Of a DNA stretch of 64,000 nucleotides, positions 1-64,000 are shown piece after piece (the first letter of the stretch is position 1; each line of letters opens with the position of its first letter). Source of the DNA: Bolinopsis microptera (lineage: Eukaryota > Ctenophora > Tentaculata > Lobata > Bolinopsidae); NCBI RefSeq assembly GCF_026151205.1, contig NC_087075.1, forward strand, positions 10,090,303 to 10,154,302, given 5' to 3'. The notes below the pieces were generated by a model. That model searched no databases and had not been told where the DNA came from. It saw nothing but the letters and a program-made list of their open reading frames with translations. The position numbers and the translations under genes are program-made.

Positions 1-1789
1 TCCTTTTAATAGGAAAGATGATGTTTTTTTTTATTATTAAATACTTTTCAAATTTTACAGAGTACAGCAATAGATGAATATAAAATAGAATCGTTCAAAA
101 TATCGCCCCCATCTGTAAAATATGATGGGCACCCAAACACGGTAAACACATAGTGAACTATGTCCGCAGTAACTTGGACCCATACATAGTAGCAAGCATT
201 TAATGTTTAATGCGGTTTTCAGCGAACCTTTTCGTCGTTGAACTTGAGAAGCATTTTCTTTTCGTTAGCACTACGGGACGAAAAACAGGACACCGGAGTT
301 GGAGATTGTTGACACGGAGAAGTCCAGCACGAACCTGGGTAACTTAAATCAGTCTTATGAGGTGGATTAATTTCGTTACTGAACAAATTTCGATATTTTA
401 AAGTCAGTAGTCGGTACCATCTTTTGCGGTTCGATTTTATAGTAGAATTCATAAGATTTGATATCAGAATCTTGCCATAATTCTGTTATACAGTGGACTG
501 AATGACAGTTAATTAACAAGCACGCATATTAGACGACCTGCATTAGTGCAAGATATCACGTGGACCGGTCACGTGCAAAGCATCTCAACTTCCGCACTAT
601 CTGGGTAGTTTGTACATGAGAACCCTCGTTACCATGGTTTCTACGCAACTTGTATTCGTTTACATAATTTGCACGTGGGCGGTCGTACATTATACATTAT
701 ACAGCAGAAATAATTCTTTGAATTATAGTATTGATGAGAGGTTCAGTTGGTCCTTACTGCTTCAAAGTCAAACACAATATAATCTACAGGCTTTAGTACT
801 TTATAATTATTACTCATGTACGAGTTCTAAATATCATGTAGCTTTATATATTATAGAATATTCGGTGCAACCATATTTTACTTTGAGCAAACAATTGTAC
901 CTATATATTCTCATCGTTGAGAGTAGTAGAATATTCTATATCACGTGCTCCGGAACTCCGTTATTATCCAACTTTTAACATAATATACATTTTAGAGGCA
1001 GCTTCTAATTTTAGCATGTTTGGAACATCATAAGAAGGGAAGCTTTGTAAGTAAGGGGTATTGTTTACTTTTACGCGATCGTGATATATAAGACCAACAA
1101 ATTAAGATTTAAAATATTTCTCACGGTAGCAAATATTTTGTAATGCGATGTAACTTCGCTTCCTTTTCATAACATAAAACCGCAGTACTAAACACAGCAT
1201 GAGCACTTATATCGACTCAGCCCTGCTCATTAATTATTAACACTAGCTGCAGGTATAGCTTATAATTACAAGAATGTTAGTTCACATGTCCATGTCCATC
1301 TAAACTTTAATGAAAAGGATTATTGCTAAATAAATGGCCCGCTTGTAACTGATTTTAAACAGACCTGGTATATAATTTTCCATTAAGTTCCTTTGATAGT
1401 AAGTCTAGCCAATCTTCGAGCAGTATCCGTGGCATCCGTACTAACGTCAACACACTCTTTCATAAAGTACAGTACTGGAACCAAATTTACGATCTGAAGA
1501 GTAAATATCACAATAATTTACAGAAATTATTTGAAACCTACTTGTCAGTTATATCAATTTACAATATATAGTAATCTGCTAGGGCTTTCCTAATATTGAT
1601 TATACGGTCCGGTTGAGTACACATTCTAAAACAATACCAGTTTAACGATATTTTAATTCAAATTCTACTCTATTCTTCTATTTCAGTCTGTTTCTAATAT
1701 GAGCATTGCTCCTCGAGGCTCGACCATCTCAAGTTTAATTGTTACCAATTTTAAACGAAAAGTGCTGCAGTCTTCAATCTAAAACTGAC
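1..1789. other. AT-rich stretch without a recognised gene
   Basis: No recognisable protein, RNA gene or mobile element was seen here. Open frames near 219-452 (minus) and 610-978 (plus) have low-complexity composition, no family resemblance and no convincing splice context. Confidence 0.5.
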
Positions 1790-2629
1790 CTGAACACTGA
1801 AGGCGGCAATGCTTGACATCTTGTTAGTATGAAGTATCCCTTCATCAGGTTCAGGAGAGGTGTGCGGGGATCTTTATTAGCAGGCTTTCCTGGACCACGA
1901 TTTAGCTGACAGGGTTCTCCTGAGAAAATAAAATAGTCAACATGCGTTTTGCATTTATGTTTGCAACTGTCAGACAGCGACAGGATGCAAAAATATGAAC
2001 TTTCATAAATTAAATATAAAGAACAAAAGGTACCATGCAGCTGTAAAATTCAGTCAGTATATTTTTAAATGCCTTAATTGGTAATCAGAATCCAGACAAA
2101 AGATGGTGGCTTAATAAATACGTTACATAAACTTTATACCAAAAGCATAGACCGTACCTGACTCAATCGATTATTGGTATCGCCGTTTGCACCGTTTACT
2201 TAGGGAACAGAGGCGATAATACCAACCGGATAGCAGGTCAATGGCAGTTTTGTCAGATTTGTCAGAGAATTTGGCATGTCTCTAGTACCTTTTGGTCTTC
2301 CCAAGATGCTCGATCATGGACATTCTTAAGAAGCTTGTCGATAATTTCAACACTAGGGTAACCTAGAAACAAACACAATTAACTCATAATAGTAAGAGGA
2401 CATAAATTAGACCATGCAGTACGATGTTAACACTGCGATGTTAACACTGGACGGTTACATAGCGAATGTAGTTGATTAGAATTCCTGCAATTCAAGCAGT
2501 TATTCGCATACAAAATCTTTGAAAAGCGAAGCGGGATATGTACAGGAATCTTAACTTACTTTTTGTTTGGTTGCCACCTCTTGGCAAAGAATGCAGTTAT
2601 CTAGCGTAAAGTTGACCCGAGAAACGTTT
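1790..2629 (-). other. Possible minus-strand exons of an unrecognised gene or pseudogene
   Basis: Read on the minus strand, three short open segments have an acceptor AG in front and a donor GT behind: 2560-2629 (contains NCILCQEVATKQK, with a CxxC pair), 2289-2362 (contains YPSVEIIDKLLKN) and 1790-1919 (contains EPCQLNRGPGKPANKD, preceded by a pyrimidine-rich acceptor). The reading phases do not join cleanly from one exon to the next, so this may be a decayed gene, may have unseen exons between, or may be chance. No family is assigned. The CxxC and the helical composition of the second segment are the only protein-like signs. Confidence 0.2.
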
Positions 2630-2786
2630 CTATTTAGACAAGTTTATAGCAATCTGAAAGTGAGGACGGTTAGATTAAATTAACAGATTACGACAGTAAA
2701 AAGTAAGTTCGAATTTCTAACAATTTTTTTGTGCACAAATATTCATGGCATGAGAGTATTAAAGTTGTACAAAAGAGCACACATAC

Positions 2787-2843
2787 CGTACGATTGCAGT
2801 TCACGAATGGACAATGTGAAAAATCTTTATTTATCGGGCATCC
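2787..2843 (-). other. Candidate 57-nt exon, copy 1
   Basis: On the minus strand a TTCCCACAG acceptor precedes 57 open bases encoding GCPINKDFSHCPFVNCNRT, followed by a GTATGTG donor. The length is a multiple of three. The matching stretch in the second duplicate keeps both splice signals and the frame. Three cysteines and a histidine could bind metal, but no family is recognised. It does not join in phase to the other candidate exons downstream. Confidence 0.25.
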
Positions 2844-3358
2844 CTGTGGGAACGCAGAGCGGGCCTACACACGCTTTGAGTTAAGTCTCCATTCATTCCA
2901 ATAATATAGTACAGTATGGCAGCGAAACAAAGTTGGCAACAATATGATCGTAAGGGTCTTAGATAGTACTACCATATTCCGTTGCGAAATCGTGAACAAA
3001 CAGACCGGTCCAATTTCAACCACAAACGGAACACTACAAGGAATAGAACATAGATTAAACATTACAACAATAACCCTTGGTAACGTAACGCTTGCGGAGG
3101 AATTCAAATATCAAAAAAATAGAATTTATTTTTTGAGCCGCGCATTATTTGACAATTTTTATGTTTATTTACCAATTATATTATATATATATTATTTGGA
3201 CAAGATTATAGTAATCTGAAAGTGAGGACGGTTAGATTAAATTAACAGATTACGAAAGTAAAAAGTAAGATAGATTAAATTCGAATTTCTAACAATTTTT
3301 TATGCACAAATATTCATGGCATGCGAGTATAAAAGTTGTACAAAAAGAGCACACGTAC

Positions 3359-3415
3359 CTTTTGATTGCAGTTCACGAATGAACAATGTGAGAAATCTTT
3401 ATCTATCGGGCATCC
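3359..3415 (-). other. Candidate 57-nt exon, copy 2
   Basis: This is the duplicate of the candidate exon at 2787-2843. A TTCCCCAG acceptor, 57 open bases encoding GCPIDKDFSHCSFVNCNQK, and a GTACGTG donor are seen on the minus strand. Frame, cysteines and histidine are preserved. Differences are one silent change and several replacements, so selection is not evident from two copies. Confidence 0.25.
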
Positions 3416-3745
3416 CTGGGGAACGCAGGGCGGGCCTACACCCCACACACTTCGAGTTCAAGTCTTCCTCCACAGCATTCCAATAATATGGTACAGTAGA
3501 ATGATCCCAGGGGTGAAGCAAAATAGGGAGTGGCAGCGCGACAAAGTTGGCAACAATATGATCGTAAGGGTCTTAGCTAATACTACCATATTCCGTTGCG
3601 AAATCGTTGTGAACAAACAAACCGATCCGATTCCAACCACAAACGGAACTCTACAAGCAACATAGATTTAGAGTTCCTACAATTACCCATAGAAACGTAA
3701 CGCTTGCGGAGATATTCAAATATTAAAAATGTACAGCATTTAGTG

Positions 3746-4620
3746 TTTTGAGCCGCGCATTTTTGAACTTTTGTCGTGTTTATTTACACAATTATTTGGC
3801 GAATGTAATTACAAATCTAAATATCGAAAATATGAGATTCCAGATTCTTAATTTCAAAATTTATGTTTCTTCATACTTAAATAGGTACGTGGCACTAATA
3901 TTTGTCATTTATTTTGCACGATACGTGCTTTTAAATTTTAATAAGTGTAATGAAACTATAAATTTACTTTATCATTTATATATTATGATTTTGGCCTAAT
4001 AACTTGGTGAATTAAAACTTTGTGATCGCAATGGATATTTGAAGTTTATTTGTGATATCATTATTTCTGCCGCAACATTGTGATTTTTAATAAAAATTAT
4101 CAATAACTAGAACTTACAACATATAAAGACGCGCGCGATAAAAATACAAAGTTATTATGAATAATTTATATATAAACAGTTTTTTCAATTAGTAATTTAC
4201 AATGGAAAAGGTTGTTATATATTAAAATAAAAATAAAAGCGACCAAATGAATCAACTTCAACACGGGAAAAAAAAGTGATGTACATTTTACAATGTGTTT
4301 TAAATACAAGTAATCGTATTACTTATATTTTGCATTATATAACGGCATAGTCATACTAATTTATTATATATATAAAAAACAGCAATTGCACATCAAAATT
4401 CCCATCAAATGTCAAAAATTAGAAATTTAATGCAGTATAAATATTAACAATAGTTATATGCATGGTTGATGTTGAACTAAACTGTGCAAAAGCTGCGCGC
4501 GCAATGCAAACTACAAGCGTTTAGTTGCAAATCAAGGTCTACCGAACTTTGTAGGGCGCGAAACGTTTTTATCTTGACGTGTTTGCGCGTCCTGAGTAAT
4601 CAGCTCGCGGTGGGTGTGAC
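3746..4620. other. AT-rich non-coding stretch
   Basis: Very AT-rich with many short A/T runs. No gene, repeat family or RNA was recognised. Confidence 0.5.
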
Positions 4621-4824
4621 CTTGTCATACGTTGTATGACTATGACCCGCCGCGCGCACGAAGTGCGCGGCTCCCCCTGTATCGTCGAAGACGAATATAG
4701 TGAAGCGACAGTGGGGGTCACCACGTGATACAATTGTGACCCCCATTGTCGTTTCACTATAGTGTAAACCCTGTAGATCGGAGTTTCTACTAGATCGTGC
4801 GCGGCAGGGCATATAACGTATGAC
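4621..4824. repeat. A repeat: GC-rich fold-back element
   Basis: The ends carry the same motif in opposite orientation (GTCATACGTTGTATGAC near the left, AACGTATGAC at the right). The middle holds a long inverted repeat around 4700-4760 (GTGAAGCGACAGTGGGGGTC against GACCCCCATTGTCGTTTCAC). Related pieces lie at 7671-7770, 8284-8345 and 35337-35415. No coding capacity; it looks like a non-autonomous fold-back element. Confidence 0.6.
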
Positions 4825-5784
4825 TAGGGGGTGCAGGATAAAAATAAACTTGCTCGGATTATCAACATTTTTGTACTATTGTTTTCTAGAGATTGTGAAA
4901 ATTTTCATAGTACCATGAAATTTGTCATATCTTTTTTGGAATGATCAGTGAGTTTCGCCTAGGTGCCATATTTGATGGTGCGCGGCCTTTGGCGTAAAAG
5001 AATGAAGAAGGTGTAAACAGTAAAAGTCTCGTAATTTGACGAAATTCGTTGATTTTTGTTGTATTATTCTGTCATATCTTCAGTTCCTTGAATGAGATCA
5101 TTCTGAAAATTTGTGACAACCTTCCAATGGCAATAGGGCTTTCACATCTTTCCGAAAAATTTGGTGGATATCTAAGTTGATATAGTTAATAGTGATGAAA
5201 ATGGGGCAAAATACAGCAAAATACGCCGCTGTTAGCTGTTATATCAATATGACATAAAACTTTGATGGTTGGATATGCTTTACATTTTTCGGACATTTTC
5301 CTTGTAGATTTATAATTAAGCTAACCAATTGTTGTTAAAATTGGATCAAAGGAAGGTTACTCAATGCGCATTTGTTTCAAGAATTTTGTGCTGGCCGAAA
5401 TTAGTGACTAGATGTTTTGAAAGAGCATTAAAATGATTCGTATTTTGTAAAAAGTTAAAGCAATGATGTTTACTTAGAAGACTTGATTAAAATTTTAATG
5501 CGTTTTTGGGTAAAGCTGTGCGCGAGGCAAGCTGTATTCTCCATACTCCTCTTAAAATAACGAGATTTTAACCTTCTAGTCAGAAAAATCGATCATCGAA
5601 TTTTTTAACGGGTGATACTCGTAAAATATCTGTTCCATATATTGGACCGTCGACGAGTCCAACTCGGCGCGCGTCCTGGTAGGTTGTAAACCTACAACAA
5701 ATTTTGTGCTGGCCGAAATTAGCGCTAAAAAACCATCCTACAGTCGGCACGCGCGGCTCACTGTCGATGGCGCACTACCTAGTA
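4825..5784 (+). repeat. B repeat, copy 1 (carries an F repeat)
   Basis: Begins with TAGGGGGTGCAGGATAAAAA and ends near GATGGCGCACTACCT. The sequence is shared with 6266-6880 (same orientation) and 8649-9252 (opposite). The termini form an imperfect inverted repeat (GTGCACCAT against GTGCGCCAT). An F repeat at 5608-5697 sits near the right end and separates two copies of the internal motif TTTTGTGCTGGCCGAAATTA. No reading frame is conserved among copies, so it is a non-autonomous element. Confidence 0.6.
5608..5697 (+). repeat. F repeat, ~90 bp, full copy
   Basis: Runs from AACGGGTGATACTCGTAAAA to TAGGTTGTAAACCTACAA. It contains two potential hairpins (CGAGT-CCA-ACTCG and GTAGGTT-GTA-AACCTAC). 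Other copies are 7118-7205 (minus), 7487-7570 (plus), a 5' piece at 7851-7890 and a 3' piece at 9255-9312. Function unknown. Confidence 0.6.
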
Positions 5785-6265
5785 TGACAATATTTATAAA
5801 CTGTTCATGCTGTCAGTTGACTGATATTTTGTATTTGCCTGCAAAACCGTTTAAATCATTTTAAGTTGTTCTATACTTATAGTTAGGCAAAACTTGTCTC
5901 AATCACACGTCGTGACCCTCATCGCCATTTTATCTACATTTGATTTAGTATATAATAGTAATAGTATCGGGGCGATCGAAAGCCACGATCACGATATTAT
6001 TATTACAGCTGCGCACTCGTGCGCTGCGCGTTGGGCCTACAATGTGAGGCAAGTTTTAACCCTATTATAATATTATATGTTAGGGGTTTTTAGGAATCAG
6101 CACCCAAAAAAACGTTGAATGATGCAACTTTGGAACTTTCACATGCTCAGGGCCCGGCCGTTTGTAAAAAACTCAACATTCTTGGCAAAAGATGATCAAT
6201 GCAGTATCAATGATTATTATTATTAATGCATGGGATCGGCAATCTTATCACTTATAGTCACTTTC
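5785..6265. other. No recognised feature
   Basis: AT-rich interval between two B repeats, with a short TAATAG-rich stretch near 5950. No coding region was recognised. Confidence 0.5.
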
Positions 6266-6880
6266 TATTAGGGGGTACGGTGCACGATAAAAATAAACTT
6301 GCTCGGATTTTCAAAATGTTTGTACCATTGCTTTCTAGAGATTGTGAGAATTTTCACACTAGTACCAAATTTGTCATAACTTTTTGGAATGATCAGTGAG
6401 TTTCGCCTAGGTACCATATTTGATGGTGCGCGGCTTTTGGAGTAAAATTAGGTGTAAAATAAAGTCGCGTAATTTGACGAAATTCGTAAATTTTTGTCGT
6501 ATTATTTTGTCATATCTTCGGTTCCTAAACATGAATCATGCTGAAAATTTGTCAGAACCTTCCAATCATACTTAACTACCGAACCTAATTTAGTTGGGAG
6601 AGATTGGCCTTGATTAAGAAGTCTAAAAATGACAAAATAGGTATAAATCCGTTAATAACTCAAATTCTGACCTTCGAAATTGCTCAAACTAATTTAGGTT
6701 CAGTAGGAAATAGGTGTTTACGTAAGCTGACCAAATTTCAACTAAATTGTTATATGGGAAGTATTATAATTTTTTGATTGTTTCTGAAATAATGTGCTGG
6801 CCGAAATAAGAGCTAAATGAGTAAAAACGATTCAATGGTCAGCGCGCGTGTCTTACGGTCGATGGCGCACTGCCTATATC
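6266..6880 (+). repeat. B repeat, copy 2
   Basis: Same orientation as copy 1. Starts TTAGGGGGTACGGTGCACGA and ends near GATGGCGCACTGCC. The AATAAACTTGCTCGGA block and the GTGCTGGCCGAAAT block are in the same order as in copy 1, without the F repeat. Confidence 0.6.
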
Positions 6881-7117
6881 TATTTCTAAGCGACGTTAAA
6901 TTTAATGTCATTATTAATTAAAAATTCCAAACAAGGGATAATAAAATTCCAAACAAGGGATAATATAGTTGAATACAACGCCCAAGTCACAAGTTTAATC
7001 TTTCCCTATTTCATTCCATATTTTAATTAATTTGAAAATAAACGTATGGGTTTCCAATTCTGTAGTCAGTGGTGAAGTTGGATAACGTTGCTTTGTGCTT
7101 GTTATAATTTAACTGGA
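6881..7117. other. No recognised feature
   Basis: AT-rich interval with a short direct duplication (AAAATTCCAAACAAGGGATA twice near 6925-6965). No gene seen. Confidence 0.4.
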
Positions 7118-7205
7118 TGACGTTGTAGGTTTACAACCTACCAGGATGCGCGCCGATTTGACCCGTCGACGGTCCAATATATGGAACAGATATTTTACGT
7201 TAAGG
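7118..7205 (-). repeat. F repeat, inverted copy
   Basis: Reverse complement of the F repeat at 5608-5697, from TTGTAGGTTTACAACCTACC to GGAACAGATATTTTACG. Confidence 0.55.
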
Positions 7206-7486
7206 ATGAAGGGAAATTTAAAAATTTGTGATTCGCGCATGCAGTATGGTGGTCTATCTCTGAAATTAAAATAAATATCGACCTCCGGTTTCACTTTCAG
7301 CAAAATGTTTGTCTCGTGAAATAAAACTAAAGTTAGCTTCCAATAGCAAAATGTGGGACAACGTAAGCAGTAAGTTTTGAGTTATCCCAAAAAGTCTTAT
7401 TTTGGGCCGAATAAAAGTTCACAACTTCAAACTGTAACTTTGCAGATTCCTGTCCTCTGATTGGCTGAATTGTGTCACGTGCAGCT

Positions 7487-7570
7487 TAAACGGGTGATAC
7501 TCGTAAAATATCTGTTCCACCGTCACGAGTCCAACTCGGCGCGCGTCCTGGTAGGTTGTAAATCTACAAG
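7487..7570 (+). repeat. F repeat, third copy
   Basis: Same orientation as 5608-5697 with a short internal deletion (the TATATTGGA segment is missing). Ends GGTAGGTTGTAAATCTACAA. Confidence 0.55.
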
Positions 7571-7670
7571 TGCAGCTTGGACAATGGAATGCGTCACGCG
7601 AGCTCAAACCTCGGCTGTTAAAAAGCACATAACCTCTAGCGAGCCCGCCAGCCGGTATTATTTTGTATCA

Positions 7671-7770
7671 CGTGGTGACCCCCACGGTCGCTTCACTATA
7701 GTGTAGAGTTTCGACGATACAGGGGGAGCCGCGCACTCGTGCGCGGCGGGTCATACAACGTATGACAAGT
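7671..7770 (-). repeat. A repeat, half copy
   Basis: Matches one arm of the fold-back element at 4621-4824, including GACCCCCACGGTCGCTTCAC, the GCGCACTCGTGCGC palindrome and the terminal CATACAACGTATGAC. Confidence 0.55.
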
Positions 7771-7906
7771 ATTATTTACAGCCGGTCAATAGTAAGGTTT
7801 TTGAAGAATGAACGTAGTATATATAGAGTCAATGACAATAATTAACAATAACGGGTGATACCCGTAAAATATTTGTTCCAAATATTATTATTAGACCGAC
7901 TTTTAC

Positions 7907-7985
7907 CTGGGGACCTCAGCTCAGGCTATTATGGTCATAAACATAGAAATTCGGCGGAATGACAGGCTGAGCGCGGCCCAGTAAG
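7907..7985. repeat. G repeat (~80 bp)
   Basis: Starts ACCTGGGGACC and ends GACAGGCTGAGCGCGGCCCA. Related copies or parts are at 8590-8645, 9466-9510, 25838-25925 and 35555-35630. All share the core ATTCGGCGGAATGACAGGCT or close variants. Non-coding dispersed repeat. Confidence 0.55.
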
Positions 7986-8283
7986 AGGTGCAGTGACTTT
8001 GAGCAGGATACTCGCATGATCGCTCGATTTTACAATCAACAATCCTTGACCGATTTGGTCACGTGACAGGCTAGTAAAATACGAATTCGATTGTTTAGGG
8101 CTCAGGTTAGGGTCAGGGTTGTGATAATATATATAAGGGTTATGGTTAGCTTCGGGGTTATGGTTAGGGTTAGGGCCGGGTTGGGATAAGGGTTTATGTA
8201 AAACCGTTTTGTACGGCTGCAAAACCATAAAAACCAAATGCCAAAGTCACGTGAAATTTTTGGGCGAGCGAATTAGTAAAAGC
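7986..8283 (-). repeat. C repeat with telomere-like TTAGGG stretches
   Basis: A ~300-bp repeat holding imperfect GGTTAGGG units in its centre and ending GGGCGAGCGAATTAGTAAAA. It is the reverse complement of copies at 24410-24690 and 25367-25662, with a diverged relative at 40108-40400. The telomere-like units are interrupted and internal to the element, so this is not a chromosome end. Confidence 0.6.
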
Positions 8284-8648
8284 CATCCTTGACATACGTT
8301 GCATGCCACTTTTCGCGCGCGAAGCGCGCGCCGCCGATCTCTGATATTGGATACGAAACATGTATCAATACAATCCAATAATCAAATTTTACAATCTAAC
8401 TCAGCGCGCGGCTCCTGTAGCGTATACGTCACTTTTCTCTGATTGGTAGTTAGCGTGCACGTGTTTTTTTCTGAGGCTACAATTGGTTCTTAACGATCAC
8501 GTGAATGCTGCAGGTCACGCGCACACCAACTTCTAATGCATAATGAGCACTCGCACTTTTTTTCAGTGCGATGGAGATCTTATTTCACTCAGCCCGAATA
8601 GAGATTCGGCGGAATGATAGGCTGAGCGCGGCCCGGCCCAGTAAGCAG

Positions 8649-9252
8649 TAATAGGTAGTGCGCCATCGACAGTGAGCCGCGCGTGCCGACTGTAGGAAGG
8701 TTTTTTAGCGCTAATTTCGGCCAGCACAATTTTCTTCAAACAAATAGATATTAAGTATCCTTCCCGACCGCCGATTGCAACAAAAATTGGTAAGCTTACT
8801 TATAGACTTACAAAGAAGGTGTCCGAAAAGTTTAAAGCATATCAAACCATCAAACATTATGTTACAGCTAAAAGCAACGTATTTTGCCCCATTTTGATCA
8901 CTATATTAACTCCGATATCCACCAAATTTTTCGGACAGTTGTGAAAGCCCTATTGGAAGGTCGTCGACAATTTTCAGAATGATCTCATTCAAGGAACTGA
9001 AGATATATCCAAATAATACGACAAAAATCAACGAATTTGGTCAAAATTGGTCAAATTACGCGACTTTTACAGCTAATTTTGCTCCAAAAGCCGCGCACCA
9101 TCAAATATGGCACCTAGGCGAAACTCACTAATCTTTCCAAAAAGGTATAAAAAATTTGGTATTGTGAAAATTCTCACAGTCTCTAGAAAACAATGGTACA
9201 AAAATTTTAAAAATCCGAGCAAGTTTATTTTTATGGTGCACCCCCTAGCAGT
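8649..9252 (-). repeat. B repeat, copy 3 (inverted)
   Basis: Reverse complement of the B repeat: starts AGGTAGTGCGCCATCGACAG and ends ATGGTGCACCCCCTAG. At ~600 bp it is the cleanest copy, with no internal F repeat. An F fragment follows directly at 9255-9312. Short open frames inside are not conserved in the other copies. Confidence 0.6.
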
Positions 9253-10020
9253 AAGACCGACCGTCGACGAGTCCAACTCGGTGCGCTTCTTGGTAGGTTA
9301 TAAACCTACAAGGTCAATGACAAAGTGACATGCAAATACATTTGTTGTTTTTTAGTAAAATAAAAAGGTAAAAGTTGCTCTTTAAAAATAACGATCAATC
9401 AGGCTTTTTAAAATACCGCGCCAATAAGTTAAATTTTTTACTACAAGTACATGACTAAAACTTACCTGGGGAGATTCGGTGGAATGACAGGCTGAGCGCG
9501 GCCTAGTATGAGTAAGACTAAAACTAAAACTAAAAGTTATAGTTGTATTACTATTAAAACCAAATTGCATATTCATAATTATTGAAGCGGATGTTTAATT
9601 TTTAAGTCTAAGCCCAAGATGCATAAAAATAAAAAATTAAACTTTGCAAAAGTGGCCAGTGATCTATACTGAATAAATTTTAAAGTAACCAACCAATAAT
9701 TTAAAATTTAATGTTGTACCCCAGTCATTGTAAGAACTACTAGCACTAGCAGTGAACTGGTAATAACGTACAGCAACGTGGTGACAAATGGGTTGAAGAA
9801 GGCAGCAAACGCCACTCCACCGATCGCACCCATGTATGCGACTGTAAACATCAAAGTGCTACTTGCTGCTATTCCATCCGATCCAAAGTATTCAGCATCT
9901 AACTGTAGGATGAGGGTTTCCGTCGTTTGCATCCCGTAAGCCATCTTTGCTACGCCCAAGCAGGCGTACTGAACCCATGATTCCGGCTTGAACATGACAA
10001 CCGCAGTACCCAGCACAACG

Positions 10021-12925
10021 CTGCCGTTTTCTGACAAAAGTGCTTAAGTAACATTTTGGAAATTTCGGGTTTTTTGGTCTAACTTTTGTTTTTGGGTCAA
10101 GAACTATCCCTGAGGACCATTGGATACATTCGCCGACCCCCCAAAACCCCCTTTTTGGGACCCCCTAAAATGCAAAATATGGTCATTTTTCTGAGAAAAG
10201 TGCTTAAGTAACATTTTGGAAAACGGGTGCCGTTTATCTCAAAAACGGTGCCATTTCGGGAACTGAAAACGGTGGCATTGTTTTTTACGCCCAAAACTGG
10301 CCTAGTGACGGTAATTTGGTGATCGTGGGTCTTTTGGCCTGGGAGAAAACAATTTATGTCACTTAAGCACTTTTGTGAAAACGGGCCCGTTTTCTCACAA
10401 AAGTGCTTAAGTGCCATTATACGTTTAATTAAATGTTGATACTGCCAACTGAAACTATATAATCGATACTAACAAATCTAAATTTTCACGGTGGATCGAT
10501 TGGTGATGGTCAAACACTTCAGAAACGCTAGCTTCGCCGTCAAAATTGCCGATTTGTCAATGCAGAACATTTCAAAATATACGTCATAATTTGTTTTAAA
10601 TTTTTTTATTCTCTTATAAGTTGAGACTGGCGGGATTATCGACAGGAAAGGGAACATTACCAAAGAGACCTTCGCGAGGCTGGGGTCAGACGGAGCTCCT
10701 TTAGCGATTCTTTGGAATGAGTCAATCGCAGGAAGGAAAGATGAGAATGTGTCCTCGACTTGGATAAGGGCAATAAAACATTTTGCCAGTAATTGGCAAG
10801 ATTGGTGGTAGCAGGGAGATCATTTTTTGGGCAGACAATTGTTCTGCTCAAAACAAGTATTGGACTTTATTTACTGCCCTATGTTCAATTATCAACAGCC
10901 CAGATGTTGACCTGGACAAGATAACGGTCAAGTATCTAGAGCCAGTGCACACCTTTATGAGTGCAGACTCATTCCACCATAAAGTGGAGTTGTCCATCAA
11001 ACAATCAGGTCAACTTCATGATTATAAGGACTTTGTTCAGGCAGTTGAACAGGTGGGTACTGCGATAAGCATGAACTGCTGTGACTTTGAATCGTGGCTA
11101 AGGTCCTACGGAAAAAGCAACTAAAAAACTAAAGATGTTAAAGTTGTAAGTTTCCAGCGTGGGTCTGTAGAAAAGGAATGGAAAACAAATCATGACGAGG
11201 TTTCCTTTCATTTCACTCCATTTCTCAGACAAAAAGAGAAGAGCCCCGGGGGATAGCTACTCCCAAAAAAACAAGACATTATATACGTAAACTGTGCAGG
11301 CTTATGGCCCCGAGTAGTAGGGTATTCTGGATGAACTTGCCTGATAATACAAATATAACAGATCTTAATCGAGTGTTTGACTAAAAATCATCTATTTCTT
11401 GTATTATTGGACCATCAAAGATTTTGACTGCAACAATAAAATGAATGTATATTTTTGAATTTTTAAGATTTAATTTGATAATGCAGTATAAAGAAATTTT
11501 TATTTAGCACTGTATAGTTTAAGATATTTATAGCTTATTATAACCATTGATACAACGACCATAATTTTTCACCAGCTCTCCAATATCCATCTTAAAGTTG
11601 CATCTTATATCCTCAAACTACACAATTTAAACTTAGGCATATATACTATATAGTGTAGACTTTCTGTCACAACAAGACTGTAACCCATAGTAACAAACAC
11701 AAACAGAACCCCTACCGTCTGCTAACAATATTCTTCTGATCCTCATATGAACCCTATCTCTAAAAACTCAACTGAACTAGAGTTTTGGTGTGTGCAAAAG
11801 CTGTCAGGCACGCACATTCCCTGCCCCGTTAGTTACCTGTCCCTTCAAAATCAAACTAACAGTCAAGGACAAAAAGTCATACACCAAATGAGCAATATAT
11901 TTTTATAAATTGTTTTACATCTCTTTATCCTGTAAAATGTGCTAAAAATTAAATTTCTTGTTTCAAAAAAAATTTCTTGTTTCATTTATCATTTATTTAT
12001 GTACAGCATTACTTACAATTATGTTACATTTTTATACACTTGTTTTTCTTTGCCTCGCGTTACGATATCAATAATTTGCAAATCATTGGTATTTATGAAG
12101 AAAGCCTCATCTGAGTTCTTAATTTAATTTCTAAAGGAAGAAACTTATTTATTATTATCCCGTACTTTCACCAATCAACTCTTCGTTGAAATGCTGGTAG
12201 AATTCCGACTATTTTTTAATCCGCTGGGAGAAGGGAGTGTTTTCGTGTTCTTAAACCACCACCAATCAATTCGTCGCAAAATTTTAGGTCAGAATGATCG
12301 CAGATGAAGTTTCCACTAATGTGGCTGTACTTAAGCACTTTTCTCAGAAAACGAAATTTTCAAATTTTCTATTTCAGCGTGTCCCCTTTTTACAACCAAT
12401 GTTTCATCACAACTGTTTAAGGCTAATTTTTCGTTTTACTTTCGATGACCAATGGTTTGAATGGGTCATTTTCATCGGAACATGGAGCTTTTGCCGATGC
12501 GGCTGTACTTAAGCACTTTTGTCAGAAAACGAAATTTCAAATTTTCTATTTCAGCGTGTCCCCTATTTACAACCAATGATTCATCACAACAGTTTAAGGC
12601 TAATTTTTGTTTTACTTTCGATGACCAATGGTTTGAACGGGTCATTTTCATCAGAACATGTAGTATTTGCCGATGTGACTGTACTTAAGCACTTTTCTAA
12701 GAAATTCAAACTGTAATTTGTGATTTTGAGGCACTTTCCGAGAAGTTAGGATGATGAAACCTTGTCAGAAGTCTCAAAAGTCGACAAAGTACCTTAGAAA
12801 CATAGTGGGTGCAGTTTAAATTGGACAGTAGATAGCCCAGAGCAATTACAGAATTGAAATCTTTAAAGTCAATTTGCACAAAATGAACCTTGTGTTACTT
12901 AAGCACTTTTGTCAGAAAACGGCAG
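10021..12925. mobile_element. DNA transposon with perfect 33-bp terminal inverted repeats and AACG target duplication
   Basis: The intact transporter copy gives the empty-site sequence. Compared with it, 10021-12925 is inserted and AACG is present on both sides (10017-10020 and 12926-12929). The first 33 bases (10021-10053, beginning CTGCCGTTTTCTGACAAAAG) are a perfect inverted repeat of 12893-12925. The terminal motif CTTAAGCACTTTTGTCAGAA recurs in variant form inside both ends, near 10186, 10356, 10392, 12330, 12508 and 12680. The last three lie in a ~180-bp tandem repeat. A degenerate transposase-like segment lies at 10640-11280. Superfamily is not assigned. Confidence 0.88.
10640..11280 (+). 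pseudogene. Degenerate transposase-like coding region in the TIR transposon
   Basis: The open part, 10783-11124, encodes 113 residues with IIFWADNCSAQNKYW (near residue 13) followed by EPVHTFMSADSFHHKVE. This Asp-Asn-Cys and His...Ala-Asp-Ser...His pattern is familiar, as I recall it, from integrase-like domains of uncharacterised metazoan transposon proteins. Upstream, another frame reads APLAILWNESIAGRKDENV, which would normally precede this domain, so a frameshift lies near 10800. Downstream FQRGSVEKEWKTNH is in yet another frame. The protein is broken and the element is probably no longer autonomous. Confidence 0.55.
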
Positions 12926-14069
12926 AACGAGTGACCCTATGGCGGACTGCAGAACTCTAAATTTAATGCATTTCCGTAGAACAAACCCGAAGTATCGACC
13001 AAAGAACTGTGAGCCTCCTGAAATTGCAGCCAGGATAAGGTACTCCGCCCCATGAACTACATTTTTACAGGGATCCTGGTCATCCGGCGATGGAAGTGAA
13101 TTATTTTTCTTGTTGGCTCTCATTAATTGTGGAACCAAAAGAATACTACCGTATCCAAACACAAGAGACAGGCCCATAAACATGCTACTTTTCAAAATCC
13201 GCAGTGAAAAGTCCTTAGGTGTCTCAAAATGCTCCTTCTTGCTGGTTAATGTGGTATTATTTTCTTTGCTGTCAGATACCTCTATATTGCAATGTAGTAT
13301 TATGATTGGAGGGATAAACCAGGGAATTGAAGTGCACAGAATAAACTTACGCCAATCAATAACGTCCAACAGAAGCCACCCTAGAGCCGCTATCCAAGAA
13401 CTTCCCAGAGCAATTGCAAATCCCTGCAGAAAGCTACCAGTCGGAACGATGTCAACAGAGGACACATTCTGGGCGAAATACACCCCTGAGGTTGCGGCAG
13501 TTAAACCAACACAGATGCCAGTGAGGGCCCGTGAGAGTAACAGTGTCCAGAAGTTGGGCACTATTGCACAGACCACAGCGAATATAATGGAGGAGTAAAG
13601 CGAGAGATACAGCACGAACTTGTTACCAAGCTTCTTTGCTAGCGGCATTGAGATGAAAGTGGCAAGAGCCATGAATACATACAAGATAACTCCTAGTATC
13701 CCTTCTCTAACCCTGGATATTCCCATCTCACAGGAAACCTGCTGTGTTATCACTCCTGGCAGGTATATCTCAATTCCATGTCCAAACTTTATCAGCATCC
13801 ACTGAAAAAGAAATAGTAAATCTCGGTTAGTCCATTTTGCTGATGAACGCAGTAGAGGTTTCTTTTCTAGTCTTTCAATTTCGTCTTCAGATTCAGTTTT
13901 CGAGTTCATTGTAGCGCTATGATATCCCCTAAAAGTAAAACTGTTAATTTCCTTCATAAATCTTTAACGTTTATGATCATAATTATAAGAAAAATCATCT
14001 AACGCAGTACAGTCAAATCTTTATATAAATAAAATTATAACGGGACTATCGGGGTAAAAACGAAAAGTG

Positions 14070-14158
14070 TACGGCATAGAAAAAACCCGATAAAGATGAA
14101 CGCTATAAGGACCTCCAGCGTTCAATTAATGTCCGTTCAAATAAGGTCCGATAAGGTA
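14070..14158. repeat. pogo-like MITE, short copy
   Basis: Contains GATGAACGC and GCGTTCAATTAATGTCCGTT as an inverted repeat, and ends AAATAAGGTCCGATAAGGTA. The same ends occur at 21440-21602, 41289-42147 (which holds transposase remnants) and 57275-57432. Confidence 0.6.
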
Positions 14159-14159
14159 T

Positions 14160-15185
14160 ATATTATATATCATTACTACTAGGGCCATTTTATATATGCA
14201 CGTCTTGAGTCGTGCTCGATATGTACACAAATCACAAACTAAATGCGTTATGAGCTATTATAACTATTTCCGGGAATTATATATGCACTAAAACTCGTGG
14301 ACACTGAGAGCTGATAATTTGCAGAATTTTCCCGCAAGGAACCGAAGGTATTATTAGCACAGATTGCGAGTCACCTCAGACTTATTTTTTATTATTATCA
14401 CGCGTAGCCAAAAAAAACTAATATATTATAAGTCACATTTCTTACATAAGACGATCAGCTAATAAGCCTAAACTTTGGGGGGAAAAGAGTCCTGGTATAG
14501 AAGGCTCGGTATAGAGAGGCACAGTACAGAGAGGCACAGTATAAATATTTAATTTTATAATATTCTATGCAAAAAATATAGTCTATGGCTAAAGCACATG
14601 AGGTTGTTGTAAGTAACGATTAAAAAAAAGCAAATTAGTGAAGATATTATTTATTTTGCTACCTAATCTCATTATATTTTAAGAACTTACATTTTCCAGA
14701 AAAAGGTTATTATTATTAAACAGTTTGTTATGTATACAAATTAACATAGTACCTTAAAATCGTAAAACATAGTTCCTTGCAATCAATCAATCATGCCATT
14801 TGCAATAATAAAAATGGAGATCAGTCATCAGTGGTTAAACTTAAGGTCAGTTTTTCAAAAACTAGAGAGCAAGACTTTAAAGTAGCAAGACTAAGTAACA
14901 AGACTAATTAGCAAGACTAAAGGCAACGTTTAAGTGCGGTGCGTGCGGAGTTACAATTTTTAACAATTCTGCATAATTTTTTCGCACCATTTGTGATTTG
15001 GCGTTATCCTTATTTTCGGTTGTTTTGCATACCTACCTTTTGACACAATTCTGCATAATTTTTGTCGATTCCTTTTTCTATGGAGAAAATGGAAAAACCC
15101 TTGAGTAATTCTCCATAGTACCGGGGTTTGGGGGTATCGGGGTCTGCAATTCTCCGAAGAGTTAGTTCATGGACCCTAGTTTGTT
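14160..15185. other. No recognised gene
   Basis: AT-rich. A short duplication of GAGAGGCACAGTA lies near 14515-14540, and 'caagacta' is repeated near 14870-14920. No coding region or RNA gene was recognised. Confidence 0.5.
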
Positions 15186-15546
15186 TAGTTACAATTTAAA
15201 ATAAGATTGGCAACCAGATCAGTCCTCCCGGGCGTTTAGTTACTCTGTAAAATAAGATTGGCATTTGGCAACCAGATCAGTCCTCCCGGGCGTACCAATG
15301 GTCAACACTGCCTGCTCACGAAGGTACGGTAACGAAGTGGCGTACACGGGTAATTAAAGCTTTAAAGTGTACAAGGGTACGATAGAGAAGTGTCGTACAC
15401 GGTACTTAAGAGATATACGGGTACGATATTGAAGTGTCGTACACGGGTAATTAAAATGTACAAGGGTACGATAAAGAAGTGTCGTACACGGTACTTTAAG
15501 AAATATACGGGTACGATATTGAAGTCATGAAGTGTCGTACACGGGT
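15186..15546. repeat. Short duplication and ~60-bp minisatellite with GTCGTACACGG
   Basis: GATCAGTCCTCCCGGGCGT occurs twice, near 15217 and 15278. From about 15318 to 15546 a ~60-bp composite unit is repeated, alternating GGGTACGATA..GAAGTGTCGT and ACACGGGTAATTAAA / ACACGGTACTT. Four to five half-units are present with small indels. Confidence 0.7.
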
Positions 15547-16052
15547 ACCTGTAAATCTCTAGCTCTGCAACTACACGTGCTCTGATAAGGAATACGGCGA
15601 AAACTCTAGTTACGGTAACTACTATACTTTAACTCTTACAGGCTGCTGAGTGCCGTATAACTTTAAATGATCGAATGACTTGATCGAATCCTAAGTTAGG
15701 TAAGAACAAAGGAAACAGTGTATTCGAACAACAAGTTTCGAAGCGTGAATTACAGTCAATCAAAACTATACTAGTGACGCATCGGCCACGTTACAGTGTT
15801 CTTCGGCAGCGGTAATTTTATAAACTTCACCGAACAAGCCACTCGAAGAACTGCCTGTAACGGGGCAGATGAGAATTACCAGCAATGCATTGCGCGGCAA
15901 CACGTGGCTCAGTCTGTCCAATAATATAACCTAACTAACTAACCTGACTACTGCGTGACCTCCAAAACCATCCATAATCTATTACACTAATCTAATCTAA
16001 TCTAACACTAATCCTAACGGTTATTTAACACTTATACTAGAATATTCTAAAA
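15547..16052. other. No recognised feature
   Basis: Unique-looking sequence with short CTAATCTAATCTAA runs near 15985. No gene seen. Confidence 0.4.
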
Positions 16053-16079
16053 GATCTAAAAAGCCTAAAATATCATCTG

Positions 16080-17580
16080 TCAGGTCATAAGTTGAGATCG
16101 TGTGGTGAGTGATTTAAGGGGGCATACACCCAAACAGTGGTTAGTGCCGTCCAACCCAAATGACCTCATAGGCAGTTTAGTGACCATCTACTTCTAGCGC
16201 ACCGTTTCCACATCAACAAAAATTATTTTGAGAATACCCATTTTTGTTATCGAGCATTTCCTGGTTAGAGTGGAATTTTCGGAAAAACACAATTTGTTTC
16301 GTGGAGAGGCTATAAGTTTATCTTCAGATCTATTGGACCTCCAAGCAAAACAACAAATTTAGGCACATTTTTCGTTTTTCATATTTACTGATTTTTCTAA
16401 AATTTTGATAGGAATGTGCTACTGCTAGTGACTTTTTGAAGGGCGCAAAATAACCGCAACTAGCACATTTATATATGAGTTATCAACAACAAAACACCCT
16501 AAAAAGCTTCCCTTTGAAGTTATGGGAGAAAATGTGTTTTTTTAATCTACAAAGCCAAAAAATCACATTTGTTTTTTGTTCATAACTTAAATGTGCTAGT
16601 TGCGGTTATTTTGCGCTCTTCAAAAAGTCACTAGCACATTCCTATCAAAATTTTAGAAAAATCAGTAAATATGAAAAACGAAAAATGTGCCTAAATTTGT
16701 TGTTTTGCTTGGAGGTCCAATAGATCTGAAGATAAATGAGTAAAAACATTTTCGAGGGCATCAAAAACTGCGTCAGAATTCAGAGAACAATTCCATGTCA
16801 AGCATCAAATCAATCCGATCTTCCCTGACTGACTTTTTGGTTAAAATAAGTCTGGAAATAAAAGGACAATTTCAGCTTTTTGAATTTTGTTGACTTTAAA
16901 AATGTATAACACACCAGCCTTTTTAGATACGATATCAAAATTTTACACACACCTTGAAATAGATGTGAATAAACAGCGAGCAAAATTTCTACCCGATACC
17001 GCAAGAAATGATTAACTTATAGCCTCTCCACGAAACAAATTGTGTTTTTCCGAAAATTCCACTCTAACCAGGAAATGCTCGATTACAAAAATGGGTATTC
17101 TCAAAATAATTTTTGTTGATGTGGAAACGGTGCGCTAGATGGTCACTGAACTGCCTATGAGGTCATTTGGGTTGGACAGGTTTGGTGTATGCCCCCTTAA
17201 GGACTTCTATGTTGTTCCAGGAGATGGAATTTCCAGTGGTTAGGGCATGATGGGCGGGGGCGGATTTGATACTGTCTGTGGTTTCGTCGAAGGCATTGTT
17301 GAGTCTGTAGCATCGTTCGTGTTCTTTCATTCGTTGGATTAGAGGTCTGTAGGTCTGTCCAGTGTACTTGGAGGGACATTGTGAGCTGGATATCTCGTAG
17401 ATGGTGTTGGGAGTGAGTTGAGTGGGGGGGGGGGGGGTGTGGTCTTCGTCTTGGTGAGGAGGTTGCGGATAGTAGTGGCTGATGAGTGGGTCACTTTGAT
17501 GTCATGTTGTCCGAGTATCTTGGAGATGGGTTTGGAGAGTGAGGGATGGAAAAAAAGGGAAACGCTGAGTGCGTGATCGC
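16080..17580 (-). pseudogene. Penelope-like element 3' remnant with GIY-YIG domain, interrupted
   Basis: On the minus strand, about 17580 to 17430 encodes LSKPISKILGQHDIKVTH and then LLTKTKTT, the region between reverse transcriptase and endonuclease in Penelope-like elements. After a C-rich tract comes a GIY-YIG-like domain: TIYEISSSQCPSKYTGQTYR, then PLIQRMKEHERC, HHALTTGNSISW and NNIEVLK. The fold-back element 16114-17200 interrupts it. Across the insertion the frame continues as SLTTRSQLMT and a stop at 16080-16082. The GIY is TIY and the YIG is YTG. The reverse transcriptase itself is absent, so this is a dead 5'-truncated copy. Confidence 0.75.
16114..17200. mobile_element. Fold-back element with TTAA ends inside the Penelope-like remnant
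   Basis: Both ends carry TTAAGGGGGCATACACC in inverted orientation. The arms are 16114-16316 pairing with 17013-17200, and 16322-16525 pairing with 16540-16735. The order is arm A, arm B, B reversed, a ~275-bp unrelated segment (16736-17012), A reversed. It is thus a ~800-bp near-complete palindrome opened by an extra segment. TTAA is present at both junctions, and collapsing it to one TTAA restores the Penelope-like frame. TTAA duplication is characteristic of piggyBac-like and some other transposons; no transposase is encoded here. Confidence 0.85.
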
Positions 17581-17599
17581 TGGTCTGTCGGTTGAATGA

Positions 17600-18345
17600 G
17601 GCTAAGGATTGATGTCGGGGAGGGTTGGTTAATGTATATTGTATTATCGTATTTCGATTATTTTTGTTTAAAAGTCCCTCGTAAGGGAAGTGTATCTAAT
17701 GGATTAATTTATTACGTTCATTATAAATATAATCAGTTTTAAAATAAAAACCACGATGGGCATTCCTGAAAAACATAACTTCTAAAAGAAAGGTATAAAA
17801 AGCAACAAAAATAATAAAGATATGTTTGCGAATGTAGAAATAATAAAACAATGATTTATATTAGTATATAATTTTTATAATTAATGCTGCTGCGAGGTAA
17901 CAGATTACCTTCATTTAATTATAAAAAGGCTAATTAGATTTTTTCCCCGCTTTGAGCCTGATACCGAAAAACAGATACCGATCATGTTGTTCCATTGATG
18001 TTTTTGGGTTCTTTTCTAGTTTTATCAGCTAGTTGTTGCAAGTTGAAGATAATTTGATTATATTTATCATCGTCCTTTTCCTGGTTCAGACGATAACCTT
18101 GATTGACCATGTTGATAAAATGGTCTCTTCCTTAGAATTGGGTTAATGAATTAGGCGAGAGCCGAGAAGTGAAAATACTTTAATTTGGGTACGTGTATAT
18201 ATTTGAATTGCAATTACAATCTCAATATTCCTCAAATCTCCCTCCAATATTCAGAATCCCCGAAACAATAAACTCCTGAAAACCCAGAACCAAAAACTAA
18301 ACTGCCATCTCTATGGCCTAATCCTAAGTGTACCCAGATAGTCAA
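17600..18345. other. AT-rich, no recognised gene
   Basis: No coding, RNA or repeat signal was recognised between the Penelope-like remnant and the minisatellite at 18346. Confidence 0.45.
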
Positions 18346-18502
18346 AAGTCAAAACAATCCCAAACTAACTGTTTGCAATCTCTAAACAATCCCATAACTA
18401 ACTGTTTGCAATCTGTAAACAATCCCAAACTAACTGTTTGCAATCTCTAAACAATCCCAAACTAAATGTTTTCAATCTCTAAACAATCCCAAACTAAACT
18501 CC
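18346..18502. repeat. ~37-bp minisatellite downstream of the transporter
   Basis: About four tandem units of AACAATCCCAAACTAACTGT followed by TTGCAATCTCTAA, with single-base variants. It lies about 220 bp beyond the stop codon of the minus-strand transporter gene. Confidence 0.75.
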
Positions 18503-18720
18503 CGATAACCAAAACAGAGGTGTTAAAAGTAAACATCTATACTACCATACTGCACTAAATATCGTACGCTAAAATCTGCCCTAAAATGCTACACTAAAAT
18601 ACTGAACAAATACTGACATACATAAAAACGTAAAATTTAATTTCCTATTAAACTCTAAGTCTAAGCCCGAGATTAAAAAACTAAATCTTACTAAATAAAA
18701 TTAAACTTTAATTTAAAAAT

Positions 18721-20061
18721 TTAATGTTGTACCCCAGTCATTGTAAGAACTACTAGCACTAGCAGTGAACTGGAAATAACGTACAGCAACGTGGTGACAA
18801 ATGGGTTGAAGAAGGCAGCAAACGCCACTCCACCGATCGCACCCATGTATGCGACTGTAAACATCAAAGTGCTACTTGCTGCTATTCCATCCGATCCAAA
18901 ATATTCAGCATCTAACTGTAGGATGAGGGTTTCCGTCGTTTGCATCCCGTAAGCCATCTTTGCTACGCCCAAGCAGGCGTACTGAACCCATGATTCCGGC
19001 TTGAACAAGACAACCGCAGTACCCAGCACAACGAGTGACCCTATGGCGGACTGCAGAACTCTAAATTTAATGCATTTTCGTAGAACAAACCCGAAGTATC
19101 GACCAAAGAACTGTGAGCCTCCTGAAATTGCAGCCAGGATAAGGTACTCCACCCCATGAACTACATTGTTACAGGGATCCTGGTCATCAGGCGATGGAAG
19201 TGAATTATGTTTCTTGTTGGCTCTCATTAATTGTGGAACCAAAAGAATACTACCGTATCCAAACACAAGAGACAGGCCCATAAACATGCTACTTTTCAAA
19301 ATCCGCAGTGAAAAGTCCTTAGGTGTCTCAAAATGCTCCTTCTTGCTGGTTAATGTGGTATTATTTTCTTTGCTGTCAGATACCTCTATATTGCAGTGTA
19401 GTATTATGATTGGAGGGATAAACCAGGGAATTGAAGTGCACAGAATAAACTTACGCCAATCAATAACGTCCAACAGAAGCCACCCTAGAGCCGCTATCCA
19501 AGAACTTCCCAGAGCAATTGCAAATCCCTGCAGAAAGCTACCAGTCGGAACGATGTCAACAGAGGACACATTCTTGGCGAAATACACCCCTGAGGTTGCG
19601 GCAGTTAAACCAACACAGATGCCAGTGAGGGCCCGTGAGAGTAACAGTGTCCAGAAGTTGGGCACTATTGCACAGACCACAGCGAATATAATGGAGGAGT
19701 AAAGCGAGAGATACAGCACGAACTTGTTACCAAGCTTCTTTGCTAGCGGCATTGAGATGAAAGTGGCAAGAGCCATGAATACATACAAGATAACTCCTAG
19801 TATCCCTTCTCTAACCCTGGATATTCCCATCTCACAAGAAACCTGCTGTGTTATCACTCCTGGCAGGTATATCTCAATTCCATGTCCAAACTTTATCAGC
19901 ATCCACTGAAAAAGAAATAGTAAATCTCGGTTAGTCCATTTTGCTGATGAACGCAGTAGAGGTTTCTCTTCCAGGCTTCCGATTTCGTCTTCAGATTCAG
20001 TTTTCGAGTTCATTGTAGCGCTATGATATCCCCTAAAAGTAAAACTGGTAATTTCTTTCAT
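18721..20061 (-). CDS. SVOP/SV2-like major facilitator transporter, intact copy
   Basis: Encodes 446 residues with twelve predicted membrane segments and a hydrophilic loop between TM6 and TM7 (around 235-265), the major facilitator layout. Resemblance is to the SVOP/SV2/organic-cation-transporter branch: WMLIKFGHGIEIYLPGVITQ in TM1 and LSRALTGICVGLTAATSGVY in TM4. Substrate cannot be told; plasma or vesicle membrane is inferred. The N-terminus is acidic (TESEDE), with LLRSS just before TM1. The start is uncertain. Just downstream of the first ATG a pyrimidine-rich acceptor (TTTTACTTTTAG, exon from 20032) precedes a second in-frame ATG at 20013, so a 5'UTR intron and a 430-residue protein are likely. 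Coding appears uninterrupted. The near-identical copy at 9708-13957 is disrupted. Confidence 0.85.
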   Translation of the reverse strand: MKEITSFTFRGYHSATMNSKTESEDEIGSLEEKPLLRSSAKWTNRDLLFLFQWMLIKFGHGIEIYLPGVITQQVSCEMGISRVREGILGVILYVFMALATFISMPLAKKLGNKFVLYLSLYSSIIFAVVCAIVPNFWTLLLSRALTGICVGLTAATSGVYFAKNVSSVDIVPTGSFLQGFAIALGSSWIAALGWLLLDVIDWRKFILCTSIPWFIPPIIILHCNIEVSDSKENNTTLTSKKEHFETPKDFSLRILKSSMFMGLSLVFGYGSILLVPQLMRANKKHNSLPSPDDQDPCNNVVHGVEYLILAAISGGSQFFGRYFGFVLRKCIKFRVLQSAIGSLVVLGTAVVLFKPESWVQYACLGVAKMAYGMQTTETLILQLDAEYFGSDGIAASSTLMFTVAYMGAIGGVAFAAFFNPFVTTLLYVISSSLLVLVVLTMTGVQH

Positions 20062-20189
20062 AAATCTTTAACGTTTATGATAATTATAAGAAAAATCATC
20101 TAACGCAGTACAGTCAAACCTTTATATAACGGGACTATCGGGGTAAAACCGAAAAGTGTACCTACGGCATAGAAAAAACCCGGTAAGGA

Positions 20190-20737
20190 GAGGTTCACGT
20201 GATCCCAATCCCAACATCTGTATTCTGTAACGCATTACTCTTGATCAGATTGAGTGGCAAGATCACTGATTGAGTGCAGAGATCACTGACTGAGTGCTCG
20301 GATCACGTATCCGATGGATTTTAAAATGGCTATAACTCAGCCAAATTTTGAATAATGAACTTGAAACTTTGGGAAAGATTTTAAATTATCAAGCCAAATG
20401 TGTGCAACAAATTTGTTTAGTTCTTAGCTTAAAGCGTACTCATTTTATGAGGACAATATTGAAAAAGAGGGAGTGTCACGCCACGCCATTCCCACTGTGA
20501 TTGAGCGTGGCTTACGAAACTTTCAGGAAATCTAAGTTTGACCCATATCTATAATCTCTGAAATTTTGGAGCAAATTTGGAGACGAATTACGTGAGTTAT
20601 TAAAGGGTTGTGTGTGGGTAGTTACTTTTGGGCCACCCTGTACAGTGTACAGCTTGTACGTATGTGATGTCAAATATGTTTGGCATATAAAGGTTAGTTA
20701 GCAGTTAATCTGTTAAGTGAGATTTGGGACAATGAGA
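20190..20737. other. Upstream flank of the transporter, no recognised gene
   Basis: Homology to the second transporter copy ends near 20185. A short repeat of GATCACTGA/TTGAGTG lies at 20255-20310. Nothing else was recognised. Confidence 0.4.
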
Positions 20738-21035
20738 ACATTGACCAATTGTTAAGACAATTAATCTATATCATAACTTTATAACATACCTTTGCGAACA
20801 CAATATGGACACAACCTCATGAGGGTAAAGGAAATATGTCTACGAACATAGTGATAGTGAAAAACTTATACAAAGGATACCACAATGCTGGAAACATGCT
20901 GCCACCTCTAAGCTCGCCCACAAAAAGACTCTGAGCTGCAAAATATTGCCACTACTCGATAGAATTAAAGATGAAGTGATTTAAACCTCATTCTGTCCGA
21001 TAACCATAATGATGATATGCCATAGGACTACTTGA
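20738..21035. repeat. D repeat, copy 1 (~300 bp)
   Basis: Matches 36622-36930 in the same orientation, with shared blocks such as CTCATGAGGGTAA, CAAAGGATACCACAATGC and CATTCTGTCCGATAACCATA. No coding frame is conserved, so it is a dispersed non-autonomous repeat of unknown class. Confidence 0.65.
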
Positions 21036-21439
21036 TCCAGATTTTGCCTAGTTTAGCAATTGTCGCGGCGCCGCGATTTTTTGCCTAAATAATCGCGATT
21101 TTATTTTGTCCTTGGGGGCAAGAGATAAAGCTCAAACTGTACTTCAGGCATTCTAGTATCTCTGGTAGAGCAGTTGATATCGTTCATTTATAACCGGTAC
21201 AACTACGAGTTGGATAAACAACCAGTTGTAAGATGTGGAGGTAGATTAATACTAATAATAACTCCGAAGAAATGAACGAGGAACCATACATCAAGAAAGT
21301 GTAGAAGTGCTAATATGATATTTAGAATATTTAAATTTTATAATAACTTGTTTTCCATTGATCCAATGATATAGTTTAGTCCGATGATACTGATAGAAAT
21401 TGAAATTAACTAAAATCAAAAAGTTGTCACAACCTGGAC

Positions 21440-21602
21440 AATAAGTTCGCAGTGGAATAATTTTTAAAAAACATTGAACGGACTTAAATTTGGACCTTTA
21501 AACGAACGGACATTATTTGAACGGACATTAAGATGAACGCTAGGGCCTCCATGAGCGTTCAATTAATGTCCGTTCAAATAAAGTCCGATAAGGTAATGAT
21601 AC
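21440..21602. repeat. pogo-like MITE
   Basis: Contains the inverted pair GAACGGACATTAAGATGAAC / GTTCAATTAATGTCCGTTC and ends TAAAGTCCGATAAGGTA. The left part (CTGGACAATAAGTTCGCAGT) is shared with 57275-57432. No coding capacity. Confidence 0.65.
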
Positions 21603-21609
21603 GTCATGA

Positions 21610-22432
21610 CTAGCCCACATTGTTTATTGTCTTAATCTGAACATCGACAATCACATGTGATGTAACGCGATTATAATATACAGATTAGTCTCTCTAAAAT
21701 GCGCAGCAAACATCGAAGAATCACCGGTAAACTCTGTGTAAAACACTGCCCTTGAACGTTCTTCATTGTCTTGAGCTGAACATCGACAATCACATATTGT
21801 GAAGTAACGCTATTATAATATACAGATTAGTCTCTCTAAAATGCGCAGCAAACATCGAAGAATGAAGAATCACCGGTAAACTCTGTGTAAAACACTGCCC
21901 TTGAACGTTATTATTGTCTTAAACTGAACATCGACAATCACATGTGATGCAACGCTTTTATAATATACAGATTAGTCTCTCTAAAATGCGCAGCAAACAT
22001 CGAAGAATCACCGGTAAACTCTGTGTAAAACACTGCCCTTGAACGTTATTATTGTCTTAAACTGAACATCGACAATCACATATTGCGATGTAACGCTATT
22101 ATAATATACAGATTAGTCTCTCTAAAATGCGCAGCAAACATCGAAGAATGAAGAATCACAGGTAAACTCTGTGTAAAACACTGCCCTTGAACGTAATTAT
22201 TGTCTTAAACTGAACATCGACAATCACATGTGATGCAACGCTATTATAATATACAGATTAGTCTCTCTAAAATGCGCAGCAAACATCGAAGAATCGCCGG
22301 TAAACTCTGTGTAAAACACTGCCCTTGAACGTTCTTCATTGTCTTAAACTGAAAATCGACAATCGCATGTGATGCAACGTTATTATAATCTAGGTACAGA
22401 TTAACCTCTCTAAAATGCGCAGCAAACGTTGC
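21610..22432. repeat. ~143-bp satellite, about 5.5 tandem units
   Basis: CAGATTAGTCTCTCTAAAAT recurs at about 21681, 21823, 21967, 22106 and 22253, with a variant at 22404, i.e. every 139-151 bp. Each unit also carries GTAAACTCTGTGTAAAACAC and CTGAACATCGACAATCACAT. Length variation comes from an optional GAAGAAT insertion. A further single unit occurs at 23282-23408. Open frames inside are repeats and not genes. Confidence 0.85.
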
Positions 22433-22527
22433 CGTACATTTTGCATTTAAGTCCCAATAGTCGCCAAATTTGCCGCAATCTTGCTGCAAATACAGCAAAT
22501 TTAGTTGCAGGTGCGGAATCGCTTGAC

Positions 22528-23004
22528 CATGCAGTGGTCGACCGGGATCGAAATTTTGTCCCGGCCGGTACTGGGCCGGGATTACCTCCATCCCGACCGG
22601 GACCGGTACCGGGACCGGGATAAAAATTAAAACCCGGCCGGTACCGGGATCAGCGTCATACCGGCCGGTACCGGGACCGGTACCGGGATTTTTCCAATAT
22701 TTCTCCGTTACTCCGTTAGAATGAAAAAATGTTAAATAAAACCTTCAAAGACAAAAGTCATATTTCTAGCATTAAAGTCAGTAAGAAGTCCATTACTCGT
22801 AAACGAAAATATAAAATCGACGTCATGAAACCCATGATTATTTTAAATCTAGATTTGCGAATTTTGGACTCAAATTTACGTTGAAAAACTGAATTTATTT
22901 TGAAAAAATCCCAGCTAAAATCCCGGCTAAAACCAAAATCCCGGCCGGTACCGGTACAAAATCGCCAAATACCGGCTGCGCCGCGGTATCTCGGTCGAGC
23001 TCTG
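22528..23004. mobile_element. GGGACC/CCGGTACC-rich hAT-type MITE with 8-bp target duplication
   Basis: CGCTTGAC is present on both sides (22520-22527 and 23005-23012). The ends form an imperfect inverted repeat (CAGTGGTCGACCGGGAT inside the left end against CAGAGCTCGACCGAGAT at the right). The interior has many CCGGTACCGGGA and GGGACCGGT units. An 8-bp duplication with CA-starting inverted repeats fits the hAT superfamily. A related element with cleaner ends is at 34285-34930. No transposase. Confidence 0.7.
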
Positions 23005-23054
23005 CGCTTGACACACCCTGCAATACAAGTACAACGTGTAGCAAGGAATCGCAC

Positions 23055-23281
23055 TTTTCGAAAAATTATAACGCACCTATAGGTCGTCTCTGGAGCAAAA
23101 TAATTATCTCCATTTACATTATAATCATAATTCGGAGTTAATTCTTTGTGTATGAAATTTTGATCGGTTTTTTGAAATTACGTTGTGTTTAGTAGCTGTT
23201 TAGTATATTAATTGGTAGTATTTCTGTTTAGCGTACCTTACCAACATTTTTAATTTTGAAGTCAAAGATGGAATTCTTTCT
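23055..23281 (+). repeat. 227-bp duplication, copy 1
   Basis: From TTTTCGAAAAATTATAACGC to GAAGTCAAAGATGGAATTCT. It is repeated, apparently without change, at 23409-23636. One unit of the ~143-bp satellite lies exactly between the two copies, suggesting recent duplication by recombination or an assembly duplication. Confidence 0.8.
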
Positions 23282-23408
23282 TATTATAATATACAGATTA
23301 GTCTCTCTAAAATGCGCAGCAAACATCGAAGAATGAAGAATCACCGGTAAACTCTGTGTAAAACACTGCCCTTGAACGTTATTATTGTCTTAAACTGAAC
23401 ATCGACAA

Positions 23409-23636
23409 TTTTCGAAAAATTATAACGCACCTATAGGTCGTCTCTGGAGCAAAATAATTATCTCCATTTACATTATAATCATAATTCGGAGTTAATTCTT
23501 TGTGTATGAAATTTTGATCGGTTTTTTGAAATTACGTTGTGTTTAGTAGCTGTTTAGTATATTAATTGGTAGTATTTCTGTTTAGCGTACCTTACCAACA
23601 TTTTTAATTTTGAAGTCAAAGATGGAATTCTTTCGA
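23409..23636 (+). repeat. 227-bp duplication, copy 2
   Basis: Second copy of 23055-23281. I saw no differences between the copies by eye. Beyond this copy the flank diverges. Confidence 0.8.
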
Positions 23637-23639
23637 AAC

Positions 23640-24405
23640 TAGTCGAGAGTTATTATAGTCCTCATCGGTTAACGGGTTCATCTAATCACGTGATTAGTTA
23701 AGTCAATCGACCTGATCACACGTAATGAATGGTACACGCACTTTAGTTCGACACGTACTGTAGACGTAGTTCGACAAACCCTAAGGTTCGGCTCTGTCGA
23801 ACTAAAATACGCTACCTGGACTCTAGTTCGACACGTACCGAAGCTCTACAGGGGTAATATCTGGCGAACTTAAGTTTTCGAACTAAAGTACTTGAATCGT
23901 AATGAAGACGCTGCTTTATATTAGCTTATGCACACAATATTATTATTAGCTTATACGCACAATATTAGCTTATATACGCACAATGTGTTGGAATTTCATG
24001 TTGTTAAGTGGTATGGGTGCTGAATTATGACGTAACATTAAAGACATCGGAAAGTATATTTATTCTTAAAAATCAGGAAAACATTAAACATATGTATATT
24101 TTCTATATTGTTCTATAGTTCTATATATAGAACATCTGAGGGGGCGCTATATGAATATCGGCGTTTCAGTATGAATGTGGGACTGGGACAATTTTGAAAA
24201 ACTTAACTGCAGTAGACTACTAGTACTAGCAAAACTGCGCGTTTTGCTCTAGAAACACATTTTTGCCGGCGTATCCTCTAAAAATATAATCACATAACTT
24301 GTATAGTTTTAAGGAGGGGCGCTAAAAGGGGAGGGGCGCCACTTGGGGGGCGCCTTTTCGGCGGGGGATGACAACATGCAACGTTACGCCACTGCACTCG
24401 CCCAA
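23640..24405. other. No recognised gene
   Basis: Contains short repeats of TTAGTTCGACACGTAC (23740-23845) and ATTAGCTTATACGCACAATA (23920-23985). No coding region was recognised. Confidence 0.45.
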
Positions 24406-24409
24406 AAAT

Positions 24410-24690
24410 TATCACGTGACTTTGGTTTTTATTGTTTTGCAGCCGAACAGTACGGTTTTACATAAATTCTAATCGGAATCCCAACCCTAACCGGCCTAAC
24501 CCTAACTCAGCTCTGAAGTTATCCACAGCCTTAACCACAACCTTAACCGTAACATGAGCCCTAAACAATAGAATTCGTGTTTTACTAGCCTTTCATGTGA
24601 CCAAAATGGTTTTTTGCCCATAATTAGTCTCCTGGGAAGCATTTTTACAATTACCCTACGTTATGGGGTTTGATTCGGAATCAGCGTCCA
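24410..24690 (+). repeat. C repeat, second copy
   Basis: Begins TCGCCCAAAAATTATCACGT, contains CCAACCCTAACC-type units, and ends GATTCGGAATCAGCGTCCA. Same element as 25367-25662 and, inverted, 7986-8283. Confidence 0.65.
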
Positions 24691-25366
24691 CACAGATTGA
24701 AAATGAGTCACTTTAGTTAGGCATGTTAGTTGCATAAGTCGCTTATACACACATAATGTATTGGATTATTCTGCTGTAAAGTTATAAAGTTATAAAGTTG
24801 AATAATCTAGACTAGAGAATACAATTGAAGTAGACACTGTAGTCTTGTAGTTTGCACTTCTATTGTATCCATCACCAGCTCAACTACTACTAGCCCCAGC
24901 AATCCTACCTATCTTATTGTTAAACTTTATATATGGGAATAATTATTGACCATTGTTAATGATCTGGCCCGGCGCGCGCTACTTCGTAGCACTTGTGACT
25001 TGCCATCGGGCTAACATTTCGAAAAGTAAGCGGCGCGTGCTAGCGCTACTTCGAAGAAATTTAGACGAGTAACAAGTAACATCCTTCAAAATAATTATTG
25101 TACTTGAATTGTCAAGAAACTCAGCGTAATAGTCTAAGACATCGCGTAAGAGTAAGACTTTATGCACATAAGGACATAAGGTACAGAGAAAAAATTTGAC
25201 ACGTCGCCCCCAACTATTATATTTATACATCTACTGCAGTAATATGAAGCGTGCTATAGTAACGCGAGCTAACTCAATTTGATAAATTTGAACATTTAAA
25301 AAATTGTTTTGTATTTTGTGGGCGCCCGGCAGTTCTGGAATCTGAAAATCCCTACACAGATATTTG
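24691..25366. other. No recognised gene
   Basis: A minus-strand open frame at 24979-25230 has no recognisable family and no supporting context. No repeat was recognised. Confidence 0.4.
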
Positions 25367-25662
25367 GCTTTTACTAATTCGCTCGCCCAAAGATTTCAGT
25401 TGACTTTGGTTTTTATGGTTTTGCAGCCGTACAAAACGGTTTTACATAAACTCTAATCCCAACCCTAACCCTAACCATAACCTCGAAGCTATCCATAATT
25501 CTTACCACAACCCTAACCCTAACCCGAGCCCTAAACAATCGAATTCATGTTTTACTAGCCTGTCACGTGACCAAAACAGTTTTTTTACCCATAACTCTCC
25601 AGGGAAGCATTTTTACCCTACGTCAATATGGGGGGTGATTCGGAATCAGCGTCCAAAAATAC
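25367..25662 (+). repeat. C repeat, third copy
   Basis: Begins TTTACTAATTCGCTCGCCCA, holds CCCTAACCCTAACC units, and ends CGGAATCAGCGTCCA. The AATTCGCTCGCCC end is the reverse complement of the 8283 end of the first copy. Confidence 0.65.
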
Positions 25663-26110
25663 ACCGATTCAGATTAATTTCATACCCCAAAGGGTCTTTC
25701 CACAAGAATTTGCTTAAAATTTGGGCGAGCGATTCATTAGGAGTGCAGATATTTATAATTATTGTGTAGAAACACTCGACAGTGTACTGTGTAGCCAATA
25801 TCCATCGTGTTGCTGTTATAGTGTTATAGAGTTTCGTTACCTGGGGACCCCAGGCTATTATGTTCATAAACATAATAATGAATAAAGATTCGGCGGAATG
25901 ACAGGCTGAGCGCCGCCCAGTAAAGAGTTTCATAATGACGGTTCGAGCTAGGGTTGCCATTATCGGTACAACATTTTTTATCGCGATAATCGATAATTTT
26001 TTCAAAATTATCTCGATTATATCGGTTATCGGCGATTAATTTGTCAAGTAATATTTGTATACACTCTGCATATTTGAATTATGCTCCTATGCCATGCTAA
26101 GAGTAAGACG

Positions 26111-26815
26111 AGAAATCCGCCAGACTGATGCAGGAGCTCATCACAAAGCTCAACAACCAGTGGAACTTCTTTTCTCCGGCTATAGACATCACTCCTCAGA
26201 TAACGAGAATCAAAATGTACATTAACGGGGATTGTCCAGAAACATTTCTAAAGGACAAAGCGGCAATCCAAGTTCTCCTAAACGGGTCACTCGGTAAGTC
26301 CCTTTCAAAACTGAAAATTCAGGATGTCGATTTCAAAATCTTAAACTTCCAAGAATTCAAATACCTCAATAGCTCACACCCTACCTAATACCAAAAAGCT
26401 CACACCATTGTCCATCAGGTAAATTTATGAGTCCCAACGATTTTGGCACAGAACGACCCCCAGTATGGGCAGTTAAAAAGAATGGGAACCCCTTTACTAT
26501 CCTACATGTAGGCGCTAAAAGGATAGAAAGCGTTGAATTCCGTCTGAAAGCAACCCGCGACCCATACCTCTGCTCTCTCCCAGGGGCCAGGATTGAAACG
26601 AAGGTTTGTCCCTCACTACCCACTAAAGTTCAGAGAAATCACTTAAAACGCCCGATTTACCATGTTAACTACAACAAAATTTAAAAATTTAAATAACAAA
26701 ACACAAACCCAGGTGGACACAGTAACTGAACAAGAACTACAAGAAAAGACGGACCAGGATCTACAAATATCTGCTGATAAGAAGAACGAAGACATCACAA
26801 CTTCACCCAGATAAA
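26111..26815 (+). pseudogene. LINE ORF1 region, truncated and frameshifted
   Basis: Starts in frame at the insertion junction as EKSARLMQELITKLNNQW and runs to a stop after LNSSHPT near 26386. The next frame reads through LTPYLIPKSSHHCPSGKF into VWAVKKNGNPFTILHVG, so a one-base frameshift lies near 26370. A third short frame (26661-26815) gives an acidic, Gln-rich tail. By position this is the nucleic-acid-binding ORF1 product; no CCHC knuckle was recognised here. Confidence 0.55.
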
Positions 26816-27558
26816 GCGCATAAACCGAAATAAAATAGAGACAGAGCAATGGGGGCAGTAAATCTAAAATATACCTCATGTACCAAACTGTTTTGGAATA
26901 ATTTGAACTTGTTTTAAAGGGAATATTCACTTTCTTGAACATTACAATTGAGGATTTATAAGAAAAATTTTCAATAACTTTCTGACTTTATACTTCATGA
27001 CTCCAGAATTCTATATCATTTGTCCAAAACAACGAGAATGAAACTAAACCGTTGAATCCAAACTTACAACTTAAACTTACAAACAAGTACAACTAAAAGA
27101 ATAAAACCCTACGTCTGCGTCGTCTGCATCTTCTATCAACGATATATAATAAGCCGACAGCCTCAAAATGAAAACAAAAAGTAAGGTTTCACATTTTTCG
27201 CAACGAGCCAAAACTCCACCTACCTCTAAACTAAGCAGGAAACAGAAAACATGCAGGAACAGAAATCAAAACACTGACTCTTCTAAGAAAAATAAGAATA
27301 ACAACACAACACCATAAAACCTCTTTTTAAAATACCCCATCTCTAACGCGCACAACAAGGTAGCGCCGCGCACCTTGACAAATGATCCAAAAATGAAAAA
27401 CCTCCGCAAGCAATCTCCATCAGAGCAGAAACACATCTGAGCGCGAAAACCTCCACTCTTGCTCCTTGTTTCAGTGACGACAGGCGATTCCCAGTTTGTA
27501 CCAGACTAAAGCAACTCACAATAGACTGCTACTCCCTCTTCCCCGGTAAGTATACGTT

Positions 27559-27648
27559 ATTCCGCTACGGACAGTAGAACAAAATTCGATTTTCCGCTAC
27601 GGACAGTAGATCAAAATTCGATATTCCGCTACGGACAGTAGACCCAAA
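27559..27648 (+). repeat. Three ~34-bp tandem repeats just upstream of LINE ORF2
   Basis: TTCCGCTACGGACAGTAGA occurs three times with AACAAAATTCGAT-type spacers, and ends 24 bp before the ORF2 ATG. It could be an internal promoter or RNA element of the LINE, or a copy-specific expansion. No function can be read from sequence. Confidence 0.7.
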
Positions 27649-27671
27649 ACCCCCGATCAATAAATCCCAAA

Positions 27672-30600
27672 ATGGGAAAACGAACCGCACGTACCGATGC
27701 GTTTAACCTAAACGGCAAAACCCCTCAGAATAAGAAGAGAATTTCCCAACGCCAGAATGTCAATCCCTCAACTAAAGAGAAAGGTAAGGAAAGCTACTTT
27801 ACCAACGTTAAACAAATTAATCTACAAAAGAAAAAAGTCGCTTGCATGAATTACTACCAGGAATTATCACCATACGAAATCATGTTAACACAAGAGCCTT
27901 ACGCTGTTAAAAACAAAATATGCTTCGTTCCAACTACTCATAAGGCTTTCAGTGCTTACTGCCATGAGAAAACACCAAGAGCCGCCATCCTGCTACCACT
28001 AGAACTAAGCAAATTATCTTTCATTATGGGGAACTTCTCAAACGGAGACATAATAACTGTCAAATCCAACATCATATCAAAGAAAGGAGTTATATTCACT
28101 TCAATTTATATGGCCCTAGAGAAGAACGAACAAAAAATTGAACCATCTACCCTCAATAAATTCAAGGAACTAACCATCTATGCAAAACAGAACAATATCC
28201 CCCTCATACTGGGATCTGACTCCAACGGCCACCACACTCTTTGGAATAGCTACAAAGAAACGGAAAGAGGAAGGATCATCAGTAATCTCATCAATGAACT
28301 AGATCTAAAAATACAAAACACAGGGAACTCACCCACCTTCGTGAACACTCGAGGGCACAAAAGCAGAATAGACATCACCATGACAAATAACTTCTCAAAC
28401 ACTCTCATAAAAAACTGGAAAGTCCACGAAGAAGTATCGCTATCAGACCACAAACTGATCAGTTTCCAAGTCGATCTAGGAAACAACAAAACCAGCTACA
28501 GAAGATGCTACGAGAAAGCAAACTGGAACGACTTCAGAACCAAAGTTGAATCTAAGCTAAAGGAGAATCCCTTCAACTACAAAACAAAACCTGGATCTCT
28601 CGATAAAAATATGAATTTCATTAACAACATCCTACAAAAGACACTTGATGAAATCTGCCCCCGGACCAAAATCATCCATAAATCCAAAACACCGTGGAAC
28701 GATAACCTAGAAAAACTGAAAATTAATACCAAGAAAGCGAAAAACAAAACCCTCCTGAATCCAGAACAACCAAAACTCAGACAAGAACTGACAACTCAAG
28801 AAAGAGACTATAGAAGAGAAATCCAAAATGTAGAAAGACAGAGCTGGAGAGACTTCTGCTCAGAGGAGAAGAGCAAGAAAAAGCTTGCTAAATTCCCCAA
28901 ACCTAAACAAAAGGACTGGGAGATACTCCATATTTTGAAAAAAGAAAACGGAGAATTCACAAAAACTTCAGAGGAAACACTAGGTTACTTTGCAAATCAC
29001 CACTTCCCCATATCAAATGAAGATCTACTTAACCCTCTCCAACACCAAGAAAACATCTCAGGAGAAATCATCAATGAATGTGCCTATAAGAAAGCTATCA
29101 GCTCTCTACAGCCTAAAAAAGCACCAGGACCCGACAAAATTAGAAACGAGATGATAATCCACTGTAAAGACTTACTGAAAGACCCACTCTTACACATATT
29201 CAAACAATGTCTGGAGACAGCTCGCTCCCCTAAAGCCTGGAACAAAAACGGAAGCATTATATTAGCAAAACCATTCAAAGATGATTACTCCAACCCAAGA
29301 GCATTCAGAATCATCAGCCTGACATCCAATGTACAAAAACTTCTAGAAAAAATCATTCTTATATATCTAGAAGACAAAGTGAAAATCGACAAAAAACTGA
29401 CAAAAAATCAATATGGATTCAGGAAAAGAAAGGGGACCGAAGCTGCCCTTCACAAACTGACTAGACGGATTGAAGATGCGATAGCAAACGGACAATACGC
29501 ACTCGGAATATTCCTGGATATAGAATCCGCATTCGACAAATTAAAATTCAACTCAATCCAAAATGCGATGCTAAAAATAGAAATCCCCAAAACAATTATA
29601 AACTGGATTTACTACATGCTCTCAAACCGAGAAATCACTCTAGAACTACACGGCAGAACAATCAAAAGAAACATCTACAGAGGTTGTCCTCAAGGAGCCA
29701 TCCTATCACCCCTCCTCTGGAACCTAACCCTGAACACACTTCTCGAAAGGGACGATCTAAACCCAGACTTCCTGCAAGCATTTGCAGATGACCTAGCGAT
29801 AATAATAAAAGGTATTGACATATCTCTCACCATGAGAGATATAGCTAAACATTATCTAAAAACGATCAACAGATGGTGTAATGAAAACGGAGTAAAACTC
29901 AGCATTCTGAAAACTACCACAATTATATTCTCACCAATCAACAAAAAATACAAATTTGAACCAATAACCCTGGGAAACTCTACTTTCAAAGTGGAAAAAG
30001 AGGTAAAATACCTGGGAGTCACACTGGACAAACACCTCAGATGGAATGTTCACATAAAACAAAAAACCAATGCAGCAATGAAACTTCTAATGGCCTGCAA
30101 ATCTTACATTGGTAAAACATGGGGAGTATCCCCCCCTAGAATGAGATGGATCTATAACCAAGTTATCCTCCCCACACTAGGATACGCCTGCTTCCTCTGG
30201 AAGAATGTAAACCACCTGCTGCACATGCTAGAAAAAGTACAAAAATTTGCAACACTTCAAATAACGGGAGGTTTCTCCACCACTCCGAAAATTACACTGG
30301 ACAGCCTAGCAGGCATTATGCCTATTGAAATTAAATTACATAACATCGCAACAAAAACAGCATTAAGATTATACTCGAACAAATGCTGGTACCCGGACAC
30401 CAACCTAGGATGTAAGAAATCCTATATCTCACATGCCAGACAACTTGACAAAGAAATTCAACCTCTGAAATATTATCTGGACAGTCCTCTAAATGAACAA
30501 ACTCAACCACAAAACATCGTAAGAAGTTTCACCATATCTGAAGAGGAAATCAACGACCCAAAACTATGCGAGCCAGAAGAGAACACGATTCAAATATTCA

Positions 30601-31514
30601 CAGATGGATCAGTCATAGACACTAAAGAAGGAAAACAAGCAGGAGCGGGCATATACATTCGCAAAGAACAAACAGATCTATTGCATAAACACTGCTCATT
30701 AGGCACATTGGCGACCATCAACCAAGCTGAAATGTACGCCATCTGTGAAGCTGCAGCCTTCCTGAAAAATGATACCAGTCAAGCCAACTCAGTAAAGATC
30801 TTCACAGATTCCCTGAACTCGATCCAAAGACTAAATAAAACTGATTCAAACTCAAAATTAACAATTGAAACATTAAACAACATAAAAGACCTTCAACTAA
30901 AATACAAAGAAGTCACTTTACACAAAGTAAGAGCCCACATAGGAATTGTAGGCAATGAAACAGCTGATACATTGGCTAAAAGAGGTGCGGAAAGTAAACC
31001 AATAGGACCAGAACCATTCCTATACTTACCAGACTCGATAATAAGACACAAACTAGGAACACAAATGCTGAACAAAAGATCAAAATCGATTCAGGAAAGT
31101 AAAATAAAAATAAGTAATAAAATCTTACTCAATAGCTACCTTAAAGATAAACCACCAAAAATTGCCCACCACATCAAAGCAGACCTAAAAAACATAACAG
31201 GTATTATTTCAGGACAAAACCATCTAGCACACCATGAAAATAAGATGGACAGGAACGTAATTCCATTCTGTAAACACTGCCCGGGAACAAGAGAGACCAC
31301 GGAACACTTCATGGCGGATTGTCCCGCTTACTCCCACATCAGGCAAGAAATCTTCCAATCAACACATATTCCCTTAAACCAAATAATACAAAATTTCAAC
31401 ACGAAAACTATTTGCAAATTCATTAACCGAACAGGGAGGATGGAAGAAGAAAATAAATGTTATCAAAACTTTAAAAAAAACCAAAAATTCTCGGCTTTGA
31501 TACCACGTCAATAA
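27672..31514 (+). CDS. LINE ORF2: endonuclease, reverse transcriptase, RNase H
   Basis: An uninterrupted 1280-residue ORF. Residues ~60-270 form an APE-type endonuclease (LTQEPY; GSDSNGHHTLWNS; GHKSRIDITM; LSDHK). The reverse transcriptase follows with APGPDKIRNEMI, RIISLTSNVQKLLEK, LDIESAFDKL, RGCPQGAILSPLLWN and the catalytic FADD near residues 707-710, then KYLGVTLDKHLRW. RNase H starts near 974 (FTDGS, NQAEMYA, FTDSLNS, RAHIGIVGNETADTLA), with its acidic residues present. A Cys-His motif (CKHCPGTRETTEHFMADC) begins near 1199. It would nick target DNA and reverse-transcribe LINE RNA. The lack of stops points to a young insertion, although ORF1 is broken. Confidence 0.95.
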   Translation: MGKRTARTDAFNLNGKTPQNKKRISQRQNVNPSTKEKGKESYFTNVKQINLQKKKVACMNYYQELSPYEIMLTQEPYAVKNKICFVPTTHKAFSAYCHEKTPRAAILLPLELSKLSFIMGNFSNGDIITVKSNIISKKGVIFTSIYMALEKNEQKIEPSTLNKFKELTIYAKQNNIPLILGSDSNGHHTLWNSYKETERGRIISNLINELDLKIQNTGNSPTFVNTRGHKSRIDITMTNNFSNTLIKNWKVHEEVSLSDHKLISFQVDLGNNKTSYRRCYEKANWNDFRTKVESKLKENPFNYKTKPGSLDKNMNFINNILQKTLDEICPRTKIIHKSKTPWNDNLEKLKINTKKAKNKTLLNPEQPKLRQELTTQERDYRREIQNVERQSWRDFCSEEKSKKKLAKFPKPKQKDWEILHILKKENGEFTKTSEETLGYFANHHFPISNEDLLNPLQHQENISGEIINECAYKKAISSLQPKKAPGPDKIRNEMIIHCKDLLKDPLLHIFKQCLETARSPKAWNKNGSIILAKPFKDDYSNPRAFRIISLTSNVQKLLEKIILIYLEDKVKIDKKLTKNQYGFRKRKGTEAALHKLTRRIEDAIANGQYALGIFLDIESAFDKLKFNSIQNAMLKIEIPKTIINWIYYMLSNREITLELHGRTIKRNIYRGCPQGAILSPLLWNLTLNTLLERDDLNPDFLQAFADDLAIIIKGIDISLTMRDIAKHYLKTINRWCNENGVKLSILKTTTIIFSPINKKYKFEPITLGNSTFKVEKEVKYLGVTLDKHLRWNVHIKQKTNAAMKLLMACKSYIGKTWGVSPPRMRWIYNQVILPTLGYACFLWKNVNHLLHMLEKVQKFATLQITGGFSTTPKITLDSLAGIMPIEIKLHNIATKTALRLYSNKCWYPDTNLGCKKSYISHARQLDKEIQPLKYYLDSPLNEQTQPQNIVRSFTISEEEINDPKLCEPEENTIQIFTDGSVIDTKEGKQAGAGIYIRKEQTDLLHKHCSLGTLATINQAEMYAICEAAAFLKNDTSQANSVKIFTDSLNSIQRLNKTDSNSKLTIETLNNIKDLQLKYKEVTLHKVRAHIGIVGNETADTLAKRGAESKPIGPEPFLYLPDSIIRHKLGTQMLNKRSKSIQESKIKISNKILLNSYLKDKPPKIAHHIKADLKNITGIISGQNHLAHHENKMDRNVIPFCKHCPGTRETTEHFMADCPAYSHIRQEIFQSTHIPLNQIIQNFNTKTICKFINRTGRMEEENKCYQNFKKNQKFSALIPRQ

Positions 31515-32013
31515 CTTCCAAAACACTATGCATAAGTACTGCTAGTTCAAGCGCATTAACCATATACAAAGGACCTCAAAAAGCGCGCAACCACTCAAAA
31601 TGCGAGAGCGCAAAAGACGCGCGCAGCAAAACAACAAACAAAGCACAGTAAATATCGAGAAACACCTAGCGGAGCTGTTAGCCAGATAACAGTGGAAGTG
31701 GAAGTTTCTCGCATTATCAAACCCAATTTTCCGGGAGGCTGTTTCGACAGTTGACTTTCTATGGACTCAGAAAGTCCCCCGATGACGGAACATATGGCAG
31801 ATACTCCTAGGGGTATCGCCGTTCCACCGGGTCATAACAGCAATGTTATGTCTATTTGGTTCGTGCCGGCTCAGCGAGTCCCCATCCCAGCTGAGCTTTC
31901 GGTACACCTCCGCAACCAAAGGAGCTCCAAGAGACGTTAGCCACAAGGCGGACGTAGCCTCCCCGCATACCCGGGGAGGTAGAGTGAGCGCCCATCGACA
32001 AAAAAAAAAAAAA
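31515..32013 (+). other. LINE 3' UTR and poly(A)
   Basis: Non-coding, moderately GC-rich. It contains ACTTTCTATGGACTCAGAAA near 31750 and ends GCCCATCGAC followed by about 13 A, then the target duplication. Confidence 0.7.
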
Positions 32014-32111
32014 GAGTAAGATGTAACATTGCAACCTTTGTACTTAATTTCTTGCTAATATTTTATGATCTGTTGTTTTAATTGTATAAATGTGCCAACG
32101 GAGAACGCACT

Positions 32112-32318
32112 TTAAAGCACGAAAAAAAATGAACACACTTCACGCACTTTTCCCGAAAAAATGACGCACGAACCAACTATGGTCTTGAACGGTGCGAGAG
32201 TCTTGGTAATGTCTTTTGCTAACTCAGTGTCTCCCGAGCTCCAACGGGTTTTGTAGTCTCGTTGCAGTCTGAGTTCCTTTCCGTGCTTCAATAAACAACA
32301 ATAACTACGTCTGACCAT
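32112..32318 (-). pseudogene. hAT transposase fragment, internally deleted
   Basis: Encodes CCLLKHGKELRLQRDYKTRW, then jumps by deletion to TELAKDITKTLAPFK. The same residues occur continuously in the longer fragment at 33973-34263. YKTRW matches the conserved TRW of hAT transposases. Confidence 0.65.
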
Positions 32319-32619
32319 ACAACCTCCAAGTTACTTACTAGATGCGATAACGCAAAATTTCAATCTTCACTGCCACAAATTCATACGCACATACCATCAC
32401 ACTGCAAATTATGCTAGCAGTAGCACTGGGTTTTAACTTTACAGACAGAGAAATAGATACAAAAAATGTGTTAAATTTTGGCCATTTTACCATAATAAAA
32501 ATTGGTTGATTATCGCGATAATTCTCGAAAATTGTCGTGATAATCTATAACGATTTTTGGGAAATTTTCGTCGATAATATCGGTTAGTAACCCTAATCTT
32601 GATAGCTTTGAGCAACTTA

Positions 32620-33530
32620 AGTTCGTGACTTTCAAGTGTCACAATACTATTACTATAATTACTACACTGGTGAATTTTGTAAATTCATTAAGTAAAACCT
32701 ACAGGAGGATATGACAATTAGGGTTAAGTTTGACCCAATTTCTCGTGCTAACCAGGTTCTACCATGTACTGTGCCAGGAGCCGTTGGGACGCTTAATGTA
32801 AATATTTCACCCCGGGTTTGACCAGGTGACACTGCTTTAGTATCGGTTGTTATCTATCATACGTTCAATAATCACTGTTCTAACAGTGACCTGTTACTCT
32901 GGTCGGCACCTCTGCCGCATCTGCATGAGATCAAATGAGAAACTGAGAGGGTGCACGTGAACGCTAACAGGGTGCATAGGTGCATACTGCATAGTGAAGC
33001 AAATAAATAGTTGCCTGTTTAAATTCCTTTCCCATTTATCGTCTTAGTTGACAATTCCATTTTCAATCAATCTTCAGTCAGGACTTTAAACCAGGGGGAG
33101 GGCAGGGGGAAGCGATCCATAATTGGCTTCCGTACGGCAAATATAGAGTGGTGTGAAGCGTTTATACACACGTTCATCAAGTTATTCTGTTATACACAAT
33201 TTTAAGCTTCTTTGTTAATAATAGCCTCGCGATGCTAAGGAGAATATTTCGACTAATGTTAAGGTTCGCTGAGACATATTGACGGGGCAAATTTTACATT
33301 TTCTTATTGTCCTGCTGGTTTGTTGACCAGCCTCATAGAGCTAGCTCCTTGAGGCTGGTGATCAGTAAACCTACAATTTATTGCATATTTTTTACACACT
33401 CACCTAACCAGCTGATGGGCATATTGATTATCATGACATAAATGTTATTTATAATGAATCTGGTTACTACATCAAAACCCCAATTTACCATGGAATTTGG
33501 ACGTGTCACAGTTCAAATTTGAGTGAGCCA
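32620..33530. other. Intervening sequence with a duplicated flank, no gene recognised
   Basis: The first ~160 bp resembles 33755-33960 (TGACAATTAGGGTTAAGTTTGACC here, TGACAAGGATTAAGTTTGACC there, each preceded by AACCTACAGG). The rest shows no recognised feature. Confidence 0.45.
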
Positions 33531-33972
33531 CCCTGTCAGGCTGTCAATAGGTGTCTAGGAGTTAGTCGGCTCGTAAATGTAAAACCATCGGATATGACCG
33601 GTGCCAGGGTTTCTAATAATAAATAATGATCATAGTTCCATACCTCAGCTCTGGTAGCCATTCCCACGATAGAAATCCTATCTTGATTCAAGTCCGTGAT
33701 GAATGGATTTCCAGTAGATTTCATTCGAAGTCGAATCATTTCGAGCTTATCTTGATAGCTTTGAGCTATTGTAAACCAAATTGCTCCTCTTCTCACTAAC
33801 TATCGGACGATTTACGTACTAAAGATCGACAACTAAAGTTCGTGGAATTCGAGTGTCACTATACTACTATACTAATGAACGTTATAAATTCGAGATCCTG
33901 GTGGAACCTACAGGTGGACATGACAAGGATTAAGTTTGACCGATTTTCCCGAGCTTAATTACTGTCAATAAA

Positions 33973-34263
33973 CTAAATAATCACTTCTGCTTGAGCGAGC
34001 ATGCTTTCTCTTTTACACAAAAACTCAGTTACATTCTTGAACGGTGCGAGAGTCTTGGTTATATCTTTAGCTAACTCAGTCTCTCCTGCATCCAGCTTTA
34101 GATTGCCTAGCTCCAAGTCATCTAAAATTCTGTGCACTGCATCAGTTATCCGGTCATATCTCTCCAAAATACTGCACACTGAGCTCCAACAGGTTTTGTA
34201 GTCTCGTTGCAGTCTGAGTTCCTTTCCGTGCTTTAACAAACAACAATAACTACGTCTGACCAT
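33973..34263 (-). pseudogene. hAT transposase fragment
   Basis: 96 residues: LQRDYKTCWSSVCSILERYD, RITDAVHRILDDLEL, then TELAKDITKTLAPFKNVTEF. This is the central region of an hAT transposase: the position of the conserved TRW (here TCW), then the helical stretch leading to L-x-x-F-K-x-x-T. Only this part is present; the N-terminal zinc finger and C-terminal dimerisation region were not seen. Confidence 0.7.
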
Positions 34264-34284
34264 ATGTTTGTTGTTTGTTTGTTT

Positions 34285-34930
34285 CAGGAGGTGACCGGGA
34301 CATGAATTCAGGCCTGACCGGGACCGGGACCGGGATACAAAATGTGACTTGACCGGGACCGGGACCGGGACCGGGACTGAGATCTCCTGAGATTATCAAT
34401 TTACCGGGACCGGGATGAAAAATGTGACTTGACCGGGACCGGGACCGGGACCGGGATAGCTCAAAATTGCCAATCCCGGTACCGGGATTCCCGGTACCGG
34501 GAATTCCGGTCGATTACTGGTTAATTCATGATCATAATTTATTACTCAAACTTGTTTAGCAATTTTAAACATTGTTGTATATATAGTTTCTAAAGTTTCT
34601 AGCCTAAAGTTTGATGCTTCAATTTGTTCGCAAGTTAAGAGTCTAAAGAGAAATTCTCCAAGAGAAATCATTGTTGTATATGGCTCAGAGGATGTTTAAA
34701 GATGAAATTCACAATGAATGAAAGGAAAAACTTGAAATCACAGTGAATGAAATTATGTAAAAGATCCCGGTCAAAATCCCGGCAAATTTGAGTGATTGAC
34801 CGGGACCGGGACCGGGATCACAAATAAATAAATCAGCATTTGACCGGGACCGGGACTGGGACCGGGATAGCTTAAAATTGCCAATCCCGGTACCGGGATT
34901 CCCGGAACCGGGAATCCCGGTCACCTCCTG
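34285..34930. mobile_element. GGGACC-rich hAT MITE with exact 8-bp target duplication GTTTGTTT
   Basis: Starts CAGGAGGTGACCGGGA and ends with the inverted TCACCTCCTG. GTTTGTTT is present on both sides (34277-34284, 34931-34938). The interior is dominated by tandem GGGACC/GGTCCC units (34300-34500 and 34785-34920). A further 8-bp duplication, GACCATAT (34258-34265 and 35005-35012), surrounds it and ~90 bp of other sequence, suggesting a nested second insertion. No transposase. Related to 22528-23004. Confidence 0.85.
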
Positions 34931-35336
34931 GTTTGTTTATAGAACCCGTCCCCAATCTCGTATCGGAAAATGACTAAACTCAGGTCGGAGTGTGAATACG
35001 GGTGGACCATATAACAACCTCCAAGTTACTTATTAGATGCGATAACGCAACATTTCAATTTTCACTGCCACAAATTCATACACATTACATACTACACAGC
35101 ACGTCAGCATACCATCATGTCAGTATCACACTGCAAATTATGCTAGCACTGGGTTTCAACTTTAGTTAATACAAACAGAGAAATATTCTAAATGTGGCCA
35201 TTTTACCATATTAATAAAAATTGGTTGATTATCGCGATAATTATCGAAAATTATCGCGATAATCGATAACGGTTTTTGGGAAATTATCGCCGATAATTAT
35301 CGGCCGGTAATATCGGTTGGCAACCCTAGTTCGAGC

Positions 35337-35640
35337 GCGCGAAAAGTGGCATGCAACGTATGTCAAGGGTGAAACGACCGTGGGGGTCGCAACGTCAAAC
35401 GTGATACAAATATTCATTAGTTTAACTTTAGAAGAAACAGATACTTGAAAATGTCACAAAGTTAGAAACTACTGCTTCGATTTCCCAAACAAATTTAAAC
35501 TTTTTTATTAAGTCAATTTATTATATTAAGTAAAATTGTTCAGACATTTTATTGACCTGGGGACTATGATAATGTTCATAAATAAAGATGCGGCCGGTGG
35601 AATAACAGGTTGAACGCCGCTCAGCTCAGGCAGTAAACAT
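35337..35640. repeat. A-repeat fragment and G repeat
   Basis: 35337-35415 matches an arm of the A fold-back element (CGAAAAGTGGCATGCAACGT, GACCGTGGGGGTCG). 35555-35630 is a G repeat (GACCTGGGGACTATG through GGAATAACAGGTTGAACGCC). Together these form the flank of the composite hAT region. Confidence 0.5.
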
Positions 35641-35730
35641 TTGCATTTTATGAAACGTTGTTCATTATATTTACACGTTTTACGTAATTATGACATTATT
35701 TTATCAACATTTATTTTTGAAATTTATAAA

Positions 35731-35835
35731 AATTAAAAATTTATAAAATTTATTATAAAATTTATAAGATTTATAAAATTTATAAAATTTATAGGATTTG
35801 TAAAATTTATAAAATAAATTTTATAAATTTTTCGG
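35731..35835. repeat. AT-rich minisatellite (TTTATAAAAT units)
   Basis: About nine imperfect 10-11-bp units built on AAATTTATAAAATTTATAAG. Confidence 0.75.
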
Positions 35836-36237
35836 CGGTCGCGCGCTACTGGCACTGCAAGCGAGATCAGGGCTCTGGTTAGAGCAAAATACAAATCAAG
35901 AGAGGAAAATACGTAGCTGCATAAAGTGAATAAACGAGCAACTCATCAATGTTGAATGTTGATGGTATTCCCAACAGATTCGAATTATGTCGATTTAGTC
36001 ACGACAAAAGTGGTCACTAGTTAGTCACTAGCCGGCTACATCAACATGTAATGTGTCTGTATCAAACTCACAGTTATACAGATACACCCAAGCAATGTCT
36101 ACTAGAAAACTGCAAACATTCACATGACGTGACTTACCGGGTAAGTTACCCTACTTAATTGTGCGAGAAGGTGAACAAATGCAAAGATGTGGAAATGAAA
36201 TAATATGTATTCTCTCACGATCAGTGTGTAACTGTCC

Positions 36238-36365
36238 GGGGGGATACCAATGGCATAAATGGCATAATGGAGAATTGGCCAATAAAAATTCCATTTATGC
36301 CATAAAACGTATGCCATTTATGCCATTTTATGACATTCTATGCCATTTGTACCCCCCCCCCCCCC
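36238..36365. mobile_element. 128-bp fold-back element with G/C-tract ends and 8-bp target duplication
   Basis: AACTGTCC flanks the element at 36230-36237 and 36366-36373. It begins GGGGGGATACCAATGGCATA and ends with the inverted TATGCCATTTGTA followed by ~15 C. TGGCATAAATGGCATAATGG and its complement form the stem. It is too small to code for anything. Confidence 0.75.
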
Positions 36366-36444
36366 AACTGTCCATAATGTAAAAGTTGTTATCTCACTCT
36401 TGTTTACGCTAATATAATGCATTAAATAGGGGTGCAATAACTGG

Positions 36445-36930
36445 GAGGGAGATAACTATTGTTATCACATTATAAGCAGTGATGTAACTGCTTAATGTCT
36501 CGTCTTATAACTCGTTTTATCCAACTCGTCAAACTCGTTGGATAAAACTATTTTCACAACTCAAAGTTTGTGAAAATAATGTTATCACATTATAAGCAGT
36601 GATGTAACTGCTTAATGTCAATTGTTAAGACAATCAATCTATATTAAAACTTTATAACAAACCGGAATTGGAACCCTAGCGAATTCAATACGGACAACAG
36701 CTCATGAGGGTAATGGAAATATTTCTACGAACTTAGTGATAGCTTGATAGTGAAACGCGTATACAAAGGATACCACAATGCGGGCAACATGCCGCAAGCT
36801 CTAAGTCACAAAAGGCCACTGAGCTGCAAAATTTTGCCACTACCCGATAGATCTAAATAAAAGATGTAAAGTGATTTAAACATCATTCTGTCCGATAACC
36901 ATAATATTCCTTAGGACCACTTGTTCCAAA
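36445..36930. repeat. Short direct duplication and D repeat, copy 2
   Basis: GTTATCACATTATAAGCAGT followed by GATGTAACTGCTTAATGTC occurs at 36454 and again at 36582. The D repeat follows at 36622-36930, matching 20738-21035. Confidence 0.65.
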
Positions 36931-37071
36931 ACCACGTGCCTAAGAACAAATTGTTGTTCTTAGGTATGTGTAGATTGTAGAATGTTTTAAAATAACCGTT
37001 TATAAACGGTTATGATATGGGGCAAGCCAGAAACGCGCATACTTACTTTACCGTTCTATCTATCATCAGAA

Positions 37072-39440
37072 GACGTTAAGAAGTTAAGAAGTTAAGACCG
37101 CCAAACGGTGCCCGCGGGGCAGCCACGCCCATATTTGGTCCAAATTAGGCCCAATTTAGCCAAATACCCTCAACATGCCCGAAACCCAGGTATTAGGTGC
37201 TCTACTTGTAGCTAGTGGTCCCCTGAACTCGTATATGTCTTTTCATTAAGATTGGACAAAAAATGACCGAGTTATGAGCCAAAAACCGTATGACCATATT
37301 TTGGCATACGCATCAAATTTGATCGATTTTGGCCCATAAATTGGTCAAATATCAATATTTTTGAATGAAACCAACTTTATATGGAAGGTAAGCCTATACT
37401 ACACATCCTCTATGATTATCAGCTCAGTATCTACCTAACCGTGGATTCTGTGTTCAAATAATCGCAAATGAGCGATTTTGTTCATTTTTTGCAATTATTT
37501 GATTACAGAATCCACAGTTAGGTAGATACTGAGCTGATAATCATAGATTAACTCATCAGCAACAACAGTGAAATCATTGAATTAATCACGAACGAAAGTC
37601 AAGTCCACCTCACGAGAGTCGTTGCTAGATTTGCCACTACGTGTTTTAACAACCGCAAGAAATTCGTCGACTCTCTGGCCAGTACATGAATAATAAACAT
37701 CACTGTACCAGCGCTGTTTCTTTTCGCGCAACAATGAGTGCAGAGTGACCTGGCTCAAGCATTACAGCATTACCAAGGCGACTGTAAACAAAATATTTAT
37801 TGTCAAAATCTTTATTTTTCACTTTGGTTTAAGTTATATAATATAATAAATTTAAATCATATGATATTGTTATTATCTTAACAGTTACTATTGTAACTAA
37901 AGATTTTAAATTTGTATTCCTTGTATTCCTTGTATTCCTTGTATTCCTTGTATTCCTATTCCTAGAGGATGTGTAGTATAGGCTTACCTTCCATATAAAG
38001 TTGGTTTCATTCAAAAATATTGATATTTGACCAATTTATGGGCCAAAATCGATCAAATTTGATGCGTATGCCCAAATATGGTCATACGGTTTTTGGCTCA
38101 TAACTCGGTCATTTTTTGTCCAATCTTAATAAAAAAAGTCATATACGAGTTAAGGGGACCACTAGCTACAAGTAGAGTACCTAAAATCTGGTTTTTGGGC
38201 ATGTTCAGGCTATTTGGCTGAATTGGGCCTAATTTGGACCAAATATGGGTGTGGCTGCCCCGCGGGCACCGTTTGGCGGTTGGGGTCCCGGACCCCCTCA
38301 AAAGTTCGGTCACCGGTCCTAGTTTGTTGGTCAACTGCTATCTCGAAACCAAGTTTCACAAAAAAATCAGGGCGAACCCCCCCCCCCCCCCCCCCTTAAG
38401 AAGTTAAGAAGTTAAGAAGTTAAGAAGTTAAGAAGTTAAGAAGTTAAGAAGTTAAGAAGTTAAGAAGTTAAGAAGTTAAGAAGTTAAGAAGTTAGGAAGT
38501 TAAGAAGTTAAGAAGTTAAGAAGTTAAGAAGTTAAGAAGTTAAGAAGTTAAGAAGTTAAGAAGTTAAGAAGTTGAGAAGTTAAGAAGTTAAGAAGTTAAG
38601 AAGTTAAGAAGTTAAGAAGTTAAGAAGTTAAGAAGTTAAAAAGTTAAGAAGTTAAGAAGTTAAGAAGTTAAGAAGTTAAGAAGTTAAGAAGTTAAGAAGT
38701 TAAGAAGTTAAGAAGTTAAGAAGTTAAGAAGTTAAGAAGTTAAGAAGTTAAGAAGTTAAGAAGTTAAGAAGTTAAGATAAGAAGTTAAGAAGTTAAGAAG
38801 TTAAGAAGTTAAGAAGTTAAGAAGTTAAGAAGTTAAGAAGTTCAGAAGTTAAGAAGTTAAGAAGTTAAGAAGTTAAGAAGTTAAGAAGTTAAGAAGTTAA
38901 GAAGTTAAGAAATTAAGAAGTTAAGAAGTTAAGAAGTTAAGAAGTTAAGAAGTTAAGAAGTTAAGAAGTTCAGAAGTTAAGAAGTTAAGAAGTTAAGAAG
39001 TTAAGAAGTTAAGAAGTTAAGAAGTTAAGAAGTTAAGAAGTTAAGAAATTAAGAAGTTAAGAAGTTAAGAAGTTAAGAAGTTAAGAAGTTAGGAAGTTAA
39101 GAAGTTAAGAAGTTAAGAAGTTAAGAAGTTAAGAAGTTAAGAAGTTAAGAAGTTAAGAAGTTAAGAAGTTGAGAAGTTAAGAAGTTAAGAAGTTAAGAAG
39201 TTAAGAAGTTAAGAAGTTAAGATAAGAAGTTAAGAAGTTAAGAAGTTAAGAAGTTAAGAAGTTAAGAAGTTAAGAAGTTAAGAAGTTAAGAAGTTCAGAA
39301 GTTAAGAAGTTAAGAAGTTAAGAAGTTAAGAAGTTAAGAAGTTAAGAAGTTAAGAAATTAAGAAGTTAAGAAGTTAAGAAGTTAAGAAGTTAAGAAGTTA
39401 GGAAGTTAAGAAGTTAAAAAGTTAAGAAGTTAAGAAGTAA
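37072..39440. repeat. Octamer satellite (AAGTTAAG)n, split by a fold-back element
   Basis: About 1045 bp of nearly pure GAAGTTAA octamers at 38396-39440, roughly 130 copies. A short stub of the same repeat sits at 37072-37095 on the other side of the E element. Variants (GTTAGGAAG, GTTGAGAAG, GATAAGAAG, GTTCAGAAG, GAAATTAAG) recur in the same order twice (about 38491-38911 and 39089-39354), which shows a higher-order structure produced by unequal exchange. No coding. Confidence 0.9.
37096..38395. mobile_element. E element, fold-back copy, inserted at TTAA in the octamer satellite
   Basis: Flanked by TTAA on both sides (37092-37095, 38396-38399), each belonging to the satellite. Arms 37098-37405 and 37975-38282 are inverted copies (GCCAAACGGTGCCCGCGGGG ... 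ACTTTATATGGAAGGTAAGC). A smaller inverted repeat sits at 37410-37546. The right end continues about 110 bp further, through GGTCAACTGCTATCTCGAAA to a ~19-base C tract; the left end lacks this terminal part. Related copies are 53487-54224 and a fragment at 50925-51137. No transposase was seen. Confidence 0.8.
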
Positions 39441-40107
39441 AACTGCACAGAAAAGTATTGAAGAGACGGGTGTGATGGTTATTTATTCTATCAGTATCCA
39501 CAAGTATTATAGACATACAATGGATAGACTATTGTGGAATTGTGCAGTAGGTGAAATCAGTGTTATTATTGATTGCCACTTCTCAGATCTTCAGATACTT
39601 GTCACAAACGTTGTCGGATCTATAGTTATTGATTTGTGATTAGCTTGTTATTGAACTATTTATACTATTGAATGGACTGCTTTCTGGAACGTCCTGGAAC
39701 GTCCTGGAACGTCCTGCGAACAAATTGCCGGGACCTTCGTATAGTAAACGGTCGGCCGTTTCAAAACAGTGCAATGAGACTGCTTCCGTTCGAGTGGCCA
39801 TGAATTTGGGAAAGCGACGTTCTACACAGATAATGGGAATTTTAGATATAGCATAGAAGTTTTGATTGATGGAAAAATTTGATAATATGTCATATCTTGT
39901 TATTATGGACCCCCATCAGCATTCAGCCTGTGTCGGATGTTATAATTTGAGATCACATCATCATGGCCGGGGACATGAGCCGATAAAATTGAATATTTAA
40001 CGAATATATTTCATTTAACTTAGCTCTGCAAAAATATTGTCTTTCGCCGTGATTTTCATGAGTGTTAAATCACTCTACATACAGTCGATTTTAGAAATTT
40101 TTCTAAA
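39441..40107. other. No recognised gene
   Basis: Contains a triple GGAACGTCCT at 39685-39715. The plus-strand open frame at 39668-39856 has no recognisable family. Confidence 0.4.
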
Positions 40108-40400
40108 AGGGCCCCGACATATGGACTCTGATTCCGAATCACCCCCTATGACATAGGGTTAAAATGCTCCCCTGGCAAGATATTGGCGAAAAACTATCTC
40201 GATCACGTGATATGACCGTATAAATAATGAAGTTGGTCTAATTTCTCGTTAGGGTTAGGGTTTCAGTATATGCTTTTGTTAAAGACTGGGTTTGGGTTAG
40301 GGTTAGGATCAGATAAGAGGACTAGGATTTCGATCAGTCATTCAGAGCCATCAAGAGAACGTGTTTTAAAAGTCACGTGACAGTCGAGTGTAGAGTGATT
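40108..40400. repeat. C repeat, diverged copy
   Basis: Begins GGACTCTGATTCCGAATCAC (inverse of the C terminus CGGAATCAGCGTCC), and contains CTCGTTAGGGTTAGGGTT and GGGTTAGGGTTAGG. The other end has diverged. Confidence 0.5.
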
Positions 40401-40861
40401 AATCATCATCCCGTGATTTTCGTGATTTGGTGCCACTGGTGGAGTGGTGGTGCACGTTTCTGCGGGCGCCAGCACTGGGATCGGATTAAGGAATATTAAT
40501 TATTAATATTAGTGTATCGGACTAATTATATTTGGAACATTAACTTTGTCATCAGTAAGGTATGTGCAAAAATCGGCTATTTCTTGCTCTGAGCTGAGTT
40601 CGACCCATGAAGAACCTTCGAACCGTAAAGTGGAAATTATAACCATTACATAGTTATACCACATCAAAAAATTCCAAAAACAAAATTAGAAGCAAGATAT
40701 CAACCAGCTGATATACAGCTCCAATCCGGGAGTTGGTATAGAAGCATTGTAATAAACACGTCAATATCCCTATCACTATCAGAGTCATTTCACAAGAACT
40801 ATCAACAATTTGAGTGCGAGTGTCTTAGTTATACTTAGTAACATTCGGTTTATTATATTTA

Positions 40862-41040
40862 TAGTTGTATAATATTAATAAGTTATAATAATAGCAGTCG
40901 ATTATCCACCTATTCACTGCATTACATGAAAAACTACTAATACTATACAAGTTGTATAATAGTTTCCCATGTAATTGTAATGGCAATGCAGTGAATATGT
41001 GGAGAATCGACTGCTATTATTATAACTTATAAATATTATT
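40862..41040. repeat. ~170-bp fold-back (MITE-like) palindrome
   Basis: AAGTTATAATAATAGCAGTC at the left is the complement of GACTGCTATTATTATAACTT at the right. The arms continue through CACTGCATTACATG against CATGTAATTG...GCAGTG. No target duplication was identified. Confidence 0.65.
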
Positions 41041-41288
41041 ATTAATATTATTATTATATTATTTTGTGAAATGATGATTGATTTTCAATGATTATTGTTG
41101 CATCAAGTTACCCAATCAGTGACGATTAGTTGGTGATGTGGGTGACTCATAGATAGAATCTGATTGAACTAAACGTTAGCTAAATCTAGGTGAGAGTTCA
41201 CATGACAACTAGGATTAAACAGGATTAAACAGGATTAAACATAAATTCGTCAATGACAGCCCTAACACTCACGTCTTAGTTAGTTAAA

Positions 41289-42147
41289 CTTGCCTTATTA
41301 TTTGGACGGACATAAATTGAACGCTGGAGGCCCTATAAACGTTCATCTTAATGTCCGTTCAAATAAAGTCCGTTTAAAATTTTTTTCCACTTCGAACTTT
41401 TTTTCCAAAATATGACAATTCTATGAGAACTTTATTGTGCCGTAAGTTAACGACGGAAAGGTCTCCTTGGTCTACCGGAGGCACAGAAAACTTTACTAGT
41501 ATATGATGTTTTCAAGGGTCACTTGGCGGAAAAAGTCAACGAAATTATGGCACTCAACAACATAGTTCATGAGCTAGTCCCCGCCAACATAACAAACTTG
41601 TTCCAGCCTCTAGATATTACGGTAAATCGTGTTGCCAAGGACATTGTCCGACGTTGTTATAGTTCATTTTACTCAGGGGAGGTAATGGAACATGAGTGCT
41701 AGGAAAGCTCCACGTGATGTTAAGGTTAACCTTAAGTTGTCTAAGATAAAACCACTTCACGCCGAATGGCTTGTAAAAGTTAACACTGAAATGCAGGACC
41801 GGGGTAGTTTGATAAAAAAAGGTTTCCATAAATCTAGAAATCACTGATGCTTTAAGCATAAACTATTTCATGCACGAAAACCCTTCTTTTTTATGAAGAT
41901 GATATGTAATATTAGACACTGATCATGTACACATATTTTAACATTTTTACTGCTTAACGACTGTTTTTCTTACTTACTGTATAAAAAACGGATTTAAAAA
42001 TCATTTGCTGAAATAAAATAACGTCAAAAAAAAGAAAAAAGTTCAGATTTTTGATGGTTTTGAATGCCTTCTAGCGTTCATATTAATGTCCGTTCATAAT
42101 TATGTCCGTTCATTTAATGTTCGTCCAAATAAGGTCCGATAAGGTAG
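41289..42147. mobile_element. Decayed pogo-like DNA transposon
   Basis: The ends are inverted copies of TTATTTGGACGGACATAAAT / TTAATGTTCGTCCAAATAAG, the same termini as the MITEs at 14070-14158, 21440-21602 and 57275-57432. A degenerate transposase tail lies inside (41515-41860). The left end lacks a few terminal bases compared with the MITEs. Confidence 0.65.
41515..41860 (+). pseudogene. pogo/Tigger-like transposase C-terminal remnant
   Basis: Reads KGHLAEKVNEIMALNNIVHE, then LVPANITNLFQPLDITVNR, AKDIVRRCYSSFYSGEVM, a stop and frame change, then VNLKLSKIKPLHAEWLVKV and IKKGFHKSRNH. The V-P-A-x-x-T-x-x-x-Q-P-L-D-x-x-V-N motif is typical of the last part of the DDE domain in pogo-like (CENP-B-related) transposases. 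The N-terminal DNA-binding domain and first catalytic residues are absent. Confidence 0.7.
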
Positions 42148-42639
42148 TCAAAGCTAGCCGAGTTTCGTGTGTACGATAAAGTAGTCACTAGTCTGATTGT
42201 ACTACTACTCATTATAGCATTAAGCATTGTTGGAAAATTATCTCTTATCACTAATTATACGTTATCTTCTGTGTTAAGCGATAAGTTTATTTGTGTATCA
42301 CCATCCGGGGATGTAAAATATGGACCAGTGATAGAAGATGTGAGATAAGCTGCAATACAATCGCTTGTCGATGACATTCGTATGGTACTGGAAGTCTTAA
42401 GATATGATAATGTTTGCAACTTGCACAAGCAGCAGCTGAATAAGGATATAATACGTGCAATTTAACGAGTTAAACACTGATGATTTTAAAATTGCAGCTA
42501 GTTGTATTCTAATTTAAATTTTTGAGTCACAGTACAAGATCAGTCAGAGCTTTTAGGCTATAACTGTAAGAAGGAAAAGGTTGAAATCTTAAGTATTTCG
42601 GTCAAGACACCAGTTGAGGATTCAATTCAAGTTCGATTA

Positions 42640-43030
42640 AGACGTATAGTTCAGCTCTGAAGGATAATGTTAATGGTTCGCAGAATCATCTATTGGATCA
42701 GATTAAGATATGAAGAAAGTTCTTCAGACTGATTTTTGGAATGCCCAAGGAGCTCGACGAGGACCTTGATGCTAAAGTAAGCCACTCGTTTCAAGCGATG
42801 GTATAAGAGAAATCTAAAGTAGAGGCCCACAGAGTAGGCAGAAAGAACGCTATGAAATCATAAAAAGTTGTCACTTCTTGTTCCACAGTGGTTGACCAGA
42901 TATTTTCGAAAGCAAGAAAGTTGAAACTCGTTAAGAACTACAAAACTGTTTTCATTAGCCCAGACCGCTCCCCCGAACAGAGAGACGAGCAGCGAGATTT
43001 GGTCGATATAATCTGAAGAGTCTTATAACT
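42640..43030 (+). pseudogene. Possible ORF1-like retroelement remnant
   Basis: Frames broken by several stops read LRLIFGMPKELDEDLDAK-like sequence and then VVDQIFSKARKLKLVKNYKT followed by VFISPDRSPEQRDEQRDLVD. The latter resembles the 'YISPDRTPEQRxEQRxLV' stretch common in ORF1-type proteins of animal non-LTR elements. The family is tentative. Confidence 0.4.
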
Positions 43031-43694
43031 AAGAAACTGGATAAAAGAGACAATTATTAACAAGAATTGTGCCCGTTAGGCGGACGCTAGATTTCCATCC
43101 GCTGCACCTGGCGGCTGGCTCCGCCCTTTGAAATTGAATATTAAAATTACCGATTATTTCAAGTTCTACTCAGTCATACTCATAATACCTAGCTTGTTCA
43201 GAAATAAAGGGTTGCAATGTACTGTGTAGTGGTTGTACAGCTCAGCTGCGTCGTCCTAATTTTGAACCTACTCTAAGTCTTCGCACGTAATATAATAAGC
43301 ATGATGACAGGTTGATTTATTCACAATTTATAACATTCTCCCTCAAATAACAAAAGCAGAGGCAACATATAAGTGCGGTGGGTGCGGAATCGCAATTCAC
43401 ACTTTGGCCTGATACCGCAAGAATAAGTATAACTATAAGTATATTATTATAAGCTGATAGAATACACTGCAATTACATTAGAGCTTTAAGAATTAAAATT
43501 GTCTGACTCTAATCAGACAAATAAAACAATAGAATGGAGTGAAATGGAGTGAAATTACTCCAGTTGTTAATCAAGTAATAAGCTCGGCGGGTGTACTATT
43601 AATCATAAGCTGACTTCAGGCGTTACATTGACGACGGAGCAGGTTTGTTTGAAGGAACTACAGATGAGTTCAAAATTTCGATTACAGATGTTAA

Positions 43695-44845
43695 CTAAGC
43701 ACTCCTCCCCCATGGCCTAATCATTGATGAATACCAAATAGAAGATCCTCGTAAATACGTATCTTTCCTTGATATAATGTTCACCTGCGCTTCCTTAGGC
43801 TCCCTCCAAACGGATTTGTTCATGAAGAAAATGGACTCTCGTTCATACCTACACTTTAAAAGCTCCCACCCTACCATATCTATTCCGGTATCGTGTACTC
43901 TCAAGTCTCAATGCCTTAGACTCAGAAGGATCATCAACTGCCAAGAACGCCTGAAAGAACACCTCACCAACCTCAAAAAAGCCTTCCTTGCCGCGTGTTA
44001 CCCTAGGAAAATGATTGAGAACATTAGTAATAAAGTTCTCAATTCAGCAAGATCACTGTCACGCAAAGTTCAGGCTCCTGATGACCAGACACCATTACAT
44101 CTTCCAATCAGGGTCATATCTACTTATGGTAGTGATGATGATCTGGTGTATGTGACTTAGAAGTATGAAGAACACCTCTCAAGAACAAGGAGTTTCAGTG
44201 AAAGTGACACTGCTGAAACATCCCAAGAGACCTCCTCAACAGCTGCCACGCCTAGGAAGAAAATATTCAGTTACACAAAGAAGACAGGGCCAAGCCTAAA
44301 ATCTCGACTCGTCAAATTGAAAGAACTTGCTTTAGGAGCTAAAGGAACTTGCTTTAGGAGTACAACCAGCAAATGCCATATGCCAAGATGCAAATGCTGT
44401 GAACTTGTCAAAGGCACCCATGAATTCAAAGTGAACGGCAAGAAGGTTAAAGCTTCTCCTGGAAACTGCCAGAGTTACAACATCATTTATCTGTTCCAAT
44501 GTAGTGTCTGTGGAAAGGCTTACGTCGGTCGCACTACTCGCTCTCTACGGCCGTTAGGACTGGAGAACATAGTGTCAAATATTATAAACTTTTAAATGGT
44601 GATAAGGTAGATGAAACAAGTGATGAATATAGTTTGGGCTTACATTTGTTGGATCATGGTTTTAGACAAATTAAAGGGAGGATTTTAACAAAAATTTTAA
44701 TGTGTCAATTATTGATAATTCTAGTCCTAAAATTTTGGATGTCCGTGAACATAAATATACTCAACTACTCAAGACTTTAAAACCTTTGGGATTAAACACT
44801 ATAAATTTTTTTGGCCTTCCTTTACTCCTAACATCTTAATTTTAA
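43695..44845 (+). pseudogene. Penelope-like element, 3' portion with GIY-YIG domain
   Basis: 43710-44160 encodes the end of the reverse transcriptase/thumb: DPRKYVSFLDIMFTCASLG, KKMDSRSYLHFKSSHPTISI and LRLRRIINCQERLKEH. After a stop, 44317-44595 gives a Cys-rich stretch (CHMPRCKCCELVKGTHEF) and then NIIYLFQCSVCGKAYVGRTT, the GIY-YIG-like nuclease core (IIY...YVG). A frameshift follows, then GLHLLDHG, VSIIDNSSPKILDVREHKYT and LLKTLKPLGLNTINFFG to a terminal stop, as expected at a Penelope-like C-terminus. Several frame breaks make it non-functional. It is a different lineage from the copy at 16080-17580. Confidence 0.75.
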
Positions 44846-45376
44846 TTTTATAACCGTTTTAAGACTGTCCAGGTTTTTAAAGGAATTTTGGGTTTTACTA
44901 ACTATTTACAATTTTTAGGGCTTATGTCACTGAAGATGACGCCTTGCAACATGTTTGACGATAGCCTGTAAATTGATAGTTTGATCTCAGTATTTACAAC
45001 AAATCATCTAGCTTGATTGATTCAAAGGGAGACAAAAATTCCTCTCAAGCTGACTTCAGACTTGATGTTTTGAGATTGTACAGTGTACACGTGTCCTGTT
45101 TCCTGTTCCCATGCTACACTTCCTAGTATTGCGCATCCTGTGATTGAAGTTATATTAATAATTAAACAATATTTTATACATGAAAAACGCTTCTCTTGGA
45201 TCATATGATGATGGAGTCTCTTCGGCCTACAATCTATATAATTGAATAACAGTCATGTTACATCTTTCTGTTACTAAAAGTAAAACGTTAACAATATCAA
45301 ATAAAAAGCTTGTAGTTGTAAATACAGATACAAATTAAACAATCATGATAAGCAGAAACTTCTTAGATCCTTCCGA

Positions 45377-45437
45377 TTGAGGAATGAAAAAGTTGTTATC
45401 AACATAATATGTTGATAACAACTTTTTCATTCCTCAA
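45377..45437. repeat. Perfect 61-base palindrome
   Basis: TTGAGGAATGAAAAAGTTGT ... CAACTTTTTCATTCCTCAA: 30-base perfect arms meet at TAATA. It lies just left of the inverted-duplication cluster. It could form a cruciform or hairpin. Confidence 0.9.
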
Positions 45438-45560
45438 TGATTATTATATCTTAGAATGTGGTTGGGCTGTGATTTATCGACCATGAGTACCAAGAAAGCA
45501 GATATTTGAATTGACTAGATTTCCACTGGTAAGCGACTCGGAAAATCATGGGCCGGCATA

Positions 45561-45632
45561 GTGCCGGGGCGGGTATGATCCGCCAACCTCCGAGTTACAT
45601 GCCTGGTGCTCTACCAATTGAGCTACCGGCCC
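45561..45632 (-). tRNA. tRNA-like sequence (threonine-like TGT anticodon), probably tRNA-derived repeat
   Basis: Folds as a 72-nt cloverleaf. The acceptor GGGCCGG pairs with CCGGCAC except one mismatch. The D arm is GCTC-AATTGGTA-GAGC, with a strong A box (TAGCTCAATTGG). The T stem GGCGG/CCGCC is fully paired. The anticodon stem has an A-C mismatch, base 33 is A instead of the near-universal U, and the T loop is ATCATAC and not TTCRANY. The B box is therefore poor. This looks like a tRNA pseudogene or SINE head more than a working tRNA. Confidence 0.45.
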
Positions 45633-46174
45633 TATTCAGCTCAGGAATTTCTTGCACGCCTATCAGTAAGCAATCGTGTTGTTATCTCATATCTGCTGCT
45701 ATTAGTATACTGCATTATATGCAGCTGGGATACTCACTGCCATATTTGTGAGTGTGCATACTGCGTGTAATGTTTTTAATTTGCCCATGATTTTCCGAAT
45801 CGCTTACCAGTGGAAATCTAGTCAATTCAAATATCTGCTTGCTTGGTACTCATGGTCGATAAATCACAGCCTAACCAGTAACCACATTCTTGATCAGACA
45901 TGTGCATACGCCATCTGGGAGCCGTCAGTTGAGCTTGCTCTCTGACTCGTGGGTTGAAAACATCGTGTACAGTACTTCGTGAGTAGTACAGTACTTCACA
46001 ACGATAATCCGCCTCCCCAATCTCAAATTAAAATCATTACACACAGTATGCACACTCACAAATATGGCAGTGAGTATCCCAGCTGCATATAATGCAGTGT
46101 ACTAATAGCAGCAGATATGAGATAACAACACGATTGCTTACTGATATGCGTGCAAGAAATTCCTGAGCTGAATA

Positions 46175-46246
46175 GGGCCGGTAGCTCAATTGGTAGAGCA
46201 CCAGGCATGTAACTCGGAGGTTGGTGGATCATACCCGCCCCGGCAC
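46175..46246 (+). tRNA. tRNA-like sequence, inverted second copy
   Basis: Same cloverleaf as 45561-45632 on the opposite strand, differing by one T-stem base (GGTGG, a G-U pair). The same departures (A33, A-C in the anticodon stem, unusual T loop) are present in both copies, so they were there before the duplication. Confidence 0.45.
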
Positions 46247-46500
46247 TATGCCGGCCCATGATTTTCCGAATCGCTTACCAGTGGAAATCTAGTCAATTCA
46301 AATATCTGCTTGCTTGGTACTCATGGTCGATAAATCACAGCCCAACCACATTCTTGATCAGACATGTGCATACGCCATTTGGGAGCCGTCAGTTGAGCTT
46401 GCTCTCTGACTCGTGGGTTGAAAACATCGTGTACAGTACTTCGTGAGTAGTACAGTACTTCACAACGATAATCCGCCTTCCCAATCTCAAAATATTATAT

Positions 46501-47460
46501 CTTAGTAAATATATAGACTATAGTGGGGAAAAATAAGTACTGAGACTGACGTCTACTTCCTAAAATGGGATTTTGTCAAATGCAGCGCCTTTGGAAAAGG
46601 GCATGTGATTATAAAATCTTACCTCTAGCGTTCATACAAAGACACCATTTATTCCCATATTTTCGTTGGGAACGGTTAAATCAGTGCACCTTCAAAACTT
46701 GTGTAATAATTAATGAGGCTTAGGATTACCACTACCAGGGGCTAGCAAATAGTATAACTATTACTTACTCCCATTTGTGATTGTCTATTTCAAGACACGC
46801 TCTTTAAATATATTACATCATTTTATTCAAGTTCCAGATGAACCCCCATCGTGCAAAGAAATCAGCTTCGCGATATAAAATCGGTAAATTTGTCTGTAAC
46901 CATGATTTCATCGAAACTAAAATAGTTTTAATTTAAGGTTTGGTACCATAATGGACTTTATCGGAGCGGAAAACGTTTAAAAAAGGAGCCAATAGTTAGC
47001 GAGGAAATCGTCGTCATCATTGATATGTTCCGAGACCGGAACAAGGCACGTCATGACAACGTACATGGCAAGGCTTGCCACGTGACTTCTTTATTAAAGT
47101 ACCAATGGAGATAACGCGGCTCATAAACTACTACCTTAACTCACAGATATAAGCGGAGCAGCTGAGTGGGTTAAAACATATGATCTCAATTTCTCTGCTT
47201 AGTGTTTATACTCTTATAGTTATACACAATGACAAAACTCACTATAAGCCACTGTGCTGCACTTATATGTTGCTATTTTGCATAGGCATACCACTAATCC
47301 GGTATTTTGAATTTTAATAATTAAAGTATAATTAATATAATATATTAAATAAATCGCACGTGTCATTAACATAACACATAAGTTTTCATAGATATTGTAC
47401 AACAAGCATGCACATATTTCATAACAATATTCACATATTAGATAACAACTATAGGTAACT
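46501..47460. other. Upstream flank of the GPCR gene, no recognised feature
   Basis: AT-rich. A minus-strand open frame at 47220-47405 has no recognisable family. No promoter motif can be asserted. Confidence 0.4.
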
Positions 47461-47464
47461 TAAT

Positions 47465-47604
47465 ATTTAACAAATATTCACATATTTAACAAATGTTTAA
47501 CAGATATTCACGTATTCAACAAATAATTATCAAATATTCGCATATTTGACAAATATTCACATATCTAACAAATATTCGCATATTTGACAAATATTCACAT
47601 ATTT
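47465..47604. repeat. ~20-bp AT-rich minisatellite directly upstream of the GPCR start
   Basis: Seven or so imperfect units of ATTCACATATTTAACAAAT end 8 bp before the ATG at 47613. The final TTTAG could serve as a splice acceptor for a 5'UTR exon; the TAG is also an in-frame stop that supports the ATG. Confidence 0.75.
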
Positions 47605-47612
47605 AGCAAGTC

Positions 47613-47689
47613 ATGGTACTCTCTTCCTTCCTAAGTTCGTCTGCTGACCGGCTACTGGGAGTAATCTTCTGTGTTATTGCTTTCACCGG
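47613..47689 (+). CDS. GPCR exon 1 (short N-terminus and start of TM1)
   Basis: MVLSSFLSSSADRLLGVIFC then VIAFTG, ending with a GTAAGT donor in phase 2. An in-frame TAG lies at 47604-47606. The segment is hydrophobic from residue 14 and continues into exon 2 to complete TM1. Confidence 0.8.
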
Positions 47690-50600
47690 GTAAGTGGCAA
47701 TACTGAAGTGAATAAATAGATAAATAAGTAAATTAATTTACTTATTTATTTAGTGATAAAACTCGAGTAAATATAACTGTTAACCTCCCTCAGTGTTACA
47801 TCTAACTTCGCTAACTGTTAACCTCCCGCAGTGTCACATCTAACTTCACTAACTGTTAACCTCCCTCAGTGTTATATCTAACTTCACTAACTGTTAACCT
47901 CCCTCAGTGTTATATCTAACTTCACTAACTGTTAAGCTCCCTCAGTGTCACATCTAACTTCACTAACTGTTAACCTCCCTCAGTGTCACATCTAACTTCA
48001 CTAACTGTTAACCTCCCTCAGTGTCACATCTAACTTCACTAACTGTTAAGCTCCCTCAGTGTCACATCTAACTTCACTAACTGTTAACCTCCCTCAGTGT
48101 TATATCTAACTTTGCTAACTGTTAACCTCCCTCAGTGTTACATCTAACTTCACTAACTGTTAACCTCCCTCAGTGTCACATTTAACTTCACTAACTGTTA
48201 ACCTCCCTCAGTGTCATATCTAACTTCACTAACTGTTAACCTCCCTCAGTGTCACATCTAACTTCACTAACTGTTAACCTCCCTCAGTGTTACATCTAAC
48301 TTCACTAACTGTTAACCATCCTCAGTGTCACATCTAACTTCACTAACTGTTAACCATCCTCAGTGTTACATCTAACTTTACTAACTGTTAACCATCCTCA
48401 GTGTCACATCTAACTTCACTAACTGTTAACCATCCTCAGTGTTACATCTAACTTTACTAACTGTTAACCTCCCTCAGTGTCACATCTAACTTCACTTACT
48501 GTTAACCTCCCTCAGTGTCACATCTAACTTTACTAACTGTTAACCTCCCTCAGTGTCACATCTAACTTTTCTAACTGTTAACCTCCCTCAGTGTTATATC
48601 TAACTTTGCTAACTGTTAACCTCCCTCAGTGTCACATCTAACTTCACTAACTGTTAACCATCCTCAGTGTCACATCTAACTTCACTAACTGTTAACCATC
48701 CTCAGTGTCACATCTAACTTCACTAACTGTTAACCTCCCTCAGTGTCACATCTAACTTTTCTAACTGTTAACCTCCCTCAGTGTTACATTTAACTTCACT
48801 AACTGTTAACCTCCCTCAGTGTCACATCTAACTTCACTAACTGTTAACCTCCCTCAGTGTCACATCTAACCTTACTAACTGTTAACCTCCCTCAGTGTTA
48901 CATCTAACTTCACCAACTGTTAACCTCCCTCAGTGTCACATCTAACTTCACTAACTGTTAACCATCCTCAGTGTCACATCAAACTTCACTAACTGTTAAC
49001 CTCCCTCAGTGTCACATCTAACCTTACTAACTGTTAACCTCCCTCAGTGTCACATCTAACTTCACTAACTGTTAACCTCCCTCAGTATCACATCTAACTT
49101 CACTAACTGTTAACCTCCCTCAGTGTCACATCTAACTTCACTAACTGTTAACCTCCCTCAGTGTCACATCTAACTTTTCTAACTGTTAACCTCCCTCAGT
49201 GTCACATCTAACTTCACTAACTGTTAACCATCCTCAGTGTCACATCTAACTTCGCTAACTGTTAACCTCCCTCAGTGTCACATCTAACTTCACTAACTGT
49301 TAACCATCCTCAGTGTCACATCTAACTTTTCTAACTGTTAACCTCCCTCAGTGTCACATCTAACCTTACTAACTGTTAACCATCCTCAGTGTCACATCTA
49401 ACTTCACTAACTGTTAACCTCCCTCAGTGTCACATCTAACTTTACTAACTGTTAACCTCCCTCAGTGTCACATCTAACTTCACTAACTGTTAACCTCCCT
49501 CAGTGTCACATCTAACTTCACTAACTGTTAACCTCCCTCAGTGTCACATCTAACTTTTCTAACTGTTAACCTCCCTCAGTGTCACATCTAACTTCACTAA
49601 CTGTTAACCTCCCTCAGTGTCACATCTAACTTCACTAACTGTTAACCTCCCTCAGTGTTACATCTAACTTCGCTAACTGTTAACCTCCCTCAGTGTCATA
49701 TCTAACTTCACTAACTGTTAACCTCCCTCAGTGTCATATCTAACTTCACTAACTGTTAACCTCCCTCAGTGTCACATCTAACTTCACTAACTGTTAACCT
49801 CCCTCAGTGTCACATCTAACTTCACTAACTGTTAACCTCCCTCAGTGTCACATCTAACTTCACTAACTGTTAACCTCCCTCAGTGTCACATCTAACTTCA
49901 CTAACTGTTAACCTCCCTCATTGTCACATCAAACTTCACTAACTGTTAACCTCCCTCAGTGTCACATCTAACTTCACTAACTGTTAACCTCCCTCAGTGT
50001 CACATCTAACTTCACTAACTGTTAACCTCCCTCAGTGTTATATCTAACTTCACTAACTGTTAACCTCCCTCATTGTCACATCTAACTTCACTAACTGTTA
50101 ACCTCCCTCAGTGTCACATCTAACTTCACTAACTGTTAACCTCCCTCAGTGTTATATCTAACTTCACTAACTGTTAACCTCCCTCAGTGTCACATCTAAC
50201 TTCACTAACTGTTAACCTCCCTCAGTGTTATATCTAACTTCACTAACTGTTAACCTCCCTCATTGTCACATCAAACTTCACTAACTGTTAACCTCCCTCA
50301 GTGTCACATCTAACTTTACTAACTGTTAACCTCCCTCAGTGTCACATCTAACTTCACTAACTGTTAACCTCCCTCAGTGTCACATCTAACTTCACTAACT
50401 GTTAACCATCCTCAGTGTCGTGGGCCCATACTTGTGCCGTGGGCCCATACTTGTGCAGGAGGTGCATTTTGCTCTCAACATCTGTGTTTTGGTGACCCTC
50501 AGGTCTTTTGATTACATACATTTTGTCGTAGAATTGTGTAAATTTGTATGTAATTGATCGATTTGAAAGATTTCAATAAAAACAAAACTTCACTAACTGT

Positions 50601-53600
50601 TAACCTCCCTCAGTGTCTCATCTAACTTCACTAACTGTTAACCTCCCTCAGTGTTATATCTAACGCTGTCATGACAGTTCACCTCTCCACCCTTTCCAAG
50701 CACCTGAGAACCCGGACCACCTCAATGCTCATTCAGATCTCTACAGCAGACTTTCTTACTTGTCTTACAGTGGCTCCTGTCGTTGCAGGTCAGTATTTTT
50801 TGTGTGATATTTTTAGAATTTAGATAATTACTTTACTCCGGTCTATCCAACAGCTGCAATCTGCATGGTTACATAGTTACTGGCAATTACAAATTTAGTT
50901 TAAACGTGTGATATTCAAATAGTGAATAGTCTTCAATATTTTTGCATGAAATTTTCGGAATCGAATTTTCTAAATCGCATTTCCACCTTATTGTAGGAAG
51001 CCGATTTTTAATTTAGGCCTCCACAAAATTTTGGCGGCCAAATTCCAAAATTTTCCCGGCAAAATTCAAGTTTGGTCACTGGTGTCCTAGTTTATTGGTC
51101 AACTGCTATCTCGAAATCAAGTTTCACAAAAAAATACCCATTGAAAATACTGATCTGATGTCTACCAATTCTCCCTCTCATATTCTCCATACTCTCAACA
51201 GTAAAACTCAATGCTAGTTGGGATGGGGAGTTCCAATCACTTCTAAGGATATGACCGAGCATTTTCCAGCGAGACTTAGCAACCCTCTCTGTTAATGGAG
51301 TCACCCCACAACGAGCATAAAGGTCTCGGTTACTGATGATTCGGGGATAAGTGGAGTTCATGATCCGCCTCAAATGTTTGCACTGACACACATCCACTTT
51401 CTGAAGGATTTTCTCTGGAGCGGCCAAGCTATTGCAGTTGTACAGCAGTACTGGCCACTGGGGTAACAAGGGCCTCGTATAACTTCACTTTGGTGTCCAG
51501 TGAAATTCGGGACTTTTCCAGCCAAACTTTGTTGTACTTTTCGAAAGCAACATTAGCTAGGATACAGCGGTGAAGTATGTCAGATTTGCTGCAAAGCCTG
51601 GATCCCAGTGACACACTCTTCCTCCATGGCTCTCTACCTCTTAATGGCTCTCCTTTCTCGTCGACATCTGTTTTGTCTGCTATATACTTATATAGAAACA
51701 GAAAAATTCAGTCTTGTCTTCGTTAACAAGTAGATCTCATTCAGCCAAAATCTCTCTGCAAATAGGCAGCATTTCACGCAGATTTTATTCGTCTTCATCA
51801 CCGAAATCTGCATCATCTGCATACTCCCATTCTATTGGCAAGAGAGAGTCTGGGTCAAAAGGAGGGTTTGGACGCAGGTAGTGAAATGATAACACTACTC
51901 TTAGGTGGTACAGTGCGCCAGCAAAGTATAGAGTATAAGTAAAACATGCCCCTGAAGCTGCATCACATTGGAAAGATCTGTTGGAGGTTTCAAACTCCAA
52001 AGAGATGGTTTAGTCAATATTAATTCTGAGCTTGGTATTTGACAACAAATACCTTGCTAACCTGATGTCATCGTCACAGCAACCAGCTTCCTTTAGCAAG
52101 TCAAGAATTACTGGTCGCTTTATGGTGTCAAAAGCTGAGCTCCTATCGATGCCCGTTTTGGAGAATTCCCATCTTTTCCCCTTCATTACAGATATATATG
52201 GCGTTGGGTCCATACAATATTCGCACAACTGTGACCTGCCTTGTACGCATTTTGCCAGGGTCCAGTATACTCAGCTATCTGTCTCCTGACCCTGTGAAGT
52301 GTTATAAGGGACAAGAGCTTCCTAGTACCGTTGAGTAGACATAGGGGCCTGAGACTTTTAACTGGGCCTTTGGGTTTGCCAGGTTTCTGCAGCAGTGGTG
52401 CCAAATATCCCTCTGTAAAAGATGGAACATGTTCATTACGCTCAAAAGATCGGTTAATGAGGGTAGCATATTGTCTCTAGAAATTTTCAGGAGCATATTT
52501 TAGGAGTTCATTGGGGATCTGATCTGGGCCTACTGCCTTACCATTCTTCAACTTTGAGGCTGTATACTGTACTTCTTCACAGGTTATAGGAGTCTGAAGG
52601 GGTCTAGGAGGTCCTATGAAGGGTTGCAAAGGGGGTTCTGGACTGGCATAGTGTTGCAAGAACCATTCTCGGAAATGGCAGCCTTCTCTTCATCGTTTCC
52701 AACGAGCTGATTGTCTGCGTTGAACACTGATATTGGTTCTGCTTGTTTATCAGTGGCAAGGGCACGTGTGGCTTCAAACTTACGCTTCGTGTCATCAGCG
52801 TTATTGATAGCATCTGCTATCTTGTTAGCATGTTCTGTCTCAAGTTCTTTGAGGCGTTTGTTGATGTTGTTCTTGAGTTTGTTAATGTTTCGTCGCAATT
52901 CAGTCCTATCACGCAGCATGTTGTCATTCAGTTGAAGTATCAGCTTGTGTCTTTCATCTGACATGCAACATACTTGAGGGTCTGATGAATGTTGAGTTTT
53001 TCTTTTTTTCTGTCTCATACCCACTGTGTTAGACGCAGCAGTTTTAACAGTTCCAAATAACTGCTCAAAGCCTGCTTTAACGTTAGGGGGAGTGGGTAGG
53101 CTGTCTATTTGCTGTGTGACAGCTTGGTGAAACTGGTTCAGTGGTTCTGTAACTCCTTGATGCAGACCAGGGACGTTGTGTTGTACTTTACGGTCTGAGT
53201 TTTTCTGCTTTTGTAGAGCTTAGTTTTCTGCCTGAGATCTATGGTAGCTTTCACGATTTTTTGATCTGAGTGTAGTTTTGCACCACCATAAGCCCTGGCA
53301 TCACTCAAAAATCAATCTGTGAAAACTTTTCTTGGTCTTTTTATCTTTGACCCAACCAGTTCTGGTAATGATGTGACGACTGAAATGGCGGAATGCAGTA
53401 TTTGCAGCAAATAAGTTATTGAACACAAGAAAGTTCAACAACCTCTCGCCGTTTTCATTCCTCCCACCAACGCCGTACCTTCTTAAGGGGGGGGGGGGGG
53501 GGGTTCACCCTGATTTTTTTGTGAAACTTGGTTTCGAGATAGCAGTTGACCAACAAACTAGGACCAGTGACCGAACTTTTGCGGGGTACCCGGACCCCAA

Positions 53601-56415
53601 CCGCCAAACGGTGCCCGCGGGGCAGCCTCGCCCATATTTGGTCCAAATTAGGCCCAATTTAGCCAAATACCCTGAACATGCCCAAAATCCAGATTTTAGG
53701 TGCTCTACTTGTAGCTAGTGGTCCCCTGAACTCGTATATGAATTTTCATCAAGATTGGACAAAAAATGACTGAGTTATGAGCCAAAAACCATATGACCAT
53801 ATTTGGGCATACGCACTAAATTTGATCGATTTTGGCCCATAAATTAGTCAAATATCAATATTTTTGAATGAAACCAACTTTATATGGAGGGTAAGCCTAT
53901 ACTACACATTATCTATGATTATCAGCTCAGTATCTACCTAACTGTGGATTCTGTGGTCAAATAATCGCAAAAAATGAACAAAATCGCCCATATCTCAGTT
54001 CGCGATAATTGCAAAACTGACTTCGCTCAAAACAATAGAACTCAATAGGGTTTCAATATTTTTACATGAAATTTTCAGAATCAACGTAGAATCGCATTTC
54101 GACCTTCAGTTTTGTATTGGAATTTTGAGTTAGGCCTTTAAAAAAATTTGGCGGCCAAATTCCAAAATTTGCAATGCAAAATTCAGAATTTGGCCGCCAA
54201 ATTCTGAATTTGGCGGCCAAATTCTTAAGTTCTTATGAAGGCCACTGTTGTAGTCTTGATCTGACTGTTTACCAAGTTTTGCATTAAAATCCCCCAGTAT
54301 CCAGAGTTCATAACGTGCGGGTACATCCACTGCTACTTGAAGTTCACGGTAAAACTGGTCTGTAGCTGCAGGGTTTGAAATTGTCTTTGGGTTGGTTGGG
54401 CTGTAACAGCAGATTTTGAAGGAACAAAAAACTCCATGTAAACAACACGATCGCTAATCTGATGAAATGAACGGAAGTAATGATTAACACGAGTATTGAT
54501 AAGAAACCCCAGTCCACCATGATTTCCCGGAAGTCTCGAATCTGAAAACTGACGTACTTTAGTCTCTTGTAATCCAATAACGTCTAAATCATATCTGTCA
54601 CAGTCCTGGGCAAGCAGATGTTGCTTGTCCGTTTTTGTCAAACCTCGAACATTCCGTGTAGCAAAGCCGAGTAGAGCAATGGTGACAAGGAGCGTAGTGA
54701 TCTGTCCTACAGTGATCTTCCACGTAGCAGTAGATATTCTGGTTGTAGTAACCATGTGTGTCCATCACGACATCACGCCATCCTAAGAACTTGTATAAAG
54801 CTTTAAATTTATCCGAAAAATGCTCAGACTAATAACTAAGATCAATATAAAATCGTTATGAACTAATATAAGTGATTTAGAAATCTCCAATCGATGTGAT
54901 AAATTAACTTCTTCCATTTCAGCGGGATTATTACAAGATCGGTATCTGCCCATTGAGATTGGTGGCGACTACGATGTTAACTCACCTTTAGCTAATATCA
55001 TAGGTAACAATCGTTAACCGCAACTTATATTTAGTTATAAACTTAGTTCAACATTCCAGATCTGTTACATTTATTAAGTAAATGTGTTTGAAAGGTTGGA
55101 TATATTTTAGCCTTGCTTTAGTCAGTTCAAATCCTGGCTCAGTGCCTCTCTTTGTCATGAAGAAAACAAATAGGCGAAATTTTAACCACAGACCAAATTC
55201 AGTTCAAATAAAAAAAAGCGGAGTAAGGATTGATCAAAATTGAACGTTTATAAAAGTAATCCGAAACCCTGATTTTCCAAGATTTTTGATTTACCAAAAA
55301 GATGAGCCCAAATGCGCCTCCCCGAAGAATCCTGGTAAATCAAGGTTTTATCGTATCATACTTTCTTTAATATCATACTACCACACCTCTCAGGTTTAAT
55401 ATCAACTGCCATGAACTCCTCCTCGCTTCTACTGATATTCGTGTTCAGTATCGACAGGTTTGTCGCTGTCTTCTTTCCTCTCCAACGTACCCGGATCCTC
55501 ACCGCTAAAAGTTTCACTCTTCTCTGCTCTGTGGCCTGGATCCTACCCATAACGTCCAGCTTATACCCCATCTTCAAGTCCGGGCACTATTACTACTTCC
55601 CTGCTTTGGGTTACTACCTAGCCTACCTGGAGATTGACACCCACCTGGAACAGCAACTCCTCTACGCCACCAGTAACCTGATGGTGCTGGCTCCTTTCTT
55701 CCTTACCATAGGGATCAGCATTGCAACTGTGGTTAGACTGCAGAGGGGCTCGAGGAAAGGGAAGGATACCAGTTTGAAGAGGAACATGTGGTGGTCTGGC
55801 AACAGGGGAACAACTGGAGTGAGCACGTGCAACAGGAGTGGAACAACAGGAGTGCAGAGCACGTGCACCACAGGAGTGACCACGTGCACCACATCCCAGA
55901 CTGATAAAGAGTCTTCAAGACGTGTCAACCCGCTGAATCTACTATCTAAACAGACCCAGCCGGACATCGTCAAGTCTCCGGACCTGAGATCGTCCTCTCA
56001 GACTCTCGGTACCAGAGAGAGTTTGACTGTGCTAAACAGCTCCAAGAACTCTGATTGTTTGGTGACCAAAAAGCGGGTAAAGGCTCCTAAATCTCGGCAA
56101 AACAAAACTAATGTTGTCGTGTTGAAGATAATTGGACTTTACATCCTGTGCCTGCTCCCTGGCAATTTGATGAACATTTATGACATGCTTGACACGCTTG
56201 ATGCTCTTCCAGCTTCTGTTTCTTTTGAATATCTGTCACAAAAAGATAGTGTGCTGACTGCTTATCTTTACATGTGTTTGATATTTTCTACGCTGCTGTA
56301 TACAGTGAACTCTTGTATTAACCCTTATGTTTATTGTTTTAGATCACAATATCAGCGCAAAATTATTTCTGAAAAGTTTTTGAGTAGTTTTAGAAATATT
56401 TTTGGTAGATCTTGA
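47613..56415 (+). CDS. Rhodopsin-family G-protein-coupled receptor, four exons
   Basis: Splicing 47613-47689, 50652-50788, 54923-55003 and 55394-56415 gives a continuous 438-residue frame; every junction is GT-AG and the phases match. TM1 has GVISNAVM (the TM1 Asn, residue 30), TM2 STADFLTCLTVAP (Asp59), TM3 ends in DRF (119-121), TM6 has CLLP in place of CWxP, and TM7 ends NPYVY (408-412). The N-terminus is very short (about 12 residues). TM3 has Ala at the usual Cys position and the second extracellular loop has no Cys, so the common disulphide is absent. The third cytoplasmic loop is long (about 205-320) with a TTGV/STC repeat. Ligand and subfamily cannot be assigned. Upstream non-coding exons are possible. 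Confidence 0.87.
47776..50665 (+). repeat. 38-bp minisatellite (about 70 units) built from the intron-1 splice acceptor
   Basis: Unit: CTCCCTCAGTGTCACATCTA followed by ACTTCACTAACTGTTAAC. Roughly 69 units fill 47776-50417. A ~170-bp unrelated segment (50418-50585, with a GTGGGCCCATACTTGTGC doublet and an AATAAA) follows, then two more units to 50664. The last CCTCAG at 50646-50651 is the exon-2 acceptor, and exon 2's first 13 bases (TGTTATATCTAAC) are the matching part of the unit. Variants are TTACATC/TTATATC and CATCCTCAG for CTCCCTCAG. Confidence 0.95.
50652..50788 (+). CDS. GPCR exon 2 (end of TM1, loop, TM2)
   Basis: Encodes GVISNAVMTVHLSTLSKHLR, TRTTSMLIQISTADFLTCLT and VAPVVA. TM2 carries Ala-Asp (Asp59). 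The acceptor is the last unit of the 38-bp array; the donor is GTCAGT. Confidence 0.85.
50925..51137 (+). repeat. E element fragment at the 3' end of the RTE-like remnant
   Basis: 50925-51063 resembles 54037-54170 (TTGGCGGCCAAATTCCAAAA shared), and 51064-51137 matches the terminal part of the E element (TTGGTCAACTGCTATCTCGA, CAAGTTTCACAAAAAAAT). The G/C-tract terminus is missing. Confidence 0.6.
51138..54755 (-). pseudogene. RTE-like LINE remnant antisense in GPCR intron 2
   Basis: From the right on the minus strand: endonuclease pieces (GFATRNVRGLTKTDKQHLLA, VIGLQETKVRQFSDSRLPG, WILGDFNAKLGKQSDQD) at 54660-54240. After the E insertion comes NENGERLLNFLVFNNLFAAN. The reverse transcriptase follows over 52.8-51.8 kb (KNGKAVGPDQIPNELLKYAP, QNAYKAGHSCANIVWTQR, DRSSAFDTIKRPVILDLL, EYADDADF with the catalytic ADD). 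The C-terminal part (HLRRIMNSTYPRIISNRDLY, RVAKSRWKMLGHILRSDW) runs to about 51170. Many frameshifts. No RNase H was seen, as in RTE-type elements; the clade call is by eye. Confidence 0.75.
53487..54224. mobile_element. E element inserted at TTAA in the RTE-like LINE
   Basis: TTAA flanks the insert at 53483-53486 and 54225-54228. It starts with 17 or so G, then TTCACCCTGATTTTTTTGTG and the same sequence as the E arm at 37-38 kb. The right end is GGCGGCCAAATTC. On the minus strand, joining across one TTAA gives DYNSGLHKN-L-RRYGVGGRNE in frame, so the target is precisely recovered. No obvious terminal inverted repeat in this copy and no coding. Confidence 0.8.
54923..55003 (+). CDS. GPCR exon 3 (first extracellular loop)
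   Basis: Acceptor TTCCATTTCAG, then AGLLQDRYLPIEIGGDYDVN and SPLANII to a GTAACA donor. 81 nt, so phase is kept between exons 2 and 4. It supplies the loop between TM2 and TM3. Confidence 0.75.
55394..56415 (+). CDS. GPCR exon 4 (TM3 to C-terminus)
   Basis: Acceptor CACACCTCTCAG at 55393. Encodes GLISTA and then the rest of the receptor: FVFSIDRFVAVFFPLQ after TM3, TM4 (FTLLCSVAWILPITSSLYPI), TM5 (LMVLAPFFLTIGISIATVV), a long Ser/Thr-rich third loop, TM6 (VVLKIIGLYILCLLPGNLM), TM7 (YMCLIFSTLLYTVNSCINPY) and a ~25-residue basic tail ending NIFGRS. The ATG at 55411 is internal and not the start of translation. Confidence 0.9.
55800..55893 (+). repeat. Coding minisatellite in the GPCR third loop
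   Basis: ACAGGAGTG...ACGTGCACC-type units are repeated about four times, encoding TTGVSTCN, TTGVQSTC, TTGVTTC. This gives several extra cysteines and threonines in a cytoplasmic loop. Confidence 0.7.
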
Positions 56416-57270
56416 TATAAAAATGATCGTTTTTGATGTCAGCTTGATGATTGATCAATTCAATTACTTATCTTAGAAATTTCAATTTTCCTTTAGTATT
56501 TTTTTCCGGACGAAGTGGTTTGTTATTGTTTTGAAATTTTATTGTTACTAAATTTCCATTTAAATATTGTACAAAGTGTAAAATGATTTATAAAAGTACA
56601 TAGTCAATTAGTGCAAATATAAATAAAAACAGCAGAATTAACAACAACAAAAAAGCAACAACAACAGAAAAAAAAATGCTAAAAATCAATGTTCTTACTT
56701 ATAATTGAATTTCGGAATAGTTGTTGTAATAAATACTTTGTTTCGTTGGTGGTAAAATATACTACTTGTTTTCTTCTTTAATAATATGGTCTGCTCATCC
56801 AAGTCAATTCATTGGTTTAGTCTGTATTATAACTGCTAATAATTCGTTGTCATAAACAGTGACCTGGTCAACGCTTATAAGAAACATTAATTTTGAAATT
56901 GACAGCCGATGACCAAGAGTGTTGGTTGTAAAATGATCAAATAGTTTGAGTAAAACTCAACAGTTAGTAGATAAAGGCATTGCAAAAGATTTAAAATTAA
57001 ATATAGATCCATGTGATAATATTTGGCACAAGATAATAACTAATATGTAACAGTACGCAATAGCACGCCCCACATTGCCACAAACAAGGGCGTGGCAAGG
57101 ATATTTCCAAGGTGGGGAGGCCCGCCGTGAGACAAGCAATAATAATAATTAAAAAACCGAAATTTGTGTCATCTTTTTGGGCGTTTTTATTAAGTAATAA
57201 TTTTTTAATCGATTTTTAATACAGTAAGCAAGAAAAGTAGTCGTTAAGAAGTAAAATGTTAATAATATTT
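56416..57270 (+). other. GPCR 3' flank
   Basis: AT-rich. AATAAA occurs at about 56620 (AAATATAAATAAAAACAGC), a plausible polyadenylation signal ~205 bp after the stop. No other gene was recognised. Confidence 0.4.
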
Positions 57271-57274
57271 AGTC

Positions 57275-57432
57275 ATATCCTGGACAATAAGTTCGTAGTG
57301 GAATACTTTTTGGAAAATTTTTTTACAAACTTTGACTTTGATGGACTTTATTTAAACGGACATTAAAATGAACGACAGGGCCTTCAGCGTTCAATTAATA
57401 TCCGTTCAAATAATTATAAAGTCCGATAAGAT
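57275..57432. repeat. pogo-like MITE
   Basis: CTGGACAATAAGTTCGTAGT at the left is shared with 21440-21602. AACGGACATTAAAATGAACG / CGTTCAATTAATATCCGTTC form the inverted pair. Ends AAAGTCCGATAAGATA. Confidence 0.6.
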
Positions 57433-57669
57433 ACAAAATAAAAAAAATAAAATATACACAAATTTAGTATTTGAGTTCAAAGTGTAAAACTGTTTCTAAT
57501 TGAATCAGGTTCGTGTCCTTTTGTAATGCTTATTAAATTTCACATCCATTAATATTTTACTTGACTGAAACTTCTGAAAAGAACGTGACTATCAGGAGAG
57601 CACTGAGCAGTGATGATGGCTGAGCTGCTAGTTAGGATAGCAACTTGTAAATATTCACAGCTAAATGTT

Positions 57670-58145
57670 GCTGAACAGTCGTCGTCATGACCATCAATAC
57701 CATCATCGTTACCATCGTTACCACCATCGTTACCATCGTTACCATCATCGTTACCATCATCGTTACCATCATCGTTACCATCATCGTTACCATCATCGTT
57801 ACCATCGTTACCATCATCGTTACCATTAGGCATTATCGTTACCATCGTTACCATCGTTACCACCATCGTTACCATCATCGTTACCATCATTACCATCATC
57901 GTTACCATTGTTACCATCGTTACCATCGTTACCATCATTACCATCATCGTTACCATCGTTACCATCGTTACCATCGTTACCATCATCGTTGTCATCGTTA
58001 CCATCGTTACCACCATCGTTACCATCGTTACCATCGTTACCATCGTTACCAGCATCGTTACCATCGTTACCATCGTTACCATCATCGTTACCATCATCGT
58101 TACCATCATCGTTACCATCATCGTTACCATCATCGTTACCATCGA
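57670..58145. repeat. CATCGTTAC / CATCATCGTTAC minisatellite
   Basis: Alternating 9-bp (ACCATCGTT) and 12-bp (ACCATCATCGTT) units for about 475 bp. Because units are multiples of three, several frames on both strands stay open; these are repeat artefacts and not genes. Confidence 0.9.
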
Positions 58146-58421
58146 CTTCTGGCTCAACTCCTAGCTCTGTAAATTAGATGCTAAATAATTAAACACCTGT
58201 GGAACTACCAATCGTTTGAAATCGTTCGAAACAAAAATGTATCTTATAAATCTTAGATTGAATCTTAGATTGAAAGAGGACGGGGAAATGTTTAGCCTAC
58301 CAAAACTCCCGGTGCCCATCAAGATATTTTCACACGCAAGATGACAAATAAGATCATTTCTCTGTAACAAGACGTCTAACTATTTCGACCATTAAGTTCT
58401 CTCATTGTTTCTTACACGCTG

Positions 58422-58925
58422 ACATAACTCACTAGCTGAAGTAGCTCTGATACGTCGGATTAGAACCTGTATAAGACTGGACTCCAGCTCGCCATTTTTG
58501 ATATTCAAGCAAATCAAATATGTTCAAAGGGTGCAGGTTGTTCAGCTTGATAAAATACCAGTAGAAATAACTCACTAGCTGAAGTAACTCTGATACGTCA
58601 GATTAGAACCTGTAAGACTGGCCTCCAGCTCACCATTTTTGAGATTCAAGCAAATCGAGGATTTTCAAAGGCTGCAGGATGTTCAGATCGACAAAATATT
58701 GATGGAAATTATTTCGTCGGCCATAAAATGACTCCTGCAGATCCAGTCTTAACCTTAATTTGGACATAACTCACTTATAGCTGAAGTAGCTCTGATACAT
58801 CGGATTAGAACCTGTAAGACTGGACTCCAGCTCGCCATTTTTGATATTCAAGCAAATCAAGGATGTTCAAAGGATGCAGGAAGTTCAGCTCGACAAATTA
58901 CCGATGGAAATTATTTCGTAGGTGC
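58422..58925. repeat. ~150-180-bp tandem repeat, three units
   Basis: ATAACTCACTAGCTGAAGTA with CGGATTAGAACCTGTAAGAC and ATATTCAAGCAAATCAA recurs at about 58424, 58567 and 58764 (the third after an extra ~50-bp segment). Units are roughly 90 percent alike by eye. Confidence 0.8.
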
Positions 58926-58929
58926 AGAT

Positions 58930-60360
58930 TTCAATATTACTAAACACCCTGGTCGATTAGGAAAGTTCGCACGAGATGGACCACGTTTTTCCCAATTTAA
59001 CTTTAGAAGATTGTCACAGGAAGAACTTTTAAGATGGGCATATGATATTTCACATGTCTATAGTTCAACTAAGTGAGTTTCGTTTAATAAAATTTTTGAA
59101 GCATTTAGTCGAGGGCAAACTGAGGCTAACGAGTCATTTTACATTTTGTTTTCTAATGACAGCTTCCAAGCATGCAATTAAAGTTTAAACGTGTTTAATC
59201 GATTCATCAGATCGAACTCTTTCAGAATCCGAAGAGAAGAGGGAAATGTTTTCGCTAATTGAGGGAAAAATGAGGCCAACAAGTCATTTCTAATTTTTGA
59301 ATTATGTTTGAACAATAACGTCCTTTAAACTATCCTTTGGCTTGGTATACATTATATGGATACTTTAGGTCGATGGTAGACTCCACCTACCCTTTCTGTC
59401 TTTTGATGGAGGGTAAAATAAGGCTAACTATCATGGTTTTGTTCATTACTTGTTCTACTGCTTCTTTGGACTAGCCCTTCAAATTGTTTCTGTCTAACCT
59501 GTATTCATGAATAGTCGACGATCATGTACTATAACCTGACATGAGTTTTGGGAGGGGAGATTGATGCTAACTCCTATCACGCTTCGGCTTATTGTGATAT
59601 TTAACAAGTGATAGTTTTAATGTTGAATGCTTTTATTTACAGTAAGATTTAATTTTTGCTTTGACCAAAGATCAATAAGGTTATGGTTCCTCAGTTCAAT
59701 GAGGTCAAAATGAGGCTAACTTGCTGACACTCTATAAAACATGCCTTTTATATTGGTATCTGGTCAACCATATTCTAACACTACATTTGATTGCGACACA
59801 AGTTACTCGATGGTTTGAAAAATATTATTCAGTGGTAGCTAATCAGCTGTTAGCCCCAATTTCGCCTCCTGGAGAGAGGTAGCCTCAATCCAACCTTACA
59901 TAAATTATGATAAAGTCTCAATAACCTGCGGGCTACAATAACAAGTTTATTAGTGGGTCTATAACATGTTTCCGTACATTAAAGTAAAAATGCGGTCAAA
60001 ACTCGAATTCTTTATTAGCCTCATTTTATTAGCCTCCTACAAGTAGACTCGGCGATTTCTGAAATGTTGAGCCTGAAGAGGATGAATCAATCTTTATTGT
60101 TGACACATTAAAAATAGTCACAATACCGAACCTGCTCGAAAATATACACAAAAGTATACTTGTTAGACTCATTTCACCCTCTCAAAAGGTGGTTAGCCTC
60201 ATTTTCAACTCGAATCGGAATATTAAAAGCTTAGATCTCGATCAAGTATATTCACTATGGATTATACTTTCAACTTATATATATCATGGACGTAACATGA
60301 GAAAGTTCTTTATTTTAAAGTGATGAGGCTAATTCGTTACCTCAATTGTCCCTCGCAGTT
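58930..60360. other. Region with recurring GAGGCTAAC motif at ~150-bp spacing
   Basis: AAAATGAGGCTAAC or close variants occur at about 59122, 59272, 59421, 59563 and 59712, then in reverse (GTTAGCCTC / TTAGCCTCATTTT) near 59848, 60016 and 60192, and forward again near 60325. The sequence between motifs is not clearly repeated. No gene was recognised. Confidence 0.5.
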
Positions 60361-63300
60361 CAATCACTCCTACTGAGTCTAGTGAGTAAGCTAGGAGGTC
60401 GCCGAACATCTCATTTTAAAGCCGTATCGATTTTCTATACGCATACCAAAAATAAAATGCGTAACTAAAACAGAAATAAAATTACAGAAGTTTTACATTT
60501 TTGTCAAAAAACGAACTTTTAGGGGTGTTTCTAATGACCAGGATGCCTCCAGCGTCTCCTAATACTCTAATAGTTACGCGGGTGCCAAATAAGCTATAGT
60601 ACCAGTGCTGCATATTTTAATTTGGTGCCGCTAGTGCCCCTAAAGTGGTACTTCAAATGCCACAAATTGGTGCCTCATAAGTGCCTCAATGCCGCAAAAG
60701 TGTAACAAGGTCATCTCTTAATTTACCGTCAACGATTTCCATATTACGGCTACATTTAAACAACTCTAATCACGGCAGCAACTGAAGCCCTCCCCGGTCC
60801 CAAAGCTGAAGTTTCTGTCTGATATTAAATTGGATTCAGATCCTTTGTCATCATTTAACCCATTTTCTAATTTTCTGCTCGGACCGTAATTGGCTGCAGA
60901 TAATGATACCGATACTAATACTATTTCTCTACTCCGTAATCCGTGACGTTTATGAGAATAACATTTACATTATCATTATCAGATACCGCTGGAGTAATTA
61001 GCAATTAACTAATTAACTGGGGATTAGTATGCCAGTATTTCTGCACAACATGTATTATATGTAAACGGTATACTCCTCTCACTGATCTTGGTATGGACAT
61101 GTGGGTGGTATATACGTTGGGCTGGGCAGGAGAGGAGGAGAAGACGAGCACACAAAGGAGTAATCAAGGAGCAAGAGGAGAAGAGAACGGTCCCAAGTAC
61201 GCAGGCCCTTCGTTCTAGCATTGTTTAGGACTGGACTGCTTGCTGACCGCCCTGCCATCTTCAAGCCCCAAGCTCTTCAGCCCTCGCTTTTAATTACCCA
61301 TTAAAGTTACAAGAATAAACATCCTAAGATAATGGCGGTCATTAGGATCATTTACAGCACCCACGTGGTACAGGTTGGTGGTCATGGCAACACACACGTG
61401 CTTAGAGTAGTAACCCTATGAAAGGCCACGTGACCACGGGGAATGGTCACGTGCCCCAAAATAAGTCTGAGTTTACCCCTAATGACAACGCTTGATTGGG
61501 ACTTGTAACCAGCAAGCGAGCAGTTCAAAATAGAGAAATTTGTTTGATCAGCAAATCTAAGCTTGCCTCCCTTGCATACATTTGCTGTAGTGCCGGATAG
61601 TACTCCATATTTCCATCCTCTACACTTCCCCTCTATTTCCCCCTTTACTTTTGTTTATTGATTCTCAAAAAATAGTCATCCGCTGCGGTTAATTTAACGT
61701 AAAGTATTAGTAAGTGAGGAGTGATTATCCTTTTTGTAGAGGTCACTAATTGCGGGCTAATTGTACTTATGATTGTCACCAGAAATGTGTTTATTTTGCT
61801 CTATTTTGTTGCATATATCTTCCATAAGATCCCTTTACGTCTCCTCCGGTCTCTGATTTTGTTAGCCTATTTAAGAGCTAGTCAAGCACGCACGCCACAC
61901 TGACATGCTTTAGAATAGTCCGAAAGTGCGGGTTAGTCTCACTCCAATCAGTAGAAATGGTGAAGTCGTGGGAGAGTTTTTCACTGAAACGACACTGAAA
62001 TTGAGATTAACAATCAATTTACGCTCTTGTCCTGTCTCTGGTAATAAGCCGGATTGTGGGTTTATTTGCATTTCAGTTGTTTATTTTCTCACTTCCTAGA
62101 CCATCGCTTCCGGCATTTACCGTCTAACTCAACCTACCCGGGTTGCAATTATTACTGCCATCACCCTGACAACCCCCAGTAACCATGGCAACATCACCCA
62201 ATTTTCCCGGCAGTTAAGGTCGTTGCTGACAAAAAGGACGTCTCATAAGTACCAGGTGGTGCTAGGAAGATTTAAAGTTGAGACCTGCCGGTTTTTGGAG
62301 TTTTCACCATGTTTATTGGCCGACTTAGGGTCATAATCACGTTAGGAGAGATCAGTGGAATTTCTCTATCTTTGCTTTTGTCTCTTGGAAGTGATAATCA
62401 TGTTAGAGATCAGTGAGATTTCTTTGTGAGACTCGGAGTTTTTGTCAGCTCTTCCTATAAAACTAACAGTTGTTAGATGGGGAGTTGTTGGTTGTTGTAT
62501 GTCATGAGCTGCTCTCTTTGATCAATATAACTAATACCTAAGTTATGGCCGGGTACTGCTATTATAGCCATAGTATAAGTTATAAGATACTTAATTTCTA
62601 TTGAAGCTGGTCTGGAACAGGTATCTGTATTTATAGAACAGGTATCTAGAGTTGATGGAAATATAACCCTCTTTTTCATGGCTACTAAATCTACCGGCCG
62701 TTATAGAAATGGACCGTTCATCCTTGTAATATGTACTGTACTACCATCATTTCACTATAAAATCAGTGCATTTGGAAACTTACCGTGGCTAACTCTCAAT
62801 ATGAATATTTTCGTCCGAATCCCTTTTTGTGCTAAGCAGTGAAAGGTTGAATATCTAGGGAAAATGATTAGCTTTAAAAGACCTTTACACACTATGTTCC
62901 GGATTTTGAACGTAGGTTTACGGTCCTGATGATAAGGCTGTCGGAAATAAATACTCTGTGTATTTGCAATGTCTGTGTATTTTTAATGTCGTACGGTAAG
63001 TCTGGAATTAAGCTAGTCCGGTTACAGTTTGATCCGGAATTTGTGGCAGAGTATTTCACAATGTTTCACTATGCGACCATTAACTCTGGATCTAAAACCT
63101 ATTCGTGCACAAACCATTACTCTAATCCGGAAAATTAATCGTAAAACATAATTCTAAATTTTCTCCAAAATAGTACATGAAATGTAAAACGACGTGAAAG
63201 ACAAGTAAAATCCAGAGGGGTAAATAATTCCGTGTGCCATAGCAAATGCTGAAGTTCATACCCAATTTATATCAAACGTTTTCCGGCCGAATATCTATTC

Positions 63301-63660
63301 CGGTATGAAGATTCCGTCAATACACAAACGGAGCTCTTACCTCATTGTCAATTAGGACCACTTTTAATTCTTTCTTCTTGAAACTAACTTGCTCTAACTA
63401 GTTTTACACGATTTGTAAACGACTTACCAAAACTTATGACGACTTTTTGTGCTGCGGCAGCTGGCGCAGGTCTGTGTATTTAAACATTTGTCAAGCAGCC
63501 ATTGGAGAACATAGTCTCATAGTATTCGATTGTAGGAAATACTTCCTTCTTCCGGTATAACTAACTGTAAACTAATATTATGCCGAATATAAATATATTT
63601 TAAACTCGGTGTAAATGTTAAACACCGTTTCAATTGTGTTTGGCTGAATTATTAAAATCT
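60361..63660. other. No recognised gene
   Basis: Several short open frames (for example 61024-61264 minus, 61721-61903 plus, 62929-63138 plus) lack family resemblance. CACGTG occurs repeatedly near 61360-61450. No repeat family seen elsewhere in the window was recognised here. Confidence 0.45.

Positions 63661-64000
<340 letters not shown>

Follow-up and report, generated by a model that had tools for sequence, protein, structure and literature searches.

A ctenophore GPCR gene carries a predicted mirage-type minisatellite of dozens of copies of its own splice acceptor

The first intron of a class-A GPCR gene in the ctenophore Bolinopsis microptera ends in dozens of nearly identical 3' splice sites, which raises the questions of which site can yield a receptor, where the array came from, and how the right acceptor might be chosen. 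We examined these questions in a window of 64,000 nucleotides (the whole stretch of DNA that was analysed, C4:10090303-10154302; GC = 38.2%) and in the genome around it. The gene is intact: its predicted exons, joined in silico, give one open frame of 438 aa, and this frame without exon 3 matches the Pfam family 7tm_1 (E=1.3e-21). The features of the gene and of the array are as follows (a slash marks a splice site).

47613..47689, + strand: exon 1, 77 nt, 3' end ACC GG/gtaagt; open frame with exons 2-4
47690..50651, + strand: intron 1, gtaagt...cag, read directly
47774..50419, + strand: main 38-bp array of acceptor units (TRF: period 38, 69.6 copies, 94% matches, score 4669)
50420..50585, + strand: tail of a dispersed retroposon that splits the array, about 166 bp, present in at least 39 other places in the genome
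50586..50664, + strand: last two units (TRF, 2.1 copies), the final one being the putative real acceptor and the first 13 nt of exon 2
50652..50788, + strand: exon 2, 137 nt, 3' end GCAG/gtcagt; open only from 50652
54923..55003, + strand: exon 3, from splice signals and the joined frame
55394..56415, + strand: exon 4 with the stop codon, from the joined frame; matches the paralogues on C6

Elsewhere in the window, two tRNA genes lie upstream of the receptor gene (45560-45632, - strand, and 46175-46247, + strand; Rfam), and an 8-bp unit, TTAAGAAG, is present in 131 copies at 38396-39438 (TRF). Two near-identical reading frames on the - strand (12899-13963, apparently cut short, and 18721-20067) are presumably membrane transporters, and we take a 1290-aa frame at 27642-31514 (+) to be a non-LTR retrotransposon polyprotein.

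Each 38-bp unit of the array straddles the exon-intron boundary, with 25 nt of intron end and 13 nt of exon start. Within a unit, CTAAC, which we take to be branch-point-like, is followed by a pyrimidine stretch, AG, and then TGTNAYATCTAAC, with which exon 2 begins; around the acceptor the unit reads CAG/TGTCACATC. In the one assembly available, a fixed-step walk yielded 70 full units (our unit list of 71 counts one partial unit after the insert) and 72 acceptor positions including the real one, 69 of which keep the AG (lost at 49922, 50074 and 50264). The 25 nt upstream are identical in 37 of the 72 positions, the real one among them. With 23 consensus-identical units in the list of 71, and 2.0-2.3 differences between units whatever the distance separating them, the array is homogenised and its turnover is repeat-like. 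These data bear out the original prediction of a minisatellite built from the gene's own 3' splice site, with that composition of the unit, dozens of near-identical acceptors and a final unit that joins the real acceptor to the opening 13 nt of exon 2. The predicted number of about 70 copies also held, but the predicted continuous span of 47776..50665 did not: the array begins at 47774, ends at 50664 and is interrupted by the retroposon.

Copies of this retroposon share an AATAAA and an A-rich end; the other copies have about 50 bp extra in the middle compared to the tail at 50420-50585. Because the tail splits the array, the array predates the insertion. The insert also leaves only two acceptors, 50614 and 50652, close to exon 2, as the next one above 50614, at 50416, is 236 nt further upstream than 50652.

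We joined exon 1 to all 72 acceptor positions and found that the frame is open only from the acceptor with exon start 50652, while each of the 71 upstream acceptors runs into a stop codon in frame before exon 2 has been read through. Thus, the claim that only the last acceptor gives a receptor stands. The in-frame TAA of the unit is unchanged in 70/70 units, and the related claim, that any upstream choice meets a TAA within one unit, is correct except for 50416, which reads into the retroposon insert and stops at codon 72. The AG columns carry 3 substitutions, and two random columns carry as few (P=0.67); AGs have been neither specially kept nor lost, and we saw no sign of selection on the decoy AGs, which vary no less than random columns. 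CTAAC has 2 substitutions over 5 columns x 70 units (it is kept in 68/70 units) and the TAA columns have none, but we draw no conclusion from this constancy because the units are copied from each other and are not independent. A coding repeat was rejected, because neither strand has a stop-to-stop frame of 90 aa that overlaps the array, as was a structured RNA, since a four-unit fold gave z = -0.73 and the two tRNAs are the only Rfam gathering matches in the window.

To locate the source of the unit, we searched the genome (264,652,675 bases, 232 contigs). Searched with at most 2 mismatches, a 22-mer core had 70 matches genome-wide, 70/70 of them in the array; the opposite strand and a reversed control each gave 0 in the 264.7-Mb genome, which excludes a chance pattern. 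A satellite present elsewhere is thereby rejected, the core being unmatched outside the array. The gene has two paralogous copies on C6, L033 and L047. The joined protein of L033 (7tm_1, E=1.7e-23) is 40% identical to the window receptor over 405 aa, and its intron 1 (L033:6928-7090) is only 163 bp and has no array; intron 1 of L047 is longer, and the array is absent from the TRF list there. The 13-nt exon part of the unit encodes residues that align with the paralogue. Because the repeat is confined to this site and the paralogue intron is free of it, we infer that the array derives from its own gene's junction; the same two observations favor the earlier proposal that it grew from the intron/exon boundary. 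We did not see a new intron position relative to these relatives, as the paralogue intron has the same position and phase. The exon 1/intron 1 junction is likewise common to the window gene and its C6 paralogue, and intron 1 splits ACC GG/T in the former and ATC GG/A in L033. Since the corresponding codon is split in equal phase, 50652 is supported as the probable true exon start.

The C6 copies have an array of their own, independent of the window array, in which an exon end, NTYPFFR/gtaaat, is repeated together with its donor in 39-bp units that have the same edges in both copies.

L033:8928-9121: donor-spanning 39-bp array, 5 units
L047:7494-8116: donor-spanning 39-bp array, 16 units

The difference of 5 to 16 units makes these recent duplicates a ready case for the study of length change. 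The acceptor of this exon has undergone a fresh duplication in L047, where it is present twice together with 17 nt of exon (45 bp, 100% identical), with a 5-bp edge overlap, ATGAA. The same acceptor is single in L033, where a 31-bp repeat of 10.5 copies (L033:8430-8759) lies directly upstream. Thus, three different junctions are amplified in this receptor family: the window acceptor, the C6 donor and the L047 acceptor.

We then asked how often splice motifs recur in tandem across the genome, using triples of a motif with gaps of 16-46 nt on both strands and, as a control, the pattern read backwards. Donor triples greatly exceeded controls for CAGGTAAGT (452 vs 0), AAGGTAAGT (481 vs 1) and CAGGTGAGT (320 vs 11), for a sum of 1,253 overlapping matches against 12 reversed controls. 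Acceptor triples (TTTTYCAG) numbered 432 vs 75, with one array, C4:6878350, making up about half of those among the matches listed. The single motifs also outnumbered their controls (CAGGTAAGT, 2462 vs 1212; TTTTYCAG, 46712 vs 29003). Match counts overstate independence, as k tandem copies give k-2 matches; because matches overlap within arrays, we took the locus as the independent unit. The first 100 CAGGTAAGT triples listed fall into 9 loci, compared to 0 control matches, for which the chance is about (2/3)^9 = 0.03 given the 2:1 ratio of the single motif. Counted by locus among the matches listed, the enrichment is modest.

To find out what these arrays adjoin, we fetched, without selection, all loci among the first 100 matches listed for each of two donor patterns (9 from CAGGTAAGT, 5 from AAGGTAAGT); the exon-proximal edge was readable in 13/14 (all but C3:9771139, L076/L079). 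A coding-looking exon adjoins the array in 8/13 (L054, L055, L056, L058, L060, L061, L072 and L078; on the acceptor side in L058), adjacency is doubtful at L062/L077, and none was seen at L057, L059, L074 and L075 (4/13 readable loci). These exon calls were based on domain matches, on bounded frames and on splice signals judged by eye; in an open-frame test of exon adjacency no locus reached P<0.10, against a background with a median of 27 codons that includes repeats with very long frames. The clearest case is a homeobox gene (L061; C10:4506000-4508400), with a homeodomain match well above the Pfam cut-off (E 4.4e-23), in which a 35-bp unit, composed of the last part of the first homeobox exon and its donor, sets about 20 donors before the VWFQNRR exon. 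L056 (WD40-like, best family E 2e-5) and L072 (Sushi-like, E 0.0026) fall below the cut-off; L054 and L064 gave E 0.11 and E 0.2, and pieces of L055, L058, L060, L066, L070, L078, L081 and L082 had no Pfam match.

Additional loci, kept outside these frequencies because they were selected, comprise L063, 6/12 of the listed TTTTYCAG loci and 2/8 of the listed CAGGTGAGT loci. L063, from the single CAGGTAAGT search, has no exon at its array. Among the TTTTYCAG loci, L064 (on the donor side), L066/L067 and L070 have an exon-like frame and L068, L069 and L071 do not, while in both CAGGTGAGT loci, L081 and L082, the frame is open up to the array. The L082 frame (C9:1817900-1818800), which had no Pfam match, ends in GFSNIECCSANCETS before a donor array, an end that to our eye resembles an insulin/relaxin A chain. 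We also note that L058 (C8:7268000-7270200) consists of 37-bp units, GTAAGT...TTATTTCAG, such that acceptor touches donor in every unit; we take the junction TTATTTCAG/GTAAGT to be a form of recursive splice site, and the array resembles a row of them. The regions of six other GPCR matches (L048-L053) hold tandem arrays and count neither for nor against. From the predicted exon edges, the same genome seems to form splice-junction arrays at other genes too, and the occurrence of arrays in unrelated genes, at donors as well as at acceptors, points to a mutational habit of this genome.

Such arrays have a precedent in the 'mirage' minisatellites of amphioxus Adh3, BflGb6 and BflGb9 (PMC3087553), with TnC and PGBD5 as further examples (PMC3902484). 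The Adh3 mirage has 10-72 bp units and somatic instability, that of BflGb6 lies on the acceptor side (6 units in one haplotype, 3 in the other), and that of BflGb9 lies on the donor side; RT-PCR suggests that splicing is regular (PMC3087553), and mirages are reported to leave regular splicing undisturbed (PMC3087553, PMC3902484). Like the mirages so described, which duplicate a 5' or 3' splice site, the window array is a minisatellite-like duplication across an exon-intron boundary, with AG (in 69/72) or, in donor mirages, GT in many units, the real site at the exon edge, and homogenised units. Mirages also vary in length between copies, as does the C6 donor array (5 vs 16 units). The two systems differ in that the window array is from a ctenophore and has 72 acceptors, compared to 6 and 3 units for BflGb6 in the lancelet, and that regular splicing, which RT-PCR suggests in amphioxus, is a prediction for the window array. 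Human internal tandem repeats at exon-intron boundaries in segmental duplications are also minisatellites (units of about 30 bp) that vary between paralogues and may sit at splice boundaries, but they alter exons or make new introns, whereas the window array lengthens an existing intron and leaves the predicted protein unchanged (PMC2812944). Similarly, tandem duplication supplies extra splice sites in intron gain in potato RdRp (PMC4974935) and in the Rogers model (cited in PMC3087553), as it does here, but creates a new intron there and none here. We found no report of a ctenophore splice-junction array in the open-licence papers searched. Since the anatomy is that of an amphioxus mirage, the window array would be a splice-junction minisatellite of the mirage kind in a new phylum, of unusual size and with apparent recurrence.

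We consider it probable that the array arose as a mirage-type minisatellite, in which a tandem duplication first spanned the 3' junction of intron 1 and repeat turnover then enlarged the array neutrally on the intron side, such that the spare units would leave with the intron while the acceptor adjoining exon 2 is used. Most likely, the array is a harmless runaway duplication. Exon definition pairs the outermost site with the splice site at the other end of the exon, one exon length away, and would be the simplest chooser of the last acceptor, because 50652 is paired over 137 nt with the exon-2 donor and most upstream acceptors have no donor nearby. However, 50614 is only 38 nt upstream of 50652 and identical on the intron side; this pair is the hard test, since exon definition by itself may fail to tell them apart. 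The suggestion that some mechanism picks the last AG is a fair one, although ordinary exon definition would suffice and a special mechanism need not be invoked. Splicing to a decoy would introduce a stop codon and presumably yield a degraded message, so the array would be tolerated or would slightly lower output. In these cases, the spare copies are on the intron side, with the real acceptor last and the real donor first; provided that splicing takes the outermost site, growth on that side would not alter the protein. The array edges overlap by 5 bp in L047, by 10 bp in L061 and by 2 bp in the C6 donor array, with no clear value elsewhere, which allows a microhomology-mediated first duplication, and donor and acceptor arrays alike appear to form repeatedly in this genome, perhaps via short edge matches.

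We considered that the array might instead be a regulatory decoy, whose competing acceptors bind splicing factors unproductively and cause intron retention or decay, such that receptor expression would depend on the length of the array. Other animals do have decoy splice sites that favor intron retention, and the persistence of AG in 69/72 positions and CTAAC in 68/70 units, together with the stop that follows every upstream choice, would fit such a role. We nonetheless regard it as unlikely: the AG and branch-point columns show no special conservation beyond turnover among units that are not independent, unrelated genes and donor sites have similar arrays, and amphioxus mirages are reported not to interfere with splicing (PMC3087553). 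The original idea that the array tunes expression is thus unsupported.

It is very improbable that the units are stepping stones of recursive splicing or future exons of an intron in creation. It has been proposed that new introns may arise from mirages (PMC3087553), and L058 does repeat TTATTTCAG/GTAAGT, but a GTAAGT-like donor is absent from the window unit, and no donor directly follows the acceptor in its units, so as they stand they are neither exons nor recursive sites. Least probable is a satellite or mobile repeat that inserted beside exon 2 and supplied its splice site, or an assembly artefact. Tandem arrays are common in this genome (TRF gives 53 rows in the window), but no further copy exists genome-wide and the 13-nt exon part aligns with paralogue residues, while variation among units and the retroposon inside the array argue against a simple artefact. 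We thus retain the mirage-type duplication as the preferred reading.

Splice-junction minisatellites have so far been described mainly in amphioxus. Ctenophores have been proposed as the sister lineage to all other animals, and repeated ctenophore arrays at donors and acceptors, some of dozens of units, suggest that the phenomenon is not peculiar to lancelets. The decoys match the real site nearly or fully, so each array poses directly the question of how one of several equal sites is selected by the spliceosome, and such arrays are raw material for intron lengthening and possibly for intron gain. We suggest, tentatively and at somewhat less than even confidence, that across the genome of this ctenophore splice junctions act as hot spots of tandem amplification, with arrays of their own donor or acceptor in hundreds of introns and up to about 100 units, the outermost site always being spliced. 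If so, this genome would be a natural, replicated experiment in duplicated splice sites, showing that exon definition rules splice choice.
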